The notes under the pieces are model-generated. The model ran no database searches. It saw only the letters and a list, made by a program, of their open reading frames with translations, and had not been told where the DNA came from. Of a DNA stretch of 64,000 nt, positions 1 through 64,000 are shown piece by piece. The DNA comes from Aeoliella mucimassa. GTDB taxonomy: Bacteria > Planctomycetota > Planctomycetia > Pirellulales > Lacipirellulaceae. Numbering within the stretch: the stretch's first letter is position 1; each line of letters opens with the position of its first letter. Location: positions 3,596,001 through 3,660,000 of the forward strand of contig NZ_CP036278.1 of assembly GCF_007748035.1 (NCBI RefSeq), given 5' to 3'. The translations under genes were made by a program, and so were the position numbers.

Positions 1-462
1 ATCGACGTACTTCGCTGCAATCGGCAGCGCTAAGATCGCCAAGTCGACCTCTCCTTGTTTGCAGGACGCCAGCAGGTTGTCGGTAGTTTCTTCCTGCACA
101 ATCATCACCGCTTCGGCGAACTGCTCACGGAAATAGCGGAGAAAGTCTGGCAGAAAGTAGGGCGCAATCGTGGGAATTGCCCCGATGCGCAATCGACCGC
201 TCCGCCCGTCGTCGGTCATCTCGGCTTTGGTATCGTCGAGGATGCCGATGATTTGCTCGGCGCGACTTTTCAACAATACACCTGCATCGGTGAGTGCCAC
301 CGCGCGAGTCTTACGCTCTAATAACGGCTGGCCGAACTCTTCTTCCAGTCGTTGAATCGACCGGCTGAGTGTCGGTTGCGAGATGGCGAGCTCCTCGGCA
401 GCCCTGGTAATATTGCCAAGCCGGGCAACCTGCAAAAACTGCTTAAGTTGTTCGATGTCCAT
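1..462 (-). CDS. LysR-family regulator, OxyR-like (partial, C-terminus beyond window)
   Basis: The reverse strand reads [20 protein letters not shown] and continues open to the window edge, giving the first 154 residues. Residues 1-60 are a typical LysR winged helix-turn-helix ([20 protein letters not shown]), followed by the start of the periplasmic-binding-protein-like effector domain ([20 protein letters not shown]). The gene is divergent from katG with about 180 bp between starts, the usual arrangement of OxyR and a peroxide-scavenging target. The OxyR assignment is inference from this neighbour; the redox cysteines would lie in the missing part. A LysR regulator of another signal is the alternative. 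Confidence 0.88.
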
Positions 463-480
463 GTTGGTAGGTTCCCTAAA

Positions 481-551
481 CTATCATGCATGATGTGCAT
501 TGCATCTATTATAGCTATGCATTGGGCGCATTGCATCACCAGGGATATACT
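481..551 (+). promoter_or_regulatory. Divergent lysR-katG control region with 31-bp-spaced direct repeats
   Basis: The 10-mer GCATTGCATC occurs at 497-506 and again at 528-537, exactly 31 bp apart (three helical turns), and a TATAGCTAT core lies between. A TATACT hexamer at 546-551 can serve as the katG -10, with no good -35, as expected of an activator-dependent promoter. LysR dimers bind such repeated half-sites just upstream of the promoter. The binding of the adjacent regulator is inference. Confidence 0.5.
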
Positions 552-580
552 CCCCCGAGGAGGAAGGAAATGGGCTATGA

Positions 581-3085
<2,505 letters not shown>

Positions 3086-3136
3086 GCTCCTAACCACTTG
3101 CAGTAACAAGCAAAAGTCAACCAAGTTGCAGACTCC

Positions 3137-3176
3137 CAGCCCGGTGGGTGGCCAAGGCCGCCCGCCGGGCTTCTTT
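3137..3176 (+). terminator. Hairpin after katG
   Basis: A GC-rich inverted repeat (AGCCCGG at 3138-3144 pairing with CCGGGCTT at 3165-3172, with further G-U-tolerant pairing inside) is followed by TTCTTT. It probably ends katG transcription. Confidence 0.6.
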
Positions 3177-3274
3177 GTGCGCTCGTAGGAGTTTCGTCTG
3201 ACAATGCACCTGTTTTCGTACAAGGTATAATGCCAGTAGCCCCTCCATTCCGTCGACAGATTCCAGCAAGTTCC

Positions 3275-5344
3275 ATGTCCTCCCCCCTGCACTCTCTGTT
3301 TCTGCTTTGTCTCTGGCTTGCCAGTACTCAAGCGTTTGCCATCGAACCAACTTCTCCCCCTGCTTTCAATCATCCCGGTCTGCTTCACACCGAAGACGAC
3401 TTCGCCCGCATGCGATCCAAACTGGCCGACAACCAGCAACCCTGGCTGGCAGGTTGGCAAGTCTTGGAGCAAAGCCGCCACGCCCAACTCAACTGGCAAC
3501 CTCGCCCCACGGAGACCATCGTTCGAGGAGGCCCTGGGCAGAACTTTCCGGTGCTATTCAACGACATGCACGCAACCTATTGCTTGGCGCTGCGTTGGAA
3601 GGTATCAGGCGACAAAGCCTATGCTGACAAAGCAGTCGAGATTCTTAATGGCTGGTCTTCGACACTCAAACACATCCGCGGAAACTCCGATCGGTTCCTG
3701 GCTGCGGGAATCTATGGTTATCAATTTGCGAACGCGGCAGAAATCATGCGAACCTATCCCGGTTGGAGTCACGACGACTTCGGCCGGTTTCAACAGATGA
3801 TGCTCGAAGTGTTCTACCCGATGAATCATCAATTCCTCACCGAACACAACGAGGCGGCTATTACCAACTACTGGGCGAATTGGGATCTCTGTAACATTGC
3901 GTCGATTCAAGCCATCGGCGTTCTCTGCGACCGTCGCGACTTGTACGACGAAGCCATGCAATACCTGTTTCACGGCCGCGGCAACGGCGCACTCGACAAA
4001 GCCATTTACTACGTGCATCCCGGCAATCTTGGCCAATGGCAAGAGGCCGGTCGCGACCAAGGGCATTCCACCCTTGGCATCGCGCTTCTTGGCCCCATCT
4101 GCGAAACCGCATGGCACCAAGGCGACGATCTGTATGGCTATCGCAACAACCGTTTTCTGGCCGGCGCGGAGTACGTTGCCAAGTACAACCTCAACCAACC
4201 AGTTCCTTATGTCCCCTACGCTTGGGGTACCGGCCAGCGCGGCGACCATCGTGAGCAGGCAACCATCTCCGACAACGGTCGCGGCAATCTTCGAGCGGGA
4301 TACGAACTGGTTGTGAATCATTACGTCCATCGTCTTGGCATCGCTGCTCCATATAGTTCTCAGTACGCGGCCAAACTGCGCCCCGAACCTGGAGCTGGAG
4401 GTCACGCGTCGACCTTCGATCAACCCGGCTTCGGCACCCTTACTGCAACTATCGATCCGCAAGTCGCTTCGCCCCGCCCAAGCGGCCTCACCGCAAGGTT
4501 GCGTTCGCATAACGTGGAACTGTCGTGGTGGGGAGCGGCCAACTCGACGTCGTATCAGCTTTCGCGAGCTACTCAGCCCGAGGGTCCTTTCAACGTGATT
4601 GCCAGCGATATCCATGATCCACTTACCTATACCGATTCGAATTTGCCGCGCGGAACTTACTACTATTACGTAGAAGCTATCGTCGAGGGGGTTCCGGTCT
4701 CACGTTCCGAGGTCGTATGCCTGTCGACAGCCCCGACTCTGGTATCGCGGTACGAGTTCGACGAGCATCGCGAGTCACAAGCCGACAGTCCATCTTATGT
4801 AATGCACGGGGCTAAACTTGTCGCTGGTTTATCCGGTCAAGCAGTCGCTCTCGACGGAGTCGACGACTACGTTGAGCTGCCGACCGGGGTGGTCAGCCAG
4901 TTGAGCGACTTTACGATCGCTTGCTGGGTGCAGGTCGACGAGCAGGCAACCTGGTCGCGGGTTTTTGATTTCGGCGACGACCGAGGCTTCTCCATGTACC
5001 TCACTCCTTCGAATGCGAACGGAAAGTGCAGCTTCGCTGTCAGCACGGTCTATTACCATAACGAGCAAGTAGTCGAATCCCCTTCTCCCCTGCCTTTGCA
5101 TCGCTGGGTGCATGTCGCGGTCACTCTATCCGATCGCACCGCGACGCTGTACGTCGATGGGCAGGCGGTTGCAGTGCGGGACGATATTCATTTTCCTCCG
5201 TATCGATTAGGGAATACTTCGCAAAACTGGATTGGTCGTTCTCAATATTCCGATCCTTACCTAACTGGCAAAGTCGACGATTTCCGCATCTACCATGGCG
5301 CGTTGTCACCAAGCGAAATCGAAATGCTCCTGAAAACGCGGTAA
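3275..5344 (+). CDS. Secreted alginate-lyase-like protein with C-terminal LamG domain
   Basis: A protein of 689 aa starting MSSPLHSLFLLCLWLASTQA, a clear Sec signal peptide; an upstream in-frame start at 3230 would bury this signal. Residues about 30-400 resemble the alginate lyase (alpha/alpha-barrel) family, with NYWANWDLCN and RDQGHSTLGI where this fold places active-site Asn/His residues. A fibronectin-III-like stretch follows at about 400-490. The last 200 residues are a LamG/concanavalin-like domain (AVALDGVDDYVELPTG, then VHVAVTLSDRTATLYVDG). Such enzymes break down uronic-acid-rich or sulfated algal polysaccharides outside the cytoplasm. The exact substrate cannot be read from the sequence. 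It stands alone between katG and an HDAC-like gene. Confidence 0.82.
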   Translation: MSSPLHSLFLLCLWLASTQAFAIEPTSPPAFNHPGLLHTEDDFARMRSKLADNQQPWLAGWQVLEQSRHAQLNWQPRPTETIVRGGPGQNFPVLFNDMHATYCLALRWKVSGDKAYADKAVEILNGWSSTLKHIRGNSDRFLAAGIYGYQFANAAEIMRTYPGWSHDDFGRFQQMMLEVFYPMNHQFLTEHNEAAITNYWANWDLCNIASIQAIGVLCDRRDLYDEAMQYLFHGRGNGALDKAIYYVHPGNLGQWQEAGRDQGHSTLGIALLGPICETAWHQGDDLYGYRNNRFLAGAEYVAKYNLNQPVPYVPYAWGTGQRGDHREQATISDNGRGNLRAGYELVVNHYVHRLGIAAPYSSQYAAKLRPEPGAGGHASTFDQPGFGTLTATIDPQVASPRPSGLTARLRSHNVELSWWGAANSTSYQLSRATQPEGPFNVIASDIHDPLTYTDSNLPRGTYYYYVEAIVEGVPVSRSEVVCLSTAPTLVSRYEFDEHRESQADSPSYVMHGAKLVAGLSGQAVALDGVDDYVELPTGVVSQLSDFTIACWVQVDEQATWSRVFDFGDDRGFSMYLTPSNANGKCSFAVSTVYYHNEQVVESPSPLPLHRWVHVAVTLSDRTATLYVDGQAVAVRDDIHFPPYRLGNTSQNWIGRSQYSDPYLTGKVDDFRIYHGALSPSEIEMLLKTR

Positions 5345-5455
5345 CCGCCGGCTCGCTCGCAGCAAACCACATTGCACCCGGCTGCTGCCTGCATTACTTT
5401 GAACAAGCCGCCGCCGAAGCTTGCTGCGTTGCGGCCCTCTCCTGCAGGCAACACC

Positions 5456-6403
5456 ATGACGCTCCTCTACTACAATCCCCAGTTCCAGGAACACCAAACC
5501 GGCAACACCCACCCCGAGAATCCCGGGCGGTTGCTGCCGATCGTGCGTCATATGAACTTCGTCGCCCTGGGACCTCACTGTCGCCGTCCTAGCTGGGAGC
5601 CGGCCACGATTGCTCAGCTGGCGCAAGTGCACGATCGTTCGCACATTGCCATGGTTCGCGAGTTTGCCAGTAAAGGGGGTGGATGGATCGAGCAAGACAC
5701 TTACGTGAGCGACCGCTCGGCCGACGTCGCCATGCTGGCGGCCGGGGCTGCTTGCGATGCGGTTCAGCGGGTCGTCGCCGGCGAGGATCATCAAGCGTTT
5801 TGCCTGATTCGCCCGCCGGGGCACCATGCATTGCCTAACGGGGCGATGGGGTTTTGCCTGTTCAACAACGTCGCCACTGCCGCGCGGATGGCAACCCGCC
5901 AACTCGACATCGAACGCGTGCTCGTGATCGATTGGGACGTTCATCATGGCAACGGAACGCAGGACATTTTTTGGGACGATCCTCAGGTTGGCTTTCTCTC
6001 GATTCATCGCTGGCCTTTCTATCCCGGCACCGGCGCGGCCGACGAAACCGGCAAAGGCGACGGGCTCGGCACCACGCTCAACGTGCCGCTCGAACTCGGC
6101 ACGTCGCGCACCGACTACATCGACCACTTCACTAAAGCGCTCGAAACGCTGGCCGAACGCATGCGACCGCAGCTGGTGATCATCAGCGCGGGCTTCGACG
6201 CCCATCACCTCGACCCGGTCGGAGCATTGGGCCTCGAGACCGAGGATTACCAAACGCTCACCCGCGCGGTGCTCAAAGTCGCCGAGACCCACGCCGACGG
6301 TCGCCTGGTCAGCGTACTCGAAGGGGGCTACAACCCCGAAGTCCTGGCCGACTGCATCGAAGTGCACCTCGAAACGCTCATGGAATGGCACGACGAACTG
6401 TAA
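5456..6403 (+). CDS. Histone deacetylase family protein
   Basis: A 315-aa zinc amidohydrolase of the HDAC/acetoin-utilisation/acetylpolyamine superfamily. Diagnostic motifs are IRPPGHHALPNGAMGFCLFN (active-site histidine pair), VLVIDWDVHHGNGTQDIF (zinc ligands Asp and His) and SAGFDAHHLDPVG (second zinc Asp). Starting at MTLLYYNPQ matches family length; a longer in-frame start at 5372 adds 28 unrelated residues. Bacterial members deacetylate polyamines, acetoin-related proteins or acyl-lysines; the target here is unknown. The gene is monocistronic and its 3' end faces the repeat element at 6430-7020. Confidence 0.93.
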   Translation: MTLLYYNPQFQEHQTGNTHPENPGRLLPIVRHMNFVALGPHCRRPSWEPATIAQLAQVHDRSHIAMVREFASKGGGWIEQDTYVSDRSADVAMLAAGAACDAVQRVVAGEDHQAFCLIRPPGHHALPNGAMGFCLFNNVATAARMATRQLDIERVLVIDWDVHHGNGTQDIFWDDPQVGFLSIHRWPFYPGTGAADETGKGDGLGTTLNVPLELGTSRTDYIDHFTKALETLAERMRPQLVIISAGFDAHHLDPVGALGLETEDYQTLTRAVLKVAETHADGRLVSVLEGGYNPEVLADCIEVHLETLMEWHDEL

Positions 6404-6510
6404 CCCATCCGGCGGCGATGCATGCAGCGAACGAATAGATTCCCAATTTACCCACCGATGGGCAAAATGAATCTTCGCCCACGCTATAAAACCAGTGGTT
6501 TTCGGCGTCG

Positions 6511-6553
6511 AATAGATTCCCATTCCCAATAACGCATCGAGTGGGAATCTATT
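6511..6553. repeat. Perfect 12-bp inverted repeat within repeat element A
   Basis: AATAGATTCCCA at 6511-6522 pairs perfectly with TGGGAATCTATT at 6542-6553 across a 19-nt loop. The same hairpin, with one extra C in one arm, is present in copy B at 26680-26723. Confidence 0.85.
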
Positions 6554-6626
6554 TTCGCGGTGGGAAACTATCGCAAGTCGTGTATCTGTATGGATTTACA
6601 TCAACACCTCCGCGATAGTTGCCCAA

Positions 6627-6654
6627 AATAGATTCCCACCCATGGGAAACTATT
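6627..6654. repeat. Second hairpin within repeat element A
   Basis: AATAGATTCCCA at 6627-6638 and TGGGAAACTATT at 6643-6654 form a stem with one mismatch around a 4-nt loop. Copy B keeps the stem at 26579-26606 with a different loop, CGCA. Confidence 0.8.
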
Positions 6655-7100
6655 CTGGTTGGTAGTTGGGGGTTGGAAGTTGGGTGTTCTGAATGCGGAA
6701 TGTCATCTTGAGGGAGCTTCCGGCGACTGAAAGATCTCAGCCTACCGCTTACAGCCTAAAGCCTACAGCTTTGACACGCGCGCAGCAGCGAACGCCCACG
6801 CCAGCAAACATCCGCCGGCGCGTCGCTAGGGGTCTGATATTCAGACGATCATCTCACCTCTATCACCTCCTTTCATCCAAAAGCCAACAGCCGATAGCTG
6901 AAAGCCGACAGCCCTAAAACACCTGTCCATTAGAACACTCTCAGTGGCCATTTCCCAGTACAATCTGGAACATTCCGACAAATCGTTGAGCCCGCCGCCG
7001 CAGGCGGAAGCTAGCGATGTGAAACGAAAGTTACCACCACCGCCAACTGGCAAGCTCCGGCACTTTCAGTTGTCGCCGGGGCTAACCCAAAAAGCGCATA

Positions 7101-7132
7101 ACCAATCCGTGCAGATCCGTGATCCTCCGTGA
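7101..7132 (+). repeat. 10-bp-periodic ATCCGT array, three units
   Basis: Three consecutive decamers end in CCGT: ACCAATCCGT, GCAGATCCGT, GATCCTCCGT. The period is one DNA helical turn. A similar four-unit array lies at 7811-7850 on the other side of the small gene at 7223-7687. Confidence 0.8.
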
Positions 7133-7222
7133 CCACATCCACACGGACATCAAGGCACCGAATGTTAGCCACTCCGATGCAGTACCCCCCAGTTGGGTCG
7201 AGAGCCCCCACGCTTACGGAGC

Positions 7223-7687
7223 CTACAGAGCCTTCGTTCGCTTCCACTTTGTCTCGATGGCCACGGCCATCGGGTGGAGCAGAAGTTCCGAGAGCGCGAG
7301 CCCGTAGAGTGGGCCGAGCAGGCAGAGGCGAATAATGGGGCCGATTTTGGCAGGGTCCGACATATCGCTCAAGATGGCCATGGCTTCTAGCAAGAAATAC
7401 AGCACGCTACAGGCGATGGCCCCTCGGCTGGCCAGGCGGAACTGTGAAGCCGCTAGATGGTAGTCGCTCTCGCCAGCAGCAGCTTGGCTATAGAACAACA
7501 CTCGGCAAGTGCCACCCCAGCCACTTGGCTCGCTGCCGATCAGTACAATGGCCAGCGTCCCCAATCCAATAAACACGAAGGTGGGAATATCTAACAGGCT
7601 GCCAAACTCGGCTCCAACCACAGCAGGCATGCCCAGCAATAAGGCAACCACCGTAACGAGGCCGAGGCAGCGGGCAATCGAAATCAT
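7223..7687 (-). CDS. Small MotA/ExbB-like membrane protein
   Basis: A 154-aa protein with four likely membrane segments: residues 4-25, 33-52 (DIPTFVFIGLGTLAIVLIG), about 88-108 and about 118-145. The segment after the start (SLLDIPTFVFIGLGTLAIVL) and the last one (CLLGPLYGLALSELLLHPMA) resemble the second and fourth helices of MotA-type proton-channel proteins, but the cytoplasmic domain is very short compared with the 250 or more residues of MotA. The start at MISIARCLG is chosen because GGAGG sits 7 nt upstream; the ATG 12 nt earlier overlaps that Shine-Dalgarno sequence. No MotB-like partner is adjacent. Function unknown; the family link is only moderate. Confidence 0.65.
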   Translation of the reverse strand: MISIARCLGLVTVVALLLGMPAVVGAEFGSLLDIPTFVFIGLGTLAIVLIGSEPSGWGGTCRVLFYSQAAAGESDYHLAASQFRLASRGAIACSVLYFLLEAMAILSDMSDPAKIGPIIRLCLLGPLYGLALSELLLHPMAVAIETKWKRTKAL

Positions 7688-7810
7688 GCATTCCTCCATG
7701 AAGGGCAATGGCGTTTCACCGAAGCGGCCGTCGGCCGTCTTGCTCGTCGTAAACAACGCGAGGATACTACGAACATCCGATTAACGCGATAGAGCCCTTA
7801 GATGCCGCGT

Positions 7811-7852
7811 ACCAATCCGTACCAATCCGTGCATATCCGTGTTCATCCGTGG
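7811..7852 (+). repeat. 10-bp-periodic ATCCGT array, four units
   Basis: The decamers ACCAATCCGT, ACCAATCCGT, GCATATCCGT and GTTCATCCGT follow one another without spacing. The array is related to 7101-7132 in the same orientation. It fills part of the 216-bp gap between the small membrane protein and the macro-domain gene. Confidence 0.82.
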
Positions 7853-7903
7853 CCAGAAACTTCCTCGAGCAGCAGAGCTGCAAATACTAAGACGCGAGGC
7901 TGG

Positions 7904-8548
7904 TTATTCGCTTCGTTTTTGATTGGATCGACCGACAACTTTCTGATCGCCATCGTAGGTAATGCGTTTTTCTCGTTCGATCACGGTGTTCCAATCGAGT
8001 CGGTGAGGCGGGTCGAGGTAATGCTTGTACGCGGCGGCCATCTGGCGTGCCGACTCGGAATAGTCGACACCGCCGAAGCCGCAGCCCATGGCAGGCAGGG
8101 CCACGGTTTCGATCGGGTGTCCATGCTGCGTGTTGTACCGATAGATTGCGGTTAGTGCGGCAAACGTGGCTCGATAGATATTGTCGGTGTTGCCAATCGA
8201 GCCTGGCGTCCGCATCGTGGGGGCGTGACAGACGTACGGGTAGGCGGTGCTGCCGGTCGGTTCGATGATCGCGGTGCCGACTGGTTGCTCACCGAGAAAC
8301 TCGTCGAGAATGCGATACTGAATGCGGGTGGCTAGTTCGCTACCATGCTTCCGCACCACGGCCGCGTCGATACCGGCGTTCATGATGCCATAGCAGTTGG
8401 CCGCGGTTACAAAGCAGTCGTGCGGAGCGAGTTCTTCAAAAGTCGACTGCATCGTGCGGACCGAGGGAAGACCAGCGAACCGCTGCGCAAAGGCATCGAT
8501 CGCCTGCTCCTCGGGATGAATTAGCCACAATTCCATCGGTAACGGCAC
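7904..8548 (-). CDS. Macro-domain protein (ADP-ribose binding)
   Basis: A 214-aa protein dominated by a macro domain. VTAANCYGIMNAGIDAAVV matches the canonical ADP-ribose loop (usually VNAAN...GGVDGAI), and VALPAMGCGFGGVDYSESAR matches the second phosphate-binding loop (G.G...G). Macro domains bind or hydrolyse ADP-ribose esters on proteins, nucleic acids or O-acetyl-ADP-ribose. The start is a GTG preceded by a strong GGGGAG site; an internal ATG four codons later is an alternative. It is monocistronic. An ADP-ribosylglycohydrolase lies 12 kb away, so the cell can reverse ADP-ribosylation in at least two ways. Confidence 0.88.
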   Translation of the reverse strand: MPLPMELWLIHPEEQAIDAFAQRFAGLPSVRTMQSTFEELAPHDCFVTAANCYGIMNAGIDAAVVRKHGSELATRIQYRILDEFLGEQPVGTAIIEPTGSTAYPYVCHAPTMRTPGSIGNTDNIYRATFAALTAIYRYNTQHGHPIETVALPAMGCGFGGVDYSESARQMAAAYKHYLDPPHRLDWNTVIEREKRITYDGDQKVVGRSNQKRSE

Positions 8549-8675
8549 GCCGCACTCCCCTCCCCTTCGTTAGGCCGACCACACACACGGCCGACTTGGT
8601 TCCCAATCACCAGAGATTACTCGTTCCCCACAACATACGGCAAGAGGCACTCGCGGCAGGTGTCGGCGCTCTCCA

Positions 8676-8716
8676 TAAAAAAGACCCGCAACAGGCCGGG
8701 GGGCCTGTCGCGGGTC
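8676..8716 (-). terminator. Rho-independent terminator of the acyl-CoA synthetase gene
   Basis: GACCCGC...GCGGGTC (8683-8716) forms a long GC-rich stem, including CAGGCC/GGCCTG. On the minus strand it is followed by a run of six T (8677-8682). It lies 30 bp after the stop of the gene at 8746. Confidence 0.88.
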
Positions 8717-8745
8717 GGGGGGAGAAAGTCGGTGACAATGGCGAG

Positions 8746-11457
8746 TTATGCCTTGCTGCTGGCCATCTCTTCTACCATTTCCTTCACGCCGAGCACCACG
8801 TCGTCGCCAGGCGAGCTTTTCAGCTTGAAGCCGCGGTTCGTGAAGATGCTGATCATCCGCTGGTTCTGCGGGGCGGTTTCGGCTACGATCGTGCGAATGC
8901 CCCAGTTGGTGCAGATCTCCAGGCAGTAGTCGGTGAGAATCGAACCGAGCCCCTGCCCTTGATACGGATCGGCGACCAGCACCCCGTAGTCGGCGTTGAT
9001 GCAATCGGCATCGGGCACCAATCGGCTAACGCCGACGAGTTTGCGCTGCCCGTTCTCTTCCATCTCGGCGGCGATCGCAATTTCGCGATCGTAGTCGATA
9101 AAGCAGAACCGGGTGGCCATGTCGTGCGTGCTCTTCTTGAACAGGTACCGGAAGCGGAACCAGATCGACTCCTTCGAGCAGCTGGCGAGCATGTCGTGCC
9201 ACATCGGTTCGTCTTCGGGCTTGATCGGCCGCAGCAACACTTGGCGGCCATCCTTCATCTCGACCCGGCGGGTAAACTCCTCGGGGTAGGGACGAATCGC
9301 AAGGTGCGAGAACCGCTTCGGCGGATTGACGATCATGTCGTGGTCGAGAATCACCCGGGCGTCGAGCGCGATCACGTCGTCGGGAGTGACCAGCAACGGA
9401 TTGACGTCGAACTCTTTGATCTCCGGATAATCAGCCACCAGGTACGACAGCCGAATGAGCACCTCGATCAGCCGATCGATATTCACCGGCGGGCGGCCAC
9501 GGTAGCCGGTGAGTAGCGGCCACGACTTGAGTGCCTCGAGGCTGCGGCGGGCGAGTCGTTCGTTAAGCGGTGGTAGCTCGAGCGCCCGATCTTTGAACAG
9601 CTCGGCCGAGGTTCCACCAGCACCGACCAACAGCACCATGCCAAACACCGCGTCGCGGCGGGCACCGACGATCAGCTCGCGGCCAACCGGGCTAGTGATC
9701 ATCTTCTGCACGGTGACACCCTCGATGTGGGCGTCGGGGCGTAGCTCGGCCGCTTTGCCGACGATGCGATTGAACGACGCGGTCACCTCTTCCGCGGTAG
9801 CGAGCGACAACTCGACGCCGCCGACATCGGTTTTATGCGTGATCTCCGGCGAGAGAATCTTTTGCACGACGGGATAGCCAAGCCGCTCGGCCAGGCTCAC
9901 CGCGTCTTCGGCCGTACGAGCAACGTACGGTTTGGCGACCGGAATTTCGTACGACTCGAGCAACGCCTTCGACGTGCTTTCGGTCAGCGTGTCGTTGCCT
10001 TCGCTGAGGATGGTGTCGAACACTCCGCGGAGTTTGCCGCGGTCGAGTCGGAAGCCAACCGGCACCTCGCGGGGTGTTTCGTACAGCACTTCCTTCGTGC
10101 GGGCGTACGACACCAGGTACATGAAGGCCCGCACGGCCGGCTCAGGGGCCGCGTAGGTGGGGATGCCAGAGCGGTTGAAGCGATCGATCGCTTCGGCCAT
10201 CGAGACCCCGCCCATCCAACTGGTGAGCACTGGCTTCTTGGTTTTCTTAGCGACTTCAATCACCGCTTCGGCAGCTTGCAGCGGCTTGCTCATCGCTTGC
10301 GGGGCAAACACCACCAGCACCGCGTCGACTCCCTCGTCGGCGACGACAATATCCAAAGCCTTGCCAAGTCGCTCAGGCGAGGCGTCGCCCAGCACGTCGA
10401 CCGGGTTGCCATGCGACCACGCGGCCGGCAGGAATTCGTTGAGTTTCTCAATCGACTCGGGCTTGAGCTTCGCGAGCACCCCATCGCGGTCGAGCAAGGC
10501 GTCGGTCGCCATCACGCCCGGGCCGCCAGCGTTGGTGAGAATCGCCAGGCGTGGTCCCTTGGGAGGTTCCTGACGAGCGAGCAGTTCGGCGCAGTCGAAC
10601 ATGTCGCTCATTTCGGTAATGCGAACGATGCCCGCCCGATTGAACGCGGCCTCGTACACGGTGTCGACGCCGGCCATCGCCCCGGTGTGCGACGCGGCAG
10701 CCTCGGCCGATTCGGCGAACCGCCCCGCCTTGTAGGCGATGATCGGCTTATTGCGCGAGAACGCCCGCGCGGCGGATAGGAACTCACGGGCTTCGGTAAT
10801 CGACTCGACGTACAGAATGAGCGACTCGGTCCACGAATCGGTGGCGAAGTAGTCGATCAGGTCGCCGATGGTCACATCGAGTGTGTTACCAAGCGACACG
10901 AAGTGCGAGAAGCCGACATGCTCTTGCCGCGCCCAGTCGAGAATCGCGGTACACAGCGCGCCCGACTGCGAAATCAAAGCCACCCGGCCCGGCGCCGGTG
11001 TGGCGTTGGCGAAGCTGGCATTCAGCTTCACGTGCGGCGACATGATACCCAGGCAGTTGGGGCCGACGATTCGCATGCCGTCGTACTCGCTGGCGGCCTG
11101 GCGCAGTTGATCCTCGAGCTTGCGGCCCTCCTCACCCATCTCGCGAAAACCGGCCGAGAGAATCAGCAACCCGCGGATGCCAGCCTGTCCGCACTCGTGC
11201 ACCAGCCCCGGCACGGTGGCCGCGGGGGTGCAGATGACTGCCAGGTCGGGCGTGGTCGGCAAACTTCCGACATTCTTGTAGCACTGGCGATCGCAGATGC
11301 TCTCGTGCTTGGGATTGATGGGGTAGAGTTCGCCTTCGAAGCCTACGTCCACCATATTCTTGACCACGGTATGGCCGATGCTGTCCGGCTTATGGCTGGC
11401 GCCGATCACGGCGACGCTCTTAGGATTGAAAATCTTGTCAATGTTCCGAACCGGCAT
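8746..11457 (-). CDS. ADP-forming acyl-CoA synthetase fused to GNAT acetyltransferase
   Basis: A 903-aa multidomain enzyme. Residues 1-130 are a CoA-binding Rossmann domain (NPKSVAVIGASHKPDSIGHT), followed by succinyl-CoA-ligase-like domains to about 460 (SQSGALCTAILDWARQEHVG; LTNAGGPGVMATDALLD). An ATP-grasp domain spans about 480-690 (YPVVQKILSPEITHKTDVGG; LLVGAGGTSAELFKDRAL), and a C-terminal GNAT domain about 730-890 (VADPYQGQGLGSILTDYCLE). This is the architecture of the Pat/PatZ protein-lysine acetyltransferases, where the synthetase part is often catalytically dead. Whether this one makes acetyl-CoA or only acetylates proteins (such as acetyl-CoA synthetase) cannot be decided here. It ends at a strong terminator. 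Confidence 0.93.
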   Translation of the reverse strand: MPVRNIDKIFNPKSVAVIGASHKPDSIGHTVVKNMVDVGFEGELYPINPKHESICDRQCYKNVGSLPTTPDLAVICTPAATVPGLVHECGQAGIRGLLILSAGFREMGEEGRKLEDQLRQAASEYDGMRIVGPNCLGIMSPHVKLNASFANATPAPGRVALISQSGALCTAILDWARQEHVGFSHFVSLGNTLDVTIGDLIDYFATDSWTESLILYVESITEAREFLSAARAFSRNKPIIAYKAGRFAESAEAAASHTGAMAGVDTVYEAAFNRAGIVRITEMSDMFDCAELLARQEPPKGPRLAILTNAGGPGVMATDALLDRDGVLAKLKPESIEKLNEFLPAAWSHGNPVDVLGDASPERLGKALDIVVADEGVDAVLVVFAPQAMSKPLQAAEAVIEVAKKTKKPVLTSWMGGVSMAEAIDRFNRSGIPTYAAPEPAVRAFMYLVSYARTKEVLYETPREVPVGFRLDRGKLRGVFDTILSEGNDTLTESTSKALLESYEIPVAKPYVARTAEDAVSLAERLGYPVVQKILSPEITHKTDVGGVELSLATAEEVTASFNRIVGKAAELRPDAHIEGVTVQKMITSPVGRELIVGARRDAVFGMVLLVGAGGTSAELFKDRALELPPLNERLARRSLEALKSWPLLTGYRGRPPVNIDRLIEVLIRLSYLVADYPEIKEFDVNPLLVTPDDVIALDARVILDHDMIVNPPKRFSHLAIRPYPEEFTRRVEMKDGRQVLLRPIKPEDEPMWHDMLASCSKESIWFRFRYLFKKSTHDMATRFCFIDYDREIAIAAEMEENGQRKLVGVSRLVPDADCINADYGVLVADPYQGQGLGSILTDYCLEICTNWGIRTIVAETAPQNQRMISIFTNRGFKLKSSPGDDVVLGVKEMVEEMASSKA

Positions 11458-11816
11458 CGTTCATCCTCATCTCTGTATTAATGGAAAGACGGAGCTGCAA
11501 TCACCACAGTCCTTATCGCCAGGCTCTCACCTAGAATGTTGGCCGAAATGCTGGTGCCCCTACAAGGCCAACTCTCGATAGAAAGTCGAAACAAGATTTA
11601 GGTGCAAATACTGTTCCTCCAAGACTCGAATTCCGCACCCCTGTTTTTCCGCTTGAAAGACAAACAATTCCCACGATCGAGCCGTACTTTACGTGCTAGC
11701 AGCGCGATTCGGAACGGCTGGGTGTGCCGATGCGACACACTTGCTCGAAGCCGTGCTGTGGATGCTGAGCGAAAACTCCACTCCCATCACCACCTGCATT
11801 CCACTCAAGGGAAGCC
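11458..11816. other. 359-bp gap upstream of two divergent genes
   Basis: Lies between the starts of the acyl-CoA synthetase (minus) and the radical SAM gene (plus). It presumably carries both promoters. I see no gene, repeat or convincing operator. Confidence 0.5.
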
Positions 11817-13298
11817 ATGGCCCATCGCGCACCCAGCGGACAACCGTTGAAGGTCAAGATGATCTTACCGGCGCTGACCGAAGCCACGAGCCCGTTGTTC
11901 CGCCCGGTGAAATACAGCTTGTTTCCCCCGTTGGGGTTGGCCACATTGGCGGGCTACTTAAACGAGCACGACCAGGTGACACTCGAAGACGAACACGTGG
12001 AGCGTGTGCGTCTCGACGACGAACCCGACCTCGTAGTGATCCAAGCGTACATCACTTCGGCCTACCGAGCCTATGAGTTGGCCGACCACTATCGTCGCCG
12101 TGGGGCGTATGTGTGCCTGGGTGGTTTGCACGTGACCTCGCTACCCGACGAAGCCGCGATGCATGCCGATTCTATCTTCCTAGGACCAGACGAAGACACC
12201 TGGCCGCAGTTCCTTGCTGACTTCCGCCGAGGAGAACCGAAGCCGCGCTACCAATCGACCATTCGCTCGCTGACCGAGCTGCCTAACATTCGTCGTGACC
12301 TGATCAAGCGACATCTCTATCTGGTGCCGAACTCGATCGTCGTCACGCGAGGCTGCCCGCACCATTGCGACTTCTGCTACAAGGATGCGTTCTTCGCTGG
12401 TGGTTCGTCGTTCTACACGCAGACCGTCGACGCGGCGCTGGCGGAGATCGATCGCTTGCCGGGCCGGCACCTTTACTTCTTGGACGACCATTTGTTTGGT
12501 AATCGTCGGTTCGCCGAAGCGCTGTTCGATGCCATGCTCGGCATGGGGCGACTCTGGCAGGCCGCGGCCACGGTGAACTCGGTGCTACGCCCGGATCTAC
12601 TGGAGAAAGCAGCCGACGCAGGGCTGCGGAGTTTGTTTGTCGGCTTCGAAACGCTCAGCACCAGTAATCTACAACAGCATGGCAAGCGGCAGAACTTGAA
12701 TCGCGACTACGCGCTAGCCATCCAGCGGATTCACGACGCGGGAGTCATGATCAACGGCAGTTTCGTGTTCGGCATGGACGACGATGACTCGTCGGTGTTT
12801 GGCCGCACGGTCGACTGGGCGGTGAAGCAGGGCATCGAGACTTCCACTTTCCACATCATGACGCCCTACCCTTCCACCGGACTGTATCAGCAGATCGAGC
12901 AGCAAGGACGACTGCTGCACCGCGACTGGAATCGCTACGACACCCGCCACACGGTCTACCGTCCCGCGAAGATGTCGCCCGAAGCGTTAGAACAAGGCTA
13001 TTGGAACTCTTACCGCGAGTTCTACACCTGGCGCAACATCCTGTCGGCTGCCGGAACCAAGAGTACGCTCTCGTCCCGCGCCCGTCATGCGGCGTACTCG
13101 GCAGGCTGGAAGAAGTTCGAAGGGCTCTGGAACCTGGCGATCCGATTGAAGCAAATCAGCCAAATGCGGCCGCTACTCGAAAACGTGCTGTCGGGGCTGG
13201 GAACCGTGATACCCAACAACAAGGCTCGCCGACCAACGATCGACGAGCCTTGCGAAATAGCAATACCACAATCACCCGCTGCTGTGCGGGCGCGTTAG
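11817..13298 (+). CDS. B12-binding-type radical SAM protein
   Basis: A 493-aa protein. Residues 15-140 form a cobalamin-binding-like Rossmann domain of the BchE/P-methylase class (YSLFPPLGLATLAGYL, LVVIQAYITSAYRAYELAD, GAYVCLGGLHVTSLPDEA) but without a DxHxxG motif, so cobalamin may not be bound base-off. Residues about 170-390 are the radical SAM barrel with the cluster motif RGCPHHCDFCYK (C180, C184, C187). The C-terminal part (GYWNSYREFYTWRNIL) is typical of this family, often annotated DUF4070/hopanoid-type. Substrate unknown. Start at MAHRAPSG after AAGGGA. Its 3' end is 13 bp from the convergent O-methyltransferase. Confidence 0.9.
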   Translation: MAHRAPSGQPLKVKMILPALTEATSPLFRPVKYSLFPPLGLATLAGYLNEHDQVTLEDEHVERVRLDDEPDLVVIQAYITSAYRAYELADHYRRRGAYVCLGGLHVTSLPDEAAMHADSIFLGPDEDTWPQFLADFRRGEPKPRYQSTIRSLTELPNIRRDLIKRHLYLVPNSIVVTRGCPHHCDFCYKDAFFAGGSSFYTQTVDAALAEIDRLPGRHLYFLDDHLFGNRRFAEALFDAMLGMGRLWQAAATVNSVLRPDLLEKAADAGLRSLFVGFETLSTSNLQQHGKRQNLNRDYALAIQRIHDAGVMINGSFVFGMDDDDSSVFGRTVDWAVKQGIETSTFHIMTPYPSTGLYQQIEQQGRLLHRDWNRYDTRHTVYRPAKMSPEALEQGYWNSYREFYTWRNILSAAGTKSTLSSRARHAAYSAGWKKFEGLWNLAIRLKQISQMRPLLENVLSGLGTVIPNNKARRPTIDEPCEIAIPQSPAAVRAR

Positions 13299-13310
13299 CG
13301 GCCTATCGGT

Positions 13311-14003
13311 TTACTTCTTTTTGAGCGAGATCGACATCCCTCCGCGGACCACGGTCTCCAGGTTCGGGTCTTCCGTGATCGCTTTCATGAACGGTGGATG
13401 CGCCATGCGGGGATTGATGTTGTGCGCAACAACCACGCCGCCGGGACGCAACAGCGGCATCAGTTTGTTGAGATAATCGATGTACCCTTCCTTGTCGGCA
13501 TCAAGGAAAATAAAGTCGATCGTGCCCGACAGCTTGGTGACTTCCTGATGGGCGTCTCCTTCGACCACGGTAATCACGTCGGACAAACCAGCGGCTTCAA
13601 AGTTCTTGCGGGCCGTGGCGACGCGTCCTGGATCGATCTCGTAGGTGGTAAGCTTGCCGCCATGGTCTTTGAGCCCGAGCCCAATCCAGATTCCGGAGAT
13701 ACCGGTCGAGGTGCCAAGCTCGACCGCGTGCTTCACGCCCATCGATTGCACCATGATCCGTAGCATGCGGCCGTCGTTCTCAGGCACGTTCAGGTACTTC
13801 TCGTTGGCATTGATCTCGGCCAACACTTCGAGGGCCTTCTTCTCGAACTCATCGACCGGCAGCGGGGCTTTCTCCAGAGCCGCGTCGCCGGACTGCGGAC
13901 CTCGGTTGCCAGGCTGGGCCACCGCGGACGATGGCACCGTGAACCCCGCTATCATGACCGCCAGCACTACCATCAATGTCGCACGGCGAATGGCAACTCG
14001 CAT
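13311..14003 (-). CDS. Exported class I O-methyltransferase
   Basis: A 230-aa protein. The N-terminus MRVAIRRATLMVVLAVMIAG followed by FTVPSSAVAQ is a signal peptide; the start is placed at 14003 because GAGGAG lies just upstream. The rest is a caffeoyl-CoA-O-methyltransferase-type fold: AVELGTSTGISGIWIGLGL is the SAM-binding glycine loop, LTTYEIDPGRVATARKNF motif II, and IDFIFLDADKEGYIDYL the metal-binding Asp region. Exported SAM-dependent methyltransferases are puzzling because SAM is cytoplasmic; this secreted form recurs in planctomycetes (general knowledge). Substrate unknown. Confidence 0.88.
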   Translation of the reverse strand: MRVAIRRATLMVVLAVMIAGFTVPSSAVAQPGNRGPQSGDAALEKAPLPVDEFEKKALEVLAEINANEKYLNVPENDGRMLRIMVQSMGVKHAVELGTSTGISGIWIGLGLKDHGGKLTTYEIDPGRVATARKNFEAAGLSDVITVVEGDAHQEVTKLSGTIDFIFLDADKEGYIDYLNKLMPLLRPGGVVVAHNINPRMAHPPFMKAITEDPNLETVVRGGMSISLKKK

Positions 14004-14159
14004 CTTTCGCTCCTCGTGAAATCGCAATAGAGGGTACCCAGCGCCCACGAAATACCAGTAGACGCAGGCGCGCACTAGCAGCCTGAATTGTACCAGCGGC
14101 CCCCTGCGAGGCGAGTACCACTAATGGGGTACGATGGATGCAGAGCGAAGCTAACGAGG

Positions 14160-15596
14160 CTAGCGAGGCTTGCGTGGAGCGACTTCCAGCGACTCAGGCT
14201 CTGGCATCTCGACCAGCTCCGGCAGATTGCCGCTTAGCGGCACGCTCGTAAACCGACCATCGGCCGGATGCAGCGTGACCGGCACTCCATGCGAGGGTTG
14301 CAGCATGGTCGATTGCACTTCAGCATCCACGGTGGCATTGGCCTCGATCTCGAAGCGATACTTGCTCAAGAAGCGTGGAATCGCGGTACGAATAATCTCG
14401 AGCGCCAGAGGGCCTCCGATGCACAAACGATTGCCGCCGCCGAATGGAATGTAGGTGTAAGGCTTTGGCTTCAGTGTCAACCAACGATCAGGATCAAACA
14501 CATTTGGCTGAGCATAAAGATGCTCCAACCGATGCGTCACCAGCGGGGTGAACACAATCGGGGTGCCCCGCGATACGTGCAGCGGACCGACTTGCACGCT
14601 TTGCGCGGCAACGCGCTGTGAGTAAGCCGAGGCGGGCAGGATTCGCATGCTCTCTTTGATCACGCGTTCCATTAGCGGCAGCTCGCTGGCGTTGGTTGGC
14701 TCGACCAGCGTTCCATCGTCGTTGATCTGATCGTACAACTGCTGGGCGACACGCGGGTGCTGCGCCAGGAGCGTGAGCATCCAGGTCATCGAATGGGCGG
14801 TTGTCATATGGGCGGCTGCGAACAACACGCAGGTCTGCCCCACGAACTCTTCCTCGCTCAGTCCACCTTCGTCGTCGTGGCTGGCCATCAGGATCGAGAG
14901 AATGTCTTTGCCGACGGTTGCCTGGCGGCGATGCTGCTCGATCATCTGCAGCACGCTCGCTTCGAGCTTCTGGGCGGTCGCCAACAGAGTCTCGTAGCCG
15001 GTGCTGAACGAGTCGCTCGGCACCAACGCTCCGGTGCCGACCTTGTGATTCTGTGCAACCCACTCGGCAATCAGCTCACCAAGCTCATACGCTTGATCGA
15101 AGTTCTCCAGACCAAACAAGATGGTGCTGGTGATGCTGAGCATCAGGCGCGTCATCTCTTCGTTGAGGTCGGTCTGCTGTCCGACGCGCCAATCGGCCAT
15201 GTGCCGATCGATCAGGTGGGTGACCGTATCGCCATAGCTGGCAATGGCCTGCAAGCTGAATACGTCTTTCAGCATTCGACGATTGCGACGATGCTGGTCG
15301 CCGTTCATCGCCAGAAGTCCCGAGGTCACCCGTCGCTGCGACGAGGTCTTAGGCCCCCGCAACGCGAAGAACCGGGCCTCGAACGTACTCGTATCGCTCA
15401 GCACCTGCTGATTCAGCGCTGGATCGAACAGGAAGACGATCCGCTGAGTCCCCTCTTCGATGGCAGCAATCTCTCCATGCCGGGCGTGCAGCTCGAACAG
15501 GTTGTGCAGGATATCCTGCGAGAACTCCTGAAAGCTCGCCTGGGTGACGTGAGGTCCCGAAACTTGAGAGGCCATCGGCCCGAACGCTGAAGACAT
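14160..15596 (-). CDS. Cytochrome P450
   Basis: A soluble bacterial P450 of 478 aa. The heme-binding loop FGGGNRLCIGGPLALEI is near residue 391, the ExxR motif is in VIKESMRILPAS, and the I-helix segment is LFAAAHMTTAHSMTW. In that segment the usual acidic residue before the catalytic threonine (consensus [AG]Gx[DE]T) is a methionine. No ferredoxin or reductase is adjacent, so the redox partner must be elsewhere or the enzyme may use peroxide. Start at MSSAFGPMAS; a TTG three codons upstream is possible. Substrate unknown. Confidence 0.93.
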   Translation of the reverse strand: MSSAFGPMASQVSGPHVTQASFQEFSQDILHNLFELHARHGEIAAIEEGTQRIVFLFDPALNQQVLSDTSTFEARFFALRGPKTSSQRRVTSGLLAMNGDQHRRNRRMLKDVFSLQAIASYGDTVTHLIDRHMADWRVGQQTDLNEEMTRLMLSITSTILFGLENFDQAYELGELIAEWVAQNHKVGTGALVPSDSFSTGYETLLATAQKLEASVLQMIEQHRRQATVGKDILSILMASHDDEGGLSEEEFVGQTCVLFAAAHMTTAHSMTWMLTLLAQHPRVAQQLYDQINDDGTLVEPTNASELPLMERVIKESMRILPASAYSQRVAAQSVQVGPLHVSRGTPIVFTPLVTHRLEHLYAQPNVFDPDRWLTLKPKPYTYIPFGGGNRLCIGGPLALEIIRTAIPRFLSKYRFEIEANATVDAEVQSTMLQPSHGVPVTLHPADGRFTSVPLSGNLPELVEMPEPESLEVAPRKPR

Positions 15597-16186
15597 GGAT
15601 TGCAACTCTAGCCAAATAACAAACTACTATCGCCCGAATTATGTACGTTATTATGAACCATCGGCCTCCGGTTTCCTAGGAATCCACGCGGGGATTCTCA
15701 CGAACAGGTTGCGACTGCTGTAACGACTATTCTCCGCTTCAGAGGGCCAGAAATCCGGTTACTCCAGTACCATCGCGCTAGGGAAACCCGCTACCCCCTG
15801 CTCTCCTCACGTCGGCAGCGAGTCGCTCAGGCGGAATCGGGAACAGGAAAAGCGGAAGCGACTTCCGCCGACCGACCAGCAGGGCGCACTCACAGCAAAG
15901 GTTCGGGCAATCACTCGTACTCGACGAAATCGGTGAACCCAGCGGGTAGAGCGGGTGTCTGTTCCGCAATCGTCCCAATTCTCTGTTAGTTCTCTTTGAC
16001 GCTGAGTGCTGAATTACTGCCATGCTTTTTTTATCGCTACGCCCGTCAGTGGCATTCACCCCTGCTTAGGGACGCGACTCGTTGTTTGAGTAGCGTCCCC
16101 GGTGAATTTCCTCGCATCGCCGCCTCCGCGAGGCCAATGCCTTGCTGCGCGCTGCTGCGATCCTGCGATAACTCCATGGCAATTCC
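15597..16186. other. 590-bp gap between divergent P450 and hypothetical gene
   Basis: Upstream region of both flanking genes. A reading frame of 93 codons on the minus strand has no family resemblance or ribosome-binding site, so I do not call it. No repeats noticed. Confidence 0.5.
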
Positions 16187-18748
16187 ATGCACACTCCCTA
16201 CACACGTTCGGGCGTGCGCCGATCGGCGCGCACCCGCATTACCCACGATCGTCGGCGGGCACGGCAGCTCAATGCCCGCGTGTTTGCTTCGCCCGATGGT
16301 CGCTTGCTGCTTGTCCGCGGCAACGTCGACTCGGGCAACATGTTTCGGCAATTGAGTCACGTCGACGATCCGTCACAGCATCCAACGAACCTCGCCAGCC
16401 TCGGCTTCCCAGCTTCGGCCTACGAAGAACTTTCGGAAGCAACGCTTGTTTCGGCTAGTCGTGCCCTCACGAACTGGCGGCGACTAGTCGACCACCAGCT
16501 CCGTAGCGGTCGCCGTAACCAGCGTCACCAGGCTGAAGCCGCCGAGGTCGAACATCTCGAACGCCGACTACATCAACTGCACACCTGGAAACGGATGGCC
16601 AACACCGCGCAGCTCACAAGCAGCTCGCCCTGGTTACTCGACGAGTCGCAACAGCGCACGCTGGCTGATATGCTCGAAGAATCCCCTAGCACGCTGCTCG
16701 AAGAGTACCAGTGGATCGCCCGCATCGTGTTCTGGCTGGCGGGCAAGTGTGCTTGCCGACGGTTTACCCAAACGCTGGCCGTGATAACGCTCGACGATCA
16801 CGACACCGAACTTTGCGAGCAGCTTCGCCGTACGCTCGGCGAGCTGCACATTTGGCAAAACCGCTGCTTGACCGAGAACCGACGTGAACTACAAAACGAG
16901 CTGCAAATCTGGACGACTCAGCTTGGTCACGATCTGATTCTCCGCGCCCGCTTGGCGTTCCCGTTTAAGAAGCACACACTCTTTAGCGTGCTGCAACAGA
17001 ACATCGTCCGCTGCCGACAAGCACTCCGCGAAGTCGGCGTTCGCAGCAAGCATCGCGTGGTTGCGGCCGTCGCTACGATCGTGGCCAACGATAACGCCAT
17101 CGCCCCCCTCCCCCAACGCTTGCTAAGCCATTGGATTCAGAAGGACAACGAGGGCAACATTGCGTACCTGGTGAACGAGCTGATTGCGGAGAGCAAGACT
17201 CCGGGCTACGCACGCATGTTACGAGCGATGGAGACACTTCCCTCGCGGGCGTTCGAACAAATTACCTTCGTCTGCCAGCAGCTTGCCGCGCGACGGTCGC
17301 TCGACGACATTGCCTGGGCGCTGAATGTGTCGCTCGATCACTATATCTATGAGCCACGTTTCGACATCGGCCGCCTCCGCCGGTTGATCGTTACGCTCGA
17401 GTCCGCGGGGGTAACGCAAGCCAGGTCGCAACTGTACGTGTTTGTCGACAATCGCAAAACCTCTGAGCGGTACGACAGCTTATTTCAATTTGCCAACTGG
17501 GTGGCATCGCTCCCCAAGGCCGTACGAACTCCGCGAATCTGCAAGCTGATCTGGACCGTACTGCACGACTTCGTTTTCCCGGGTCTCGAAGTATTTCATC
17601 GCGAGCGCGTGCTCTACACCTGGAGCGACCAAGCGGCGGTACCGCGGGGCTTGGCAGCCGAGGCCCTGCAGGCGTGGAGCGACAAGCTGCAAGCCTTACC
17701 GCGCTCGACCGATGGCAAACCAGCCGCCTTGCTGAAGCAGGTGCGATGCGATCAGGCAGGCGATAAGCGGCAGCGCGAGCTGCACTATCTTCGCCAACTG
17801 CACGACGATGGCCTGGCCACCGAGGCCCAACTCGCGCGGCTTCATCACCTGCAACACTCACCTCAAACCAATGACACTTACGAGCGTAAAGCGTTACGGC
17901 GAGTGCAAGTGTCGGTAGTGCACGCGAGTTTGGAATTGCTGCGGGAGCAGCTTCGCACGGTCGCACAAGCATCGCTCGGCCCTCAGCTTTCCAGCCGCCT
18001 AAAGGACGAGCGACTGCGGCGCGTGATGGAATACCTCCACTGGCACAATGGGATGTGCGACGAAGAGCAACAATTGCTGGCGGAATTGCTCGCCGCCCAT
18101 GAAGTGCACGGGCGGGACTACAAACGCAAGCTCACGCACAATCAGCCGTGGCTCAAGAAGGCGCGCCGCCGAGGAATCAACATCGACCACTGGCTCGCCG
18201 GCGACCACCGCTGTGTCGTGATTGCCGGCGAGAAGTACCAGCTGGAGATCTCGCACGACCCGATGGAGATCTTTCTAATGGGAACCTACTTTGGATCCTG
18301 TCTGAGCTTAGGCCGAGAGAACCAGCATTCGGTACTCGCGAACGCGGCCGACGCGAACAAGCAGGTGATCTACGTCCGCGATTCGCAAGGCCACGTGTTC
18401 GCCCGCCAGTTGATCGCAATCAATGACAAGTACGAACTACTCGGCTATCACTGTTACGTGAACGAAGAGAAGTCGACTGCAGAGCGTCGCGAGCAAACGA
18501 TTGCCGCGATTGCTTCGTTCAGCGGCTCACTCGCTGCGCGGTGTGGGCTAGAACTGGGCGAAGAGGGCGAGCCTCACTCGCTCGGCCCTCACTTCTGGTA
18601 CGACGACGGAGCCTACTACTGGCATGCGGCGGCGAAGACCGCGTTGTCGGCCGCTGCGAATCAAGGATCATGGTGGGAGCCAGCAAGTGTCTCAACCGCA
18701 GCGTTTGCAGAAAGCTGGCAAGCGGAACTGGCCGGCTGGCGGCTATAG
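16187..18748 (+). CDS. Large hypothetical protein with conserved C-terminal GSCLSLGREN-type domain
   Basis: An 853-aa soluble protein, unusually basic and helix-rich, with many Arg/Gln/Leu-rich helices (residues about 90-330 and 560-660) and no signal peptide or membrane segment. The only strongly conserved-looking block is near residues 690-760: PMEIFLMGTYFGSCLSLGRE, then ANAADANKQVIYVRDSQGHV and FARQLIAI. This vaguely recalls the PcfJ family core (a G-x-C followed by an R-x-G-x-x-x-x-R strand pair), but I cannot assign it. In this pattern an invariant Cys could be catalytic. It is followed by a hairpin and faces a small convergent gene. Confidence 0.8.
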   Translation: MHTPYTRSGVRRSARTRITHDRRRARQLNARVFASPDGRLLLVRGNVDSGNMFRQLSHVDDPSQHPTNLASLGFPASAYEELSEATLVSASRALTNWRRLVDHQLRSGRRNQRHQAEAAEVEHLERRLHQLHTWKRMANTAQLTSSSPWLLDESQQRTLADMLEESPSTLLEEYQWIARIVFWLAGKCACRRFTQTLAVITLDDHDTELCEQLRRTLGELHIWQNRCLTENRRELQNELQIWTTQLGHDLILRARLAFPFKKHTLFSVLQQNIVRCRQALREVGVRSKHRVVAAVATIVANDNAIAPLPQRLLSHWIQKDNEGNIAYLVNELIAESKTPGYARMLRAMETLPSRAFEQITFVCQQLAARRSLDDIAWALNVSLDHYIYEPRFDIGRLRRLIVTLESAGVTQARSQLYVFVDNRKTSERYDSLFQFANWVASLPKAVRTPRICKLIWTVLHDFVFPGLEVFHRERVLYTWSDQAAVPRGLAAEALQAWSDKLQALPRSTDGKPAALLKQVRCDQAGDKRQRELHYLRQLHDDGLATEAQLARLHHLQHSPQTNDTYERKALRRVQVSVVHASLELLREQLRTVAQASLGPQLSSRLKDERLRRVMEYLHWHNGMCDEEQQLLAELLAAHEVHGRDYKRKLTHNQPWLKKARRRGINIDHWLAGDHRCVVIAGEKYQLEISHDPMEIFLMGTYFGSCLSLGRENQHSVLANAADANKQVIYVRDSQGHVFARQLIAINDKYELLGYHCYVNEEKSTAERREQTIAAIASFSGSLAARCGLELGEEGEPHSLGPHFWYDDGAYYWHAAAKTALSAAANQGSWWEPASVSTAAFAESWQAELAGWRL

Positions 18749-18780
18749 ATCTCTTGCACGAGAGTACCAACCATAGAAGA

Positions 18781-18814
18781 CTCCGGCCACCAAGCATTCG
18801 CCTGGCGGCCGGAG
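18781..18814. terminator. Hairpin between convergent genes
   Basis: CTCCGGCCACC (18781-18791) pairs with GGCGGCCGGAG (18804-18814) with one mismatch. There is no clear T-run. It sits between the 3' ends of two converging genes and could stop transcription both ways. Confidence 0.5.
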
Positions 18815-18854
18815 TTCGTTAGTCATTCACCCGCGGACATACCCCGCCCGCGTG

Positions 18855-19217
18855 TTACTTCTTCTTTTTCTTTTTCGATCGAAGTTCCCGCAGCACCTCG
18901 CGGGCCATGTTGGAATCGATCCGCACCAACTGCTGCTGGCGAGTGTCGAATCCGATGACTCCCCCTTCGTGGCCCTTGGCGTACACAAAAGGCAAGCAGA
19001 CTCCAATCACCTTGTAGAATCGTCCTGGATACTGCGGCAACACCCGCACTCGCACCGCTTCTTCGGCCTCGAGTGAAATGGCCGAAGCCCCCCACAAGTA
19101 CGAGGGGAACTCCACGGTTTCGTGCAGAATGGCAACGTGATCGCCGACCTTGATGTCTTCGCCTGCAACGCGTGCGGCGACACTCGTCTCGAGGGTGTTG
19201 TTTTCTGTGACCTTCAT
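18855..19217 (-). CDS. Small conserved-looking hypothetical protein with poly-lysine tail
   Basis: A 120-aa protein starting MKVTENNTLETSVAARVAGE. It is beta-rich (IKVGDHVAILHETVEFPSY; AVRVRVLPQYPGRFYKVIGV; VYAKGHEGGVIGFDTRQQQL) and ends in six consecutive lysines. The pattern resembles a small SH3/KOW-like barrel, but this is only an impression. A TTG one codon upstream is an alternative start. Nothing in the context tells its role. Confidence 0.65.
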   Translation of the reverse strand: MKVTENNTLETSVAARVAGEDIKVGDHVAILHETVEFPSYLWGASAISLEAEEAVRVRVLPQYPGRFYKVIGVCLPFVYAKGHEGGVIGFDTRQQQLVRIDSNMAREVLRELRSKKKKKK

Positions 19218-19485
19218 CAATCTGGTTCTCTCAAATTAGAGCTAGGTACTTATGGCGCAATCGTTCAACGCGTGGAAACAGACAGGGTTACTCACCCGGA
19301 TTCGGATTCGCCACAAGTTTTACGACAGACGCTAGCACGATAGACTCCGCTTTGAGGAACACGGTACAAACAACCTCCCACCCTGCGTTCATAGAGATGC
19401 TCGCGGGGGAAGTGATGCTTCTAACGACGTAGGACAGCGCCCCGTGGATTGGGTTCGCGCACTGGAGCTGGCTTACTGCGAGCGA

Positions 19486-20571
19486 CTAGATTTCGATGTG
19501 CGTCACGCCGGCGACTTCGTCGAAATGGCCGATCTTCAGCAGTTCGCCCTTCGCACCGGGCATTTCGGCGACAAACGCGGGGTCGCACACCGCCACTGGA
19601 GTGGTGATCGTCAGGGTGAGCGTCGTGAGATAGGCAACCGACAGCGATAGGGTCACGAACCAAGGGAGCGAGCCGGCAGCGATGCTTAGCAGTTGATCGC
19701 GTTCAATGTGCGAGAGTTCCTGCTCCAGGCAATACTGATTGATCACCTCGTCGCGTTTCAGCGGAGAGGTCAGCTCGAGCATGTCGTCGAAGCTGCACGG
19801 CGTGGTCCGCAGCTTTTGGTAGGTTCGGGCAGCGCGGAGCGCGGTCTTGCGACGCTTGAACTCGAGCCGGGCCTGGTAGGCGTCGATCGCTTGCTGTTTG
19901 CGGCGAACATAGTAGTTCACCAGCCAACGAGGCAACGCCAGCGCGACGTTGCCACCGGCCATCACCGCCTGCGTCGCCCGCTGATACACCGCCTGCCGAG
20001 CGTACTCGGCGAACACTTCCTTCTTTACCTTGTCGATGGCGAGCAGCAAATCGTCGCGAGTAGTCAGTATCAGCTGGTCGTCGGCTTCCACGCACAGCGG
20101 CTTGAAGTAGTAGACTTTCACGCCTCGCTGCTTGCCTGGGCCAGCCAGAAACTCGTCGAGCCGCGTCTGAACGCAGGCGGGAATCTTGTCGGTGATTTTG
20201 TCGAAGTCTTTCTGCTCGGTCACGGTCACGAAGAACCGCCCCTTTGGCAAACGAATCGACGCCTGATAAAGATCGAGCTCGCGGACCTGCGTGAAGCGGT
20301 CGGCATGCTTTGCGAGCACTGCCGCCCACCGTGTATCCTGCGAAGCGAAGGGCCACGTTTCGCGGACCATCGTCTCGGCCAGTGTCGCGTGATCGTCTTT
20401 CGGCGGCACCCACAACGGCTCCGACACCCAGCGGCCAAACGGCTTGAGTTCTTGGTCCAAAGTAAACGGCCGGGCGGTCGCCGGGTCGACCTTCGAAGGT
20501 CGCACGCGTCGACTCGACTCTCGGGTGGACGACGCTTGAGTGGTAACCGGCCGGGCGATGGTGGTGGGCAT
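19486..20571 (-). CDS. Hypothetical protein with one C-terminal membrane segment
   Basis: A 361-aa protein of unknown family. The first 30 residues are Ser/Thr/Arg-rich and probably disordered. Residues 60-300 are mixed and charged (WAAVLAKHADRFTQVRELDL; VYYFKPLCVEADDQLILTT; two Arg/Lys/Gln-rich helices near 215-260). A hydrophobic stretch near 305-330 (LPWFVTLSLSVAYLTTLTLT) is a likely membrane anchor, leaving a short acidic C-terminus. AGGAG lies 8 nt before the ATG. It is possibly transcribed with the ADP-ribosylglycohydrolase gene upstream, separated by about 200 bp. No function can be proposed. Confidence 0.75.
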   Translation of the reverse strand: MPTTIARPVTTQASSTRESSRRVRPSKVDPATARPFTLDQELKPFGRWVSEPLWVPPKDDHATLAETMVRETWPFASQDTRWAAVLAKHADRFTQVRELDLYQASIRLPKGRFFVTVTEQKDFDKITDKIPACVQTRLDEFLAGPGKQRGVKVYYFKPLCVEADDQLILTTRDDLLLAIDKVKKEVFAEYARQAVYQRATQAVMAGGNVALALPRWLVNYYVRRKQQAIDAYQARLEFKRRKTALRAARTYQKLRTTPCSFDDMLELTSPLKRDEVINQYCLEQELSHIERDQLLSIAAGSLPWFVTLSLSVAYLTTLTLTITTPVAVCDPAFVAEMPGAKGELLKIGHFDEVAGVTHIEI

Positions 20572-20778
20572 CCTACGCTCCTATGCAACAAAGAAACGAA
20601 CGAAAGCGATTCGACCTGGCGCTGGATAGCTTGGCAAAAAACGACAGAAACCGCTCGCCACCCCACGCCTTGCAGGCAAATGGCCAGTCAGCTTATTCGC
20701 TCTCCTCCTCAGCAAGCTTGGCAGAAAACCGCTTGCTTTCTCCAAGCTGCGCAGTCTTCCACAATCGACCTTAAACCC

Positions 20779-21735
20779 TCAGTTCACTTTGCACTGCGAC
20801 TGATAAACCTCGTAGAGCTTGGTCGCCAGCTCGGCGATGTAAGTCCGCCCTTGCCGGCGGTCCTCCAGGGCGTCGAGCAAATGGCGGGGGATCGCTTCGA
20901 CACCGAGGTAAGCCCCGCTGATCGCTCCCGCCATGGCGGCAATCGTATCGGTATCGCCCCCCAGCATGATCGCGTTCGCAATCGTCGCCCCGTACGAATC
21001 GGGCGTGAAGGCAAACGAGGCAATCGCGGTAACCACCGACGAGTTGGCTTCGATGCCATTGCCAAACTGACCGATGTCCACTGCCCGGTGGACGTCGCTC
21101 GCCCGTCGTAATGGACCGCCATACTCCAGCGACACGCAATGGTCGGCCAGCGTGTTGAGAAATACGTCGCGGTCGAGCGTGTCGGCCTGGCTCGCGAGCC
21201 CCACCGCCAGGGCTAGCACCTGGGCTCCTTCAATCCCCAGCGGATGCGTATGGGTCGGCATCGCCGACACGCCTGCTTGTTGCCAAAGCCGCTCTGGATC
21301 GTCACGAAACATCAAGCCAACCGGAGCCACCCGCATGGCGGCCCCGTTACCGAACGACCCGCCGGGAAAGTAGCTGGCCGCCAACGACCGATAGTCGTGC
21401 CCCAGCTGAATGGCCTCGATAATCACGCGGGCGCCGCGCCCGTAACCACGCTGCGGCAGGTAATTCTCGGCAAACCGGCGGCAGAGCGTCGGCTCGTCGA
21501 TTTCACCCCGCTCGATCAGCGTTTCGGCAACACCGATCATCATCTGCGTGTCGTCGGTGTACCACAGCTCCCCTGGCGGTGGGTTGTCAATCAGCTCGTC
21601 GGCGGTGCGATACCGCTTGGCGATTCGCTCCGGCGCATGGCCTTCGAAGTTCGCCCCCAAGCCGTCGGCCACGGCCAAGCCCAATAGCGTTCCCGTGAAT
21701 CGCGACTCGAGTGATGGCGTTTGCTGCTCCGTCAT
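20779..21735 (-). CDS. ADP-ribosylglycohydrolase (DraG/ARH3-like)
   Basis: A 318-aa all-helical dinuclear-magnesium hydrolase that removes ADP-ribose from modified molecules. The N-terminal motif FTGTLLGLAVADGLGANFEG, the metal-binding ELWYTDDTQMMIG, and the C-terminal metal ligands in AIMLGGDTDTIAAMAGAISG are all present, so it should be active. Length fits ARH3/DraG. There is no nitrogenase or ADP-ribosyltransferase next to it, so a DraG role in nitrogen control is not indicated. Reversal of protein or nucleic-acid ADP-ribosylation is more likely (inference). Confidence 0.93.
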   Translation of the reverse strand: MTEQQTPSLESRFTGTLLGLAVADGLGANFEGHAPERIAKRYRTADELIDNPPPGELWYTDDTQMMIGVAETLIERGEIDEPTLCRRFAENYLPQRGYGRGARVIIEAIQLGHDYRSLAASYFPGGSFGNGAAMRVAPVGLMFRDDPERLWQQAGVSAMPTHTHPLGIEGAQVLALAVGLASQADTLDRDVFLNTLADHCVSLEYGGPLRRASDVHRAVDIGQFGNGIEANSSVVTAIASFAFTPDSYGATIANAIMLGGDTDTIAAMAGAISGAYLGVEAIPRHLLDALEDRRQGRTYIAELATKLYEVYQSQCKVN

Positions 21736-21936
21736 AATCTGCTGCCTTCCGCGTTGGTTGCCCCATCTCCTGTAGTTCGCACGACACCCGCTTGGTTATT
21801 TCGCCCGATCAGGGGAAGCAACTCTCCCCACTTTGCCCCTCGGCGACTACAATCCCTGCACACGATTAGAAGGTCCTCGCAGGAGCGAGGCAACACTCCC
21901 CCCCCATCGCCCACCGATCCCGCCGAAGAGGAAGTC

Positions 21937-22512
21937 ATGGCCAAGATTTTGGCATTTGCCGGCAGCGCCCGCCGAGATTCTCACAACAAGAAACTAGTAG
22001 CCTACGCCGCGAAGCTCGCCCGTGAGCAAGGAGCCGAAGTCACGCTGGTCGACCTGCGCGACTACGAAATGCCGCTCTACGATGGCGATCTCGAAGAAGA
22101 GCATGGCTACCCCGAAGCGGCCGACAAACTGTACGAGCTGATGAAGCAGCACGACGCCCTGCTGATCGCCTGCCCTGAATACAACGGTATGATCACCCCG
22201 CTCCTCAAGAACACCATCGACTGGGTCTCGCGCCCCCGCGAGGGAGATGGCCGGCTGGCCGCCTACACGAATAAAGTGGCCGCCATCCTGAGCGCCTCGC
22301 CCGGCGCACTCGGCGGACTCCGCGGGCTAGTGCACCTGCGGACGCTGCTCAGCAACATCGGCGTGCACGTGATCCCCAGCCAAATGGCGGTGTCGGAAGC
22401 TCACAAGGTGTTTAACGAGGCTGGCGATATCACCGAGGAGTCTCTCGCCAAACCGATTACCGACACCGTGAAGCAGTTGGTGAACACCACCAATCGCCTG
22501 ACCTGCGAGTAA
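21937..22512 (+). CDS. NADPH-dependent FMN reductase
   Basis: A 191-aa flavodoxin-like flavoprotein. AFAGSARRDSHNKKLVAYAA is the FMN phosphate-binding loop, and CPEYNGMITPLLKNTIDWVS is the family's isoalloxazine/dimer motif. It reduces FMN or quinone/azo-type substrates with NADPH. The ATG at 21937 follows AGAGGAAG; longer in-frame extensions upstream encode Pro/Ser-rich sequence unlike the family and are rejected. A hairpin follows the stop. Confidence 0.92.
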   Translation: MAKILAFAGSARRDSHNKKLVAYAAKLAREQGAEVTLVDLRDYEMPLYDGDLEEEHGYPEAADKLYELMKQHDALLIACPEYNGMITPLLKNTIDWVSRPREGDGRLAAYTNKVAAILSASPGALGGLRGLVHLRTLLSNIGVHVIPSQMAVSEAHKVFNEAGDITEESLAKPITDTVKQLVNTTNRLTCE

Positions 22513-22566
22513 CCGGTCGAGCCAGATTGGTCGCCGCCTGGGTTTCCAACCACGAAAAGATCGACT

Positions 22567-22596
22567 CACCGGACTCGTGATGATGCGAGTCCGGTG
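22567..22596 (+). terminator. Hairpin after FMN reductase
   Basis: A perfect 11-bp stem CACCGGACTCG/CGAGTCCGGTG with an 8-nt loop, 55 bp after the stop codon; no T-run follows. Confidence 0.55.
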
Positions 22597-22682
22597 AAGT
22601 CGTGGCCATATCCGAAACACTGCAAGGTGAAACGGCTGGGCTTATCGACGCGATTTCGCTGTTCCCTGAGAGTATGTGGGGA

Positions 22683-23033
22683 TCAAAGGTCTCTAAGCAG
22701 CTCACATGCATGTAGCCAGATATCCAGCTTTTCTTCGTCCTCCCACTGCAGTCCCCCTTCTTCTGCTTCTTGACCAACTGCAGTCGATTCATCGAGGGAG
22801 CATTGCTGGCAATAAGAGACGACCCTGTCGCTTATGCACTTTCTCGCCGCACAATACTCCACACACTCAGCAACATCTTGACGCGTTAAATAGTCGTAGA
22901 CAGTCAAAAACTCGCGGAGTGACATTTCTCCAAACGTCAGCGTCTGCACGATGTTCGCGCAGGTGAGGCGAGTTCCCTCCACCCGAGGATTACCGCCGCA
23001 AGTATCCTCGGTGCTGACAATTCTGCGAGTCAT
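22683..23033 (-). CDS. DUF433 (antitoxin-like) protein
   Basis: A 116-aa protein. Residues 10-65 fit DUF433: GGNPRVEGTRLTCANIVQTL then SLREFLTVYDYLTRQDVAEC, matching the family pattern G.P.I.GTRI....I......G.S..E....YP.LT..DI. DUF433 proteins are helix-turn-helix-like and usually pair with a DUF5615 PIN-like toxin, but none is adjacent. The C-terminal 50 residues are Cys-containing and acidic and not part of the domain. ATG start without a clear ribosome-binding site; the frame upstream on the same strand is not recognisable. Confidence 0.7.
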   Translation of the reverse strand: MTRRIVSTEDTCGGNPRVEGTRLTCANIVQTLTFGEMSLREFLTVYDYLTRQDVAECVEYCAARKCISDRVVSYCQQCSLDESTAVGQEAEEGGLQWEDEEKLDIWLHACELLRDL

Positions 23034-23395
23034 CAGTAAAGTCCAGAATCAGTATCGCGAGTGCCTGAAGAGCGCCAACTATCATCAATCTAGCAGCTAG
23101 CTGAGCAGGTCGAAACAGCTCTACTCCCTCACTGCAGCATGACAATCTCCCCATCTCCCCGCTGCTCCCAGTTATTGCAGCGGAGCACCTCTGCTCCATC
23201 CATCATGCGTTGAATACCTGCAGCTCGCCTTTCGCTGGTATCGCAGCGAGCATGACCGAGGGGTCGCTATTTGCTTACGGTTTGCTGTAAAAAGTAACCG
23301 TTGCGGCCCCTTAAGGTATCTTAAGGGGCCCACTGCTGGTGCTGGCCCCCTAAGGACAAGTCTGCTCGAACTACTTTTCATGGAGTTCCCTTATC
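23034..23395. other. 362-bp gap with palindrome at 23305-23330
   Basis: It contains the strong palindrome described separately and the promoter region of the SGNH hydrolase. I do not see a credible gene. Confidence 0.5.
23305..23330. repeat. GGCCCCTTAAG palindrome upstream of SGNH hydrolase gene
   Basis: GGCCCCTTAAG (23305-23315) and CTTAAGGGGCC (23320-23330) form a perfect 11-bp inverted repeat with a 4-nt loop. A partial third arm, GGCCCCCTAAGG, is at 23344-23355. A related single arm, TGCGGCCCCTCAAGGTAAC, occurs near 33463, upstream of bacterioferritin. Confidence 0.85.
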
Positions 23396-24661
23396 ATGCG
23401 TCTCTTCCGTTTATTGCTCGTAGTGGTCTGCATCGGTCTGTGGAATAGCGCGGGTGCGGAGCAGCCGGTCGAGCTGAAGTCGGGCGATCATATCGCGATC
23501 TGTGGCGATTCGATCACCGAGCAAAAGATCTACTCGGCCTACATGGAAACGTATTTCCTCGCCTGCCAGCCGGCAGCCAAGCTTCAATCGTCGCAGTTTG
23601 GCTGGGGCGGGGAGACTTCGTGGGGATTCGCCGAGCGGATGGAAAACGACGTGATTCCTTTTGAGTCGACCGTCGCCACCATGTGCTACGGCATGAACGA
23701 CGGAGGCTACTCGGCCTCGAATCCTGAGCAGATCGAGAAGTACCGCGCGGCCCTCACCGAGGTGGTGCAGACCTTCAAACAGGCCGGCGTGCGTCAGATC
23801 GTGGTCGGCTCGCCTGGCCCGGTCGATTCCGATTCGTTCAAAGGGGTTTGGTTCCACCCTATCACGGCCGACGAATACAATCACACGCTGGCCGACCTGA
23901 CCGCCGCGGCCCAAACGGTAGCCGAGGCCGAAGGAGTGCAATTCGCCAACCTGCATGCCGAGGGAATGCGGGTGATGCAGGCGATGAAGCAGAAATATGG
24001 CAAGGAATACTACCTATTCGGCGACGATGGCATTCACCCCCGCGAGGCGGGGCACCTACTGATGGCCCACGCCATGCTCAAGGCCCTTGGCTGCGATGGC
24101 AACATCGGCACGATCACCATCGATCTCGAAGCTGCCGAGGCCACCGCGACCGATGGCCATCAGGTGCTGAACGTGCAGGACGGAACCGTGAGCCTGAAGT
24201 CGACTCGCTACCCGTTCTGCTTCACTGGCGACCCCGCCAAACCCGAAGCCACCACTGGCGTCATCGAGTTCCTCCCCTTCAACCAGGAGCTCAATCGCCT
24301 GACGCTGGTCGTGAGCAACATTCCTGCGGACGCGAAGCAAGTGCAAGTGCAATGGGGCAAGGAAACCAAGGAGTTCACACGCGAACAACTCGCGTCCGGC
24401 ATTAACCTGGCGGCCGAGTTCCTTAACAACCCCTTCTCCGAACCGTTCCACCAGGTGCACGAAGCGGTACTGCGTCAACAGCGTTACGAGACGCCAATGA
24501 TGAAGGACATGCTGCACTCGATCCCCGATTGGAAACGTCAGGGCGTGGATACCGACTTCGACGCGCTGGTAAAGGAACTGGTGTCCGTCGACAAAGCCCT
24601 TCGCAAGTCGGCCGGCGAAAGCGTGGTGCCCGTCGAACACTCGATTCGCATCACTTACTAA
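23396..24661 (+). CDS. Exported SGNH/GDSL hydrolase
   Basis: A 421-aa protein with signal peptide MRLFRLLLVVVCIGLWNSAG(A). The SGNH serine block is AICGDSITEQKIYSAYMETY, the Gly/Asn blocks are in QFGWGGETSWG and CYGMNDGGYS, and the catalytic Asp/His pair is in GDDGIHPREAGHLLMAHAML. The last 190 residues are a beta-rich and helical extension of unknown role. Family members are esterases that often remove acetyl groups from polysaccharides; this role fits the sugar-degrading surroundings but is inference. GGAG lies 11 nt upstream of the start. Confidence 0.9.
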   Translation: MRLFRLLLVVVCIGLWNSAGAEQPVELKSGDHIAICGDSITEQKIYSAYMETYFLACQPAAKLQSSQFGWGGETSWGFAERMENDVIPFESTVATMCYGMNDGGYSASNPEQIEKYRAALTEVVQTFKQAGVRQIVVGSPGPVDSDSFKGVWFHPITADEYNHTLADLTAAAQTVAEAEGVQFANLHAEGMRVMQAMKQKYGKEYYLFGDDGIHPREAGHLLMAHAMLKALGCDGNIGTITIDLEAAEATATDGHQVLNVQDGTVSLKSTRYPFCFTGDPAKPEATTGVIEFLPFNQELNRLTLVVSNIPADAKQVQVQWGKETKEFTREQLASGINLAAEFLNNPFSEPFHQVHEAVLRQQRYETPMMKDMLHSIPDWKRQGVDTDFDALVKELVSVDKALRKSAGESVVPVEHSIRITY

Positions 24662-24839
24662 GCGATGGCGATGAAGGCCATTGCTGCGGATATCCTCTGC
24701 TGATTCCTAAGTGCACGATCCATCTTTTACATGATGCATGCGACGCTTGCGCCTGCCTGCAAGGTTGTCGTGCGTCACTTGACTGCAATACTACCGCAGG
24801 AAAAAAGAAATGAGAGCCTAGAATCCGTACGAAGGTAGC

Positions 24840-26138
24840 ATGCAGTCCTTTCTCACCAATTGGGGTAACGCGTCATTAACATCGCTGGGATTTTTCTGGA
24901 TGGCCATGTGGGCGTTCGTGCTGGGATACATCGTGAGTAGTTGTATCCAGGTGTTTGTCACCCGCGAACGCATGAAGCAAGCGATGGGCAAGGCCGGCGC
25001 CCGCAGCGTAGGACTGGCCACGTTTTCTGGATTCATTTCGAGTTCCTGCAGCTTTGCTGCACTGGCGACTTCGAAGTCGCTGTTCAAGAAGGGAGCGGGA
25101 CTCGTCCCCTCGCTCGCCTTCTTGCTGTCGTCAACGAATCTGGTAATCGAACTGGGAATCATCATTGCCATCTTTTTAAGCTGGCAATTTGTCGTCGGCG
25201 AGTATATCGGCGGCATCCTACTGATCTTACTCATGTGGGTGCTGGTGAAACTGACGCTCCCCGACTCCTGGGAAAAGCAAGCCCGGGAGCGGATGGGCGA
25301 AGACGAGGAGCAACACGAAACCGAAGACTGGAAGAAACTAATCACCAGCCGCGAAGGTTGGCAACGGGTCGCGAGTCAGTACTTCATGGAATGGGGCATG
25401 GTCTGGCGCGACGTGACGTTCGGATTCACCGTGGCCGGCATTATCAGTGCCTTTGTGCCGCAATCGTTCTTCACCACCCTGTTCGTCGGTGCCGGCGGCG
25501 ACAACGATCCTGCGTTCTGGCAAGTACTGCTGCAAACCCTCGTCGGACCGCTGGCCGCCTTCCTGACCTTTATCGGCTCGATGGGCAACATCCCCCTCGC
25601 TTCGCTGCTGCTCGCCAATGGGGTGAGTTTCGCCGGCATCATGGCGTTCATCTTCAGCGACCTGGTGGTATTCCCCGTGCTCCGTATCAATGCCAAGTAC
25701 TACGGCTGGACCATGGCCCTCTACATACTCGGAGTGTTCCTCGTCGCGTTGGTTGCCGCCTCGCTGCTATTACACTACGGGTTTGGACTCGCCGGCATGC
25801 TGCCCGAAGGGGGAACTCGGCAAACGGTCGAACCGATGGAACGCTTTAAGATCGACTACACGCTGTTTCTGAACGTTGCATTCCTGGTGATTACGGGAGT
25901 GCTTGTGTGGTTGAAATCGAAAGCCTCGGCCCACGCAATGCACCACGAGCACGAACAGGATGAGCACCAGCACGATGATCAGGCACAGGAACACCAAGGC
26001 CACGAGCACGAGCACGAGCACGAGCACATGTCGCAACCAAGCCTCGGCGACCGCCTGCTCACCGGCCTGGCGTACGTGTCACTCGCCTGGCTGGCCGGAG
26101 GAGCGATCGTGAGCCTGCTTGGTGGGGCAACTGGTTAG
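24840..26138 (+). CDS. UPF0718/DUF318 permease with His-rich segment
   Basis: A 432-aa polytopic protein of the YraQ/ArsP permease family, with two homologous four-helix halves: FSGFISSSCSFAALATSKSL with PSLAFLLSSTNLVIELGIII, and LVGPLAAFLTFIGSMGNIPL with SLLLANGVSFAGIMAFIFSD. Residues about 365-400 are a His/Glu-rich cytoplasmic loop (for example HEHEQDEHQHDDQAQEHQGH), a typical transition-metal-binding segment, before a final membrane helix. The family is linked to export of arsenicals or metals. The His loop argues for a divalent metal, but the substrate is unproved. GAAGG precedes the ATG. Confidence 0.88.
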   Translation: MQSFLTNWGNASLTSLGFFWMAMWAFVLGYIVSSCIQVFVTRERMKQAMGKAGARSVGLATFSGFISSSCSFAALATSKSLFKKGAGLVPSLAFLLSSTNLVIELGIIIAIFLSWQFVVGEYIGGILLILLMWVLVKLTLPDSWEKQARERMGEDEEQHETEDWKKLITSREGWQRVASQYFMEWGMVWRDVTFGFTVAGIISAFVPQSFFTTLFVGAGGDNDPAFWQVLLQTLVGPLAAFLTFIGSMGNIPLASLLLANGVSFAGIMAFIFSDLVVFPVLRINAKYYGWTMALYILGVFLVALVAASLLLHYGFGLAGMLPEGGTRQTVEPMERFKIDYTLFLNVAFLVITGVLVWLKSKASAHAMHHEHEQDEHQHDDQAQEHQGHEHEHEHEHMSQPSLGDRLLTGLAYVSLAWLAGGAIVSLLGGATG

Positions 26139-26204
26139 GTGACGGGGGAGTACTTGTGTTCCCCGCCCCGCGACTCTGCGTGAGACTTCAAGACTAGCTC
26201 TTCG

Positions 26205-26800
26205 TCAGCATCGCTAGCCTACGCCTTCGGCTGCGGGCTTAACAATTTTTTGGGGGATGCTCCACTTTTCGCTGGGAATTGGCCACCTATGGTGCTCCAA
26301 TGAACAGGTATAGAGTTGTCCGTTGTCTGTGGTTCGCTGTTCGTTGTTGGAGAATGGAGTGGTTTAGCCGATTGTAAGTTCTATCGAATAACTGCATCGA
26401 CGCGCAAGCGAATGTTAGCTTGCGTGGGCGTTCGCTGCTGCGCGGTTGTCAAAGCTGTTGGCTTTAGGCTGTAAGCGGTAGGCTGAGATCTTTCAGTCGC
26501 CGGAAGCTCCATCAAGATGACATATTCGCATTCCGCATTCCCCAATCCGAAATCCGCAATCCAGACTCCCCTCCCAAAAATACTTTCCCACGCATGGGAA
26601 TCTATTTTGGGCAACTATTGCGGAGGTGTTGCTGTAACTACTGAAGTACCAACGACTTGCGATAAGTGCGCAGCGGGATAATAGATTCCCACTCGATGCG
26701 TTTTGGGAAATGGGGAATCTATTTGGGCTCGAAAACCCTGGTTTTGCAGAGTGAGTGCCGATTCAATTTACCCACTCGTGGGAAAATTGGGAAACAATCA
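26205..26800. repeat. Non-coding repeat element, copy B
   Basis: The reverse complement matches copy A at 6430-7020, including GCTAGCGATG near one end (26210), the block around 26285-26305 (GGTGCTCCAATGAACAGGTA), GCGTGGGCGTTCGCTGCTGC (26424-26443), CTGAGATCTTTCAGTCGCCG and AATAGATTCCCACTCGATGC (26680-26699). It again lies between two converging genes (permease and sialidase). The copies are diverged and contain small insertions, so this is not a recent duplication. No protein is credible. Confidence 0.85.
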
Positions 26801-26848
26801 GCATGGCAAGCGGAACGACCGCATGTGTGCGGCGCCGCACGGCGGGGG

Positions 26849-28003
26849 TTACTCGCTCTGCTGCTCTTTGGCCAGCGAATCGAGCTCTTCGAGCTTCAAC
26901 CGGACGCTGCACACGTAGGGCGGCTCGCCGGGGGTCCAGTGCCCGTAAGTGGTGGTAACAAACGTCCCGTCGGGCAAGACTTCGACGCCGGGATAGGCGC
27001 AGTCGGCGCCCTTATGGTTGTCCATCAACCGCACGCGATACTGCCCTTCGCGACCGGCGACAATGTCGTCGTAGGTACCGACCCAGGCGACCCAATCCCC
27101 CTTCGTCGGGCTGTCGTGGGTTTGATCGCGAAACGAAATGAACAGCCGACCGTCAGGAGCGTACTTGCCGGTGTGGCGATCGCCGGTCAGCGCGGCTGGT
27201 AGCTCGCGCGGCTCGGTCCACGATTCCCCTTCATCATCGGAGAAAATTACATATGAGTTTCGACGACGAGAATTTTCGCGAAGCAGCACGGCCATTTGCG
27301 TTCCGTCGGGCGAGCGGATGCAGCCCGGCTCGCACAGATGCACCTTGGAATCATGCTGCACCGCGATCGGATCCGACCAGGTGAGCCCACCATCGGTCGA
27401 CAACGTTTTGTAAAGCGTGAACTCCACCGGATTAGCCCGTTGACTACTTTTTGTGAAATACCGCCCGTCGTCGTGGAACATCGCCAGATAATGGCCCGGC
27501 TTGGCCAGCGGTTCGACAAAGCCCATGACTACGATGCCGCCCCAATCGCCGACTTGCTTGAGTTCGCTCCAGCTTTGGCCGTCGTCCTCCGACACCGCCA
27601 AGCGAGCGGGGTAGCGGCCCGACCACATGATGATTCGCTTGGTTCCTTCGGCGTCGACCACTCGGTGCAGGGTCGGCACCTCTTGGCTGGTGGCCCACGA
27701 ACTGGGGGTCGGCAGCCGGTCCGACCAGGTGAGCCCGCCGTCGGAGCTTCGCTTGTAAACCACCGCCCCTCGGCCATGGCCTTTGGGGTACACGCACAGG
27801 ATGGTCTTGCCATCTTCGAGCAACAACGTCGTCGGATGCCCCAGGTACTGACCTGGCTCCCGATCGACGATTACCTGACGCTCGGTTTGATCGGCGAGAT
27901 TGATTGTCGGAATCGTATAGCCGCGTGGCTCGTCCGCTATCGAAGGATTACCGAACGAAAACAGAGCAACAGAACAGAGCAGAACCGTTAGAGAAGACCG
28001 CAT
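26849..28003 (-). CDS. Exported sialidase-type BNR-repeat protein
   Basis: A 384-aa protein starting MRSSLTVLLCSVALFSFGNP, a signal peptide; GGAG lies 8 nt before this ATG. It is a six-bladed propeller of the sialidase superfamily with Asp-box repeats SSDGGLTWSD, SEDDGQSWSE, STDGGLTWSD and SDDEGESWTE. The arginine triad and Tyr/Glu of true sialidases cannot be confirmed by eye. Planctomycete genomes carry many such propellers acting on glycans; sialic acid as substrate should not be assumed. It lies downstream of xylA on the same strand but is separated from it by a terminator. Confidence 0.85.
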   Translation of the reverse strand: MRSSLTVLLCSVALFSFGNPSIADEPRGYTIPTINLADQTERQVIVDREPGQYLGHPTTLLLEDGKTILCVYPKGHGRGAVVYKRSSDGGLTWSDRLPTPSSWATSQEVPTLHRVVDAEGTKRIIMWSGRYPARLAVSEDDGQSWSELKQVGDWGGIVVMGFVEPLAKPGHYLAMFHDDGRYFTKSSQRANPVEFTLYKTLSTDGGLTWSDPIAVQHDSKVHLCEPGCIRSPDGTQMAVLLRENSRRRNSYVIFSDDEGESWTEPRELPAALTGDRHTGKYAPDGRLFISFRDQTHDSPTKGDWVAWVGTYDDIVAGREGQYRVRLMDNHKGADCAYPGVEVLPDGTFVTTTYGHWTPGEPPYVCSVRLKLEELDSLAKEQQSE

Positions 28004-28123
28004 GAAACATTCTCCATGGAAACAAACGAGGGCAGGCGAGTTGCCGCTGGTGGGCCGCAAGTATAACCGCGTGTTGCAGGAGAGTGAAAATCTTTCTGAA
28101 TAAACCACACAATCGATCGAAAC

Positions 28124-28160
28124 AAAAAAGCGAGTGGTCCATCGCGACGGACCACTCGCT
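28124..28160 (-). terminator. Terminator of xylA
   Basis: GCGAGTGGTCC (28130-28140) pairs perfectly with GGACCACTCGC (28149-28159); on the minus strand the stem is followed by six T (28124-28129). It lies 29 bp after the xylA stop. Confidence 0.92.
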
Positions 28161-28188
28161 TGCAAGAAACAAAATCAACGCACGACTG

Positions 28189-29499
28189 TTACATGTACTG
28201 GTTAATCACGTTCTCAAACAGCTCTTGGCGGCCGCTTTGATTCGGTGCCGCCTGGCCTTTTTCGAGCATGATTTTCTCGAGCGATTCGAGCGTGTGCTGG
28301 CCGGCTTCGATCTCCGCACCGAGTCCGCTGTTCCAGCTCGCGTAGCGATCGGCGACCATCTGCTCGAGTCGTCCATCCGCACGCATTGCGGCGGCAATCT
28401 TCAACCCCCGAGCGAAGGCATCCATCCCACCGACATGAGCATAGAACAAATCGATCGGCTCGAAGCTCTCCCGGCGCACCTTGGCGTCGAAGTTCACGCC
28501 GCCGGTCTTAAGCCCACCATACTTAAGAATCGAATGCATGCACTGCGTGGTCACGTAAATGTCGGTCGGGAACTGGTCGGTATCCCAACCGAGCAACAAG
28601 TCGCCGGTGTTGGCGTCGATCGAACCAAGCGCGCCAGCCGATCCGGCGACTTCGAGTTCGTGCTGCATGGTGTGCCCGGCCAGAGTGGCGTGGTTCGTCT
28701 CGAGGTTCAGCTTGAAGTGATCCATCAAATCGAACTGACGCAGGAAGTTCAAGCAGGCGGCCGCGTCGCTGTCGTATTGATGCTTGGTCGGTTCCTTGGG
28801 CTTCGGCTCGATGTAAAACGGCCCGGTAAAGCCGATTTGCTTCGCGTAGTCGACCGCCATGTGCAGGAAGCGGGCGAGATGTTCCTGCTCGCGTTTCAGG
28901 TCGGTATTCCACAAGCACTGGTAGCCTTCGCGACCACCCCAGAAGGTGTAGCCTTCGCCGCCGAGTTCGTGGGTGATCTCCAGCGCCTTCTTCACTTGCG
29001 CGGCCGCGTACGCGTACACTTCGGCATTGCAACTGGTTGCCGCCCCGTGCATGTAACGCGGGTTCGAGAACATGTTGGCCGTGCCCCACAACAGCTTGAC
29101 GCCGGTACGCTGTTGCTCTTCCTTCATCACCGCAGCGATCGCGTCGAGATTCTTGTGCGACTCGCTCAGCGAATTGCCTTCGGGTGCGATATCGCGATCG
29201 TGGAACGCGTAATACGGGACTCCCAGTTTCTCAAAAAACTCAAACGCAACACGCACTCGGTTCTGGGCATTCTCAATCGACTCACTTCCGTCGTCCCAGG
29301 GACGTTGCATGGTCGGTGCGCCGAACGGGTCGGCACCTGTGGCGCGGAACGTGTGCCAGTACACCACACTAAAACGCAGGTGCTCGCGCATCGTGCGGCC
29401 TTCGATCACTTCGTCGGCATTGTAGTGACGGAACGCCAGCGGGTTCAGGCTGTCGGGACCTTCGTAAGCGATCGATTCGATCTCAGGAAAAGCAGTCAT
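28189..29499 (-). CDS. xylA: Xylose isomerase
   Basis: A 436-aa class II xylose isomerase, converting D-xylose to D-xylulose in the cytoplasm. Signature stretches include [30 protein letters not shown] (catalytic His region), [10 protein letters not shown], the metal-binding [10 protein letters not shown], and [19 protein letters not shown]. Length matches the family. No xylulokinase is adjacent. It stands alone with its own terminator, so it is probably controlled from its own promoter. The start codon has only a weak ribosome-binding site. Confidence 0.97.
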
Positions 29500-29631
29500 G
29501 GCTACTCACGGTGGTTAGAAAGCGTGCGAAGAGGGCAGTTGAGCCGCTCGGGACGCACCCGGGCGGTTCGATTGACTTTCTACCAATGTACGGCCTGCCG
29601 CTTGCGAGCAATAGACCCGCTAGTGCTCGTG

Positions 29632-31299
29632 CTATGGGTCGGGAGTCGCGGGCTCGTGCACCAACCAGGCGACGATCTTGCTACCCAGCCCTGCTTTCCA
29701 AAAGCTCAACATCACCGCAGCCAGCAAAACCGCGCATCCCCCCGCGTACCAGACGAGCCCTTGCCGCAGCTTTTCGTTCTCGATCTCCAGCAGCATCCCC
29801 CGACTCGCGCAAGCCAAGAGCAACAGGGCCAACCACCCAATCGGCAACAACTGCCACCGGATGCGCGTGACCATCAGGTAGGCGATGCCGAGGACCAACA
29901 TGCCCGCCAGCAGCCACTCCACGGTATGCGACAAACTGGCGACCCAAGGTGGAGGAGGATCGAGCACCACCACGCTACCCGCCAAGGCCAGCAGTATTGG
30001 CCCGATCAGTCGCAAGAGCTTTGCAAACAGATCGCGGCACACGAGCGGCAACATCAAACTCCACGCCGACCAAAGCACCACCCCGCGCCAGCCTTGCTGC
30101 TCGCTCACCCAGCGTTGCTCGAACGAAGTTGCCAGCAACACCAAGGCCAAGGCCCCCGCGGCCGACAGCAGCAGCGAGTTGGCTTTCCAGAGGCCGAATG
30201 CGATGAGCGCGACGAACACAAGCATCAAGAACCACCATTGCGGAACATGAAGTTGGTGGAACGTGAGGGTCTCGGCATCCAAGCAGGCCAGGAACAAGAG
30301 ACTCGCCATGGCCAAGATGCGGGCGCCGGAGGCTCGGCGGAGCATCGCAACCAGGGCGATCGCAGCGATGCAAATGGCGGTAAGCAACGGAGGAGCTGCC
30401 AAGGCATGCTGCAAATGACGCAGCGACAACGCCTGCGCAGGCGAAACTTGCGTTGGAAACGACAGCAGTGCGATGCATGGCAGCATCAGCAGCGCGGCGC
30501 GTTGCAGGCCGATCCGACGGTGCACCAGCCCGAACTCGAGCAACAGCACCGCGATCGCCAGCAGCACCGGCACCAGAAAGTAGGGATGAAACGCGGGAGA
30601 CAGGCCGCGTGCGTCGGTGAACGACACGCTGAGCATCCACAACCGCACCGCCAGGGCGAGCCCCATCATCACGAAGATCGACCACGGGTAGTAAGGCCAG
30701 AGCCATGGCGTTCCGTGTCGGTTATCGGCCAGCGTCTTGCAGCGAATCGCGGGCAACAACAGCAGCAGCGAAACCGCCGAGGCACCGCTAAACGCAAGCA
30801 CTCCGACGCACATTTGGTCTTCGTGGCCATCAATCGACAACCGCCCGAGCACCGCGGGGAATGCAAACAGCAAGGCCAACTGCACATAGAACGGGCCGCG
30901 ATAGATCAGCGGCAAGCGAATCCGCAGTCCCGCGAGTACTCCCTCGACCACCACCGCGCAGAACACAAAGGCAACGAGCAACCACTGCCCGCCGGATGTT
31001 GGGTTATTCAGACACAGCAGGTCATAGCTGGTGGAGATGGCCATGAACATGAGCAACACCACCAGCAGAATGGTGCGAGCATCTTCCCACATTCGACCGA
31101 ACCGCACGACCAACCACCCCGAGGCGGCCAACATCAATACGTAGGCAAACAACAACGAGGTTTTGAGACTACTAACCTGCAATCCTCCATCGGACGATGC
31201 GTGGTGGATGCCGTACAGAACGAGCGCAGCACTAACAAGATAGAGCGGATTATGCGGATACACCCGGCACAACCACCCCGCAGCAGATCGAGACTGCAT
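29632..31299 (-). CDS. Polytopic membrane protein of unknown function
   Basis: A 555-aa protein with about 14-16 hydrophobic helices spread over the whole length and only short loops. The N-terminus, CRVYPHNPLYLVSAALVLYG, is a recognisable but unnamed motif (a basic start followed by NPLYLLSA-like) that I associate with uncharacterised planctomycete membrane proteins. There is no ATP-binding, glycosyltransferase or transporter motif. GAGGAA precedes the ATG. It lies between xylA and an alkaline phosphatase on the same strand, with gaps too large to argue for an operon. Confidence 0.78.
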   Translation of the reverse strand: MQSRSAAGWLCRVYPHNPLYLVSAALVLYGIHHASSDGGLQVSSLKTSLLFAYVLMLAASGWLVVRFGRMWEDARTILLVVLLMFMAISTSYDLLCLNNPTSGGQWLLVAFVFCAVVVEGVLAGLRIRLPLIYRGPFYVQLALLFAFPAVLGRLSIDGHEDQMCVGVLAFSGASAVSLLLLLPAIRCKTLADNRHGTPWLWPYYPWSIFVMMGLALAVRLWMLSVSFTDARGLSPAFHPYFLVPVLLAIAVLLLEFGLVHRRIGLQRAALLMLPCIALLSFPTQVSPAQALSLRHLQHALAAPPLLTAICIAAIALVAMLRRASGARILAMASLLFLACLDAETLTFHQLHVPQWWFLMLVFVALIAFGLWKANSLLLSAAGALALVLLATSFEQRWVSEQQGWRGVVLWSAWSLMLPLVCRDLFAKLLRLIGPILLALAGSVVVLDPPPPWVASLSHTVEWLLAGMLVLGIAYLMVTRIRWQLLPIGWLALLLLACASRGMLLEIENEKLRQGLVWYAGGCAVLLAAVMLSFWKAGLGSKIVAWLVHEPATPDP

Positions 31300-31401
31300 A
31301 GCGATATTCCTCGAGTTACAGCAGTTCCATCCCCTGCTGGCTCGCTGAATGGTTTGCCAGCCTGGGGATTGGTTATTGCAACACGAGAGAACTTTTTTCG
31401 C

Positions 31402-33084
31402 TTATTTGCTCGATTCGTCAGTCGATTCGGTGACCGGCTGCGTGGGGCGAATCAGCAATTCAGGGTGGTCGATCATCATGTAGTGCCCGTGATCGGCAGT
31501 GACAATCAGTACCGATTCTTCCCAACTACTGTTCTTCTCGACCCAGTCGGTAATCACTTTCACCGCAGCGTCACCAGAGTTCACGGCGCCGATCGAGTTG
31601 TCGATGTTGTTGTCGTGGTTTGCCCAGTCGACGTCGCCCGCTTCCACCATCATCCAGAATGGCTTGTCGGTGGCCTCCAACACGGCGAGAGCAGCGGTGG
31701 TCATTTCGGCCAGCTTGGGATTCTCCTGCACATCGCCCTCGCTGTATTCGATCGGCCCGCCGCTCACGCCTGGCGCGGGGTCGTAAGCTCCGTCGGCCGA
31801 GGCGTAAGGCAGGTGGCCATCGTTCGAACCGCCGAAGCCGTAGACGCCGTAGAAACCAAAGAGGCGAGTCTTGTTCTCAATCGCCTTGTTTACCGCAGCG
31901 GTCAGCGTGTCTTTGCCGGCGACCCCTTCGGTGCGGAGGGCCACCGAGTAATTACCACCATGATCCATATCGATTGCTTTAAGATCCTGGTCGGTCAGGT
32001 ACTTGTTACCAACCACGAAATTCTCGCCTTGGCCACGGTCGCTATCGGTATCGACGCCAAAGCCGGCGCCGATCAATACATCGACTCCCTGAAGGGCTTG
32101 CTCGGGATGGCTAACCGAAGGAAGTCCCAGCAAGTCGCGGGTGATGTCTTGGTAATCGTTACGACTCACGTTGTGAGAGTAGGTAGCCGCAGGGGTCGCA
32201 TGGCTGATTGGCACGCTGGTGACAACCCCGATCTTATAGCCGGCAGCCTGAGCAAGGTGGGCTACACTCGGTTGGGGGCGACCTTCGTAAGTAACACCGA
32301 TTGCTCCGTTGTACGACTTAACGCCGCAGTTCATGCTCGTGGCCGAAGTTGCCGAGTCGGTATAGGCATGACGCACCAGGGCGTCGCGCGGACCGGCAAT
32401 CAGGTACTCGGGCACGGTCGCAAGACTCCACGGGTAGCGACCAGCAATCTGGGCGTTGTATCCGCCTGGCAACCCGCTGCCGGGATTCTTTACGCGTTGC
32501 GAGTTGACATCCACCTGCGCTCCATCGCGATAGGGGCTCGTGACCATCCAACCGTACTGGGTGGTTCCCCCCGCCTGATACTCTTGAAAGTGAGTGCCGG
32601 TGCCTCGACCTTCGTCGTAGCTCACCTTTTGCTCGTTGTAGATCGCAGCGATGCGAGTGGTCGGCCAGTCCATGCCATCGAACACAACAAGAAACACATG
32701 CTTCTTGCCCGCTTCGACCGCGGCGAGTTCGAGATCAAAGATATTGGTTTGATCCATGTAGGTCGCTTCGCTATCGAGCGAAGTTTGCACATCGCTCTGA
32801 TAGAGATGCTGAACCTTCTGAGGGTCGCGGTACGGGCTGTTCTCGCCGGTGTAGCTATCGAGGTCGATTCCTTCGCCGGCTCCCTTGGTGCCAAATGCGT
32901 AGACGGGAATCAAGCGATTGCTATGCGATGTCCACGAACTGTAACGACTGCTGTCGACTCCCCAATGCACTGCGTCGCAGTGCTTGGTTTCGATGGCTTG
33001 AGTTTGCATGTCGCGAATCTCGTCGGCTTCGACGAACGCGGCAGAAAGCACACAACTGGCAAGACAAAACAGACGAATCAACAT
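31402..33084 (-). CDS. Alkaline phosphatase (PhoA-type), exported
   Basis: A 560-aa metalloenzyme of the alkaline phosphatase superfamily with a signal peptide (MLIRLFCLASCVLSAAFVEA). The nucleophile region is AYTDSATSATSMNCGVKSYN, metal ligands lie in VVFDGMDWP, EAGDVDWANHDNNID and VLIVTADHGH, and VPISHATPAATYSHN is the conserved block following the active site. It is longer than E. coli PhoA because of a 100-residue N-terminal extension rich in Ser/Tyr/Asp and a short tail. It releases phosphate from organic esters outside the cytoplasm. No pho-box was sought successfully upstream. Confidence 0.93.
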   Translation of the reverse strand: MLIRLFCLASCVLSAAFVEADEIRDMQTQAIETKHCDAVHWGVDSSRYSSWTSHSNRLIPVYAFGTKGAGEGIDLDSYTGENSPYRDPQKVQHLYQSDVQTSLDSEATYMDQTNIFDLELAAVEAGKKHVFLVVFDGMDWPTTRIAAIYNEQKVSYDEGRGTGTHFQEYQAGGTTQYGWMVTSPYRDGAQVDVNSQRVKNPGSGLPGGYNAQIAGRYPWSLATVPEYLIAGPRDALVRHAYTDSATSATSMNCGVKSYNGAIGVTYEGRPQPSVAHLAQAAGYKIGVVTSVPISHATPAATYSHNVSRNDYQDITRDLLGLPSVSHPEQALQGVDVLIGAGFGVDTDSDRGQGENFVVGNKYLTDQDLKAIDMDHGGNYSVALRTEGVAGKDTLTAAVNKAIENKTRLFGFYGVYGFGGSNDGHLPYASADGAYDPAPGVSGGPIEYSEGDVQENPKLAEMTTAALAVLEATDKPFWMMVEAGDVDWANHDNNIDNSIGAVNSGDAAVKVITDWVEKNSSWEESVLIVTADHGHYMMIDHPELLIRPTQPVTESTDESSK

Positions 33085-33699
33085 GGCTATTCAATACCCT
33101 GGGATGCAAATATATCCTGCAAAACAAGCAATTAGACCGGAGCGATCTGCGAATCGCAAGGCTCCAGGATAGACGAAATAGCAGCCGTGCGGGGGTATTT
33201 CGCACATTACCGAAGGCAAATCTAAGTCCCTCGCCGCTGACGCTGGCACCACATCTAACCCCTACCCGAAATTGTAGGTTCCTAATTCACACCTATCGAG
33301 GCGACATATCTCTTTGCTTCACCATTTGCTTTACCCGGAAGATCCGGCACAACCGCATCGGCGATCACGAGAAGTGACTCGCGGGAAACTTGCGGGTCGG
33401 TACCGTGAAAACCTGGAAAGTCTCCAGCATGCGATCCCGATAAGGACCTGCCCCAAGTCGGTGCGGCCCCTCAAGGTAACCACCGACATATTCCCTCATC
33501 AGGGGGACAGCGTCGGTTCAAAACCAGATGGTGAAGCCAACCACACGTCGAGGGATAGAGGTTGCTCACAGCCAGCAGATAGACGGCCCCTGAAAGCCGG
33601 CTGACAATTGAATCGCCTGCACCCAAGGCCTAGACTTGGAAAAGCTAGCCGATTTTTAAAGGACTCAGACTCTCCAAAGACCATAGAAGGAGTTATCGT
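33085..33699. other. 615-bp gap upstream of bacterioferritin
   Basis: Lies between two divergent genes. It contains the single GCGGCCCCTCAAGG arm near 33463, related to the palindrome at 23305. A 96-codon frame at 33314-33604 lacks any family signature and I do not call it. Confidence 0.5.
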
Positions 33700-34191
33700 A
33701 TGCCAGCTAGTCCCGAAGTACTCGCCGACTTGCAGACCGCCCTCTCGATGGAACTGACCGCCGCCCACCAGTACCAACTGCATGGCAGCGTGCTCGACGA
33801 TTGGGGCATCGACCGCCTCGCTGCCCAAATGGGCGAAGAAATGACCGAAGAGCTCGGCCACTCCAAGGCGTTTCTCGATCGCATTTTGTTCCTCAAAGGC
33901 ACGCCTGAACTCACCATGCAGAAGACGCCAGTGGTGGCGAAGTCGCTGGCCGAGATGTTCAAGCTCGACCTCGAAGACGAAAAGGAAGCGATCTGCTTTT
34001 ACACAGGCGCCGCCAAGAAAGCTTACGAAGCTGGCGACATCGGCTCGCGCAGCCTGTTCGAAAAAATCGTGCTCGACGAAGAAGGGCACATGGGGTGGCT
34101 CGAGCTGCAACTCGACTTGCTCGAACGCATGGGCGAGCCTGCCTACATTGCCAAGCACATGTCGGCTCCCACCGAAGGTGGCGAAGCCTAG
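33700..34191 (+). CDS. bfr: Bacterioferritin-like ferroxidase lacking the heme methionine
   Basis: A 163-aa four-helix-bundle iron-storage protein. All six ferroxidase ligands fall at the canonical positions: E18 (MELTAAHQY), E51 and H54 (TEELGHSK), E94 (LEDEKEA), E127 and H130 (DEEGHMGW). Position 52, the Met that ligates the inter-subunit heme in Bfr, is Leu, so the protein probably assembles without heme, like some Bfr subunits and ferritins. Strong AAGGAG site before the ATG. With two catalase genes and a metal ABC transporter in the window, it fits iron detoxification. A perfect hairpin follows. Confidence 0.92.
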   Translation: MPASPEVLADLQTALSMELTAAHQYQLHGSVLDDWGIDRLAAQMGEEMTEELGHSKAFLDRILFLKGTPELTMQKTPVVAKSLAEMFKLDLEDEKEAICFYTGAAKKAYEAGDIGSRSLFEKIVLDEEGHMGWLELQLDLLERMGEPAYIAKHMSAPTEGGEA

Positions 34192-34202
34192 CAGCACCCA
34201 GA

Positions 34203-34224
34203 GCGACCATCGCGCGATGGTCGC
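34203..34224. terminator. Hairpin between bacterioferritin and HdeD-like gene
   Basis: GCGACCATCGCGCGATGGTCGC is a near-continuous palindrome of 22 bp between convergent 3' ends; it has no T-run but could end both transcripts. Confidence 0.6.
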
Positions 34225-34262
34225 CCTCCGACGCACTGCACCTCGCCTGCTGAGTGCCAGCC

Positions 34263-34844
34263 TTAGGCACTCGGCAGCGTGGGGGTGTCGTCGTCCACTG
34301 GCAACTTACGGAAGACCAGAGCGAACATAATCCATGCCCAACCGCTCATCATCAGGTCGATGCCGACCAATAGTCCAATGACCCACAGGGCCGACTCGGG
34401 GAACTGACGCCAGATGATCAGCCCGAGCAGCACGGTGACTGCTCCATTCAATAACGTCCATCCCCAGCCAGGGAAACGTTCTTTCAGCGCTACTACGATC
34501 CGGATGATTCCTGCGGCCAAGAAGAAGGCCGCCATCAGCAGCGTGAGCCCAGCAGCGCCTTTGCCGGGATTCTCAAGCACAAAGAAACCGGTAACCGAGT
34601 AGAGGATGCCCACCAACAAATGGAGCAGCACGCCTTCCCAACCTCGGCAATGGAACGCACTGACGATCTGCGCCACACCGGCTACGATCATGAGAATACC
34701 AAGCAACGATACAACCCCTACGGTCGCCAGTAGCGGCGTAGCAATCGCGGCCACTCCACCTAGCACCAGCACCACCCCGAGAATCAATAGCCATAGCCAT
34801 GAGTCACGCAGGGCCTTTGCTTCGTTTAAGAGTTCCTGATTCAT
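34263..34844 (-). CDS. HdeD-family membrane protein
   Basis: A 193-aa protein with six membrane helices in three hairpins, each with the HdeD-type pattern: LWLLILGVVLVLGGVAAIAT, GVVSLLGILMIVAGVAQIVS, LLHLLVGILYSVTGFFVLEN, GLTLLMAAFFLAAGIIRIVV and WGWTLLNGAVTVLLGLIIW. HdeD is linked to acid resistance in E. coli, but the molecular action is unknown and the family is widespread. A very strong GGGAGGGGAG site precedes the ATG. Confidence 0.9.
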   Translation of the reverse strand: MNQELLNEAKALRDSWLWLLILGVVLVLGGVAAIATPLLATVGVVSLLGILMIVAGVAQIVSAFHCRGWEGVLLHLLVGILYSVTGFFVLENPGKGAAGLTLLMAAFFLAAGIIRIVVALKERFPGWGWTLLNGAVTVLLGLIIWRQFPESALWVIGLLVGIDLMMSGWAWIMFALVFRKLPVDDDTPTLPSA

Positions 34845-35039
34845 CGCTCCCCTCCCAGCTTCAGTGGTTCAAGTGATCGTTACACTTTGGCAAACGTAGC
34901 ACGCGATTTACCCTACAAGTCTATCACAGCTGCTACCACGTCCAAGTAAGTAACCATGGCAAGATAGGCCAAAAGGCCAAACTTCGGCCAAATAAAATGA
35001 AGCGACTGGACAACTCGGAGTTGCGCATTTCGCAACAAC

Positions 35040-35306
35040 TCATGAGATCTTGTGGCCACTCCTCTGAGCTGCTTCCGATTTCGCTTTCTCGGCCTTCGAG
35101 ATGACCCGCATCACGCTAAGAAAGCACATCGCACCCATGATTGCTCCACCCGTGCGAATGGTAGCCCACGCGCTACGATAACCTTCTTCCCCTAATGATT
35201 TGATAGTTGGTGCCGTATCCGTATGCGCGATGAAATACGAAAACACTGCGCCCCCAGTGGCCATCGATGTCATCAGTAACAGAACGTGACCAAATTTAAA
35301 GCGCAT
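35040..35306 (-). CDS. Small two-helix membrane protein
   Basis: An 88-aa protein with two hydrophobic helices (FGHVLLLMTSMATGGAVFSY and GGAIMGAMCFLSVMRVIS) joined by a short soluble loop, and a basic C-terminus. It starts 29 bp after the stop of the next gene upstream on the same strand, so the two are likely co-transcribed. Family and function not recognised. Confidence 0.62.
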   Translation of the reverse strand: MRFKFGHVLLLMTSMATGGAVFSYFIAHTDTAPTIKSLGEEGYRSAWATIRTGGAIMGAMCFLSVMRVISKAEKAKSEAAQRSGHKIS

Positions 35307-35335
35307 CGTTAATTGCCTTAAGTGAGTGATCGGTT

Positions 35336-35773
35336 CTAAGGAAATCGATTACTGGGTGAATCGGGATAGTCGTTGCAGTAGCGGAACCGGTAAACGCCGG
35401 GCGCATTGGTCGGTTGGTCCTGATAGTCGACGCTTTGCTCGTTAAACCACACCCGAAAACCACGTGTCGTATCGGGATTGTGGGACACGACGAGCGACAA
35501 ATGGTCCGACTCCACAAAGACCTCTTGAATCTCAGTGATCTTAAATACCTCAGGCAGCTTTGCACTGGGAACTCGGCTCCCAGCATCGCAATCTCGAAAT
35601 ACGGCTTCGACCGCTCCCTGCAGCTCCGCCTGATGGGCCAATAAGTGATCTTCGATTCGATCCATCACACCGTTGCGAAAGTGCAGTGAAACTAGCACCA
35701 GGCTGGCAGCCAACAAGCCGCCAAAGCAGATTGCGATCAGAAGCTTCAACAACTTTCGAAGCTTATTGCTCAT
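35336..35773 (-). CDS. Membrane-anchored hypothetical protein
   Basis: A 145-aa protein starting MSNKLRKLLKLLIAICFGGL, a basic N-terminus and one membrane helix, with the remaining 115 residues probably outside the cytoplasm (beta-rich: EVFVESDHLSLVVSHNPD, FRVWFNEQSVDYQDQP, YRFRYCNDYPD). The upstream in-frame extension to 35920 is Cys/Pro-rich and has no reason to be coding. It is divergent from the DeoR gene of the microcompartment operon, with about 250 bp between. Unknown family. Confidence 0.65.
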   Translation of the reverse strand: MSNKLRKLLKLLIAICFGGLLAASLVLVSLHFRNGVMDRIEDHLLAHQAELQGAVEAVFRDCDAGSRVPSAKLPEVFKITEIQEVFVESDHLSLVVSHNPDTTRGFRVWFNEQSVDYQDQPTNAPGVYRFRYCNDYPDSPSNRFP

Positions 35774-35956
35774 GGGCTTGTTTAATTCTGATGTGCAGGG
35801 GGTCGTCGAACATCCTGAGGACCTGGGAATCGGCTGGTACAGTTCTGCTCCAGATGTCTCTGGTTCCACTATCGATTGACCCTGACTCCTTGTCCAGCAC
35901 CGACATGCGGCGAACAGCACGCCTGTTTAGGTGACAGATTTCTTTCACGTATATGA

Positions 35957-36019
35957 TTGACATCTCTCATCTTGCAAGCAATACTTATCTTCAGCTTGGA
36001 ACATTCCTACTCATTGCTT
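35957..36019 (+). promoter_or_regulatory. Candidate promoter and operator of the microcompartment operon
   Basis: A perfect TTGACA at 35957-35962 and AATACT at 35980-35985, separated by 17 bp, make a plausible sigma-70 promoter ending 41 bp before the DeoR start. AAGCAAT (35976-35982), partly inside the -10, is inverted as ATTGCTT at 36013-36019; such a pair is a possible DeoR operator. The assignment rests on sequence pattern only. Confidence 0.5.
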
Positions 36020-36026
36020 CGCACCG

Positions 36027-36848
36027 ATGGTGACTGAACGCCGGACAAAACTGCTTGAGATCGTCCGCCGGCAAGGGTTTGCCTCCCTTCCCGACTTGGC
36101 GGAGACGCTCGACGTTTCGGAGTCCACCGTGCGGCGTGATCTCGATTATCTCGAGAAAACAGGCATGGCCCGGCGCACCCATGGTGGGGCGTTTTACGCG
36201 GGGCCCAAGCCGCAGCTAGCTCACTTCCAGAGCCGTCAGGAAGCACAGTGGGGCAAAAAGCGGGCGATTGCTCGCGTAGCGGCCTCCCTGATCGGGGGGG
36301 TCGATACCCTGCTGCTCGACGGGGGGAGCACCACCTACGAGCTCGCTCGCCTGATGACCGGCACGCCGATGCAGGTGGTCACCAACTCACTTCCGGTGGC
36401 CAATCTGTTCAGTTCCCGGCCTGAGGTCGGGCTGATCGTCGTGGGCGGCTACCTGCAAAGTACTTCCGGTGTGCTTTTAGGCACGTACGCCGAGCAGATG
36501 CTAAGTTCCCTTAGGGTTCGGACGGCCGTAATCAGCGCTGCCGGAGTGACCGATACCGGGCTCTACAACAGCAATCACATGACCGCTACGACGCAGCAAG
36601 CGATGATTCGGGCGGCGGATCAGGTGATTCTGGTGGCCGATAGCACCAAATTCGGGCACCAGAGCATTGCTAAGGTGTGCGACCTCCATGAAATCGATCA
36701 CGTGGTAGTCGACAGCCAGGTGGAAGAATCCTGGCAGAAAACTATCACATCGGCCGGCGTCCAGCTATCACTGGCTGACGAGCTGGCGGCCGACAGTCAT
36801 CCCGTCACCGACGGCCGCGCTGCGACGCAGGCCGATTCCTCTCTATAG
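36027..36848 (+). CDS. DeoR-family regulator of the microcompartment operon
   Basis: A 273-aa sugar-responsive repressor. Residues 1-57 are the DeoR winged helix ([20 protein letters not shown], then [10 protein letters not shown]). Residues 75-235 are the DeoR sensor domain with the phosphosugar-binding patterns [34 protein letters not shown] and VADSTKFG. The next gene starts 11 bp downstream and the operon runs in the same direction, so it probably represses its own operon until a fucose- or rhamnose-derived phosphosugar appears; a DeoR gene heads PVM-type BMC loci generally (known). The ligand is inference. Confidence 0.93.
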
Positions 36849-36859
36849 AACCTACGCCG

Positions 36860-37582
36860 ATGAGCACCGCCACCCTCCCCCGCAGCGAAGTCGAGCGTAT
36901 CGTCCGCGAGATCGTTCAACGCCAATTTTCGTTTCCTCCTTCGTGTGGTTGCGACAAGGTGTCGACCGGCGCCGCGGTGGAACCCAACCTGGTGGTGAGT
37001 GTTTCGGCCCGCCATGTCCACCTGACCGACGAGCACGTTGAAACTCTGTTCGGCCCTGGGCACACGCTGACGCCGGCCAAGGACCTGTACCAGGATGGCT
37101 TCTTCGCTGCCGAAGAAACCGTGATGGTGGTCGGCCCCCGCCGGCGGATGCTTCCGAGTGTCCGCGTGCTGGGCCCTACCCGATCGTTCAGCCAAGTGGA
37201 ACTCGCGTTTACCGATGGCATCTCCCTGGGCATTAACTTGCCTGTGCGGGCGAGCGGCAAGATCGAAGGAACTCCCGGCTGCGTGCTGGTCGGCCCCGCG
37301 GGGGTGGTTGAGTTGCCCGAGGGGGTGATTCGCGCCGAACGCCATGTGCATATGAATCAGCGCGACGCCGAGTTCTACGGCGTCAAGAATGGCGACCGCA
37401 TGAACCTGCGAATTGAATCGTCGTGCTCCATGCTGCTGGAAGACCTGCTGGTTCGCGCCGACGACACCAGCAAACTGGAAGTGCACATCGATACCGACGA
37501 AGGCAACGCGGCCGACCTGGACCATGCCATGAGTGTGAAACTCGAAAAGCAAGAACCTTGCAGTTGCCAGTCGAAGCATTAA
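36860..37582 (+). CDS. pduL: PduL-type phosphate propanoyl/acyltransferase
   Basis: A 240-aa microcompartment phosphotransacylase converting acyl-CoA and phosphate to acyl-phosphate and CoA, which regenerates CoA inside the shell. Both zinc-binding blocks of the family are present: [20 protein letters not shown] and [13 protein letters not shown]. Residues 6-22 ([18 protein letters not shown]) form an amphipathic helix typical of encapsulation peptides, separated from the body by a Cys-rich linker. In the PVM pathway its substrate would be lactyl-CoA. A Cys-containing tail (EPCSCQSKH) ends the protein. Confidence 0.95.
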
Positions 37583-37696
37583 GCAGTTTGATTTCGAGGC
37601 TCGCTGACTCACCACAGAGTCACCCGCCATGTTGAATACGTGTTTTATTGAACCAACCAAGCAACCTTTTTCCTTTTTCAAACGAGGACAACAACG

Positions 37697-37993
37697 ATGG
37701 CTAAAACAGTGGAAGCGCTCGGCATGATCGAGACCAAGGGCTTCGTGCCGTTGGTCGAGGCAACCGACGCAATGCTCAAGGCAGCAAACGTCAGCTTCAT
37801 GTCGTGGGATAAAGTCGGCGCCGGCCTGGCTGCCGTGTTCGTTACCGGCGATGTCGCTGCGGTGAAAGCTGCTACCGACGCTGGTGCGACCGCTGCGGGA
37901 CGCATTGGCGAAGTCGTCAGCGTGCAGGTGATTCCCCGCCCGCATGAAGACGTCGACAACGTTCTGAAGAAGAAGCCGGCAGCCAAGAGCTAA
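37697..37993 (+). CDS. BMC-H hexameric shell protein 1
   Basis: A 98-aa single-domain BMC shell protein ([40 protein letters not shown]). Six copies form a hexagonal tile with a central pore; the pore loop here is DKVGAG. The C-terminus is extended and Lys-rich ([10 protein letters not shown]), unlike the second copy. GAGGA lies 10 nt before the ATG. It is separated from the second BMC-H gene by only 54 bp. The two paralogues diverge enough to give distinct pores. Confidence 0.97.
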
Positions 37994-38047
37994 CCAGAAC
38001 CAACCACCACTAAGAATACACCTCATAAATTGACTGAAAGGTCTACC

Positions 38048-38317
38048 ATGCAACAAGCTATTGGACTCGTTGAAACAAAGGGGCTCGTTCCGTTGGTCGA
38101 AGCGACCGACGCCATGGCCAAGGCAGCCAACGTAACGGTTGAAAAGCGCGTCGACCTCGGCGGTGGCCTGGTCACCACGGTTGTCAGCGGCGACGTTGGT
38201 AGCGTGCGTGCTGCTGTCGAAGCTGGTGCGGCTGCTGCCAGCCAGGTTGGCGAGTTGATTTCGAGCCATATTATTGCCCGTCCTTCGGATGGTGTGATTT
38301 CGGCTTACTTCAGCTAA
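38048..38317 (+). CDS. BMC-H hexameric shell protein 2
   Basis: An 89-aa BMC-H protein ([40 protein letters not shown]) with pore loop VDLGGG and a short C-terminus (ISAYFS). ATG preceded by GAAAGG; a TTG-type start six codons upstream is less likely. Together with copy 1 it would form the shell facets; no BMC-T (tandem-domain) gene is in the locus. Confidence 0.97.
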   Translation: MQQAIGLVETKGLVPLVEATDAMAKAANVTVEKRVDLGGGLVTTVVSGDVGSVRAAVEAGAAAASQVGELISSHIIARPSDGVISAYFS

Positions 38318-38369
38318 TCAGTAGTAACTGCGGACAAGGAACTCACTCCCTCTCACAGGCGCAAGAACC

Positions 38370-39557
38370 ATGAAGGTTTTAATCGCGAACTTAGGCTCCA
38401 CCAGCTTTAAGTATCGTTTGTTCGACATGGACGACGAGCGCCAACTTGCACGCGGTGGTGTGGAACGCATCGGCGCGGAGCAAAGTTCGGCCTTTGTAGA
38501 GATCGATGGCACACGTCGCGATTTGACGATCGTGGCCCCCGACCATGCCGTGGCGGTTGAGCAATGTTTGGCTCAACTCACGGATGCCGAACAAGGTTGC
38601 CTGGCCTCGGCCGACGAGGTTACCGCGATTGGATTCAAAGCGGTACACGGCGGTCGAGTGGGTGGAGTGCGACGCGTGGATAACGATGTGCTGGTGGCCA
38701 TGGAGGATGTGGCCACCGTCGCACCGGCTCACAACCCGCCGTACATTGCGGCCATGCGGCAGATGAACGAAGCACTGCCGCATATCCCCCTGGTGGCGGC
38801 TTTTGAGACTGGTTTCCACGAGACCATCCCTCCGCGATTGAAACACTATGCGGTTCCGACCGAATGGGCGGACCAATACGGCATCAAGCGATATGGCTTT
38901 CACGGCGCGAGTCATCGCTACGTGGCCGGCCGTGTCGCGGAACTGACCGGCAACCATGAGCTGCGAGTGATTTCGTGCCACTTGGGTGGTTCGAGCAGTG
39001 TGTGTGCCATTCGCCACGGCGAGAGTGTCGCCACGTCGATGGGCATGAGTCCGCAATCGGGATTGCCACAGAACAATCGGGTAGGCGACTTCGACCCGTT
39101 TGCTCTGCCAACCTTGATGGAACGCACCGATACCACCCTGCCGGCGGCCTTGGAACTGCTGGCCAACCAGTGTGGACTGCAAGGCCTTTCCGGCACGAGC
39201 GGCGACGTTCGCGACTTGGCCACTGCGGCCGAGGCAGGCGACCAGCGGGCTCAACTGGCGATCGATGTCTATACCACGAGCGTTCGGCATTACATCGGCG
39301 CTTACCTGGTGGAACTCGGCGGAGCCGATGTGCTGGCCTTTGCCGGCGGCATTGGTGAGAACGGGCACGACATCCGTCGCGCGGTCTGCCAGAACCTGAG
39401 CGAGTTGGGCATCGTGCTCGACGAAGCGAAGAACGCCGAAGCAAGAAGCGAAGGCTCGATTCATGCCGAGGGAAGTCGCACGCAAATCTGGATTGTTCCG
39501 ACCAACGAAGAATTGATAGTCGCTCGGCAGGTGCGTGACCTGCTCGGGCAAGTTTAA
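38370..39557 (+). CDS. ackA: Acetate kinase (acyl kinase) of the microcompartment operon
   Basis: A 395-aa ASKHA-fold kinase making ATP and acid from acyl-phosphate. Signature stretches are NLGSTSFKYRLFD (phosphate 1 loop), KRYGFHGASHRYVAGRVAEL (catalytic His region), VISCHLGGSSSVCAIRHGES, and the adenosine-binding LAFAGGIGENGHDIRRAVC. The first signature has ST in place of the usual SS. In the PVM pathway it would turn lactyl- or acetyl-phosphate to lactate or acetate with ATP gain. No encapsulation peptide is evident. The stop is followed 25 bp later by the next gene. Confidence 0.95.
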   Translation: MKVLIANLGSTSFKYRLFDMDDERQLARGGVERIGAEQSSAFVEIDGTRRDLTIVAPDHAVAVEQCLAQLTDAEQGCLASADEVTAIGFKAVHGGRVGGVRRVDNDVLVAMEDVATVAPAHNPPYIAAMRQMNEALPHIPLVAAFETGFHETIPPRLKHYAVPTEWADQYGIKRYGFHGASHRYVAGRVAELTGNHELRVISCHLGGSSSVCAIRHGESVATSMGMSPQSGLPQNNRVGDFDPFALPTLMERTDTTLPAALELLANQCGLQGLSGTSGDVRDLATAAEAGDQRAQLAIDVYTTSVRHYIGAYLVELGGADVLAFAGGIGENGHDIRRAVCQNLSELGIVLDEAKNAEARSEGSIHAEGSRTQIWIVPTNEELIVARQVRDLLGQV

Positions 39558-39582
39558 AGCAAACTCCATTGAGGCTCCGGAA

Positions 39583-39891
39583 ATGTTTCTCGCCAAAGTG
39601 ATTGGCTCGCTGGTATCGACGCAGAAGGTAGATACCCTGCGTGGCCACAAGCTGCTGATGGTCGAGCCGTATCGCCTCGATTCCACGAATCGTACCGATC
39701 TGGTTAGCGCCGGTCGTACGTTCGTTGCTGTCGATACCTTGGGAGTTGGCCAAGGCGACATGGTACTCATTACCCAGGGTTCCAGTGCTCGCTTGACGCC
39801 CGAAACCAAGAACTTGCCGATCGACACCGTCGTGATTGGTATCGTCGACCGCGTGGTTGTCGAGCAGAACACGGTCTTCGACCAGCAATAA
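39583..39891 (+). CDS. BMC-P pentameric shell protein 1 (EutN/CcmL-type)
   Basis: A 102-aa vertex protein: [20 protein letters not shown], then [20 protein letters not shown] and [13 protein letters not shown], the standard EutN/CcmL pattern. Five copies cap shell vertices. The start at 39583 is chosen over an in-frame start at 39535 because the latter overlaps the end of ackA and adds non-family sequence. This is one of three BMC-P genes in the operon. Confidence 0.95.
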
Positions 39892-39929
39892 ACATCTCCC
39901 CCGCCTCCGACCCCAAAGCTCTCCCTATC

Positions 39930-41366
39930 ATGATGCAGATCGACGAACAAACGCTTCGCAATGTGGTTGCGCAAGTGCTCGCCGAAGTCGGCAATCTGCC
40001 GGCGGCCACGAGCACGAATGGCTACTTCGGCCGTCACGGTGTGTTTACCTGTGTCGACGAAGCGGTAGCCGCTGCAAACGAAGCGTTCGACCAACTTAGC
40101 CGCCGGACGATTGAAGATCGCAAGCGAATTATCGATCATATTCGCCGCATTTCGATTGATCAGTGCGTCGAACTCGGCACCATGGAGATGAACGAAACGG
40201 GTGTCGGGCGGCTGGAACACAAAATCGAAAAACTCAAGACGCTCGGCGAACGCACGCCTGGCGTCGAGTTCCTGAAGTCCGAAGTCTTCAGCGGCGACCA
40301 CGGCCTGGCGGTGATCGAACGGGCGCCGTTCGGTGTGATCGGTGCCATCACGCCGGTCACTCACTCGCTGCCGACCATCACCGGCAACGCAGTGAGCATG
40401 ATCGCTGGCGGCAACACCCTGGTGGTCAACCCGCATCCAAGCGGTAAGAAGGTGGCCGCCGAAGGGGTACGTCGCTTCAATCAAGCAATTGCTGCCGACC
40501 TGGGCATCGACAACCTGATTTGCGTGATTGCCGAGCCGACGCTTGAGTCGGCCGACGCCATCTTCCACCACCGCGACATCGCCTGCATTTGTGTCACGGG
40601 TGGCCCCGCGGTCGCCCGCGCGGCACTCAATAGCGGCAAGCGAGCGGTCGTCGCTGGTCCAGGCAACCCACCAGTGGTGGTCGATGCCACGGCCGACTTC
40701 GATCGGGCTGCTCGCTCGATCATCCAAGGGGCGGCTTACGACAACAATCTGCTGTGCATTGCCGAGAAGGAAGTGTTCTGCACCGAAGCGGCTTTCGATC
40801 CGATGATGGACGCCATGGAGCGGGCTGGTGCGGTGCGACTGACGGCCATGGAAATCGAGCGACTTACCGCCGCGGCGATCACCACGGTCGGCGAGGGCGC
40901 GCATCGACACGACGTTCCGGCGAAGGAGTTCATCGGCCAGGATGCGGCCGTGCTGGCTCGCGCCGCAGGACGCGAAGTGCCCGCGGATACCGAATTGCTG
41001 TTTGGCGAGACCGACGAAACCAACCCGTTTGTGCCAGTCGAGCAGATGATGCCCTTCGTGCCGTTCGTGCGTTGCCGCGATATTGAAGAGTGCATCGCCA
41101 AGGCCAAGTTCTACGAGCACGGCTTCCGTCATACGGCCATCATCCACACGAACAATGTTCGCCACATGACGATGATGGGTCGTGCGATGGACACGACTCT
41201 GTTCGTGAAAAACGGCCCCTCCACCGCGTCGCTCGGCCTGGGTGGCGAAGGGTACCTTTCGTTCTCCATTGCCACCCCGACTGGCGAGGGAGTGACCACG
41301 CCGATCACGTTTACCCGCGAGCGACGTTGCTCGCTGATCGACGACCTGCACATCCTTGGTCGTTGA
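39930..41366 (+). CDS. pduP: CoA-acylating aldehyde dehydrogenase (PduP/EutE-type)
   Basis: A 478-aa NAD-dependent enzyme converting an aldehyde and CoA to acyl-CoA inside the compartment. The catalytic cysteine is in [16 protein letters not shown] (PduP/EutE pattern); [20 protein letters not shown] and [15 protein letters not shown] are family blocks. Residues 4-20 ([17 protein letters not shown]) are an encapsulation peptide helix, followed by a Thr/Asn linker. In the PVM pathway the substrate is L-lactaldehyde from the aldolase. Start codon may be 39930 or the next ATG, 39933. Confidence 0.96.
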
Positions 41367-41381
41367 TAGGAAACAAGTCCC

Positions 41382-41642
41382 ATGCTCAAAGCCACGGTTG
41401 TTGGATCCGCGACCTCTACGGTTAAGCACCCTTCGCTCGAAGGCGTGCGGATGCTCGTGGTGCAACCGTACGCCCCCGATGGCACGTCGCCCGACGGCCA
41501 CCCGTTGCTGGCGATCGACACCGGCTACGGCGCCGGCCATGGCGACCAAGTGGTGATCACCAGCGATGGTCGCTACTCGCGAGAGAACTTGCATAACGAT
41601 AACACCCCAGTCCGCTGGACCGTCATTGGAATTTGCGATTAA
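41382..41642 (+). CDS. BMC-P pentameric shell protein 2
   Basis: An 86-aa EutN/CcmL protein (MLKATVVGSATSTVKHPSLE; LLVVQPYAP-type strand; GHGDQVVITSDGRYSRE; RWTVIGICD). It lies 15 bp after the dehydrogenase gene, and its stop TAA is immediately followed by the GTG start of the next gene. It differs clearly from the other two BMC-P copies. Confidence 0.95.
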   Translation: MLKATVVGSATSTVKHPSLEGVRMLVVQPYAPDGTSPDGHPLLAIDTGYGAGHGDQVVITSDGRYSRENLHNDNTPVRWTVIGICD

Positions 41643-41906
41643 GTGACACTCACTCAAGAACAACTCGAATGGATTGTGAGCGAAGTCGTCCGGCGACTTC
41701 GTGCGGCCGGCTATGGCGACAACGCTTCGCCTGCCGCGGCTTCTGCGACGACCACCCTGGCGATCACCGATCGGCTTGTGACCTTGGCCACCTTGGAAGG
41801 CAAGCTACAAGGAGTCGCGGCGGTGCAGGTCGGTTACAAGGCGATCGTCACCCCTGCGGTGGTCGACCATTTGAAGGAAAAACAAATCACCTTAGTGCGG
41901 CAATAA
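41643..41906 (+). CDS. Small microcompartment protein with encapsulation-peptide-like N-terminus
   Basis: An 87-aa protein starting from GTG directly after the stop of the previous gene (translational coupling). Residues 4-24 (LTQEQLEWIVSEVVRRLRAA) form an amphipathic helix like those on the operon's PduL and dehydrogenase. An Ala/Ser/Thr linker follows (residues 25-40). The remaining 47 residues (ITDRLVTLATLEGKLQGVAA ... AIVTPAVVDHLKEKQITLVR) recall the C-terminal strand-helix of PduM and of EutQ/GrpN-like proteins, ending in VTPAxxDxLKEKxI. I infer a structural or assembly factor, not an enzyme. Confidence 0.85.
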   Translation: MTLTQEQLEWIVSEVVRRLRAAGYGDNASPAAASATTTLAITDRLVTLATLEGKLQGVAAVQVGYKAIVTPAVVDHLKEKQITLVRQ

Positions 41907-41938
41907 ACCGCGCGTCCCCCTCCATCCCACACACTGCC

Positions 41939-42223
41939 ATGCGTATTGCCAAAGTCATCGGAAACGTCGTGCTCAGTCGCAGCCACCCGGATCTCGCGGG
42001 CGGATCGCTGCGTTTGGCGATTCCCATGACGCTCGACGAACTTCGCACCAACGCGGAGCCAGCCGGCGAGGAACTGGTGGTGTGGGACTACCACGGGGCG
42101 GGCCTCGGTTCGTTGATCGCCTTGAGCGAAAGTGGCGAAGCGGCCCAACCGTTCCGCCCCCAGACGAAACCTGTTGATGCTTACAACTCGGCGATTCTCG
42201 ACACGTTGCGGTTCGATCGTTAA
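41939..42223 (+). CDS. BMC-P pentameric shell protein 3
   Basis: A 94-aa EutN/CcmL protein (MRIAKVIGNVVLSRSHPDLA; LVVWDYHGAGLGSLIALSES; AAQPFRPQTKPVDAYNSAIL). The start ATG is 32 bp after the previous stop. It has a longer C-terminal stretch after the pentamer fold than the other two (FRPQTKPVDAYNSAILDTLR), which is usual for PVM third pentamers as far as I recall. Confidence 0.93.
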   Translation: MRIAKVIGNVVLSRSHPDLAGGSLRLAIPMTLDELRTNAEPAGEELVVWDYHGAGLGSLIALSESGEAAQPFRPQTKPVDAYNSAILDTLRFDR

Positions 42224-42305
42224 CCGCTCCGCTGCGACGACGCTCGCCGACTAACCAAGACACTTCATACATCTCACAATCACCCTCCCGACTTTGAGGC
42301 CTATC

Positions 42306-43190
42306 ATGATGAATATCCACCGGATGAAGCAGGAAATCTGCGAAATCGGCGATCGCATCTACAAGAAGGGATTCGCGGCTGCCAATGATGGCAACATTAC
42401 CTACCGCGTTAGCGAAAACGAGGTGCTTTGCACGCCGACGATGCACTCGAAGGGTTTCCTGAAGCCCGACGACATCTGCCTGATCGATATGCAAGGCAAC
42501 CAGCTTTCGGGCAACAAGAAGCGTTCGAGCGAAGCCTTGCTGCACATCGAAATCATGAAGGCCCGGCCCGACGTCAAAAGTGTGGTGCACTGCCACCCGC
42601 CACACGCAACCGCTTTTGCGGTAGCTCGCGAGCCGATTCCGCAGTGCATTCTGCCTGAGGTCGAAGTGTTCCTGGGCGACGTGCCGATCACCAAGTACGA
42701 AACCCCTGGCGGCCAGGCATTTGCCGAGACCATTCTGCCGTTCGTGAAAAACACGAACGTCATTCTGCTCGCCAACCATGGCACGGTCAGCTACGGCGAA
42801 AACGTCGAGCGGGCGTACTGGTGGACTGAGATTCTCGACGCTTACTGCCGCATCCTGATTCTCGCCAAGCAGGTGGGCAACGTGTCGTACCTGAATCAAG
42901 AGAAGTCGCAGGAACTGCTCGACCTGAAGCAGAAGTGGGGTTTTGACGACCCACGGTTGCACAAGGAGTTCGAGAATTGCGACATCTGCGCGAACGACAT
43001 CTTCCGCGAGAGCTGGCACGATGCAGGAGTGGAGCGCCGCGGTTTCCCCGCTCCCCCCCCGATGCCCGCCAGCAAGCCCGCGCCGGCAACGCCAGCCCCC
43101 GCACCGGCACCAGCTAGCCCAGCCGCTGCCGATCAGGAAGCCATGGTGCAACTGATTACCCAGCGAGTGATGGAAGCCTTGGCAAAGTAG
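42306..43190 (+). CDS. Class II aldolase (fuculose/rhamnulose-1-phosphate type) with C-terminal encapsulation peptide
   Basis: A 294-aa zinc aldolase splitting a 6-deoxyketose-1-phosphate to DHAP and L-lactaldehyde. The fold is FucA-like: GFAAANDGNITYRV substrate loop, KKRSSEALLH (catalytic Glu), VVHCHPPHATAFAVA (zinc histidines) and ILLANHGTVSYGE (third zinc His). After residue 245 comes an Ala/Pro linker (PPPMPASKPAPATPAPAPAP) and a C-terminal amphipathic helix (DQEAMVQLITQRVMEALAK), the same packaging signal as on other operon proteins but at the opposite end. ATG 42309 is an alternative start. The exact sugar (fuculose or rhamnulose) is not decided by sequence alone. Confidence 0.93.
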   Translation: MMNIHRMKQEICEIGDRIYKKGFAAANDGNITYRVSENEVLCTPTMHSKGFLKPDDICLIDMQGNQLSGNKKRSSEALLHIEIMKARPDVKSVVHCHPPHATAFAVAREPIPQCILPEVEVFLGDVPITKYETPGGQAFAETILPFVKNTNVILLANHGTVSYGENVERAYWWTEILDAYCRILILAKQVGNVSYLNQEKSQELLDLKQKWGFDDPRLHKEFENCDICANDIFRESWHDAGVERRGFPAPPPMPASKPAPATPAPAPAPASPAAADQEAMVQLITQRVMEALAK

Positions 43191-43270
43191 CTCGCGACCG
43201 AGCGACGCTTTGCGGTTTTCGTTCATCGTTTCCTCACGCGAATCATGACATTCAACAACGGATCTTGGAG

Positions 43271-44212
43271 ATGAAAGTAAGCATTATTGGCGGTGGTGGA
43301 CTCGTTGGTTCGTGTGCTGCCTTTGCGCTGCAAACCGGCGGCATCGTTCGCGAGATCAGCTTGCTCGATGTCAACGTCGAGCTGGCTGCTGGTCAGGCGC
43401 TCGACCTGCTTCATGGCGGGCCGAGCGTGGCCGATCAGGTGATTAACTCCGGCAGCTACGAGCACATACCCACCAGCGATGTGATTTGCATCACCGCGGG
43501 TCTGCGTCGTAAGCCGGACGAAAGCCGGCTCGATCTGATCAATCGCAATGTCGATTTGTTCATGACGATCCTCGAAGGGGTAAAACAAGCCGGGCCGAAG
43601 CCCGACGCGATTGTGGTGGTGGTTTCGAACCCGGTCGACGTGCTCACCTACTTGGCGGCCGATCGACTCGGTTTGCCGGCCACGCAAGTGATTGGCCTCG
43701 GCACACAGCTCGATACCATTCGCTTTCGCAGCCTGATCGCTCAGGAGCTGAAGGCTCCCCCGACTCAGGTGAAGTCGCTCATTCTCGGCGAGCATGGCGA
43801 CAGCATGGTGCCGATCTGGTCGAGTGCTACCATCGCCGGGTTGCCGATCGACAAGTACCCTGGCTGGAACGCCAACCTGGCGAACCAGTTGTTCACTCGC
43901 ACCAAAGGAAGCGGTGCTGAGGTGATTCGCGGCAAAGGTGGTGCTGGGTTTGCAGTCGGCATTGCGATTCAAGACGTGATCGAGGCCATCGCGCTCGACA
44001 GTCGTCAGGTGCTGCCGGTTTCGAGCGTGCAAAACGGATGCTACAACATTCGTAACGTTGCGTTGTCGGTGCCGACCGTGGTTGGTCGCAAGGGTGTGAT
44101 CGATCGGCTTGAGGTCGAACTTTGGCCGAAGGAAATGCAAGGCCTCCGCAACAGCGGCAACGTGCTACGACAAACCGTCGAGACGGTGCTCGCCCGAGTT
44201 GGTCGCGGCTAA
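43271..44212 (+). CDS. Lactate/malate dehydrogenase of the microcompartment operon
   Basis: A 313-aa NAD-dependent 2-hydroxyacid dehydrogenase of the LDH/MDH family: SIIGGGGLVGSCAAFALQT (NAD loop), ITAGLRRKPDESRLDLINRN (mobile loop arginines, MDH-like RKP), VVVVSNPVDVLTYLAAD, and LILGEHGDSMVPIW (catalytic His). It ends the operon. In published PVM models it recycles NAD made by the aldehyde dehydrogenase; whether it acts on pyruvate, lactaldehyde or another carbonyl is not known here. No encapsulation peptide is visible, so it may be outside the shell or enter with a partner. Confidence 0.92.
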   Translation: MKVSIIGGGGLVGSCAAFALQTGGIVREISLLDVNVELAAGQALDLLHGGPSVADQVINSGSYEHIPTSDVICITAGLRRKPDESRLDLINRNVDLFMTILEGVKQAGPKPDAIVVVVSNPVDVLTYLAADRLGLPATQVIGLGTQLDTIRFRSLIAQELKAPPTQVKSLILGEHGDSMVPIWSSATIAGLPIDKYPGWNANLANQLFTRTKGSGAEVIRGKGGAGFAVGIAIQDVIEAIALDSRQVLPVSSVQNGCYNIRNVALSVPTVVGRKGVIDRLEVELWPKEMQGLRNSGNVLRQTVETVLARVGRG

Positions 44213-44259
44213 CATCTGTCAGCCAAATTAGCAGCACCTCCACTGGACACGAAAGCCGT

Positions 44260-45171
44260 ATGACGCTCCGACACTCACTCCACTTGCCGGCGCGGACAGT
44301 GCTTGGTGCTTGCTTTGCGATGAGATGTTTGCTCGTGGTCGCTCTCCTTTGTGGGGTGATGGTTTCAGCGGTAGCCGAAGAGCCCCGCCCTACCCTGGCC
44401 GAAGCGACCGGGCGGGCGTTGGACCTCGGCACGACTGGTTGGAAGCTCTTCATCCCCGACACCTACGTGGCGCGGGACGATGCGAAATACGACCTGCTGA
44501 TTCACTTCCATGGGCATCCACCGGTGGTGTGGAACAACGCGCTCGAGGCGAAGCTCAACGCGGTGATCGTCACCGTGAATTACAACGGGTTGTCGCGGGC
44601 GTATTCCACTCCTTTTTCCGATCCAAAGCTGTTCGGCAAACTGCTCGACGACATTCATAACGAACTTCGCAAGCAACCGGAGTTCGGCGAAAAGGCAACT
44701 CTCGATCAACTGGCGATCTCCTCCTTTAGTGCTGGCTACGGGGCGGTGCGTGAGCTGCTGAAGCAGCCGGAGTATTTTGAGCAGATCGATGCGATTCTCG
44801 CGGCCGATTCGCTTTACGCTTCCACGGTCGACGATGGAACGCCTGACGATTCGCAGCTAATTGATTACAAACGCTTTGCCGAACTGGCGGTCGAAAAGCA
44901 AAAAACCTTCTTGTTTACTCACTCCGAGGTGCCGACTCCGACGTACGAGAGCACCGTCGAGACGGGCGACGAACTGCTCGCGCACCTTGAACTCACGGCC
45001 GAACCTTCCGACGCAACCGGCCTGGGGACCATCGAGTTTTATCGCCAGGCGAAGCGCGGGCAGTTCGAACTGCTCGGCGCCCGCGGCGACGATGGCGACG
45101 CCCACATGGAGCACCTGCGGTACATCGGCGAGTTCTTCGCCCGCTTGCCGCTTGCGAAATTGCCGGAGTAG
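44260..45171 (+). CDS. Exported alpha/beta-hydrolase-like protein
   Basis: A 303-aa protein starting MTLRHSLHLPARTVLGACFA, followed by a hydrophobic signal stretch (MRCLLVVALLCGVMVSAVAE); the ATG at 44320 would give a cleaner signal peptide. The body has the alpha/beta-hydrolase core: LLIHFHGHPPVVWNN, the nucleophile elbow LAISSFSAGYGAVRELL (GxSxG variant SxSxG), an Asp in AADSLYAST, and a His near AHMEHLRYI. An esterase or peptidase is possible. It lies 48 bp after the dehydrogenase stop and may be read through with the operon, although the product is exported and so not a compartment part. Confidence 0.78.
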   Translation: MTLRHSLHLPARTVLGACFAMRCLLVVALLCGVMVSAVAEEPRPTLAEATGRALDLGTTGWKLFIPDTYVARDDAKYDLLIHFHGHPPVVWNNALEAKLNAVIVTVNYNGLSRAYSTPFSDPKLFGKLLDDIHNELRKQPEFGEKATLDQLAISSFSAGYGAVRELLKQPEYFEQIDAILAADSLYASTVDDGTPDDSQLIDYKRFAELAVEKQKTFLFTHSEVPTPTYESTVETGDELLAHLELTAEPSDATGLGTIEFYRQAKRGQFELLGARGDDGDAHMEHLRYIGEFFARLPLAKLPE

Positions 45172-45187
45172 CAATGCTTCGCACAAC

Positions 45188-45211
45188 CAGCCCGGGGACG
45201 CCCCCGGGCTA
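45188..45211. terminator. Hairpin between hydrolase and catalase genes
   Basis: AGCCCGGGG (45189-45197) pairs with CCCCGGGCT (45202-45210) around a 4-nt loop, between two convergent 3' ends; no T-run. Confidence 0.6.
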
Positions 45212-45236
45212 GTCGACGTCGCGCTGTGGGTGGCGA

Positions 45237-46691
45237 TTACTTTTGTTTCACGCCGGCCTCGATTCGTTCGCCGATGGCGGAGTCGATGTGCTTCCAGTAC
45301 TCAAACGCTCGGCTGAGCACCGGCTCGCCGACGCCCTCGTTCAGGTGCCCAACGACGTTCGACACCAAACGGTCCCGCGCGGCGTCGTCCATCACTTCGC
45401 GAACGAGCGTGCCGGCCTGCCCCCAGTCGTCGTCCTCGGCCCGCTTGGTATAAGCGGCCCGCACGAACTCGCCGTCGGCCGCCCACACTGCGTTCTCGGG
45501 GTATCGCTCGCCATCGGCGGCCGGTCCCCCCTTGGAGTTCGGCGCGTACACCGGGTCGGTCGCCGGCTCCACCCGCATCGCCCCATCCTTGCTGTAGCTA
45601 TGCACCGGGCAGCGCGGCTTGTTGACCGGAATCTGCTTGTAATTCACGCCGAGTCGGGCGCGGTGGGCATCCGCGTACGAGAAGATCCGCCCGAGCAACA
45701 TCTTGTCGGGGCTCGGGCCGATGCCAGGCACGAAGTTGTTCACCTCGAACGCGGCCTGCTCAATCTGCGTGTGGAAGTCGACCGGGTTCTGGTTGAGCAC
45801 CAGCTTACCGACCTCTTGCAGCGGGTAATCGGCATGCGGCCAGACCTTCGTGAGATCGAACGGGTTAAAGCGATAGGTCTTCGCCTCTTCGAACGGCATG
45901 ATCTGCACGTTCAGCGTCCACGAAGGGTAATCCCCCTGCTTGATCGCGTTGAACAGATCCCGGCGGTGATAGTCGGAATCTTGCCCGGCCATATCGACCG
46001 CTTCGTCCTGCGTGAAGAACTCGATGCCCTGGTCGGTCTTGAAGTGGTACTTCACCCAGAACCGCTCGCCGGCGGAGTTCACCCACATGTACGTGTGGCT
46101 CGAGTAGCCATTCATATGCCGCCAGGTCTTGGGGATGCCACGATCCCCCATCAGCCAGGCGACCTGATGGGCCGACTCGGGCGACAGGGTCCAGAAGTCC
46201 CATTGCATGTCGTGATCGCGGAGCCCGCTGTCTTGCCGGCGCTTTTGCGAGCGGATGAAGTGCTGGAACTTCAGCGGATCGCGAATAAAGAACACCGGCG
46301 TATTGTTGCCGACCATATCGTAGTTGCCCTCGCTCGTATAGAACTTCAGGGCGAAGCCACGTGGGTCGCGCCAGGTGTCGGGGCTGCCGCGCTCGCCGGC
46401 AACAGTCGAGAAGCGGATGAGCACGTCGGTCTTCGTGCTCGGCTGAAACACCGCTGCCTTCGTAAACTCGCTCACGTCGCTGGTTACCTCAAAATAACCA
46501 AACGCGCCGGAACCTTTCGCGTGCGGCTGACGCTCGGGAATCCGTTCGCGATTGAAGTTGGCCATCTGCTCGATCAAATAGCTGTCGTGCAGCAGGATCG
46601 GTCCGTCCGGCCCGACGGTCAGCGAATGCTCGTCGCTCATCACCGGGCAGCCGGAATCGGTCGTGGTTGGTTTTGTTTTTTCGGTACTCAT
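45237..46691 (-). CDS. katA: Monofunctional heme catalase
   Basis: A 484-aa small-subunit clade catalase. Signature pieces are the distal His region [27 protein letters not shown], the NADPH/heme neighbourhood [18 protein letters not shown], and the proximal-heme block [20 protein letters not shown] with the Tyr ligand. The start is placed at [10 protein letters not shown], preceded by AAGGA; an upstream in-frame extension to 46775 is not needed. The protein is cytoplasmic and complements the exported KatG at the other end of the window. The gene symbol is a family-level label. Confidence 0.96.
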
Positions 46692-47386
46692 TTCCTTTTC
46701 ACCTTCCTGAAACATCGAGACCATCGGTGTCGCTGACCGCGCACGCACCAGGTTGCCAGTCGGGCAACCAGCCAAATGCGGGGTCGGACGACAGGACCAC
46801 GCGGAAGACTCTCGATGCGAGTCCTCCAGGCGTTGTCGCTTTCACGAGTGCTAATAAAAGCAAGTGCGATGCCAATGCCTAACGAAGCACGCGCCATCGC
46901 ACGCGGGCTGCGGCCAGATGACCGTCGCTCGTCGACAGTTGCCAGAAGTATCGTGGTTCGACCAGGCTGCCTCGTCGATTGGCACTCGTCGTTTTGCCCC
47001 CACTTTGCCGGAAAATCGATTGGTGGGGGCAATTCTTACGGCACCCTCATTTGCGCTAAGTACCATGCTCGCAACACCTTGCACGATGCTGGTTCGACGT
47101 AAGTTGCATTTCGAAAAGCCCCCTGGGGGCATTTGATCAGACGGCTCACAACAAAATCTCCTTTACTGGAAACACCACCTATTCACTAGTACACTACCCT
47201 ACCACATAGGGTGGCCAATTACGAGCAAAATCCGAGCAAGCAGGCGGGGTTCATCGAAGCCGGCAAAGTGCTGCGTTTTGAGATGCAGCCATAAAAAAAG
47301 CCCCGGTACGAATACCGGGGCTTTCTGTTTTCGATTCGCTGCAGCTTGTCGCTTGCAGCCTAACGCTAAAGGCTTGTGGCCAAGAG
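46692..47386. other. 695-bp gap upstream of catalase
   Basis: It contains the upstream region of the catalase gene, a perfect GC palindrome GCCCCCTGGGGGC at 47118-47130, and the terminator at 47292-47324. Small frames in it on both strands lack family signatures and ribosome-binding sites and are not called. The left half is rather Arg/Ser-codon-rich in every frame, as non-coding GC-rich DNA usually is. Confidence 0.5.
47292..47324 (-). terminator. Terminator of the DUF1598 gene
   Basis: AAAGCCCCGGTA and TACCGGGGCTTT form a 12-bp perfect stem; on the minus strand the stem is followed by a run of T (AAAAAAA on plus at 47293-47299). It lies about 60 bp after the stop of the gene at 47387. Confidence 0.9.
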
Positions 47387-48742
47387 CTATTTCGCGTCCC
47401 ACCACCAGGTGTTGCTGTTGGCAACGCGATCTTGTTGGCCAGCGACTTCGTCGATCGTGGCGACGGTTTCGTCTTCGGCCAGGATCTCGGCGGGGATGAT
47501 TTGCACACCACCCGACGCGCTGATGATCCACTGGCGGCCAGCCTTGATGAACGAGGTTTGCGTGGCCACGCGCTTGGGAGCGTTGAACTCGGCCAGTTCG
47601 TACTTCTCGTTGATCCAAGGCATATCGAGGCCAACTTGCTCGGCCATGCCTTCGCGAACGATCAGCGTGGCCACCACGGCCAGGTCCATCGCGTTCCGCA
47701 GGTGACCGAACGACGAGTCCTGGTCGGCGAGTATTTCGAACTTGTCGGTGAAGGTGTCGGCCCACTTCTTGGCAGGACCGCCGGCTGCAACGGTTTGGGT
47801 CTTTTCGCCTTGAGCATTCACGTAGTCTTGCTCGGTCAGGCACTTGATGCCTTGGCCACGGATTTCCCAGGCCAGCCCGGCTTCGTCGCGAAGCACCGGT
47901 TGGTAGTTGGGAGCCAGCCACCAGCGGGGCAGCATGTTCTGCGAAACGCGACCGCGGCCTTTGCCGAGCAGCTGCAGGTAGCTCGGCATGTTATTCACCG
48001 GCGAGGGCTCGAAGCCCATGGCGAGACGCTTCATGCGGAAGTCGGCGGCCACCATCGTACGGGCGAAGTGCGAGGTTTGGGGAACGCCGGTAACCGAGAT
48101 GGTTTGATAACCCATGGCCTCGGCAATGGCGTTGGCAGCCCGCTCGGGGCCAGCGTTCGCGTTGAGGCTTCCCACCATCTTCTGCACGTTGGCCAATCCC
48201 TCGGGAGTGGGATCGATCGAGCAGCTCATGCCCTGACCTGGGTTGGCCAGTGCCGAACGCATGGCGACCATGAAGTCGTCGAGGGCGACCACGGGACGGC
48301 CGGAGTTCTGACCAACCACGTTGCCCAGCTCATCGATGCGCCAACCTTCGGCAGGTCCGGCGAGCACCACGTCTTTCAGCTCGGGGTAGACCAACACGTA
48401 CTGCACGCGTTGCAGGCCGCCCAGCAGCATCACTTCGTCGGGCACTGGCAGGCCGGCTTCCTTCTTCTCGGCGATGATCGCTTCGACCTGACGCAGCGAG
48501 ATGAATCGCAGCGGGCTGGCTTCGGCAATGTCGGTCGGCACCTGGTCGAGTCCGGTCTCGCGAACAGCGGCCAGACGCTCGGGGTCGCCAACCGTGGGGT
48601 TCGAAACTACACCCTCGGCATCGATCGACACGCCACCCACTGCATTTTGACGGACGAAGCCGCCGGCAAAGGCTGGCTGGCAAGTTAGCAGCAGCAAGGA
48701 AGCCAACGTACTGGCAAAGCTGATGCGGAGCACTAAGGACAT
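47387..48742 (-). CDS. Exported DUF1598 protein
   Basis: A 451-aa protein with signal peptide MSLVLRISFASTLASLLLLT...PAFAGG. Long conserved-looking blocks (GGLQRVQYVLVYPELKDVVL; GPAEGWRIDELGNVVGQNSG; GMSCSIDPTPEGLANVQKMV; LPRWWLAPNYQPVLRDEAGL; FEILADQDSSFGHLRNAMDL) match what I remember of DUF1598, a planctomycete family with no known function. The protein starts as usual about 35 residues after the signal with GGVSIDAEGVVSN. A dedicated terminator suggests monocistronic expression. Confidence 0.85.
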   Translation of the reverse strand: MSLVLRISFASTLASLLLLTCQPAFAGGFVRQNAVGGVSIDAEGVVSNPTVGDPERLAAVRETGLDQVPTDIAEASPLRFISLRQVEAIIAEKKEAGLPVPDEVMLLGGLQRVQYVLVYPELKDVVLAGPAEGWRIDELGNVVGQNSGRPVVALDDFMVAMRSALANPGQGMSCSIDPTPEGLANVQKMVGSLNANAGPERAANAIAEAMGYQTISVTGVPQTSHFARTMVAADFRMKRLAMGFEPSPVNNMPSYLQLLGKGRGRVSQNMLPRWWLAPNYQPVLRDEAGLAWEIRGQGIKCLTEQDYVNAQGEKTQTVAAGGPAKKWADTFTDKFEILADQDSSFGHLRNAMDLAVVATLIVREGMAEQVGLDMPWINEKYELAEFNAPKRVATQTSFIKAGRQWIISASGGVQIIPAEILAEDETVATIDEVAGQQDRVANSNTWWWDAK

Positions 48743-49206
48743 GTTTACTCTCCCGTTTGTCGCGAATCTGGCGGAATGGTTAGACCGGTCTCCCGACCAA
48801 CCTGAATGGGCCTATATTGGCCAACTGGCAGGCAGCAAAGCTTGCATCAGTTGAAGTAAGCAGAATAAAGGGCTCGGGCGGTTCCGGCTATATCAAAATA
48901 CTTGCTAAGTCGTGCTCTCGCAATCGGTTTCGCCTATTCAGAGGCTGTGAATGGTGTCGATCGATATGTCCTGCAAGCGATCCGGCATGCGGTAACTACC
49001 GATCTCGAGCGTCCGAAGGCTCGTAGAAGCAGTAAAAACTCCCTAAGTTACGGCCAGTTAGGCATTTCCGGCTTCATTTACACTTGATGATCTAGGTATA
49101 GTAGGAATAGGCTGTATTAGGTGAAAACCTAGCGGGGGAAGGCTGTTTGCCACAGCCCAGTCCGGCTGACCATCCCGCCCTGGCATATGGATTCAATGAT
49201 TATTCG
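48743..49206. other. 464-bp gap upstream of sigma-54 activator
   Basis: Lies between divergent genes. No gene, repeat or strong operator recognised. The sequence around 49100 is A+T-richer than its surroundings, as expected for a promoter region. Confidence 0.5.
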
Positions 49207-51246
49207 ATGACCGCGTACTTGGTTATTCGCGAAGGCTCCAAATGGACCGATGTTTTTCGCCTTGTTGAGGGGGAATCGGTAACGATTGGCCGGGCGCCAA
49301 CGAATGCCATCGTGGTGAAGGACGAGCGTTGCAGCCGAAATCACGCGGAAATCTTCCAAATTCAGCAGCAGTGGACCCTGCGCGACCTCGATAGCCGCAA
49401 CGGCACCCAGGTCGATGGCGACGTAATCTCTGCGGATTACCCCCTGGAACCGGGCGACATCATCCGCATCGGCAACTCGCACCTGGCGTTTGTCGACAAC
49501 CTGTCGCACGCGTTTCCCGACCCCACGAGCGTGCTGCGGACATCGCGGCCAGTCGACGAGAGCCGCAGCGCGTTGTCGGACGATGATGACGACGAAAGCG
49601 TGTTCGAGCCGGTCGAACCGACCCAAATCACCCACCGCCGCGACCAGAGCCGGTTTCTCGAGGCCTCGAGCCACGACGACCAACCCGCGACCCCTAAAGT
49701 GGGCCGAGCCGCGACCAAGCTCTGCCGACTGGCATTCGAGCTGGCCAAAACCACCGACGTGGTGTCGCTGGCCAACTCGGCCATGGCCGCGCTGTTTGAG
49801 AGCACCCAGATCGACGCCGGCGGCCTGCTGCTGCGGGGACGCGACAACGAAGGGGGCCGCACGCTCGAAACGCTCGAAGTGATCGCCTCGCGTAGCGAGT
49901 CGGCCCACCGGTATCACCGAGTCAGCCAGTTCCTGGCCTCGACCGTGATGCGCGACGGTCAGGGCGTGCTCGCTCGCAACGTGATGGACGACAGCCAACT
50001 CGGCGCCCGCGACTCGAGCGGCGACATCCTGGCGACCAGCGTGATCTGCGCCCCGATCCGGCAAGATGGCAACGTGCTGGGCATCCTGCACTTGTATTCC
50101 ACGGATGCCGCGCGTCCGCTCGATCCCGATGACTTGGAGTTTTCGCTGGCCGTGGCCGACACGGTATCGATGACCCTGCAGAACCTCGATCGCCGGCAAG
50201 AGCTGGCCGAGAACCTGAATTGGGTCCGCGACGAGAACGTTCAGCTCCGCGAACAACTCGGCGTGCAGAGCGAAATCGTCGGCGGCAGCGAAGCGATGCA
50301 CCGCGTCGCCCAGCAGATTGCGCGAGCGGCTCCCAGCCGTTCGACAGTGCTGATCCGCGGCGAGAGCGGCGTAGGCAAAGAACTGGTCGCCCGAGCGGTG
50401 CACTACTCAAGCCCGCGGAAAAAAGGGCCGTTCGTCTGCTTGAACTGCGCGGCGCTCTCCGAAACGCTGCTCGAAAGCGAACTGTTCGGCCACGAGAAGG
50501 GAGCCTTTACCGGTGCGACGCACCGCAAGCTGGGCAAGTTCGAATCGGCCAACAAAGGGACGCTCATGCTCGACGAAATCGGCGAGATGAGCCCCACAAT
50601 CCAAGCCAAGTTCCTGCGTGTGCTCGAAGGGCATCCGTTCGAACGCGTCGGCGGCAGCGAAGCCATTAAGGCCGACGTTCGTGTGATTGCCGCAACGAAC
50701 CGAGACCTCGAAAAAGAGGTGATGGAGGGACGTTTCCGCCGCGACTTGTACTTCCGCCTGCACGTGCTCGAGATCATCGTGCCCGCGCTCCGCAAGCGGC
50801 CCGAGGACATCCCCGAGCTAGCGCGGTACTTCCTGCATCGCTACAACGACGAAACCGGCCGCCGGATCCGCGATTTCACCCCACGGGCGCTTGAGGAACT
50901 GCAACATTACCGCTGGCCGGGTAACGTGCGGGAGATGAAAAACGTGATCGAGCGAGCCGTGGTGCTCGCCCGCGGCGAGTTCATCGACCACGACGACCTG
51001 ATTCTCTCGACGCTCAAAACCGCAGGCGACACCGAGACCGGTGGAAGCTCGGCGAACTTGCCAAGCGACGGTTTCGTGCCTTGCTCGCTGGCCGAAATGG
51101 AGCAGCAGCACATCCTGGCAACACTCGAATCAACCGGCTGGAACAAGAGCAAAGCCGCTTCGATCCTAGGCATCGAACGCTCGACGCTCGACCGCAAAAT
51201 CCAACGCTACGAACTAAACGCCCACCGCGAAGCGGCCAAGCGTTAA
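49207..51246 (+). CDS. Sigma-54-dependent activator with FHA and GAF domains
   Basis: A 679-aa regulator. Residues 1-100 are an FHA phosphothreonine-binding domain ([20 protein letters not shown] then [10 protein letters not shown] and [17 protein letters not shown]). Residues about 160-330 are a GAF sensor domain. Residues about 340-580 are the AAA+ motor: Walker [18 protein letters not shown], the sigma-54-contact GAFTGA in [15 protein letters not shown], and Walker [12 protein letters not shown]. Residues about 620-679 are a Fis-type helix-turn-helix ([20 protein letters not shown]). FHA suggests Ser/Thr-kinase input. The start at 49207 is preferred to a TTG at 49147. The regulated promoter is not known. 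Confidence 0.95.
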
Positions 51247-51254
51247 CCGGGTGG

Positions 51255-51686
51255 CTAAAGCTGTTCGGGCAGAAGCGTCAGTGGGCTACCATCTGCTTTC
51301 TGTAGCAGTTGAAAGTGCCGACGATCGACCGTGAACACGGTATCCATTGATTCCCGATTGGCCAAATGCAGCAGGCAGACATCCGCCAGATCAAGCTGCT
51401 GGTCGTGGTACTTGGCAAAAATCGAGCTGATTTCGGGGAGATCTGCTTCGGTTAGCGGAAGCAAGCTGAAGTCGCCTGAGATGATCGCTCGAAACAGGTC
51501 TTGTTGTTGGCTGCGCTGTTTCCTCAGCATGTACATCGCTTCGGTTACAACTGGCCAGCAAGTGTAGGCTTTCCCAAACGGTAAGGCATCGAACACATCG
51601 TAGCAGACTTGATGCGCTGGATCTCCGGAATTGTAAAGTGCGAGAATAGGACCTGTGTCCACAAGTACCGGCTTACTCAGCTTCAT
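51255..51686 (-). CDS. PIN-domain toxin (VapC-like ribonuclease)
   Basis: A 143-aa PIN-fold protein. Acidic metal-binding residues are visible: D10 in KPVLVDTGPILALYN, E in VVTEAMYMLR, D in LDLADVCLLHLA and D in VFTVDRRHF. These proteins cut RNA, often tRNA. The start overlaps the end of the antitoxin gene by 14 bp, so the two are translated together. The 3' end is close to the activator gene on the opposite strand. Confidence 0.9.
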   Translation of the reverse strand: MKLSKPVLVDTGPILALYNSGDPAHQVCYDVFDALPFGKAYTCWPVVTEAMYMLRKQRSQQQDLFRAIISGDFSLLPLTEADLPEISSIFAKYHDQQLDLADVCLLHLANRESMDTVFTVDRRHFQLLQKADGSPLTLLPEQL

Positions 51687-51921
51687 GGCTACCGAAGCCT
51701 TCCATGTACTTTGGATTCGTCGACCAATCGGGAGGGGCGTCGGTAATCGAGCCGATCATCCCGCGTTCCTTAAAGCCGTCTAAGACTGATCTTTTAGGTT
51801 GTTCGTCTGTTTGCGCAGCATGGCTTGGCTTGGCAGTCATGATACTACTGACAAGCTCGGCGCGCTCCGCTTCGGTCAGTTCTTCAACCTTGGCGAGAAT
51901 CTCTTGTACTTTGCTGGACAT
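51673..51921 (-). CDS. Cognate antitoxin of the PIN toxin
   Basis: An 82-aa protein, acidic and helical at the start (MSSKVQEILAKVEELTEAER), with a disordered Pro/Asp-rich C-terminus that could mask the toxin. The N-terminal helix pattern KVEELTEAERAELVSSIM resembles addiction-module antitoxins of the AbrB/RHH-less VapB class. A perfect AAGGAGG precedes the ATG. Adjacent and overlapping gene order identifies its role; DNA-binding mode not evident. Confidence 0.82.
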   Translation of the reverse strand: MSSKVQEILAKVEELTEAERAELVSSIMTAKPSHAAQTDEQPKRSVLDGFKERGMIGSITDAPPDWSTNPKYMEGFGSHEAE

Positions 51922-52001
51922 GGCAATTCCTCCTTACGATCTATGCTACGCAAATCGGAATACCGAGGCCACCGCAGTTACCAAGTTGCCCCGCGGGGCG
52001 A

Positions 52002-52460
52002 CTATTCGTCGGCTGCCCGCATCCAGGTGGCGATCGTCGGGGTGTGGTCCACCAGCTCTTCAGGGGTGAAGTAGAGGGCGATTTCCCGCTCGGCCGCTTC
52101 GGGACCATCGGAGCCGTGCACCAGGTTCATCTGGCGGCTGCTGCTGAAATCGCCGCGGATGGTGCCTGGGGCGGCCTTCAACCCGCTGGTCGCACCCAGC
52201 ATGTCGCGGACCACGGTGATGGCTTCCAGACCTTCCAGCACCGCGGCCACGATCGGGCCACCGGTGATGAACGACTCGAGCGTCGGGTACCAGGCCTTCT
52301 CTACGTGCTCTGCGTAGTGCTGCTTGGCCAGCTCAGGCGTGACCTGCATCAGCTTCATGCCGACGAACGAGAGTCCCTTGTCCTCGAACCGCGAGATGAT
52401 GCGGCCCATCAAACGGCGTTGGACAGAGTCGGGCTTAAGCAGAATAAGCGTGCGTTGCAT
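52002..52460 (-). CDS. ndk: Nucleoside diphosphate kinase
   Basis: A 152-aa enzyme that balances nucleoside triphosphates. MQRTLILLKPDSVQRRLMGR and the active-site MNLVHGSDGPEAAEREIALY (H115 is phosphorylated) fit the family, although the usual HGSDS is HGSDG. It is divergent from nfo. Start codon without an obvious Shine-Dalgarno sequence. Confidence 0.96.
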   Translation of the reverse strand: MQRTLILLKPDSVQRRLMGRIISRFEDKGLSFVGMKLMQVTPELAKQHYAEHVEKAWYPTLESFITGGPIVAAVLEGLEAITVVRDMLGATSGLKAAPGTIRGDFSSSRQMNLVHGSDGPEAAEREIALYFTPEELVDHTPTIATWMRAADE

Positions 52461-52602
52461 AGGGAAGTTCTCGCCTGCAGGGTGGATAGTGTAAGTTGGT
52501 TGGGACTCGGATTTTAGGTCACCCCGCGCGAGTGTTCAACGGGGAGCCACCCAGGGAAGTCCGAATGGCGAAGGACGAAACGACAAGCTAGGAAAGGTTC
52601 AA

Positions 52603-53463
52603 ATGCCCCTATTCGGTGCCCACATGTCGATTGCCGGCGGCTATTACAAAGCCGTTGAGGCGGCCAGCCGGGCTGGTTGCGAGTGCGTTCAGCTGTTTAC
52701 CAAGAATAACAACCAATGGCGGGCCAAGGAACTTACCGACGCCGAGGCCGAGCGGTTTAAGGCGACCCTCGCCGAGCTTGGCATCACGAATCCGATCGCC
52801 CACGACTCGTACCTGATTAACCTCGGCAGCCCCGACGACGAGCTGTGGAAGAAGTCGATCGACGCACTGGTGGTCGAACTCCAGCGGGCCGACAAGCTCG
52901 GCATCCCCTACGTGGTCGCCCACCCGGGAGCGTTCACCACCAGCACCGAAGCCGAAGGCATCCGCCGCATCGCCAATGGACTGAACGAAGTCCACAAGCA
53001 GACCAAAGGCATCGGCTCGCAGGTGCTGCTCGAAACCACCGCTGGGCAGGGGTCGAATCTCGGTTGGCGGTTCGAGCACCTCTCGGGCATCATCGAAAAG
53101 ACTCGCGATCCCGACCGTCTGGGGGTCTGCTTCGACACGTGCCATGTGTTCGCGGCCGGCTACGCGATGGAGACCAAGAAGGAATACCTGGCGACCATTC
53201 GCGAACTCGACAAGACCGTCGGCTACAAGATGGTCAAGGCGTTCCACCTGAACGACAGCCTGAAACCACTTGGCTCGCGAGTAGACCGCCACGCTCACAT
53301 CGGCGAAGGCGAGATGGGCCTCGAGCCGTTCCGTCATCTGCTAAACGACCGCCGGTTCAAGAAAGTACCGATGTACCTCGAAACCCCGAAAGGCACGAGC
53401 GACCTGGGCGAGGATTTCGATGTGGTGAATCTACGCACGCTACGCGGCTTGATCGAGAAGTAA
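52603..53463 (+). CDS. nfo: Endonuclease IV (apurinic/apyrimidinic)
   Basis: A 286-aa zinc-dependent AP endonuclease, a base-excision-repair enzyme. Motifs are GAHMSIAGGYYKAVEAASRA, YVVAHPGAFTTS, LLETTAGQGSNLG, LGVCFDTCHVFAAGY and RVDRHAHIGEGEMG, all typical TIM-barrel metal-ligand blocks. AGGAAAGG precedes the ATG. It stands alone between ndk and the channel gene. Confidence 0.97.
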   Translation: MPLFGAHMSIAGGYYKAVEAASRAGCECVQLFTKNNNQWRAKELTDAEAERFKATLAELGITNPIAHDSYLINLGSPDDELWKKSIDALVVELQRADKLGIPYVVAHPGAFTTSTEAEGIRRIANGLNEVHKQTKGIGSQVLLETTAGQGSNLGWRFEHLSGIIEKTRDPDRLGVCFDTCHVFAAGYAMETKKEYLATIRELDKTVGYKMVKAFHLNDSLKPLGSRVDRHAHIGEGEMGLEPFRHLLNDRRFKKVPMYLETPKGTSDLGEDFDVVNLRTLRGLIEK

Positions 53464-53512
53464 TAAGAGGACATACCCAGAGCAATCGTCTTAGTATCGG
53501 GGGGAGCGACAC

Positions 53513-54250
53513 ATGCGTCTCAAAGCAATTGTGGAAGATAGCGACACATCGGCTGGTTGGTGGTTTGATCTAACCGTGCAGGTGTTGATTATTGTTTCGC
53601 TATTTTCGTTCTCTATCGAAACGCTTCCCGACTTACCACCACATGTCCACCGAGTGCTCCGCATCATTGAGAGCGTAACCGTCTGCATTTTTTCGCTGGA
53701 GTACCTGACCAGAGTTTGGGTAGCGGATAACAAGCTAAAGTACATGTTTAGCTTTTTTGGCATAATCGACTTTGCGTCTATAGTACCCTTCTACCTGCCT
53801 GGAGGAGTGGATCTGCGGTCGTTGCGAGTGTTGAGATTGCTGCGAGCGTTCCGGTTGTTCAAGCTGTTGCGATACAACCAGGCGATGAAGCGATTTAGCA
53901 TCGCGATTGGATTGATTCGAGAAGAACTCATTTTGTTTTCGATCGTCACTTCGATGATGTTCTATATCTCCGCAGTAGGCATTTACTATTTTGAAAACAC
54001 CGCTCAGCCGGAAGTGTTCGACTCGATTTTCACCAGTCTTTGGTGGGCGATCGTCACTTTAACCACGGTCGGCTATGGTGACATTTACCCCATTACTCTC
54101 GGCGGCCGCATCTTTACCTTCTTCGTGTTGATGGGAGGGTTGGGAGTGGTCGCCGTACCGGCGGGTTTGTTTTCTTCCGCTTTGAGCGAAGCCCGCCGAT
54201 TGTCGAACTCAGACAAAACCAATGCAGTCACCAGCGAAACCACAACTTGA
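53513..54250 (+). CDS. Voltage-gated-type potassium channel
   Basis: A 245-aa six-helix channel of the Kv family. S4 carries regularly spaced arginines (DLRSLRVLRLLRAFRLFKLL), the pore helix and filter are SLWWAIVTLTTVGYGDIYPI (TVGYGD selectivity filter), and S6 follows (FFVLMGGLGVVAVPAGLFSS). It is about the length of KvAP-like bacterial channels. A strong GGGGGAG site precedes the ATG. Its 3' end overlaps the exchanger gene by 29 bp, so the two are coupled. Ion selectivity is inferred from the filter. Confidence 0.94.
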   Translation: MRLKAIVEDSDTSAGWWFDLTVQVLIIVSLFSFSIETLPDLPPHVHRVLRIIESVTVCIFSLEYLTRVWVADNKLKYMFSFFGIIDFASIVPFYLPGGVDLRSLRVLRLLRAFRLFKLLRYNQAMKRFSIAIGLIREELILFSIVTSMMFYISAVGIYYFENTAQPEVFDSIFTSLWWAIVTLTTVGYGDIYPITLGGRIFTFFVLMGGLGVVAVPAGLFSSALSEARRLSNSDKTNAVTSETTT

Positions 54251-55439
54251 CTTCACAGGCATCACCATTGCCCTGGTAACGCTTGCCGCGCTCGTGGGGT
54301 GCTGGCTGGCGGCTTGGCAACTAGGTGTGCTACTCGCTTCGGGCGTGATGATTGCCATCGTCATCTGGCAGGCGTGCGATCCCTTTGCCGAAGCCGCGCA
54401 GTGGATCGGCACCGCGCTCCGCATCCCGGGCTCGGTTCGAGGGGCAACGCTCGACGCGATTGCCAGCAGCATGCCCGAGTTGTTTAGCGGCATCTTCTTC
54501 GTCGTGGTCGCAGTGTCGTCGGTCGACGCTGGCGAGGCAGCCGCGGTGGGGGCCGAAGGCTATGGCTCGACCATTGCCACCTGTGCGGGTAGCGCAGTCT
54601 ACAACATGATTCTCATCCCAGCAGCGGTAGGACTGGTGGTTTCGTTCCGGCGCAAGTCGCAACCGTACGTCGAGGTCGGCAACGAAGTGCTCGCTCGCGA
54701 CGGCATTTGGTTTCTCGTTTGCGAAATGCTGCTCATTTTGTTCTTGTACGAACCGCAAATGAGCTGGTGGCACGCTTTGATCTTCCTCGGCTTGTACTTG
54801 GTGTACGTCGCCCAGTTGGCCCGCGACACCTGGAGGCATCGGCAAAACCTCGATGCTGCAGAGCTGGCGGAAGAACTGGCCGAAGAGCAGGAAGAAACGC
54901 CTCAGTTGGCTAGCTGCTTGTTTGGTGCGGTGCAACTACGGATGAATCACGTTACCGCCTGGGCGATTGTCGCAGTGGCTACCATGGTTGCGGCCATCGC
55001 TTGCTATTTTCTCGTCGACCTCACCAGGGCCACGGCCGAGCACCTGCAGGTGCCTACCTTCTTTGTCGCGGTCATCCTGGCGGCCGCCGTGTCGAGCGTG
55101 CCCGATACGTTTCTCTCGATCGGCGCAGCGATGCGGGGCGACGACTCAGGCGCGATCTCCAACGCGTTTGGCTCCAACATCTTCGACATCTGCGTCTGCC
55201 TGTCGATTCCGCTGCTCGTGAACTCGTACCTGGTTGGCTGGCAACCGGTGCTGCTCTCGCCCGATGGCGAACCAATACCCGGCCTGGTCGGCCTGCGACT
55301 GCTGTTATGGGTGCTTACCGCGGTCACCCTGCTGGTGCTGTGGTATCGCAGGCAACTGGGACGAGGAAAAGCACTACTGCTACTGCTGCTCTACCTAATC
55401 TTCGTCGGCTACGCAGTGGTCGGCTCGCTCTGGCACTAA
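54222..55439 (+). CDS. CaCA-family cation exchanger
   Basis: A 405-aa membrane antiporter of the Ca2+:cation family with two inverted repeats. Alpha1: GSVRGATLDAIASSMPELFS; alpha2: AAAVSSVPDTFLSIGAAMRG then GAISNAFGSNIFDICVCLSI. These carry the PE and PD motifs of ion-binding sites. Overlap with the preceding channel gene suggests co-translation and co-regulation. Transported ions (Ca2+/Na+/H+/K+) are not determined. Confidence 0.9.
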   Translation: MQSPAKPQLDFTGITIALVTLAALVGCWLAAWQLGVLLASGVMIAIVIWQACDPFAEAAQWIGTALRIPGSVRGATLDAIASSMPELFSGIFFVVVAVSSVDAGEAAAVGAEGYGSTIATCAGSAVYNMILIPAAVGLVVSFRRKSQPYVEVGNEVLARDGIWFLVCEMLLILFLYEPQMSWWHALIFLGLYLVYVAQLARDTWRHRQNLDAAELAEELAEEQEETPQLASCLFGAVQLRMNHVTAWAIVAVATMVAAIACYFLVDLTRATAEHLQVPTFFVAVILAAAVSSVPDTFLSIGAAMRGDDSGAISNAFGSNIFDICVCLSIPLLVNSYLVGWQPVLLSPDGEPIPGLVGLRLLLWVLTAVTLLVLWYRRQLGRGKALLLLLLYLIFVGYAVVGSLWH

Positions 55440-55459
55440 GAGCTTCGGACTCTTGAACG

Positions 55460-56767
55460 CTATGGTTCGGGAATTTCGCGGCCGTGGGGATCTTCGGCCC
55501 CCTCGGGTAATCGTTCGGCGAGTTGCTCGCGGATTTCGTCGTCGATAAAGTGCTCCATCCGGTGGGCTGGTTCATGCACATGATCGAGCGGCAAGTTCAG
55601 CTCTTCCACGAGATAGGTTTCCCACAAGCGATGCGTCCGCACCATGGTGGCCGCCTGCCCGCGTCCCAATTCGGTCAAAGCGATTCCCTCGGGACCATCG
55701 GTCATCTCTCCACCAGATAGCAGCGATTGAAGGGCGCGACGGGCGACCAGTCCTCCGCCGACCGCTTCCACGGCGCTTTCCCGTTTCAAGTGCCGAGTGT
55801 TGTCGAGTTCCTCCACGCGATAGACCATGGCCAGCAGGTCTTCGCGGACGATGCGACTGGCGGTTTGATAATGGAACCACGCCCGCGACAGCACACCATT
55901 GGTCGGCGAGAACACCATGGCCATCGCGTAGAACAGCCCCGCGTACACGGCCATCGTTCCCGGCGGCGACACATCGAAGTAGACCGCGGTCACCGATCCG
56001 CAAACCGCGACCGCGGCGCCGAGCAGGCACGAGAGCCACACCATATGGCTCAGTCGTTCGACGCATAGCTGGGCGGTCGCTGGGGGAATAATGAGCATCG
56101 CAATCACAAGAATCGATCCCACCACCTGGAACGAAGCGACCGCGGTCAGAGCGACCAGCGTCATCAGCGTGTAGTGCACCACGGGAGCCGAGATGCCCAT
56201 CGCGGTCGCCAGCGACGCGTCGAATGTGGTCAGTTTGAGTTCTTTCCACAAGAGACCAATCACGCCGACACTCACCACCAGCACCGGCACCGCAATCAGC
56301 AACTGCCGCGGCAACTGCAGGCCGCCGATTTCGATGGTCTCCAGCACCTTGAGCAACGATCCCTCGTACACACACGCGGCATCCAGATGAACGTGCGAAG
56401 CGAATAGCTTGAGAAACACGACCCCGAGGGCGAAGAGAGAGGTAAACACCACCCCCATCGCCGCATCAGTAGTCAAACGCCCGTAGTTGTGCAGCGTTTG
56501 CGTAAGGTAGGTGGTCGCCATGCCGGCCACGACCGCACCGATAAACATCGGCCCAATCCCCAGGCTACCGGAGAAGAGGAAAGCAATCACGAGCCCCGGC
56601 AACACCGCGTGCGACAAGGCGTCGCCCATCATGCTCATGCGGCGGAGCACCAAAAACGAACCGACCAGCGCGCACGAGACGTTCACTACCACGGCAACCG
56701 TCATCAAGCGGAGCACCATCGGAAACGTGTCGGGCGCGAACGGATTGATCAAGGCGAGAGTTTCCAC
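55460..56767 (-). CDS. Metal ABC permease fused to DtxR/MntR-like domain (second)
   Basis: A 435-aa protein from GTG, two bases after the stop of the previous permease. Residues 1-290 are an eight-to-nine-helix ABC-3 permease (FLVLRRMSMMGDALSHAVLP; VASFQVVGSILVIAMLIIPP). Residues about 305-420 are a winged-helix plus DtxR dimerisation-like segment (TELGRGQAATMVRTHRLWET; HVHEPAHRMEHFIDDEIREQ). The R-x-H-R-L-x-E and ME-H motifs echo MntR metal ligands, although one acidic ligand is replaced. It could sense metal and gate uptake. The acceptor DNA-binding ability is unproved. Confidence 0.88.
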   Translation of the reverse strand: METLALINPFAPDTFPMVLRLMTVAVVVNVSCALVGSFLVLRRMSMMGDALSHAVLPGLVIAFLFSGSLGIGPMFIGAVVAGMATTYLTQTLHNYGRLTTDAAMGVVFTSLFALGVVFLKLFASHVHLDAACVYEGSLLKVLETIEIGGLQLPRQLLIAVPVLVVSVGVIGLLWKELKLTTFDASLATAMGISAPVVHYTLMTLVALTAVASFQVVGSILVIAMLIIPPATAQLCVERLSHMVWLSCLLGAAVAVCGSVTAVYFDVSPPGTMAVYAGLFYAMAMVFSPTNGVLSRAWFHYQTASRIVREDLLAMVYRVEELDNTRHLKRESAVEAVGGGLVARRALQSLLSGGEMTDGPEGIALTELGRGQAATMVRTHRLWETYLVEELNLPLDHVHEPAHRMEHFIDDEIREQLAERLPEGAEDPHGREIPEP

Positions 56768-56769
56768 GG

Positions 56770-58116
56770 TTATTGGTTCCCCCCTCGCGAACGCAGCACA
56801 TGCGGCGAACGCGGCACCTCGCCTGGCAAATCGGAAGGCAAACGTCCCTCAGCACGCAGTTTTTGTTCCAGCTCCTCAATCACTTCCGGCGGCAACAGAT
56901 GTTCCATGTCGTCGGCGTAATGATCCACCCGCTCCGGCGATCGGTCCCAGTCGCCCACCATGTAGAGTTCCCACAACCGATGCGCCCGCACCAGTTCGGC
57001 GGCCTTGCTGTACCCATCGGGCGTTAAGCGAATACGATCGTTATCGCGCTCGATCAAATCGGCCCGATCGGCATCGCGCACCTTGGCATGCACGGTGTGG
57101 TCGGTCCAGCCGCCGTAGTTGGTGAGCTTGTCGAGTTCAATCCACGGCCGCGCGTCTTCCGGCCGAGGCGAAAGTTCGTACATCGCTCGTAACAGGTGGT
57201 CGCGAGCGATCATGCGTTGCATCCTGCGGCGGCCACGCCAGCGGGCAACGATGCCTTGCTCGGGGGCGGCCAGCATCGAGAATATCAGCAGCGCCGAACC
57301 GGCCAGTACGATCAGCGGGCCGGGAGGAAGATGGACCATGCCGCCGATTTCTAGCCAGTGGATGCCCAGGGCTTTGAACACGCCCGGCGCAGCCAACAGG
57401 CATCCTAGCGCCCCCGCGAGGGCTCCGAACAACGACGCGATGGCCAACATCGGCGTCAAGCGATTGGTCCAGAATCTGGCCGAAGCGGCCGGCGTAATCA
57501 GCATGGCCGCCATGAGAATCACCCCACAGATCGGCAGTCCGATGACGGTCACCACCGCAATGGCCGCCATGATCGCCAGATCCAATGCATAGGTGGGCCA
57601 TCCTTGTGCGGCAGCGAATCCGGTATCGAACGACGACACCTTCAGCTCTTTGTAGAGCGCGATCACGAACACCAGGAGCAGCCCGCCAGTCGCCGCAATG
57701 ATGGTGACGTCGCGCGAACGCAAGCTGGCGATTTCTCCAAACAGGTACGAATCGAGCCCCGCTTTATCTCCCTCGGGAGTCGCCTGGATGATGGTCATCA
57801 GCAGCACGCCGGCCCCGAAAAACGCACTCAGCACGATGCCGAGCGCTGCGTCGGGGGCGGTGCGGGTCCACCGAGCAATGCCCGCAACGCAGGCCACGCC
57901 GAGCAGACCAGTGGCCAAGGCACCTAGTGAAAGCGGAAGCAACTCGCGGGTTTGCCAAATGATGAACACCAATCCGATGCCCGGCAGCGAAGCATGGGCC
58001 AACATGTCGCCCACCAGCGCCCGGCGACGCAACACGGCAAACGTACCGACAAAGCCCGAAGCGGCCCCCAGCAACGAGGCCCCAAGCATCACTTTGTAGA
58101 CAATCGAATCGAACAC
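56770..58116 (-). CDS. Metal ABC permease fused to DtxR/MntR-like domain (first)
   Basis: A 448-aa protein from a GTG start. Residues 1-290 are an ABC-3 family permease (GTFAVLRRRALVGDMLAHAS; TVIGLPICGVILMAAMLITP). The C-terminal ~150 residues are a DtxR-like winged-helix (WIELDKLTNYGGWTDHTVHA, then IRLTPDGYSKAAELVRAHRL) and dimerisation part (VDHYADDMEHLLPPEVIEEL). Metal ligands are partly kept: the R-x-H-R-x-x-E His and the final E-H; D replaces an E. With the paralogous downstream permease it would form a heterodimeric channel. Metal could be Mn, Zn or Fe. Confidence 0.9.
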   Translation of the reverse strand: MFDSIVYKVMLGASLLGAASGFVGTFAVLRRRALVGDMLAHASLPGIGLVFIIWQTRELLPLSLGALATGLLGVACVAGIARWTRTAPDAALGIVLSAFFGAGVLLMTIIQATPEGDKAGLDSYLFGEIASLRSRDVTIIAATGGLLLVFVIALYKELKVSSFDTGFAAAQGWPTYALDLAIMAAIAVVTVIGLPICGVILMAAMLITPAASARFWTNRLTPMLAIASLFGALAGALGCLLAAPGVFKALGIHWLEIGGMVHLPPGPLIVLAGSALLIFSMLAAPEQGIVARWRGRRRMQRMIARDHLLRAMYELSPRPEDARPWIELDKLTNYGGWTDHTVHAKVRDADRADLIERDNDRIRLTPDGYSKAAELVRAHRLWELYMVGDWDRSPERVDHYADDMEHLLPPEVIEELEQKLRAEGRLPSDLPGEVPRSPHVLRSRGGNQ

Positions 58117-58166
58117 GGCAGAAACTAGGGTTGGAGGAACTCGAACACCGTTTGTCAGCTGGCCCT

Positions 58167-58970
58167 TTATTCAGGCGCCTGACGACGGACCGCTTCGGCG
58201 GCTTGATCGAGAATCGTTAGTCGTCCGCCGTAAGTCTTGTGCAGGTTTGCATTCGTGAATGTCGTTTCGATCGGACCGCAAGCCAGCAGTCGCAAGTTGA
58301 GCAACACCACCCAGTCGAAGTACTCGCGGGTGGTCTGCAGATCGTGATGCACCACAAACACGGTTTTGCCGGCCGAACGCAACTTCTGCAACAACCGCAG
58401 AATGGCCGCTTCGGTGGCCGCATCGACGCCGGCAAACGGTTCGTCCATGAAGTACACCTTCGCATCCTGCGCCAGCGCCCGGGCGAGGAACACCCGCTGT
58501 TGCTGCCCGCCTGAAAGTTGGCGGATCTGTCGATCGGCAAAGTCCGACAGTTCCACCTGCTCCAAGCACTCGAGGGCCAGTGCTCGCTCCGCCTTGCCGG
58601 CGCGGCGAAACCAGCCGAGTCGACCGTAGGTGCCCATCAGCACGACGTCGAGCACCGTGACAGGAAAGTCCCAATCAACGGTCTCGCGCTGGGGAACGTA
58701 TCCCACCAGGTGTCGCTGCTCCTGGTACGGCTTGCCATAGATTTCGACCTTGCCACTCGCCAGGTTCACCAATCCCAGCACCGACTTGATGAACGTCGAC
58801 TTGCCCGCCCCATTCGGGCCGACGATGCCCACCAGATTGCCCTCCGGAACCGTGAGATCGATATCCCACAACACCGGCTTGCGTCGATAGGCAACGGTCA
58901 TGTCGTGCACTTCGAGCGCGATCTTGCTGGCAGGCAACGCAGCGATTGCGTCGCGATTCTCACTCACCAT
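58167..58970 (-). CDS. Metal ABC transporter ATP-binding protein
   Basis: A 267-aa ABC ATPase. Walker A is [16 protein letters not shown], the Q-loop region [15 protein letters not shown] matches metal importers of the ZnuC/MntB class, the signature is [17 protein letters not shown], Walker [13 protein letters not shown], and the H-loop VVHHDLQT. The start overlaps the upstream substrate-binding protein gene by 11 bp. A GGGAGAG site precedes the ATG. Confidence 0.95.
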
Positions 58971-59961
58971 GGCGATTATTCTCTCCCGTCAATCCTGCTA
59001 TTATCGATTGAACATTCGCCTGAATCATGCCGATGTACTCGTCCGCGCCGGAGCCTTTAGGGCCCATGGCGTCGGAGTAAAGCTCCTTGCCGACGTGCAC
59101 CTCATGCCCGGCCGAAGCGCACTCTTCGATGAGCTTTTGCACCAACCTGGGCGAGGTACTCGACTCCACGAACACCGCCGGCACTTCGCGGTCCACGAGT
59201 AATCGTCGCACTTCGTCGAGGTGAGCGAAGTCGGCCTGATCGTCGGTACTGATGCCTTTGAGCCCGATGGTCTCGATGTCGTACGCTTTGCTGAAGTAGC
59301 CAAACGCATCGTGGGCGGTCACAAGCACCCGCTTCGAATCGGGAATCGCCAGTAGCTGATCTCGCACCAGTTGATCGACAATACGCAGCTGTCCGACGTA
59401 CTCGTCCGCATTCGCCTGGTAGATCTCCGCCCGCGCGGGATCGAACTCTGCAAGTTTCTCGGCCGCGTAGGCGACGCAATCCGCCCACAAACTCACGTCG
59501 TGCCAGACGTGGGGGTCGTGCATCCCTTCGAACTCCGGCGGCGAAAGCAAACGCGGGTCGTGAGTGCTGACCAGGCGGTCGGTCACCGCGATCACCGGTT
59601 TGCGTTCGGAGAGTTGTTTGAGCGTTTCGACGATCCGCCCTTCCAGGTGCAGCCCGCTGTAGAAGACGATGTCGGCCTGCTCAAGCTTCAACACGTGCGA
59701 CGGCCGTGGGCGGAACAGGTGAGGGTCGACCCCCGGGCCCATCAGCTCCGAGACCTCAGCCGCTGGACCGGCGATATGACGCACCGCGTCGGCCACCTGG
59801 CTGGTTGTGCATAGCACCCTGAGGGGACGTTCGCCGGTGAAGGTCGGTGGCTGGCTCGCCGCTTGGCTCGCGGGGCCGTCGCAACCCGACGCAGCCAGCA
59901 CGATCACGGCCAGCATGGCCATGAACAGCGGCAGAGCATATTTGGACGGGTCAAAACCCAT
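58960..59961 (-). CDS. Metal ABC substrate-binding lipoprotein (ZnuA/TroA-type)
   Basis: A 333-aa cluster A-I binding protein. The start [20 protein letters not shown] gives a lipoprotein signal (VLAASGC), so it is anchored outside the cytoplasmic membrane. Metal-ligand pieces include [52 protein letters not shown] and [20 protein letters not shown]. It heads the minus-strand operon of binding protein, ATPase and two permeases. A perfect palindrome lies 36 bp upstream of the ATG. Confidence 0.94.
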
Positions 59962-59997
59962 GGGCCTAACTTGTTTAATCGCTTGCGCTTGGCGAGT

Positions 59998-60013
59998 TTT
60001 TGATATATCAAAA
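59998..60013. promoter_or_regulatory. Perfect palindrome TTTTGATATATCAAAA, candidate metal-repressor operator
   Basis: A 16-bp perfect inverted repeat, 36 bp upstream of the binding-protein start in the shared upstream region of the metal ABC operon and the GNAT gene. A+T-rich dyads of this type are bound by Fur, Zur or MntR-like repressors; which one (perhaps the fused permeases themselves) is unknown. Confidence 0.5.
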
Positions 60014-60299
60014 TCTATACGCGGGTCGCCATTCAAGTCAACGGAGAACTTCCCAAGCAACGGATTGCCACAAGGCTCGCGGCCAACCGCATGCCGGCAT
60101 CCGATGCACACTCGTTAAAACCTCACAAATCCCGCGGTTTGAGCTGATTTCCGTGCCAGCGAAAAGTTTGACCTTGGTCCCGCTCAACGCTAAATTGCAG
60201 AGGCCACAGCGTACGAGTGCGTCGGCAACGAGAGCGAAGGACAGGTTCGCGTACCTCTCCACCCCAGTTGCGCGGCACGCCGTGCAGGAGTTAGGTCGC

Positions 60300-60932
60300 A
60301 TGTTGCCTTCGCTGCTTTCTCCCCTCGGATCCCTGTGGCCGTTTTCCTTTGGAACGGCCTGGCGAACATCGAATATGAGCGTTACCTATATCAAGCGGCA
60401 CCGCATGGAAGTCGATCTGCGTCGACGCCCGCCCCTCGCACCGCGACTGCCCAAAGACTACCGCTTGGTCCCCTGGTGCCCTGCCCTGTTGGAAGACCAC
60501 GCCGAGGCAAAGTATCTGAGTTTCCACTGCGAAATGGATGCTGAGCTGTTTCCCTGTTTGGGGAATCCCGAGGGATGCCGGAAGCTGATGCAAGACATTA
60601 GCGCGGGCCGCGGATTCATTGCCGAGGCGACTTGGCTAATCGCCAGTTACGATCAACGTGGTGGCTGGGAGCCTTGCGCAACGATTCAAGGATCGCGGTA
60701 CGATGCCACATATGGGGCAATTCAGAACGTCGGCGTCGTGCCCCAACATCGCCATCGCGGCCTGGGTGCCGCGCTCGTGAGCGCCGCACTGCTGGGCTTT
60801 CAGCAAGTTGGCCTGCCGCAGGTGTATCTGGAAGTCACTTCGCAGAACGTCGGCGCGGCTCGCTTATACCAGCGACTCGGATTTAAGCGGACGAAGACCA
60901 TCTACAAGACCGTGGAAATGGCCCTCAGCTAG
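60300..60932 (+). CDS. GNAT-family N-acetyltransferase
   Basis: A 210-aa acetyl-CoA-dependent acetyltransferase. The acetyl-CoA loop is VGVVPQHRHRGLGAALVSAA and the C-terminal strand-helix QVYLEVTSQNVGAARLYQRL then GFKRTKTIYKTVEM is classical RimI/GNAT. The start at 60300 is chosen because AGGAG lies about 10 nt upstream; MSVTYIKRHR (60375) would also leave a complete domain. Substrate unknown. Its 3' end is 170 bp before the M16 pair. Confidence 0.87.
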   Translation: MLPSLLSPLGSLWPFSFGTAWRTSNMSVTYIKRHRMEVDLRRRPPLAPRLPKDYRLVPWCPALLEDHAEAKYLSFHCEMDAELFPCLGNPEGCRKLMQDISAGRGFIAEATWLIASYDQRGGWEPCATIQGSRYDATYGAIQNVGVVPQHRHRGLGAALVSAALLGFQQVGLPQVYLEVTSQNVGAARLYQRLGFKRTKTIYKTVEMALS

Positions 60933-61101
60933 CAACGCCCTCGCCTGGGTGGCACTTGCCCTCTGCCCGGCGATGGACCACATTAGTGCGTGCCGCACAG
61001 GCGTGCTTGCAACTCTGGCGGTGACATCTCCGAGCAACTCTCACAAGAGCCGCGATAGCCATCGGAACAGGCTGCCGCAACTTGGCGATTGTGTTCCTCC
61101 T

Positions 61102-62367
61102 ATGTCTCCCAACCTTGGTTTGCCGGTGCCTGCCGAATACATCTATCAACTCGATAACGGTCTTGTACTCATTGGCGAACCGAAGCCATCGTTTCAATCA
61201 GCAGCCTTTTCGCTGCTTCTGCCCGCGGGCTGTCGTCACGACGATCGCCAGCAAGCAGGCTTGGCCAGCCTGACCTGCGAGATGATGCTACGCGGCGCAG
61301 GCGACCGCGACAGCCGCGCGTTGATTAACGATCTTGAGAACCTCGGTGTCGAACGCCACGAGTCGGTGGGAGTGTCGCAGGCCAGCTTCAGCGCTGCAAC
61401 CACCAGCGAAAGCCTGCTGGCGGCCCTGGGAATCTACGCCGACGTGGTTCGCCGACCTCATATGCCTGCCGACCAACTGGAAGCAGGTCGAGCGGTTTGC
61501 ATCCAAGAAATCCGTAGCGTTGAGGACGAGCCCGGCCAGAAACTCATGTCCGAGCTGCGTCGCCGCCATTACGCGGACCCTTGGGGACGCCCCAGCCACG
61601 GCGAGTTAGAATCGCTCAACTCGCTGACGATCGATGACGTGAATCAGTTTTACGCAAAGCAGTATGGCCCTCGCGATGCCATCCTCGGCGTCGCCGGCAA
61701 CTTTGATTGGCAGCAAGTTTCCGACTCGGTCGACGAGCTGTTTGGCGACTGGCAACCACAGCCAGCCGAAACACCAATCACCGAAGTGCCTGGTCCCACA
61801 ACGACTTACTTGCCTTACGAGTCGAATCAATCGCACATCGGACTTGCCTTTCCGTCGATCCCATACCGTCACCCGCAATACTTCGAGGCCTGGTCGGCCG
61901 TCGGCGTGCTGTCGGGCGGCATGAGCTCGCGACTCTTTAGCGAAGTGCGTGAGAAGCGCGGCCTCTGCTATACCGTCTATGCTTCGCTCAACACTCAGCG
62001 TGACCGGGCGGCCGTGTACTGCTACGCAGGCACCACCGCCGAACGCGCGCAGGAAACGCTCGACGTGACCCACGCCGAACTCGTCCGCCTGGGCGAAGGG
62101 GTGCTGGTCGAAGAACTCGACCGTCTGAAGGCTCGCATCAAGAGCAGCTTGATCATGCAGCAGGAGTCGACCTCGTCGCGGGCGGGCTCGCTGGCTCGCG
62201 ACTGGTATCACTTGCAGCGAGTGCGACCGTTGTCGGAAGTCTCGGCCAAGGTCGATGCACTGACTGCCGAGAGCATCAACGCGTTCCTCGCCGAGAACCC
62301 TCCCCTTACGTTTACCGCCTTGACCTTGGGTCCCCAGCCGTTGGAGCTACCTGATGGAGTTTCGTAG
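61102..62367 (+). CDS. M16-family peptidase, non-catalytic subunit
   Basis: A 421-aa M16B protein of the processing-peptidase family. The position of the HxxEH zinc motif is occupied by LASLTCEMMLRGAGDR, so it is catalytically inert. It instead keeps the R...Y pair of the second domain (REKRGLCYTVYASLNT), which binds substrate in partnership with an active subunit. This is the layout of heterodimeric M16B peptidases such as PqqF/G-type and mitochondrial MPP. Start at MSPNLGLPVP; the next gene overlaps by 14 bp. It has no signal peptide. Confidence 0.9.
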   Translation: MSPNLGLPVPAEYIYQLDNGLVLIGEPKPSFQSAAFSLLLPAGCRHDDRQQAGLASLTCEMMLRGAGDRDSRALINDLENLGVERHESVGVSQASFSAATTSESLLAALGIYADVVRRPHMPADQLEAGRAVCIQEIRSVEDEPGQKLMSELRRRHYADPWGRPSHGELESLNSLTIDDVNQFYAKQYGPRDAILGVAGNFDWQQVSDSVDELFGDWQPQPAETPITEVPGPTTTYLPYESNQSHIGLAFPSIPYRHPQYFEAWSAVGVLSGGMSSRLFSEVREKRGLCYTVYASLNTQRDRAAVYCYAGTTAERAQETLDVTHAELVRLGEGVLVEELDRLKARIKSSLIMQQESTSSRAGSLARDWYHLQRVRPLSEVSAKVDALTAESINAFLAENPPLTFTALTLGPQPLELPDGVS

Positions 62368-63589
62368 TCACCGACTTGAGAATGGCCTGGAGATCGTGGC
62401 CGAGTGCAATCCCGAAGCCCTCTCGATGGGGCTGGGGTTCTTTGTGCGCACAGGATCGCGCGACGAAACCAGCGAGCTGGCTGGCATCAGCCACTTTCTC
62501 GAGCACATGGTCTTCAAAGGCACTCCGCGACGCAGTGCCGACGATGTGAATCGCGAGTTCGACGAAATCGGCGCCCACTACAACGCGTTCACCAGCGAAG
62601 AGAGCACGGTTTATTACGCCTCGGTGCTGCCCGAGTGCCAGTCGGCTGCGCTCGACATTCTGGCCGACATCATGCGGCCAAGTCTTCGCGAGAGCGACTT
62701 CGAGATGGAAAAGAAGGTGATTGTCGAGGAGATTCAAATGTATCTCGACCAACCACCCTACGGCATGGACGATCGCATCAAACAACTCTGCTTCGGTGAT
62801 CATCCGATTGCCAATAGCGTGATCGGTAGCGAGCAAAGTGTCACCGCACTGACCCCCGAGCAGATGCTGCTTTACCATCGCGATCGCTACTCTGCCGACA
62901 ATCTGTTTATCGCCGCGGCAGGCAAAGTCGACTTCGACGCACTGGTTGCACAGGTCGAAGAGCTTTGCGGTGCCTGGGAATCAAGCGGCGCCGAGCGAGT
63001 GGTGCCGCCCGCGCGGTTGCACCCGCTTAGCGAGTGCAAAGTGAACTCCACCTGCACGCAAGAGTACGTACTACAACTGAGAAACGGTCCCGCGGCAGGT
63101 GACCACGATCGCTTTGCTGCCAAGTTGCTGACAACCGTCATCGGAGATGATTCCGGCAGTCGCATGTACTGGGATCTGGTCGATCCCGGCCTGGTCGAGA
63201 GCGCTAGCCTGGGACATTACGAGTACCAGGGCGTTGGCATGTTCTACACTTGGTTGGCCTGCGAACCCGAAGACACGGCCGACAACCTGGCGCGTCTGCA
63301 AGCGATTTACGAGAAGGTTGAACGCGAAGGGCTGGAAGCAGAAGAACTGCAGCAAGCCAAGAACAAGGTGAAGGCTCGGGTGGTACTGGGCAACGAACGC
63401 CCTCGCAGCCGACTGTTCAGCGTCGGCGGCAACTGGCTGCAACGACGCGAGTATCGCTCGATCACCGACGATCTCCAAGCGGTCGATGCGGTCACGCTCG
63501 ACGACCTGCTAGCCGTACTGGCCAAGTATCCGCTGTCGCAACATTCCACGGCCGCGGTGGGACCATTGAGTTCAATTGCTGGACTCTAA
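62354..63589 (+). CDS. M16-family peptidase, catalytic zinc subunit
   Basis: A 411-aa M16B zinc peptidase with the inverted zinc motif HFLEH (AGISHFLEHMVFKGTPRRSA) and the downstream Glu in AFTSEESTVYYASVLPE. It lacks the R/Y pair found in the partner (second-domain sequence here is LGHYEYQGVGMFYTWLACE). It begins 14 bp before the stop of the inert subunit gene, so the two probably form a stoichiometric heterodimer. Both appear cytoplasmic. Natural substrate unknown. Confidence 0.93.
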   Translation: MEFRSHRLENGLEIVAECNPEALSMGLGFFVRTGSRDETSELAGISHFLEHMVFKGTPRRSADDVNREFDEIGAHYNAFTSEESTVYYASVLPECQSAALDILADIMRPSLRESDFEMEKKVIVEEIQMYLDQPPYGMDDRIKQLCFGDHPIANSVIGSEQSVTALTPEQMLLYHRDRYSADNLFIAAAGKVDFDALVAQVEELCGAWESSGAERVVPPARLHPLSECKVNSTCTQEYVLQLRNGPAAGDHDRFAAKLLTTVIGDDSGSRMYWDLVDPGLVESASLGHYEYQGVGMFYTWLACEPEDTADNLARLQAIYEKVEREGLEAEELQQAKNKVKARVVLGNERPRSRLFSVGGNWLQRREYRSITDDLQAVDAVTLDDLLAVLAKYPLSQHSTAAVGPLSSIAGL

Positions 63590-63844
63590 GCGATCCGCTG
63601 CAAGAATCCAGTCGCTCCATTACAGCTGTCGGTTGCGTGCGCGGTCGTGCACTCAGGTACGCATTTGCACTCGGTGAGCTGTTTGTCGAGTCCGAAACTC
63701 GGACACCCGCTATTCCACGAATCGGCACAACAACTGCCGAGTTTCTTACAACCAGGCTCATCTTGCCGGATAGCGAACTTGTGAGCGTTCGCGCCCGCGA
63801 TTAACCTCAACGAATCACCCTTTCCTTCTCCCCGAGTGCTCACG

Positions 63845-64000
63845 ATGTTCCCTCCCAAGACTTACCTAATTTGCACACTACTGGTACTTGCCTCCACCAG
63901 CACTCAGGCGATCGCCGCGGACGAACGCCCCGTCGATCTGGTGAATCCTCAGATCGACACCCACAACTCGCGATGGTTTTACTTTTCGAGTGCTTGCCGC
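63845..64000 (+). CDS. GH92-like glycosidase, N-terminal fragment
   Basis: The last 52 codons of the window read MFPPKTYLICTLLVLASTST then QAIAADERPVDLVNPQIDTH and NSRWFYFSSACR, running off the edge. The first 24 residues are a signal peptide. VDLVNPQIDTHNSRWFYFSSACR recalls the N-terminus of GH92 alpha-mannosidases (VDLVNPFIGT...PGA pattern), a weak assignment from a short piece. Confidence 0.6.
   Translation, partial: MFPPKTYLICTLLVLASTSTQAIAADERPVDLVNPQIDTHNSRWFYFSSACR

Follow-up and report, generated by a model that had tools for sequence, protein, structure and literature searches.

The closest described system is the PVM bacterial microcompartment of Planctopirus (Planctomyces) limnophila, whose cluster pvmABDEGHIJKLMNO is described in excerpts of two papers as serving L-fucose and L-rhamnose (PMC4207490, PMC11958385). 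Genetic tools are available for this species (PMC11958385, in excerpt). How the shell captures the enzyme core is still open for most microcompartments. In the Eut system, the H1/H2 region of EutQ (residues 9 to 41) is reported to bind the shell, the C-terminal domain is not needed for assembly, and EutQ without residues 9 to 41 stays with the cargo and separates from the shell (PMC12487888). PduM has been seen with the core and not with the shell (excerpts of PMC9132943 and PMC12108088), and the excerpted text of the latter, a 2025 paper, states that no homologous sequence is known for it beyond Pdu compartments. SPU and SPU-like microcompartments carry an RpiB-type protein beside their BMC genes, and SPU-like loci occur with a class II aldolase (PMC4207490, in excerpt).

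Here we describe a PVM operon in a window of 64,000 nucleotides (the whole stretch of DNA that was analysed) from Aeoliella mucimassa. Compared by published description, it shares with P. limnophila a DeoR-family gene in first place, PduL, BMC-H and BMC-P shell proteins, AckA, a CoA-acylating aldehyde dehydrogenase (AldDH), a class II aldolase, and an LDH/MDH-type dehydrogenase, with 12 genes against the 13 in the P. limnophila cluster name (excerpts of PMC4207490 and PMC11958385). One of the 12, X87, is proposed as a link between shell and cargo.

Gene content and enzymes of the operon

Twelve genes run head to tail on the + strand from 36027 to 44212 (Table 1), with the content of the known PVM microcompartment. 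All 11 genes named in a preliminary description of the locus lie there on that strand, their families supported by Pfam and NCBIfam; its list was incomplete in that the twelfth, X87, had been missed.

Table 1. Genes of the PVM operon, with positions in the window and supporting matches
Gene product	Position	Strand	Evidence and remarks
DeoR-family regulator (PvmA counterpart)	36027..36848	+	PF00455 E 1e-45, PF08220 E 1e-17
PduL phosphotransacylase	36860..37582	+	PF06130 E 2e-71; N-terminal encapsulation-peptide-like stretch (by eye)
BMC-H shell protein 1	37697..37993	+	PF00936 E 2e-26
BMC-H shell protein 2	38048..38317	+	PF00936 E 1e-24; ATG 38048, ORF open from TTG 38030
AckA, acetate/propionate-type kinase	38370..39557	+	PF00871 E 5e-102; TIGR00016 335 bits, cut-off 293
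BMC-P shell vertex protein 1	39583..39891	+	PF03319 E 1e-26
CoA-acylating AldDH	39930..41366	+	NF011927 605 bits, cut-off 403; N-terminal encapsulation-peptide-like stretch (by eye)
BMC-P shell vertex protein 2	41382..41642	+	PF03319 E 4e-20
X87, 87 aa, proposed shell-cargo linker	41643..41906	+	Helix, linker, ~50-residue module
BMC-P shell vertex protein 3	41939..42223	+	PF03319 E 7e-18
Class II (FucA-like) aldolase, signature enzyme	42309..43190	+	PF00596 E 8e-48, 163 bits
NAD-dependent LDH/MDH-fold dehydrogenase	43271..44212	+	PF00056/PF02866; ATG 43271, ORF open from TTG 43265

A single locus thus combines a signature enzyme, the class II aldolase (PF00596), with DeoR, PduL, AldDH, AckA, and LDH/MDH. 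The shell set is three BMC-P and two BMC-H; no BMC-T was found genome-wide, the two operon BMC-H being the only PF00936 matches, and the 12 genes include neither a PduB-kind BMC-T nor a EutQ-type cupin. The gene order, again led by the DeoR-family gene, is common to most relatives examined, the exceptions being loci on cut contigs, loci without the dehydrogenase, and a small number of local differences. Aligned to 5cuo, PduL has a Phe in place of rPduL Gln77, at a position held by Tyr or Phe in the majority of PVM PduLs (PMC4784909, in excerpt); the relatives have F (46), Y (5), H (3), and A (1), with 26 of 81 unreadable by pattern. Because of this Phe, the gene content, and the gene order in relatives, the operon is of the PVM type, aldolase-based and free of BMC-T, as the preliminary description had held. 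It is a canonical member, unsurprising by itself.

The aldolase continues through a Pro/Ala-rich linker into a C-terminal stretch that resembles an encapsulation peptide, and aldolase and FucA structures top its PDB search. It reaches no NCBIfam equivalog cut-off (best, 3-oxo-tetronate 4-phosphate decarboxylase, 130 of 250 bits), so sequence leaves its substrate unfixed. The operon “LDH” has Arg where 1a5z has Gln in the alignment, at position 102, where L-lactate dehydrogenase specificity goes with Gln. By motif count, the same Arg is present in 62 of 63 LDH-type ORFs (one unread; the 63 retain L024 and L027, duplicates of L044 and L045), and the genome's separate MDH (TIGR01763, 462 bits) has it too. 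NCBIfam whole-protein scores for the operon enzyme (LDH, 275 bits; MDH, 273 bits) both fall below cut-off and do not tell the two activities apart. The Arg suggests, and leads us to predict, malate-type specificity.

The sugar substrate

Rhamnose genes form a cluster of their own, in trans to the operon, at 1.15 Mb. Its L-rhamnose isomerase scores over cut-off (NF002203, 689 bits) and its rhamnulokinase under it (TIGR02627, 505 bits versus a cut-off of 528); the cluster also holds a permease and a RhaS-like regulator. Three PF00596 proteins are encoded in the genome, namely the BMC aldolase, AraD (342 bits, cut-off 257), and MtnB (200 bits, cut-off 137). Since the rhamnose genes are present in trans and the BMC aldolase is the sole class II aldolase remaining for rhamnulose phosphate, L-rhamnose is, judged from sequence, the likely substrate of the compartment. 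Of the deoxy-sugars named in the preliminary description, rhamnose is therefore retained, but fucose is not, its genes being unrecognised. The same description saw a compact version without the isomerase and kinase; both are indeed missing from the operon, but relatives show the same order, and the absence is ordinary.

No operator common to the pvm and rha genes emerged when upstream sequences from the window and from 12 relatives were aligned. A weak TTTCTTTCA...TGATTGA element, seen by eye in some upstream regions, was dropped as a shared operator; with up to two mismatches it has four matches in the genome (control, one), none of them at the rha cluster.

The compartment might also serve L-fucose, as in P. 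limnophila, which uses both sugars (PMC11958385, in excerpt), through enzymes that are encoded elsewhere and escape recognition. No L-fucose genes were recognised in the genome, in contrast to the fucose-serving P. limnophila system, and the sole PF02952 (fucose isomerase C-terminal) match is a 555-aa protein (L009:9060-10727; 31.8 bits, cut-off 29.3, covering 32 to 127 of 143). That it exceeds the cut-off and has no NCBIfam family would suit a fucose enzyme; it sits, however, inside an arabinose cluster with araA- and araB-type genes, and by NCBIfam none of the three FGGY kinases of the genome (rhamnulokinase-, ribulokinase-, and xylulokinase-type) is a fuculokinase. We regard service to fucose as quite improbable.

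X87 and its relatives

X87 starts with GTG directly behind the BMC-P2 stop and consists of an encapsulation-type helix (about residues 5 to 21), a linker, and a module of about 50 residues, with no cupin acetate-kinase domain or further domain in its 87 residues. No Pfam or NCBIfam family was found at E 1e-3 and no Pfam match at E 1 (sole NCBIfam match, TIGR02536, E 0.05), and a fold search with its model (pLDDT 74) returned no solved structure at E 1e-3. Identity in the nearest genome is 69%, all invariant columns of X fall within helix and module, and selection is purifying (pN 0.20 and pS 0.81 versus Aeoliella straminimaris; dN 0.40 and dS 1.07 in a second comparison); conservation, synteny, and selection rule out a chance ORF.

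Among the best 80 AldDH matches listed, X lies between BMC-P2 and BMC-P3 in 71 of the 72 loci that span the interval (70 intact, one ORF broken by unread bases), a count that leaves out L024 to L043, picked for having X. X tracks BMC genes, with 57/69 BMC-bearing versus 1/28 BMC-less genomes (Fisher p 1e-13), absences being possibly overcounted as first-look candidates were only partly scored in many genomes. Five PVM operons whose BMC-P2/BMC-P3 region is intact (G011, G046, G063, G066, and G073) lack it, as does one shell-gene cluster without enzymes (G016), so X is not strictly required.

The X of most relatives is longer by an RpiB-like domain (long X). A PF02502 scan of nine X proteins placed one over the cut-off (29.6 versus 24.7 bits) and five under it, with three unmatched (L029, a short X, among them); an RpiB fold is predicted by the model of the L059 X (pLDDT 88), for which Foldseek ranks 1 to 28 are all RpiB/LacB-type (best E 1.4e-4). 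The catalytic Cys, its position located by a loose pattern, is found in none of 56 readable domains (T 40, S 7, A 6, R 2, D 1; 22 of 78 unreadable). Some known RpiB use another base. The domain is apparently inactive, whereas for the SPU-type RpiB a sugar isomerase role is described (PMC4207490, in excerpt), and X87 lacks such a domain altogether.

The RpiB-like domain has been lost in several lineages, including the window's own. Short X proteins occur at 16 of 88 scored loci and end 11 to 28 residues behind a TPxxRD motif; their stop lies no more than 90 bases from the BMC-P3 ORF, a distance that leaves an assembly or frameshift error unsupported as the cause of the shortening of X87. The weakest losses are two lone MAG cases, L047, with 87 aa and a long-X sister, and L084, with 119 aa; the L078 X (138 aa, contig end) was left uncounted as short, the duplicates L024 and L027 were dropped, and 7 of 99 tree rows have no X state. 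A member of the window's own family (G013) has a 311-aa open frame at the X position, so the family is perhaps not uniformly short-X.

A HMMER profile of the module, run against 219 other mechanical ORFs, ranked EutT first (E 1.1e-4; best segment 2.7e-3), with PduM at 2.2e-4 (4.8e-4), EutQ at 5.4e-3 (9.8e-3), and the next-ranked ORF at 0.074. With helix and module combined, PduM leads (E 6.6e-7, 220 ORFs) and both segments align; the 220 are mechanical ORFs, some of them not genes and at least one (eutS) occurring twice. In hhalign, the probability was at most 69% for the module versus EutT, PduM, and EutQ and 45% for the whole X profile versus PduM, and HisA, which is no BMC protein, scored between PduM and EutQ. 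The resemblance to the three, drawn from sequence profiles, is thus remote. The X helix matches the N-termini of PduB, EutC, and PduE, and the module matches EutQ 3 to 45, overlapping H1/H2.

Like X87, PduM has an N-terminal encapsulation helix and a module ending within one residue of the C-terminus (X87 42 to 87 versus PduM 119 to 162), and in E. coli pduM directly precedes its BMC-P gene, as X does. The two differ in the distance from helix to module (about 90 residues in PduM, about 20 in X87), and X falls outside the curated PduM family (TIGR04493, cut-off 50 bits; best E 0.0015 among 34 long X, with scores up to 15.4 among those listed). Because TIGR04493 is found in 0/97 genomes, this one included, at E 1e-3, X is not classed as PduM; the common helix and C-terminal module pattern is a resemblance and not family membership. 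EutQ has another order, in which H3/H4, the helices that bind cargo, and a cupin kinase domain come after the module, whereas X87 has its helix first and no enzyme domain.

Proposed role of X87

We consider it somewhat probable that this PVM operon handles rhamnose by way of RhaA and RhaB encoded in trans, with X87 as a shell-cargo linker. The flux we infer would begin with isomerisation by RhaA and phosphorylation by RhaB; inside the shell, the BMC aldolase would split the sugar phosphate into DHAP and L-lactaldehyde, an intermediate that AldDH would convert to lactyl-CoA, PduL to lactyl-phosphate, and AckA to lactate with formation of ATP. The N-terminal amphipathic helix of X87 would join the enzyme core in the manner of encapsulation peptides, and the C-terminal module would bind the inner face of the shell like the related H1/H2 region of EutQ, the loss of the RpiB-like domain in the window's lineage having left a minimal linker.

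X could instead belong to the core, its module binding other cargo and being common to EutT, PduM, and EutQ as lumen proteins. Such a role would agree with the likeness of its helix to the PduB, EutC, and PduE N-termini and with the place of PduM at the core (excerpts of PMC9132943 and PMC12108088), but the EutQ deletion that overlaps the module released the protein from the shell and not from the cargo (PMC12487888), and we think a purely core role rather unlikely. X87 might also be a decayed, functionless relic, the tagged stub of an RpiB-like enzyme minus its catalytic domain in an otherwise plain PVM operon. The missing Cys, the loss of the domain in several lineages, and the five operons and one shell cluster without X point that way; against decay stand the purifying selection on X87, the ends of the 16 short X so close behind TPxxRD and before BMC-P3, and the confinement of invariant columns to helix and module, and we hold a relic to be unlikely.

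The linker reading would extend to other systems if, as we propose tentatively and at slightly under even chances, a small shell-anchoring module is common to otherwise unrelated metabolosome lumen proteins (PVM X, the TIGR02536 Eut protein, the PduM C-terminus, and the EutQ and EutT N-termini). In X87 and other short X it would tether an encapsulation helix alone, and elsewhere an inactive RpiB-like domain, an adenosyltransferase, or a cupin kinase. If the module link is true, PduM has relatives outside Pdu compartments, against the statement excerpted from PMC12108088, and X87 would be a minimal natural shell-cargo linker. If X is a linker, the 87-residue protein could serve as a convenient tag for loading engineered shells, and PVM compartments would share a common assembly scheme with those of Pdu and Eut.

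The operon and its place among PVM loci

The genome comprises 6.61 Mb on a single contig, on which the window occupies positions 3596001-3660000; Aeoliella straminimaris was the nearest named relative by aldehyde dehydrogenase (AldDH; 92% identity) among the matches listed. The preliminary description had given eleven genes for a complete PVM-type microcompartment operon. All of them were recovered, together with one that it had missed, X87, whose GTG start lies immediately 3' of the BMC-P2 stop codon and which encodes 87 residues.

Features of the window and genes elsewhere in the genome
Feature	Position	Strand	Content or match
PVM operon	36027-44212	+	DeoR, PduL, BMC-H, BMC-H, AckA, BMC-P, AldDH, BMC-P, X87, BMC-P, class II aldolase, LDH/MDH-fold dehydrogenase
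X87	41643-41906	+	between BMC-P2 and BMC-P3
Alginate-lyase and laminin-G-type domain protein	3230-5344	+	
Xylose-isomerase-like TIM-barrel protein	28189-29499	-	PF01261; ~6.5 kb before operon
Catalase	45237-46775	-	PF00199; ~1 kb behind operon
RhaA	1.15 Mb, in trans		NF002203, 689 bits, over cut-off
Rhamnulokinase	1.15 Mb, in trans		TIGR02627, 505 bits, cut-off 528
RhaS-like AraC regulator	1.15 Mb, in trans		166 bits, cut-off 288
NCS1-like permease	1.15 Mb, in trans		weak match, 41 bits
555-aa protein of arabinose cluster	2.68 Mb (L009:9060-10727)		PF02952 (fucose-isomerase C-terminal), partial, 31.8 bits, cut-off 29.3

The same gene order was found in 20 loci fetched for X (the X87 homologues), with exceptions (truncation or partial rearrangement in L027 and L039, and no dehydrogenase in some loci), and was kept in the best 80 AldDH-selected loci, save for contig ends and a small number of local deviations. 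PMC8217296 counts 285 representatives of PVM loci, and the operon is an ordinary member of this well-known type. PduL, AldDH, and X87 each carry an encapsulation-peptide-like stretch N-terminally, and the aldolase carries one C-terminally (those of PduL, AldDH, and the aldolase labelled by eye). In alignment, PduL has Phe at the position of rPduL Gln77; in relatives (n = 81) this position is F in 46, Y in 5, H in 3, A in 1, and unreadable in 26. PMC4784909 reports that most PVM PduLs have Tyr or Phe here and proposes a connection with lactyl-CoA.

Within the family to which the window belongs, the occurrence of BMC genes is patchy (16/43 genomes, G000-G042). Two members carry a small, different locus (L133 in G015, L134 in G039) with BMC-H, three BMC-P-type genes, AldDH, and a long BMC-domain protein, and with no match to aldolase, PduL, AckA, or DeoR. 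At least five same-order relatives (G013:C76, G049:C40, G051:C220, G053:C1, and G055:C246, among others) encode, outside the PVM operon, extra long BMC-domain proteins (open frame of ~200 to 280 aa) that may be satellite BMC-T; none was found in the window's genome.

Sugar genes and the terminal dehydrogenase

The genes for RhaA, rhamnulokinase, the RhaS-like regulator, and the NCS1-like permease adjoin one another. PF00596 matched three proteins in the whole genome. Two of them are AraD (342 bits; cut-off, 257) and MtnB (200 bits; cut-off, 137), which leaves the BMC aldolase, on sequence grounds, as the sole PF00596 candidate in the genome for rhamnulose-1-phosphate. It scored below all NCBIfam cut-offs (best, 130 of 250 bits), and its top PDB matches were an "Aldolase" and FucA chains. 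The three FGGY kinases of the genome are of rhamnulo-, ribulo-, and xylulokinase type. The arabinose-cluster protein was the sole PF02952 match noted and belongs to no NCBIfam family. The alginate-lyase/laminin-G-type protein suggests polysaccharide use.

Lactate dehydrogenases classically carry Gln102 and malate dehydrogenases Arg102. Aligned with L-LDH 1a5z, the operon dehydrogenase has Arg opposite the Gln of 1a5z, and ITAGLRRKPDESR or a close form, including that Arg, was present in 62/63 LDH-type ORFs of L024-L123 (one unread). The separate MDH of the genome (TIGR01763, 462 bits, over cut-off) also has Arg there; a third protein matches PF02866 besides these two. Whole-protein scores gave no decision (LDH, 275 bits; MDH, 273 bits). 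Given the Arg and the classical rule, "LDH" is probably the wrong name. The operon ends without a dehydrogenase in some relatives (e.g., same-family L029 and L032), so the gene may not be essential to the PVM operon, and NADH recycling may be met some other way.

Distribution and two forms of X

X occupies the identical operon position in relatives and falls into two size classes, short (81 to 98 aa) and long (202 to 363 aa); L029 and L084, whose frames are 155 and 119 aa long, have the same short tail and were classed as short. All 8 same-family X loci fetched were short (loci chosen for X); G013, also of this family, has an open frame of 311 aa at the X place and may hold a long form. Out of the best 80 AldDH-selected loci, 72 spanned the BMC-P2-to-BMC-P3 interval, with 60 long and 10 short X, one X whose ORF is split by unread bases (L064), and one locus without X (L053). 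In a whole-genome search with an N-terminal-part profile, X was matched in 57/69 BMC-bearing genomes versus 1/28 BMC-less genomes. Inspection of the 12 BMC-bearing genomes without a match found two with a different BMC type (G015 and G039), one with a long BMC-domain protein as its only BMC content (G091), two cut before the X place (G022 and G049), one with a short X that matched weakly (G070; E, 0.006), five with a PVM operon including BMC-P2 and BMC-P3 and no X (G011, G046, G063 [L053], G066, and G073), and one with five shell genes alone and no X (G016). Those five operons and the G016 cluster make it doubtful that X is indispensable.

Long X is RpiB/LacAB-like in its C-terminal part. PF02502 reached 29.6 bits (cut-off, 24.7) in L035 and was weaker or absent in others, chains of RpiB and LacB headed the PDB matches of the family profile (best E, 1e-4), RpiB models of NCBIfam matched up to 14/34 long X at an E of 1, and the predicted structure of L059 X (pLDDT, 88) retrieved RpiB structures at ranks 1 to 28. 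The catalytic Cys, its position read off the profile-versus-PDB alignment, is absent, being T, S, A, R, or D in 56/56 readable X (22 unreadable). Short X end 11 to 28 residues past a TPxxRD motif, and the BMC-P3 ORF follows within 90 bases. On an AldDH tree generated by a quick method (99 rows; 17 short, 75 long, and 7 unscored for X), the short state requires at least 6 changes, 3 of them forced by well-supported branches. Judged from these changes and the short-form ends, the RpiB-like part was lost on more than one occasion, with the front part kept. PMC4207490 describes an RpiB-like protein paired with a class II aldolase in SPU-like loci, which are a possible source of this domain.

Front part of X87 and a proposed linker role

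X87 was modelled (pLDDT, 74) as a helix (residues 5 to 21) and a small alpha/beta unit (38 to 86), the module. A 44-sequence profile, trimmed to what follows the helix, was searched with HMMER against 220 mechanical ORFs, drawn from the pdu and eut regions of Escherichia coli E24377A with their flanks and from the window itself. After X87 itself, it matched EutT (1.1e-4; best segment, 2.7e-3), PduM (2.2e-4; 4.8e-4), and EutQ (5.4e-3; 9.8e-3), with the fourth match at 0.074. By hhalign, EutT scored 28.4, PduM 28.0, HisA 23.1, and EutQ 22.7, HisA being an unrelated intruder. When the profile also covered the helix, PduM ranked first (6.6e-7), aligned at both ends, and the N-termini of PduB, EutC, PduE, and, more weakly, EutE were also matched. 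PMC12108088 describes the PduB N-terminus as a working targeting signal and that of PduE as not; PMC12487888 reports that EutC and EutE peptides bind EutQ. In an independent comparison of 34 long X, the commonest NCBIfam models were TIGR02536 (17; matched over the last 40 residues of the model), RpiB models (14, 11, and 8), and PduM models (9 and 7), all under cut-off. The PduM C-terminus falls within one residue of the module end, as in X87, and both genes directly precede a BMC-P gene.

The linker reading of X was not found in print by a literature search that covered passages of some of the relevant papers; Erbilgin 2014, the founding PVM paper, lay outside that search and may give X as a hypothetical protein. 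According to PMC12487888, EutQ H1/H2 (9-41) binds shell, H3/H4 binds cargo peptides, and assembly does not need the EutQ C-terminal domain; the X87 module matches EutQ residues 3 to 45, and shell binding by the module is inferred from this kind of similarity. PMC9132943 and PMC12108088 state that PduM aids shell-core joining and has an N-terminal targeting helix. PduM has been observed with the core, which leaves a rival reading, in our view rather unlikely, in which the module binds cargo and not shell. From the EutQ and PduM roles and the EutQ match, we propose X87 as a shell-core linker, whose helix would attach to the enzyme core and whose module would attach to the shell.

Follow-up and report, generated by a model that had tools for sequence, protein, structure and literature searches.

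An 87-residue protein of a planctomycete PVM operon is the short form of a longer family and probably joins enzyme core to microcompartment shell

We identified a PVM (fucose/rhamnose) microcompartment operon in the window, which is the whole 64,000-nucleotide stretch of Aeoliella mucimassa DNA analysed here. All genes for which coordinates are given in this genome lie on the + strand. The operon encodes a PduL phosphotransacylase (36860-37582; PF06130) and a cargo aldehyde dehydrogenase (39930-41366; assigned from sequence and PVM composition), both with N-terminal sequences resembling encapsulation peptides (EPs), and a class II aldolase, the PVM signature enzyme (42306-43190; PF00596), with an EP-like C-terminal sequence. 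Acetate kinase and lactate/malate dehydrogenase are also encoded. Shell genes comprise two BMC-H proteins (37697-37993 and 38030-38317; PF00936, E=1.1e-25 and 6.9e-24) and three BMC-P pentamers matching PF03319 (EutN_CcmL), namely H (39535-39891, E=6.8e-28), K (41382-41642, E=3.7e-20) and M (41939-42223, E=6.5e-18). Taken together, these genes have the published PVM composition (PMC4207490). A BMC-T tile is absent from the genome, whose only two BMC-domain genes each encode a single-domain protein.

Between pentamers K and M lies an open reading frame of 87 codons (41643-41906, stop codon at 41904-41906), recognised from the ORF list, its orthologues and a family alignment. It encodes a putative adaptor, the short form of a protein for which we use the convenience name PvmL, taken from gene order. 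The GTG start at 41643 abuts the TAA (41640-41642) of the upstream pentamer. This lone TAA parts pentamer K from the adaptor gene, both being in one frame, and a fused K-adaptor reading frame, as would result from reading past it, is absent from every fetched locus. A sequence-only reading of this DNA had described a GTG start on the previous stop (TAAGTG), a length of 87 amino acids and a place between two pentamer genes; the coordinates and the PF03319 matches agree.

Orthologues with 60-70% identity were found in three other genomes of the genus, so that all four genus genomes, including Aeoliella mucimassa, carry the gene. Values of pS range from 0.56 to 0.80 and of pN from 0.20 to 0.30; because synonymous sites are almost saturated, the ratio serves only as an indication. 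Given these orthologues, pN below pS and the same K-L-M place in a large majority of PVM loci, 41643-41906 is a real gene and not a chance ORF. Searches with the single 87-aa sequence were uninformative: direct searches of genome contigs and of plasmids and a Pfam scan each returned zero matches, the protein taken alone had no significant family match and no enzyme family among its matches, and Foldseek comparison of its model with the PDB gave no significant match (best E 0.28), so that no solved structure with the module described below was found.

AlphaFold2 modelling from a 48-member alignment predicts a helix at residues 5-21 (41655-41705), a disordered linker at residues 22-37 (41706-41753) and a beta/alpha mini-domain at 38-86, within a C-terminal module that we delimit as residues 38-87 (41754-41903). 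This matches the helix, linker and 47-residue module of the sequence-only reading, the compact module being about 47-50 residues long. Module pLDDT is about 84-92 over residues 41-87, and the minimum falls in the linker at 26-32. The overall pTM of 0.49 is unsurprising for two parts joined by a flexible linker. Conservation follows the same division, as the mean fraction of the commonest residue is 0.55 in the helix, 0.53 in the module and 0.24 in the linker. T70, P71 and D75 are identical in all 48 family members, and V12 and V15 in almost all. The helix is probably an encapsulation-type peptide, as had been proposed, to judge from matches of the family profile to known EP regions: the N-termini of EutC (E 0.018) and PduE (E 0.64), weak singly, and PduM's own EP. 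Amphipathicity is not distinctive, since 11% of shuffles reach the hydrophobic moment of the helix.

The short protein is not a stand-alone oddity. Among 75 loci fetched via pentamer H, mostly planctomycete PVM operons, the family profile recovers the gene in most, and lengths are bimodal: short forms of 80-91 aa end 3-11 residues past the module, and long forms of 213-381 aa extend at least 132 residues past it. The one case of 99 aa (L056) looks like a frameshifted copy of a long form (L061). The 87-aa protein thus represents the short version in a family that is usually long, with an RpiB-fold C-terminal domain, and it shows the features by which we define this planctomycete PVM adaptor family (EP, linker and TP..D module, encoded between K and M).

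Profile matches of the extra domain in the PDB are mostly to RpiB (best 3.8e-5). Foldseek returned 24 matches at E up to 0.001, all to the RpiB family or the related galactose-6-phosphate isomerase, and in VIA-align (Z 15.2) the isomerase family occupies ranks 1-23. The catalytic Cys is retained in only 1 of 45 and the GTGIG loop is gone, so the domain is likely a dead enzyme. Long forms such as that at L061:9138-9806 carry this conserved fold, without the catalytic residues, in the PVM operon of most planctomycetes. The 87-aa protein falls outside RpiB/LacAB, having no RpiB-fold domain at all, and the long forms have the fold without the catalytic Cys and GTGIG. No spare RpiB-like piece was found elsewhere in the genome, where PF02502 matched only one ordinary RpiB.

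The Lacipirellulaceae line and a small number of others lack the RpiB-fold domain. On a tree of the aldehyde dehydrogenase the short forms are clustered, most sharing one clade with the 87-aa protein. The tree requires four changes of form, at least two of them forced by well-supported branches, and its root is not fixed; the simplest reading is that short forms arose by loss of the RpiB-like domain. A different rearrangement was seen in a Planctomycetia MAG (L044:4802-5149), in which EP and linker are followed at once by the final third of the RpiB-like domain and the module is gone, through either a real internal deletion or an assembly error.

The sequence-only reading also assigned the protein a PduM/EutQ-like tail, and profile searches of the module bear this out, linking it to EutQ and EutT N-termini, to PduM models and to TIGR02536. 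In an NCBIfam scan of the 48 members, TIGR02536 was matched by 28, PduM PRK15428 by 14 and TIGR04493 (PduM) by 9, and every other family once only; in Pfam the sole repeated match was PF15953 (PDU_like; 4 members, best E 0.023). Matches of other family members to the PduM models TIGR04493 and PF15953 are weak (best 2.8e-4). The module profile matched the combined EutQ and EutT N-termini at P=4.9e-10 (EutQ alone 1.7e-4, EutT alone 1.2e-6), and each of these three scores was reached by none of 100 column shuffles. EutQ and EutT were chosen for this comparison by gene identity, replacing an earlier, biased set that included profile-chosen matches, so that both this check and the NCBIfam scan of all members are free of profile selection. 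By these profile comparisons, the module shares ancestry with the N-terminal regions of EutQ and EutT. For the PduM C-terminus, P is about 0.0016-0.0018 (0 of 200 shuffles) and the hhalign probability 16%; the profile, shuffle, Pfam and NCBIfam results, each modest alone, together suggest a link to PduM.

The family profile was also run on 1601 ORFs from the eut and pdu regions of E. coli and the eut loci of Acetoanaerobium, Cetobacterium and Enterococcus. At the top were a PduL C-terminus, EutQ, EutT, small proteins of 106 and 88 aa, the EutC EP and PduM, the last matched at both ends, in order. Reversed sequences gave a best value of 7 and five shuffles best values of 0.07 to 3, hence matches at 0.02 and above are not significant singly. 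The PduL in question is an Acetoanaerobium phosphotransacylase (L113:10927-11829) with the module as a C-terminal extension. Stand-alone proteins of 88-106 aa, consisting of module plus helices, are encoded in Cetobacterium (L114:12405-12671, beside eutN) and Acetoanaerobium (L113:11817-12134); in these eut loci the cupin is encoded by a gene of its own, which gives the impression of an EutQ divided into two proteins.

We surveyed 393 genomes of the phylum. The sequence-only reading had named absence from most PVM operons as a finding that would count against it; a family match was present in 79 of the 82 Planctomycetia genomes with the PVM pentamer H and in none of the 17 without it (counted from listed rows). 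Two of the 79, G107 and G120, have a match that does not adjoin the pentamer. Where both pentamers could be placed clearly, the gene order is K-L-M. The adaptor is missing from five loci or genomes that have K and M: L040 and L055 leave only 22-26 bases between the two genes, no room for an adaptor gene, and the fetched operons of G332, G408 and G272 (L178-L180) have three pentamers and no family match. The gene is therefore not strictly essential. Weaker module matches occur in four genomes of other Planctomycetota classes without PVM pentamer H (G254, G282, G055 and G056) and may belong to other microcompartment types.

By analogy with better-studied compartments, we consider it probable that the 87-aa protein is a minimal two-ended adaptor that ties the enzymes at the core of the PVM microcompartment to its shell. 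The N-terminal EP would associate with the EPs of the cargo (aldehyde dehydrogenase, PduL and aldolase), the flexible linker of about 16 residues would bridge the gap between core and shell, and the C-terminal module would bind the inner face of the shell. Its mode of working would be like that of PduM (EP first, module last), with the small shell-attachment module of EutQ. Beyond the existence, architecture, family, conservation and module homology observed here, the assignment of the module to the shell side and of the EP to the core side is taken from papers on other systems; that both ends act here as in PduM and EutQ, and which shell protein is bound, we infer.

In Salmonella EutQ, residues 9-41, which form the module, are needed for shell attachment and residues 62-99 for cargo, and compartments still assemble when the C-terminal domain is removed (PMC12487888). 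The short forms, which keep EP and module without the extra domain, parallel this truncated EutQ. The RpiB-fold domain of the long forms is likely a structural or oligomerising addition, EP and module being the part that is usually kept. PduM residues 1-23 work as an EP, and in mutants without PduM the core partly comes away from the shell (PMC12108088, PMC9132943). As the 87-aa protein carries both parts, it most likely works as PduM and EutQ do. The sequence-only reading had stated that PduM is needed for shell formation; as such it is not, since published Salmonella mutants still make shells, with core and shell partly separated and some compartments enlarged (PMC9132943, PMC12108088).

Several results count against an adaptor: the loci with K and M but no such gene, a published verrucomicrobial gene list in which two pentamer genes are numbered consecutively (PMC13274419), the loss of the module in L044, the absence of BMC-T, the reversed order of parts in EutQ, the lack of a significant family match for the 87-aa protein alone and the modest link between module and PduM. 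The shell site of EutQ was assigned to the EutM/EutL interface, i.e., a BMC-H/BMC-T seam (PMC12487888), so in a genome without BMC-T the site must differ from that model. We propose a hexamer-hexamer seam or a pentamer. For PduA, a hexamer-hexamer seam has been proposed as the binding site of the EPs themselves (PMC11157265).

The sequence-only reading suggested that the protein could link cargo to vertices. Linking is likely; for the vertices the only evidence is gene neighbourhood. A module that binds pentamers K, M or H and so ties the core to the shell corners would fit the position of the gene, which in nearly all loci showing both K and M has a pentamer gene on either side. It would also fit three genomes in which pduN immediately follows pduM, the Cetobacterium locus in which eutN immediately follows a TIGR02536-like gene, and the lack of BMC-T in this genome. 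However, gene neighbourhood is not binding, the EutQ site was assigned to EutM/EutL, and EutQ and EutT are not encoded beside eutN in E. coli, so we regard this vertex-specific version as unlikely. Quite improbable, in our judgement, is a role confined to the core, with helix and module acting inside the cargo condensate by EP bundling or cargo binding, without shell contact. EPs on their own, as trimeric bundles, can suffice for condensation (PMC12339742), and PduM was found with the core, not the shell, in mutants in which the two were separated (PMC9132943), but the module is homologous to the part of EutQ that stays with the shell once the cargo part has been removed (PMC12487888).

That the 87 residues are a decaying remnant, without a role after loss of the RpiB-like domain, is very hard to reconcile with their retention throughout the short-form clade, with frame and ends conserved, invariant residues kept and pN well below pS, even though the protein is shorter than most of its relatives and some operons do without it. 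The least probable reading is a family of ligand sensors for a sugar phosphate or cofactor; the RpiB-like domain would then be an isomerase turned sensor, and the module would bind metabolites. The RpiB fold of the long form suggests it, but the catalytic Cys and GTGIG loop are lost, the domain is absent from the 87-aa protein and the module matches no ligand-binding family.

Returning to the two-ended adaptor, what is new beyond the sequence-only reading is that the protein is a short form of a longer family with a probably dead RpiB-fold domain, and that this family accompanies the PVM pentamer. We found no assigned function for this PVM gene in the literature covered (which leaves aside the 2014 characterisation of the organelle), consistent with its earlier description as a little-known part; a conserved gene now has a domain map and a hypothesis on its role. 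One common module connects PduM to EutQ, EutT and the PVM family, and the short form amounts to a truncation made by nature, which shows what part of the adaptor usually stays. We are evenly divided on a broader proposal, that catabolic microcompartments share a single small shell-binding module as their socket (in EutQ, EutT, PduM, TIGR02536, a PduL and the PVM family) and that the 87-aa protein is a near-minimal natural adaptor of EP plus socket, whose target, in a compartment lacking BMC-T tiles, must be the surface of hexamers or pentamers. Such an 87-residue protein of EP and socket would, if confirmed, offer a compact cargo-loading tool for engineered shells.

Among known systems, PduM shares with the 87-aa protein an N-terminal EP (IVxEVVxRL pattern; in the 87-aa protein assigned by sequence and model), a C-terminal module in the same order, a gene adjoining a pentamer gene and, probably, a structural role. 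PduM differs in having about 90 residues between EP and module, in place of a 16-residue linker, and the 87-aa protein is far below PduM cut-offs, with no TIGR04493 or PF15953 match. PduM belongs to Pdu compartments and was described in 2025 as without known sequence homology outside them (PMC12108088). EutQ residues 1-99 likewise combine, within fewer than 100 residues, the same module (H1/H2, on the shell side in Salmonella) with a flexible linker and a helical side for cargo. In EutQ, however, the module comes first and is followed by an EP-binding helix pair (H3/H4) and a C-terminal cupin domain (PF06249), whereas the 87-aa protein ends with the module, has its one long helix ahead of it and, with no Pfam match, shows no cupin. 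TIGR02536 proteins (ethanolamine utilisation) also carry the module at the C-terminus, and the Cetobacterium relative is encoded directly before eutN, but they are about 200 aa long with a larger N-terminal part, and the 87-aa protein scores 13.2 bits, over the C-terminal piece only, against a cut-off of 152.6. The EutT N-terminal segment and the Acetoanaerobium PduL extension are the same module, appended to enzymes instead of a bare EP. CcmN and CsoS2 of carboxysomes, with which EutQ has been compared (PMC12487888), are also proposed cargo-shell adaptors; this is a likeness of working only, and no sequence relation is claimed. As it lacks a defining feature of each, the 87-aa protein is not a member of PduM, EutQ or TIGR02536. 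It belongs to a distinct planctomycete family that shares its module with all three and its layout with PduM.
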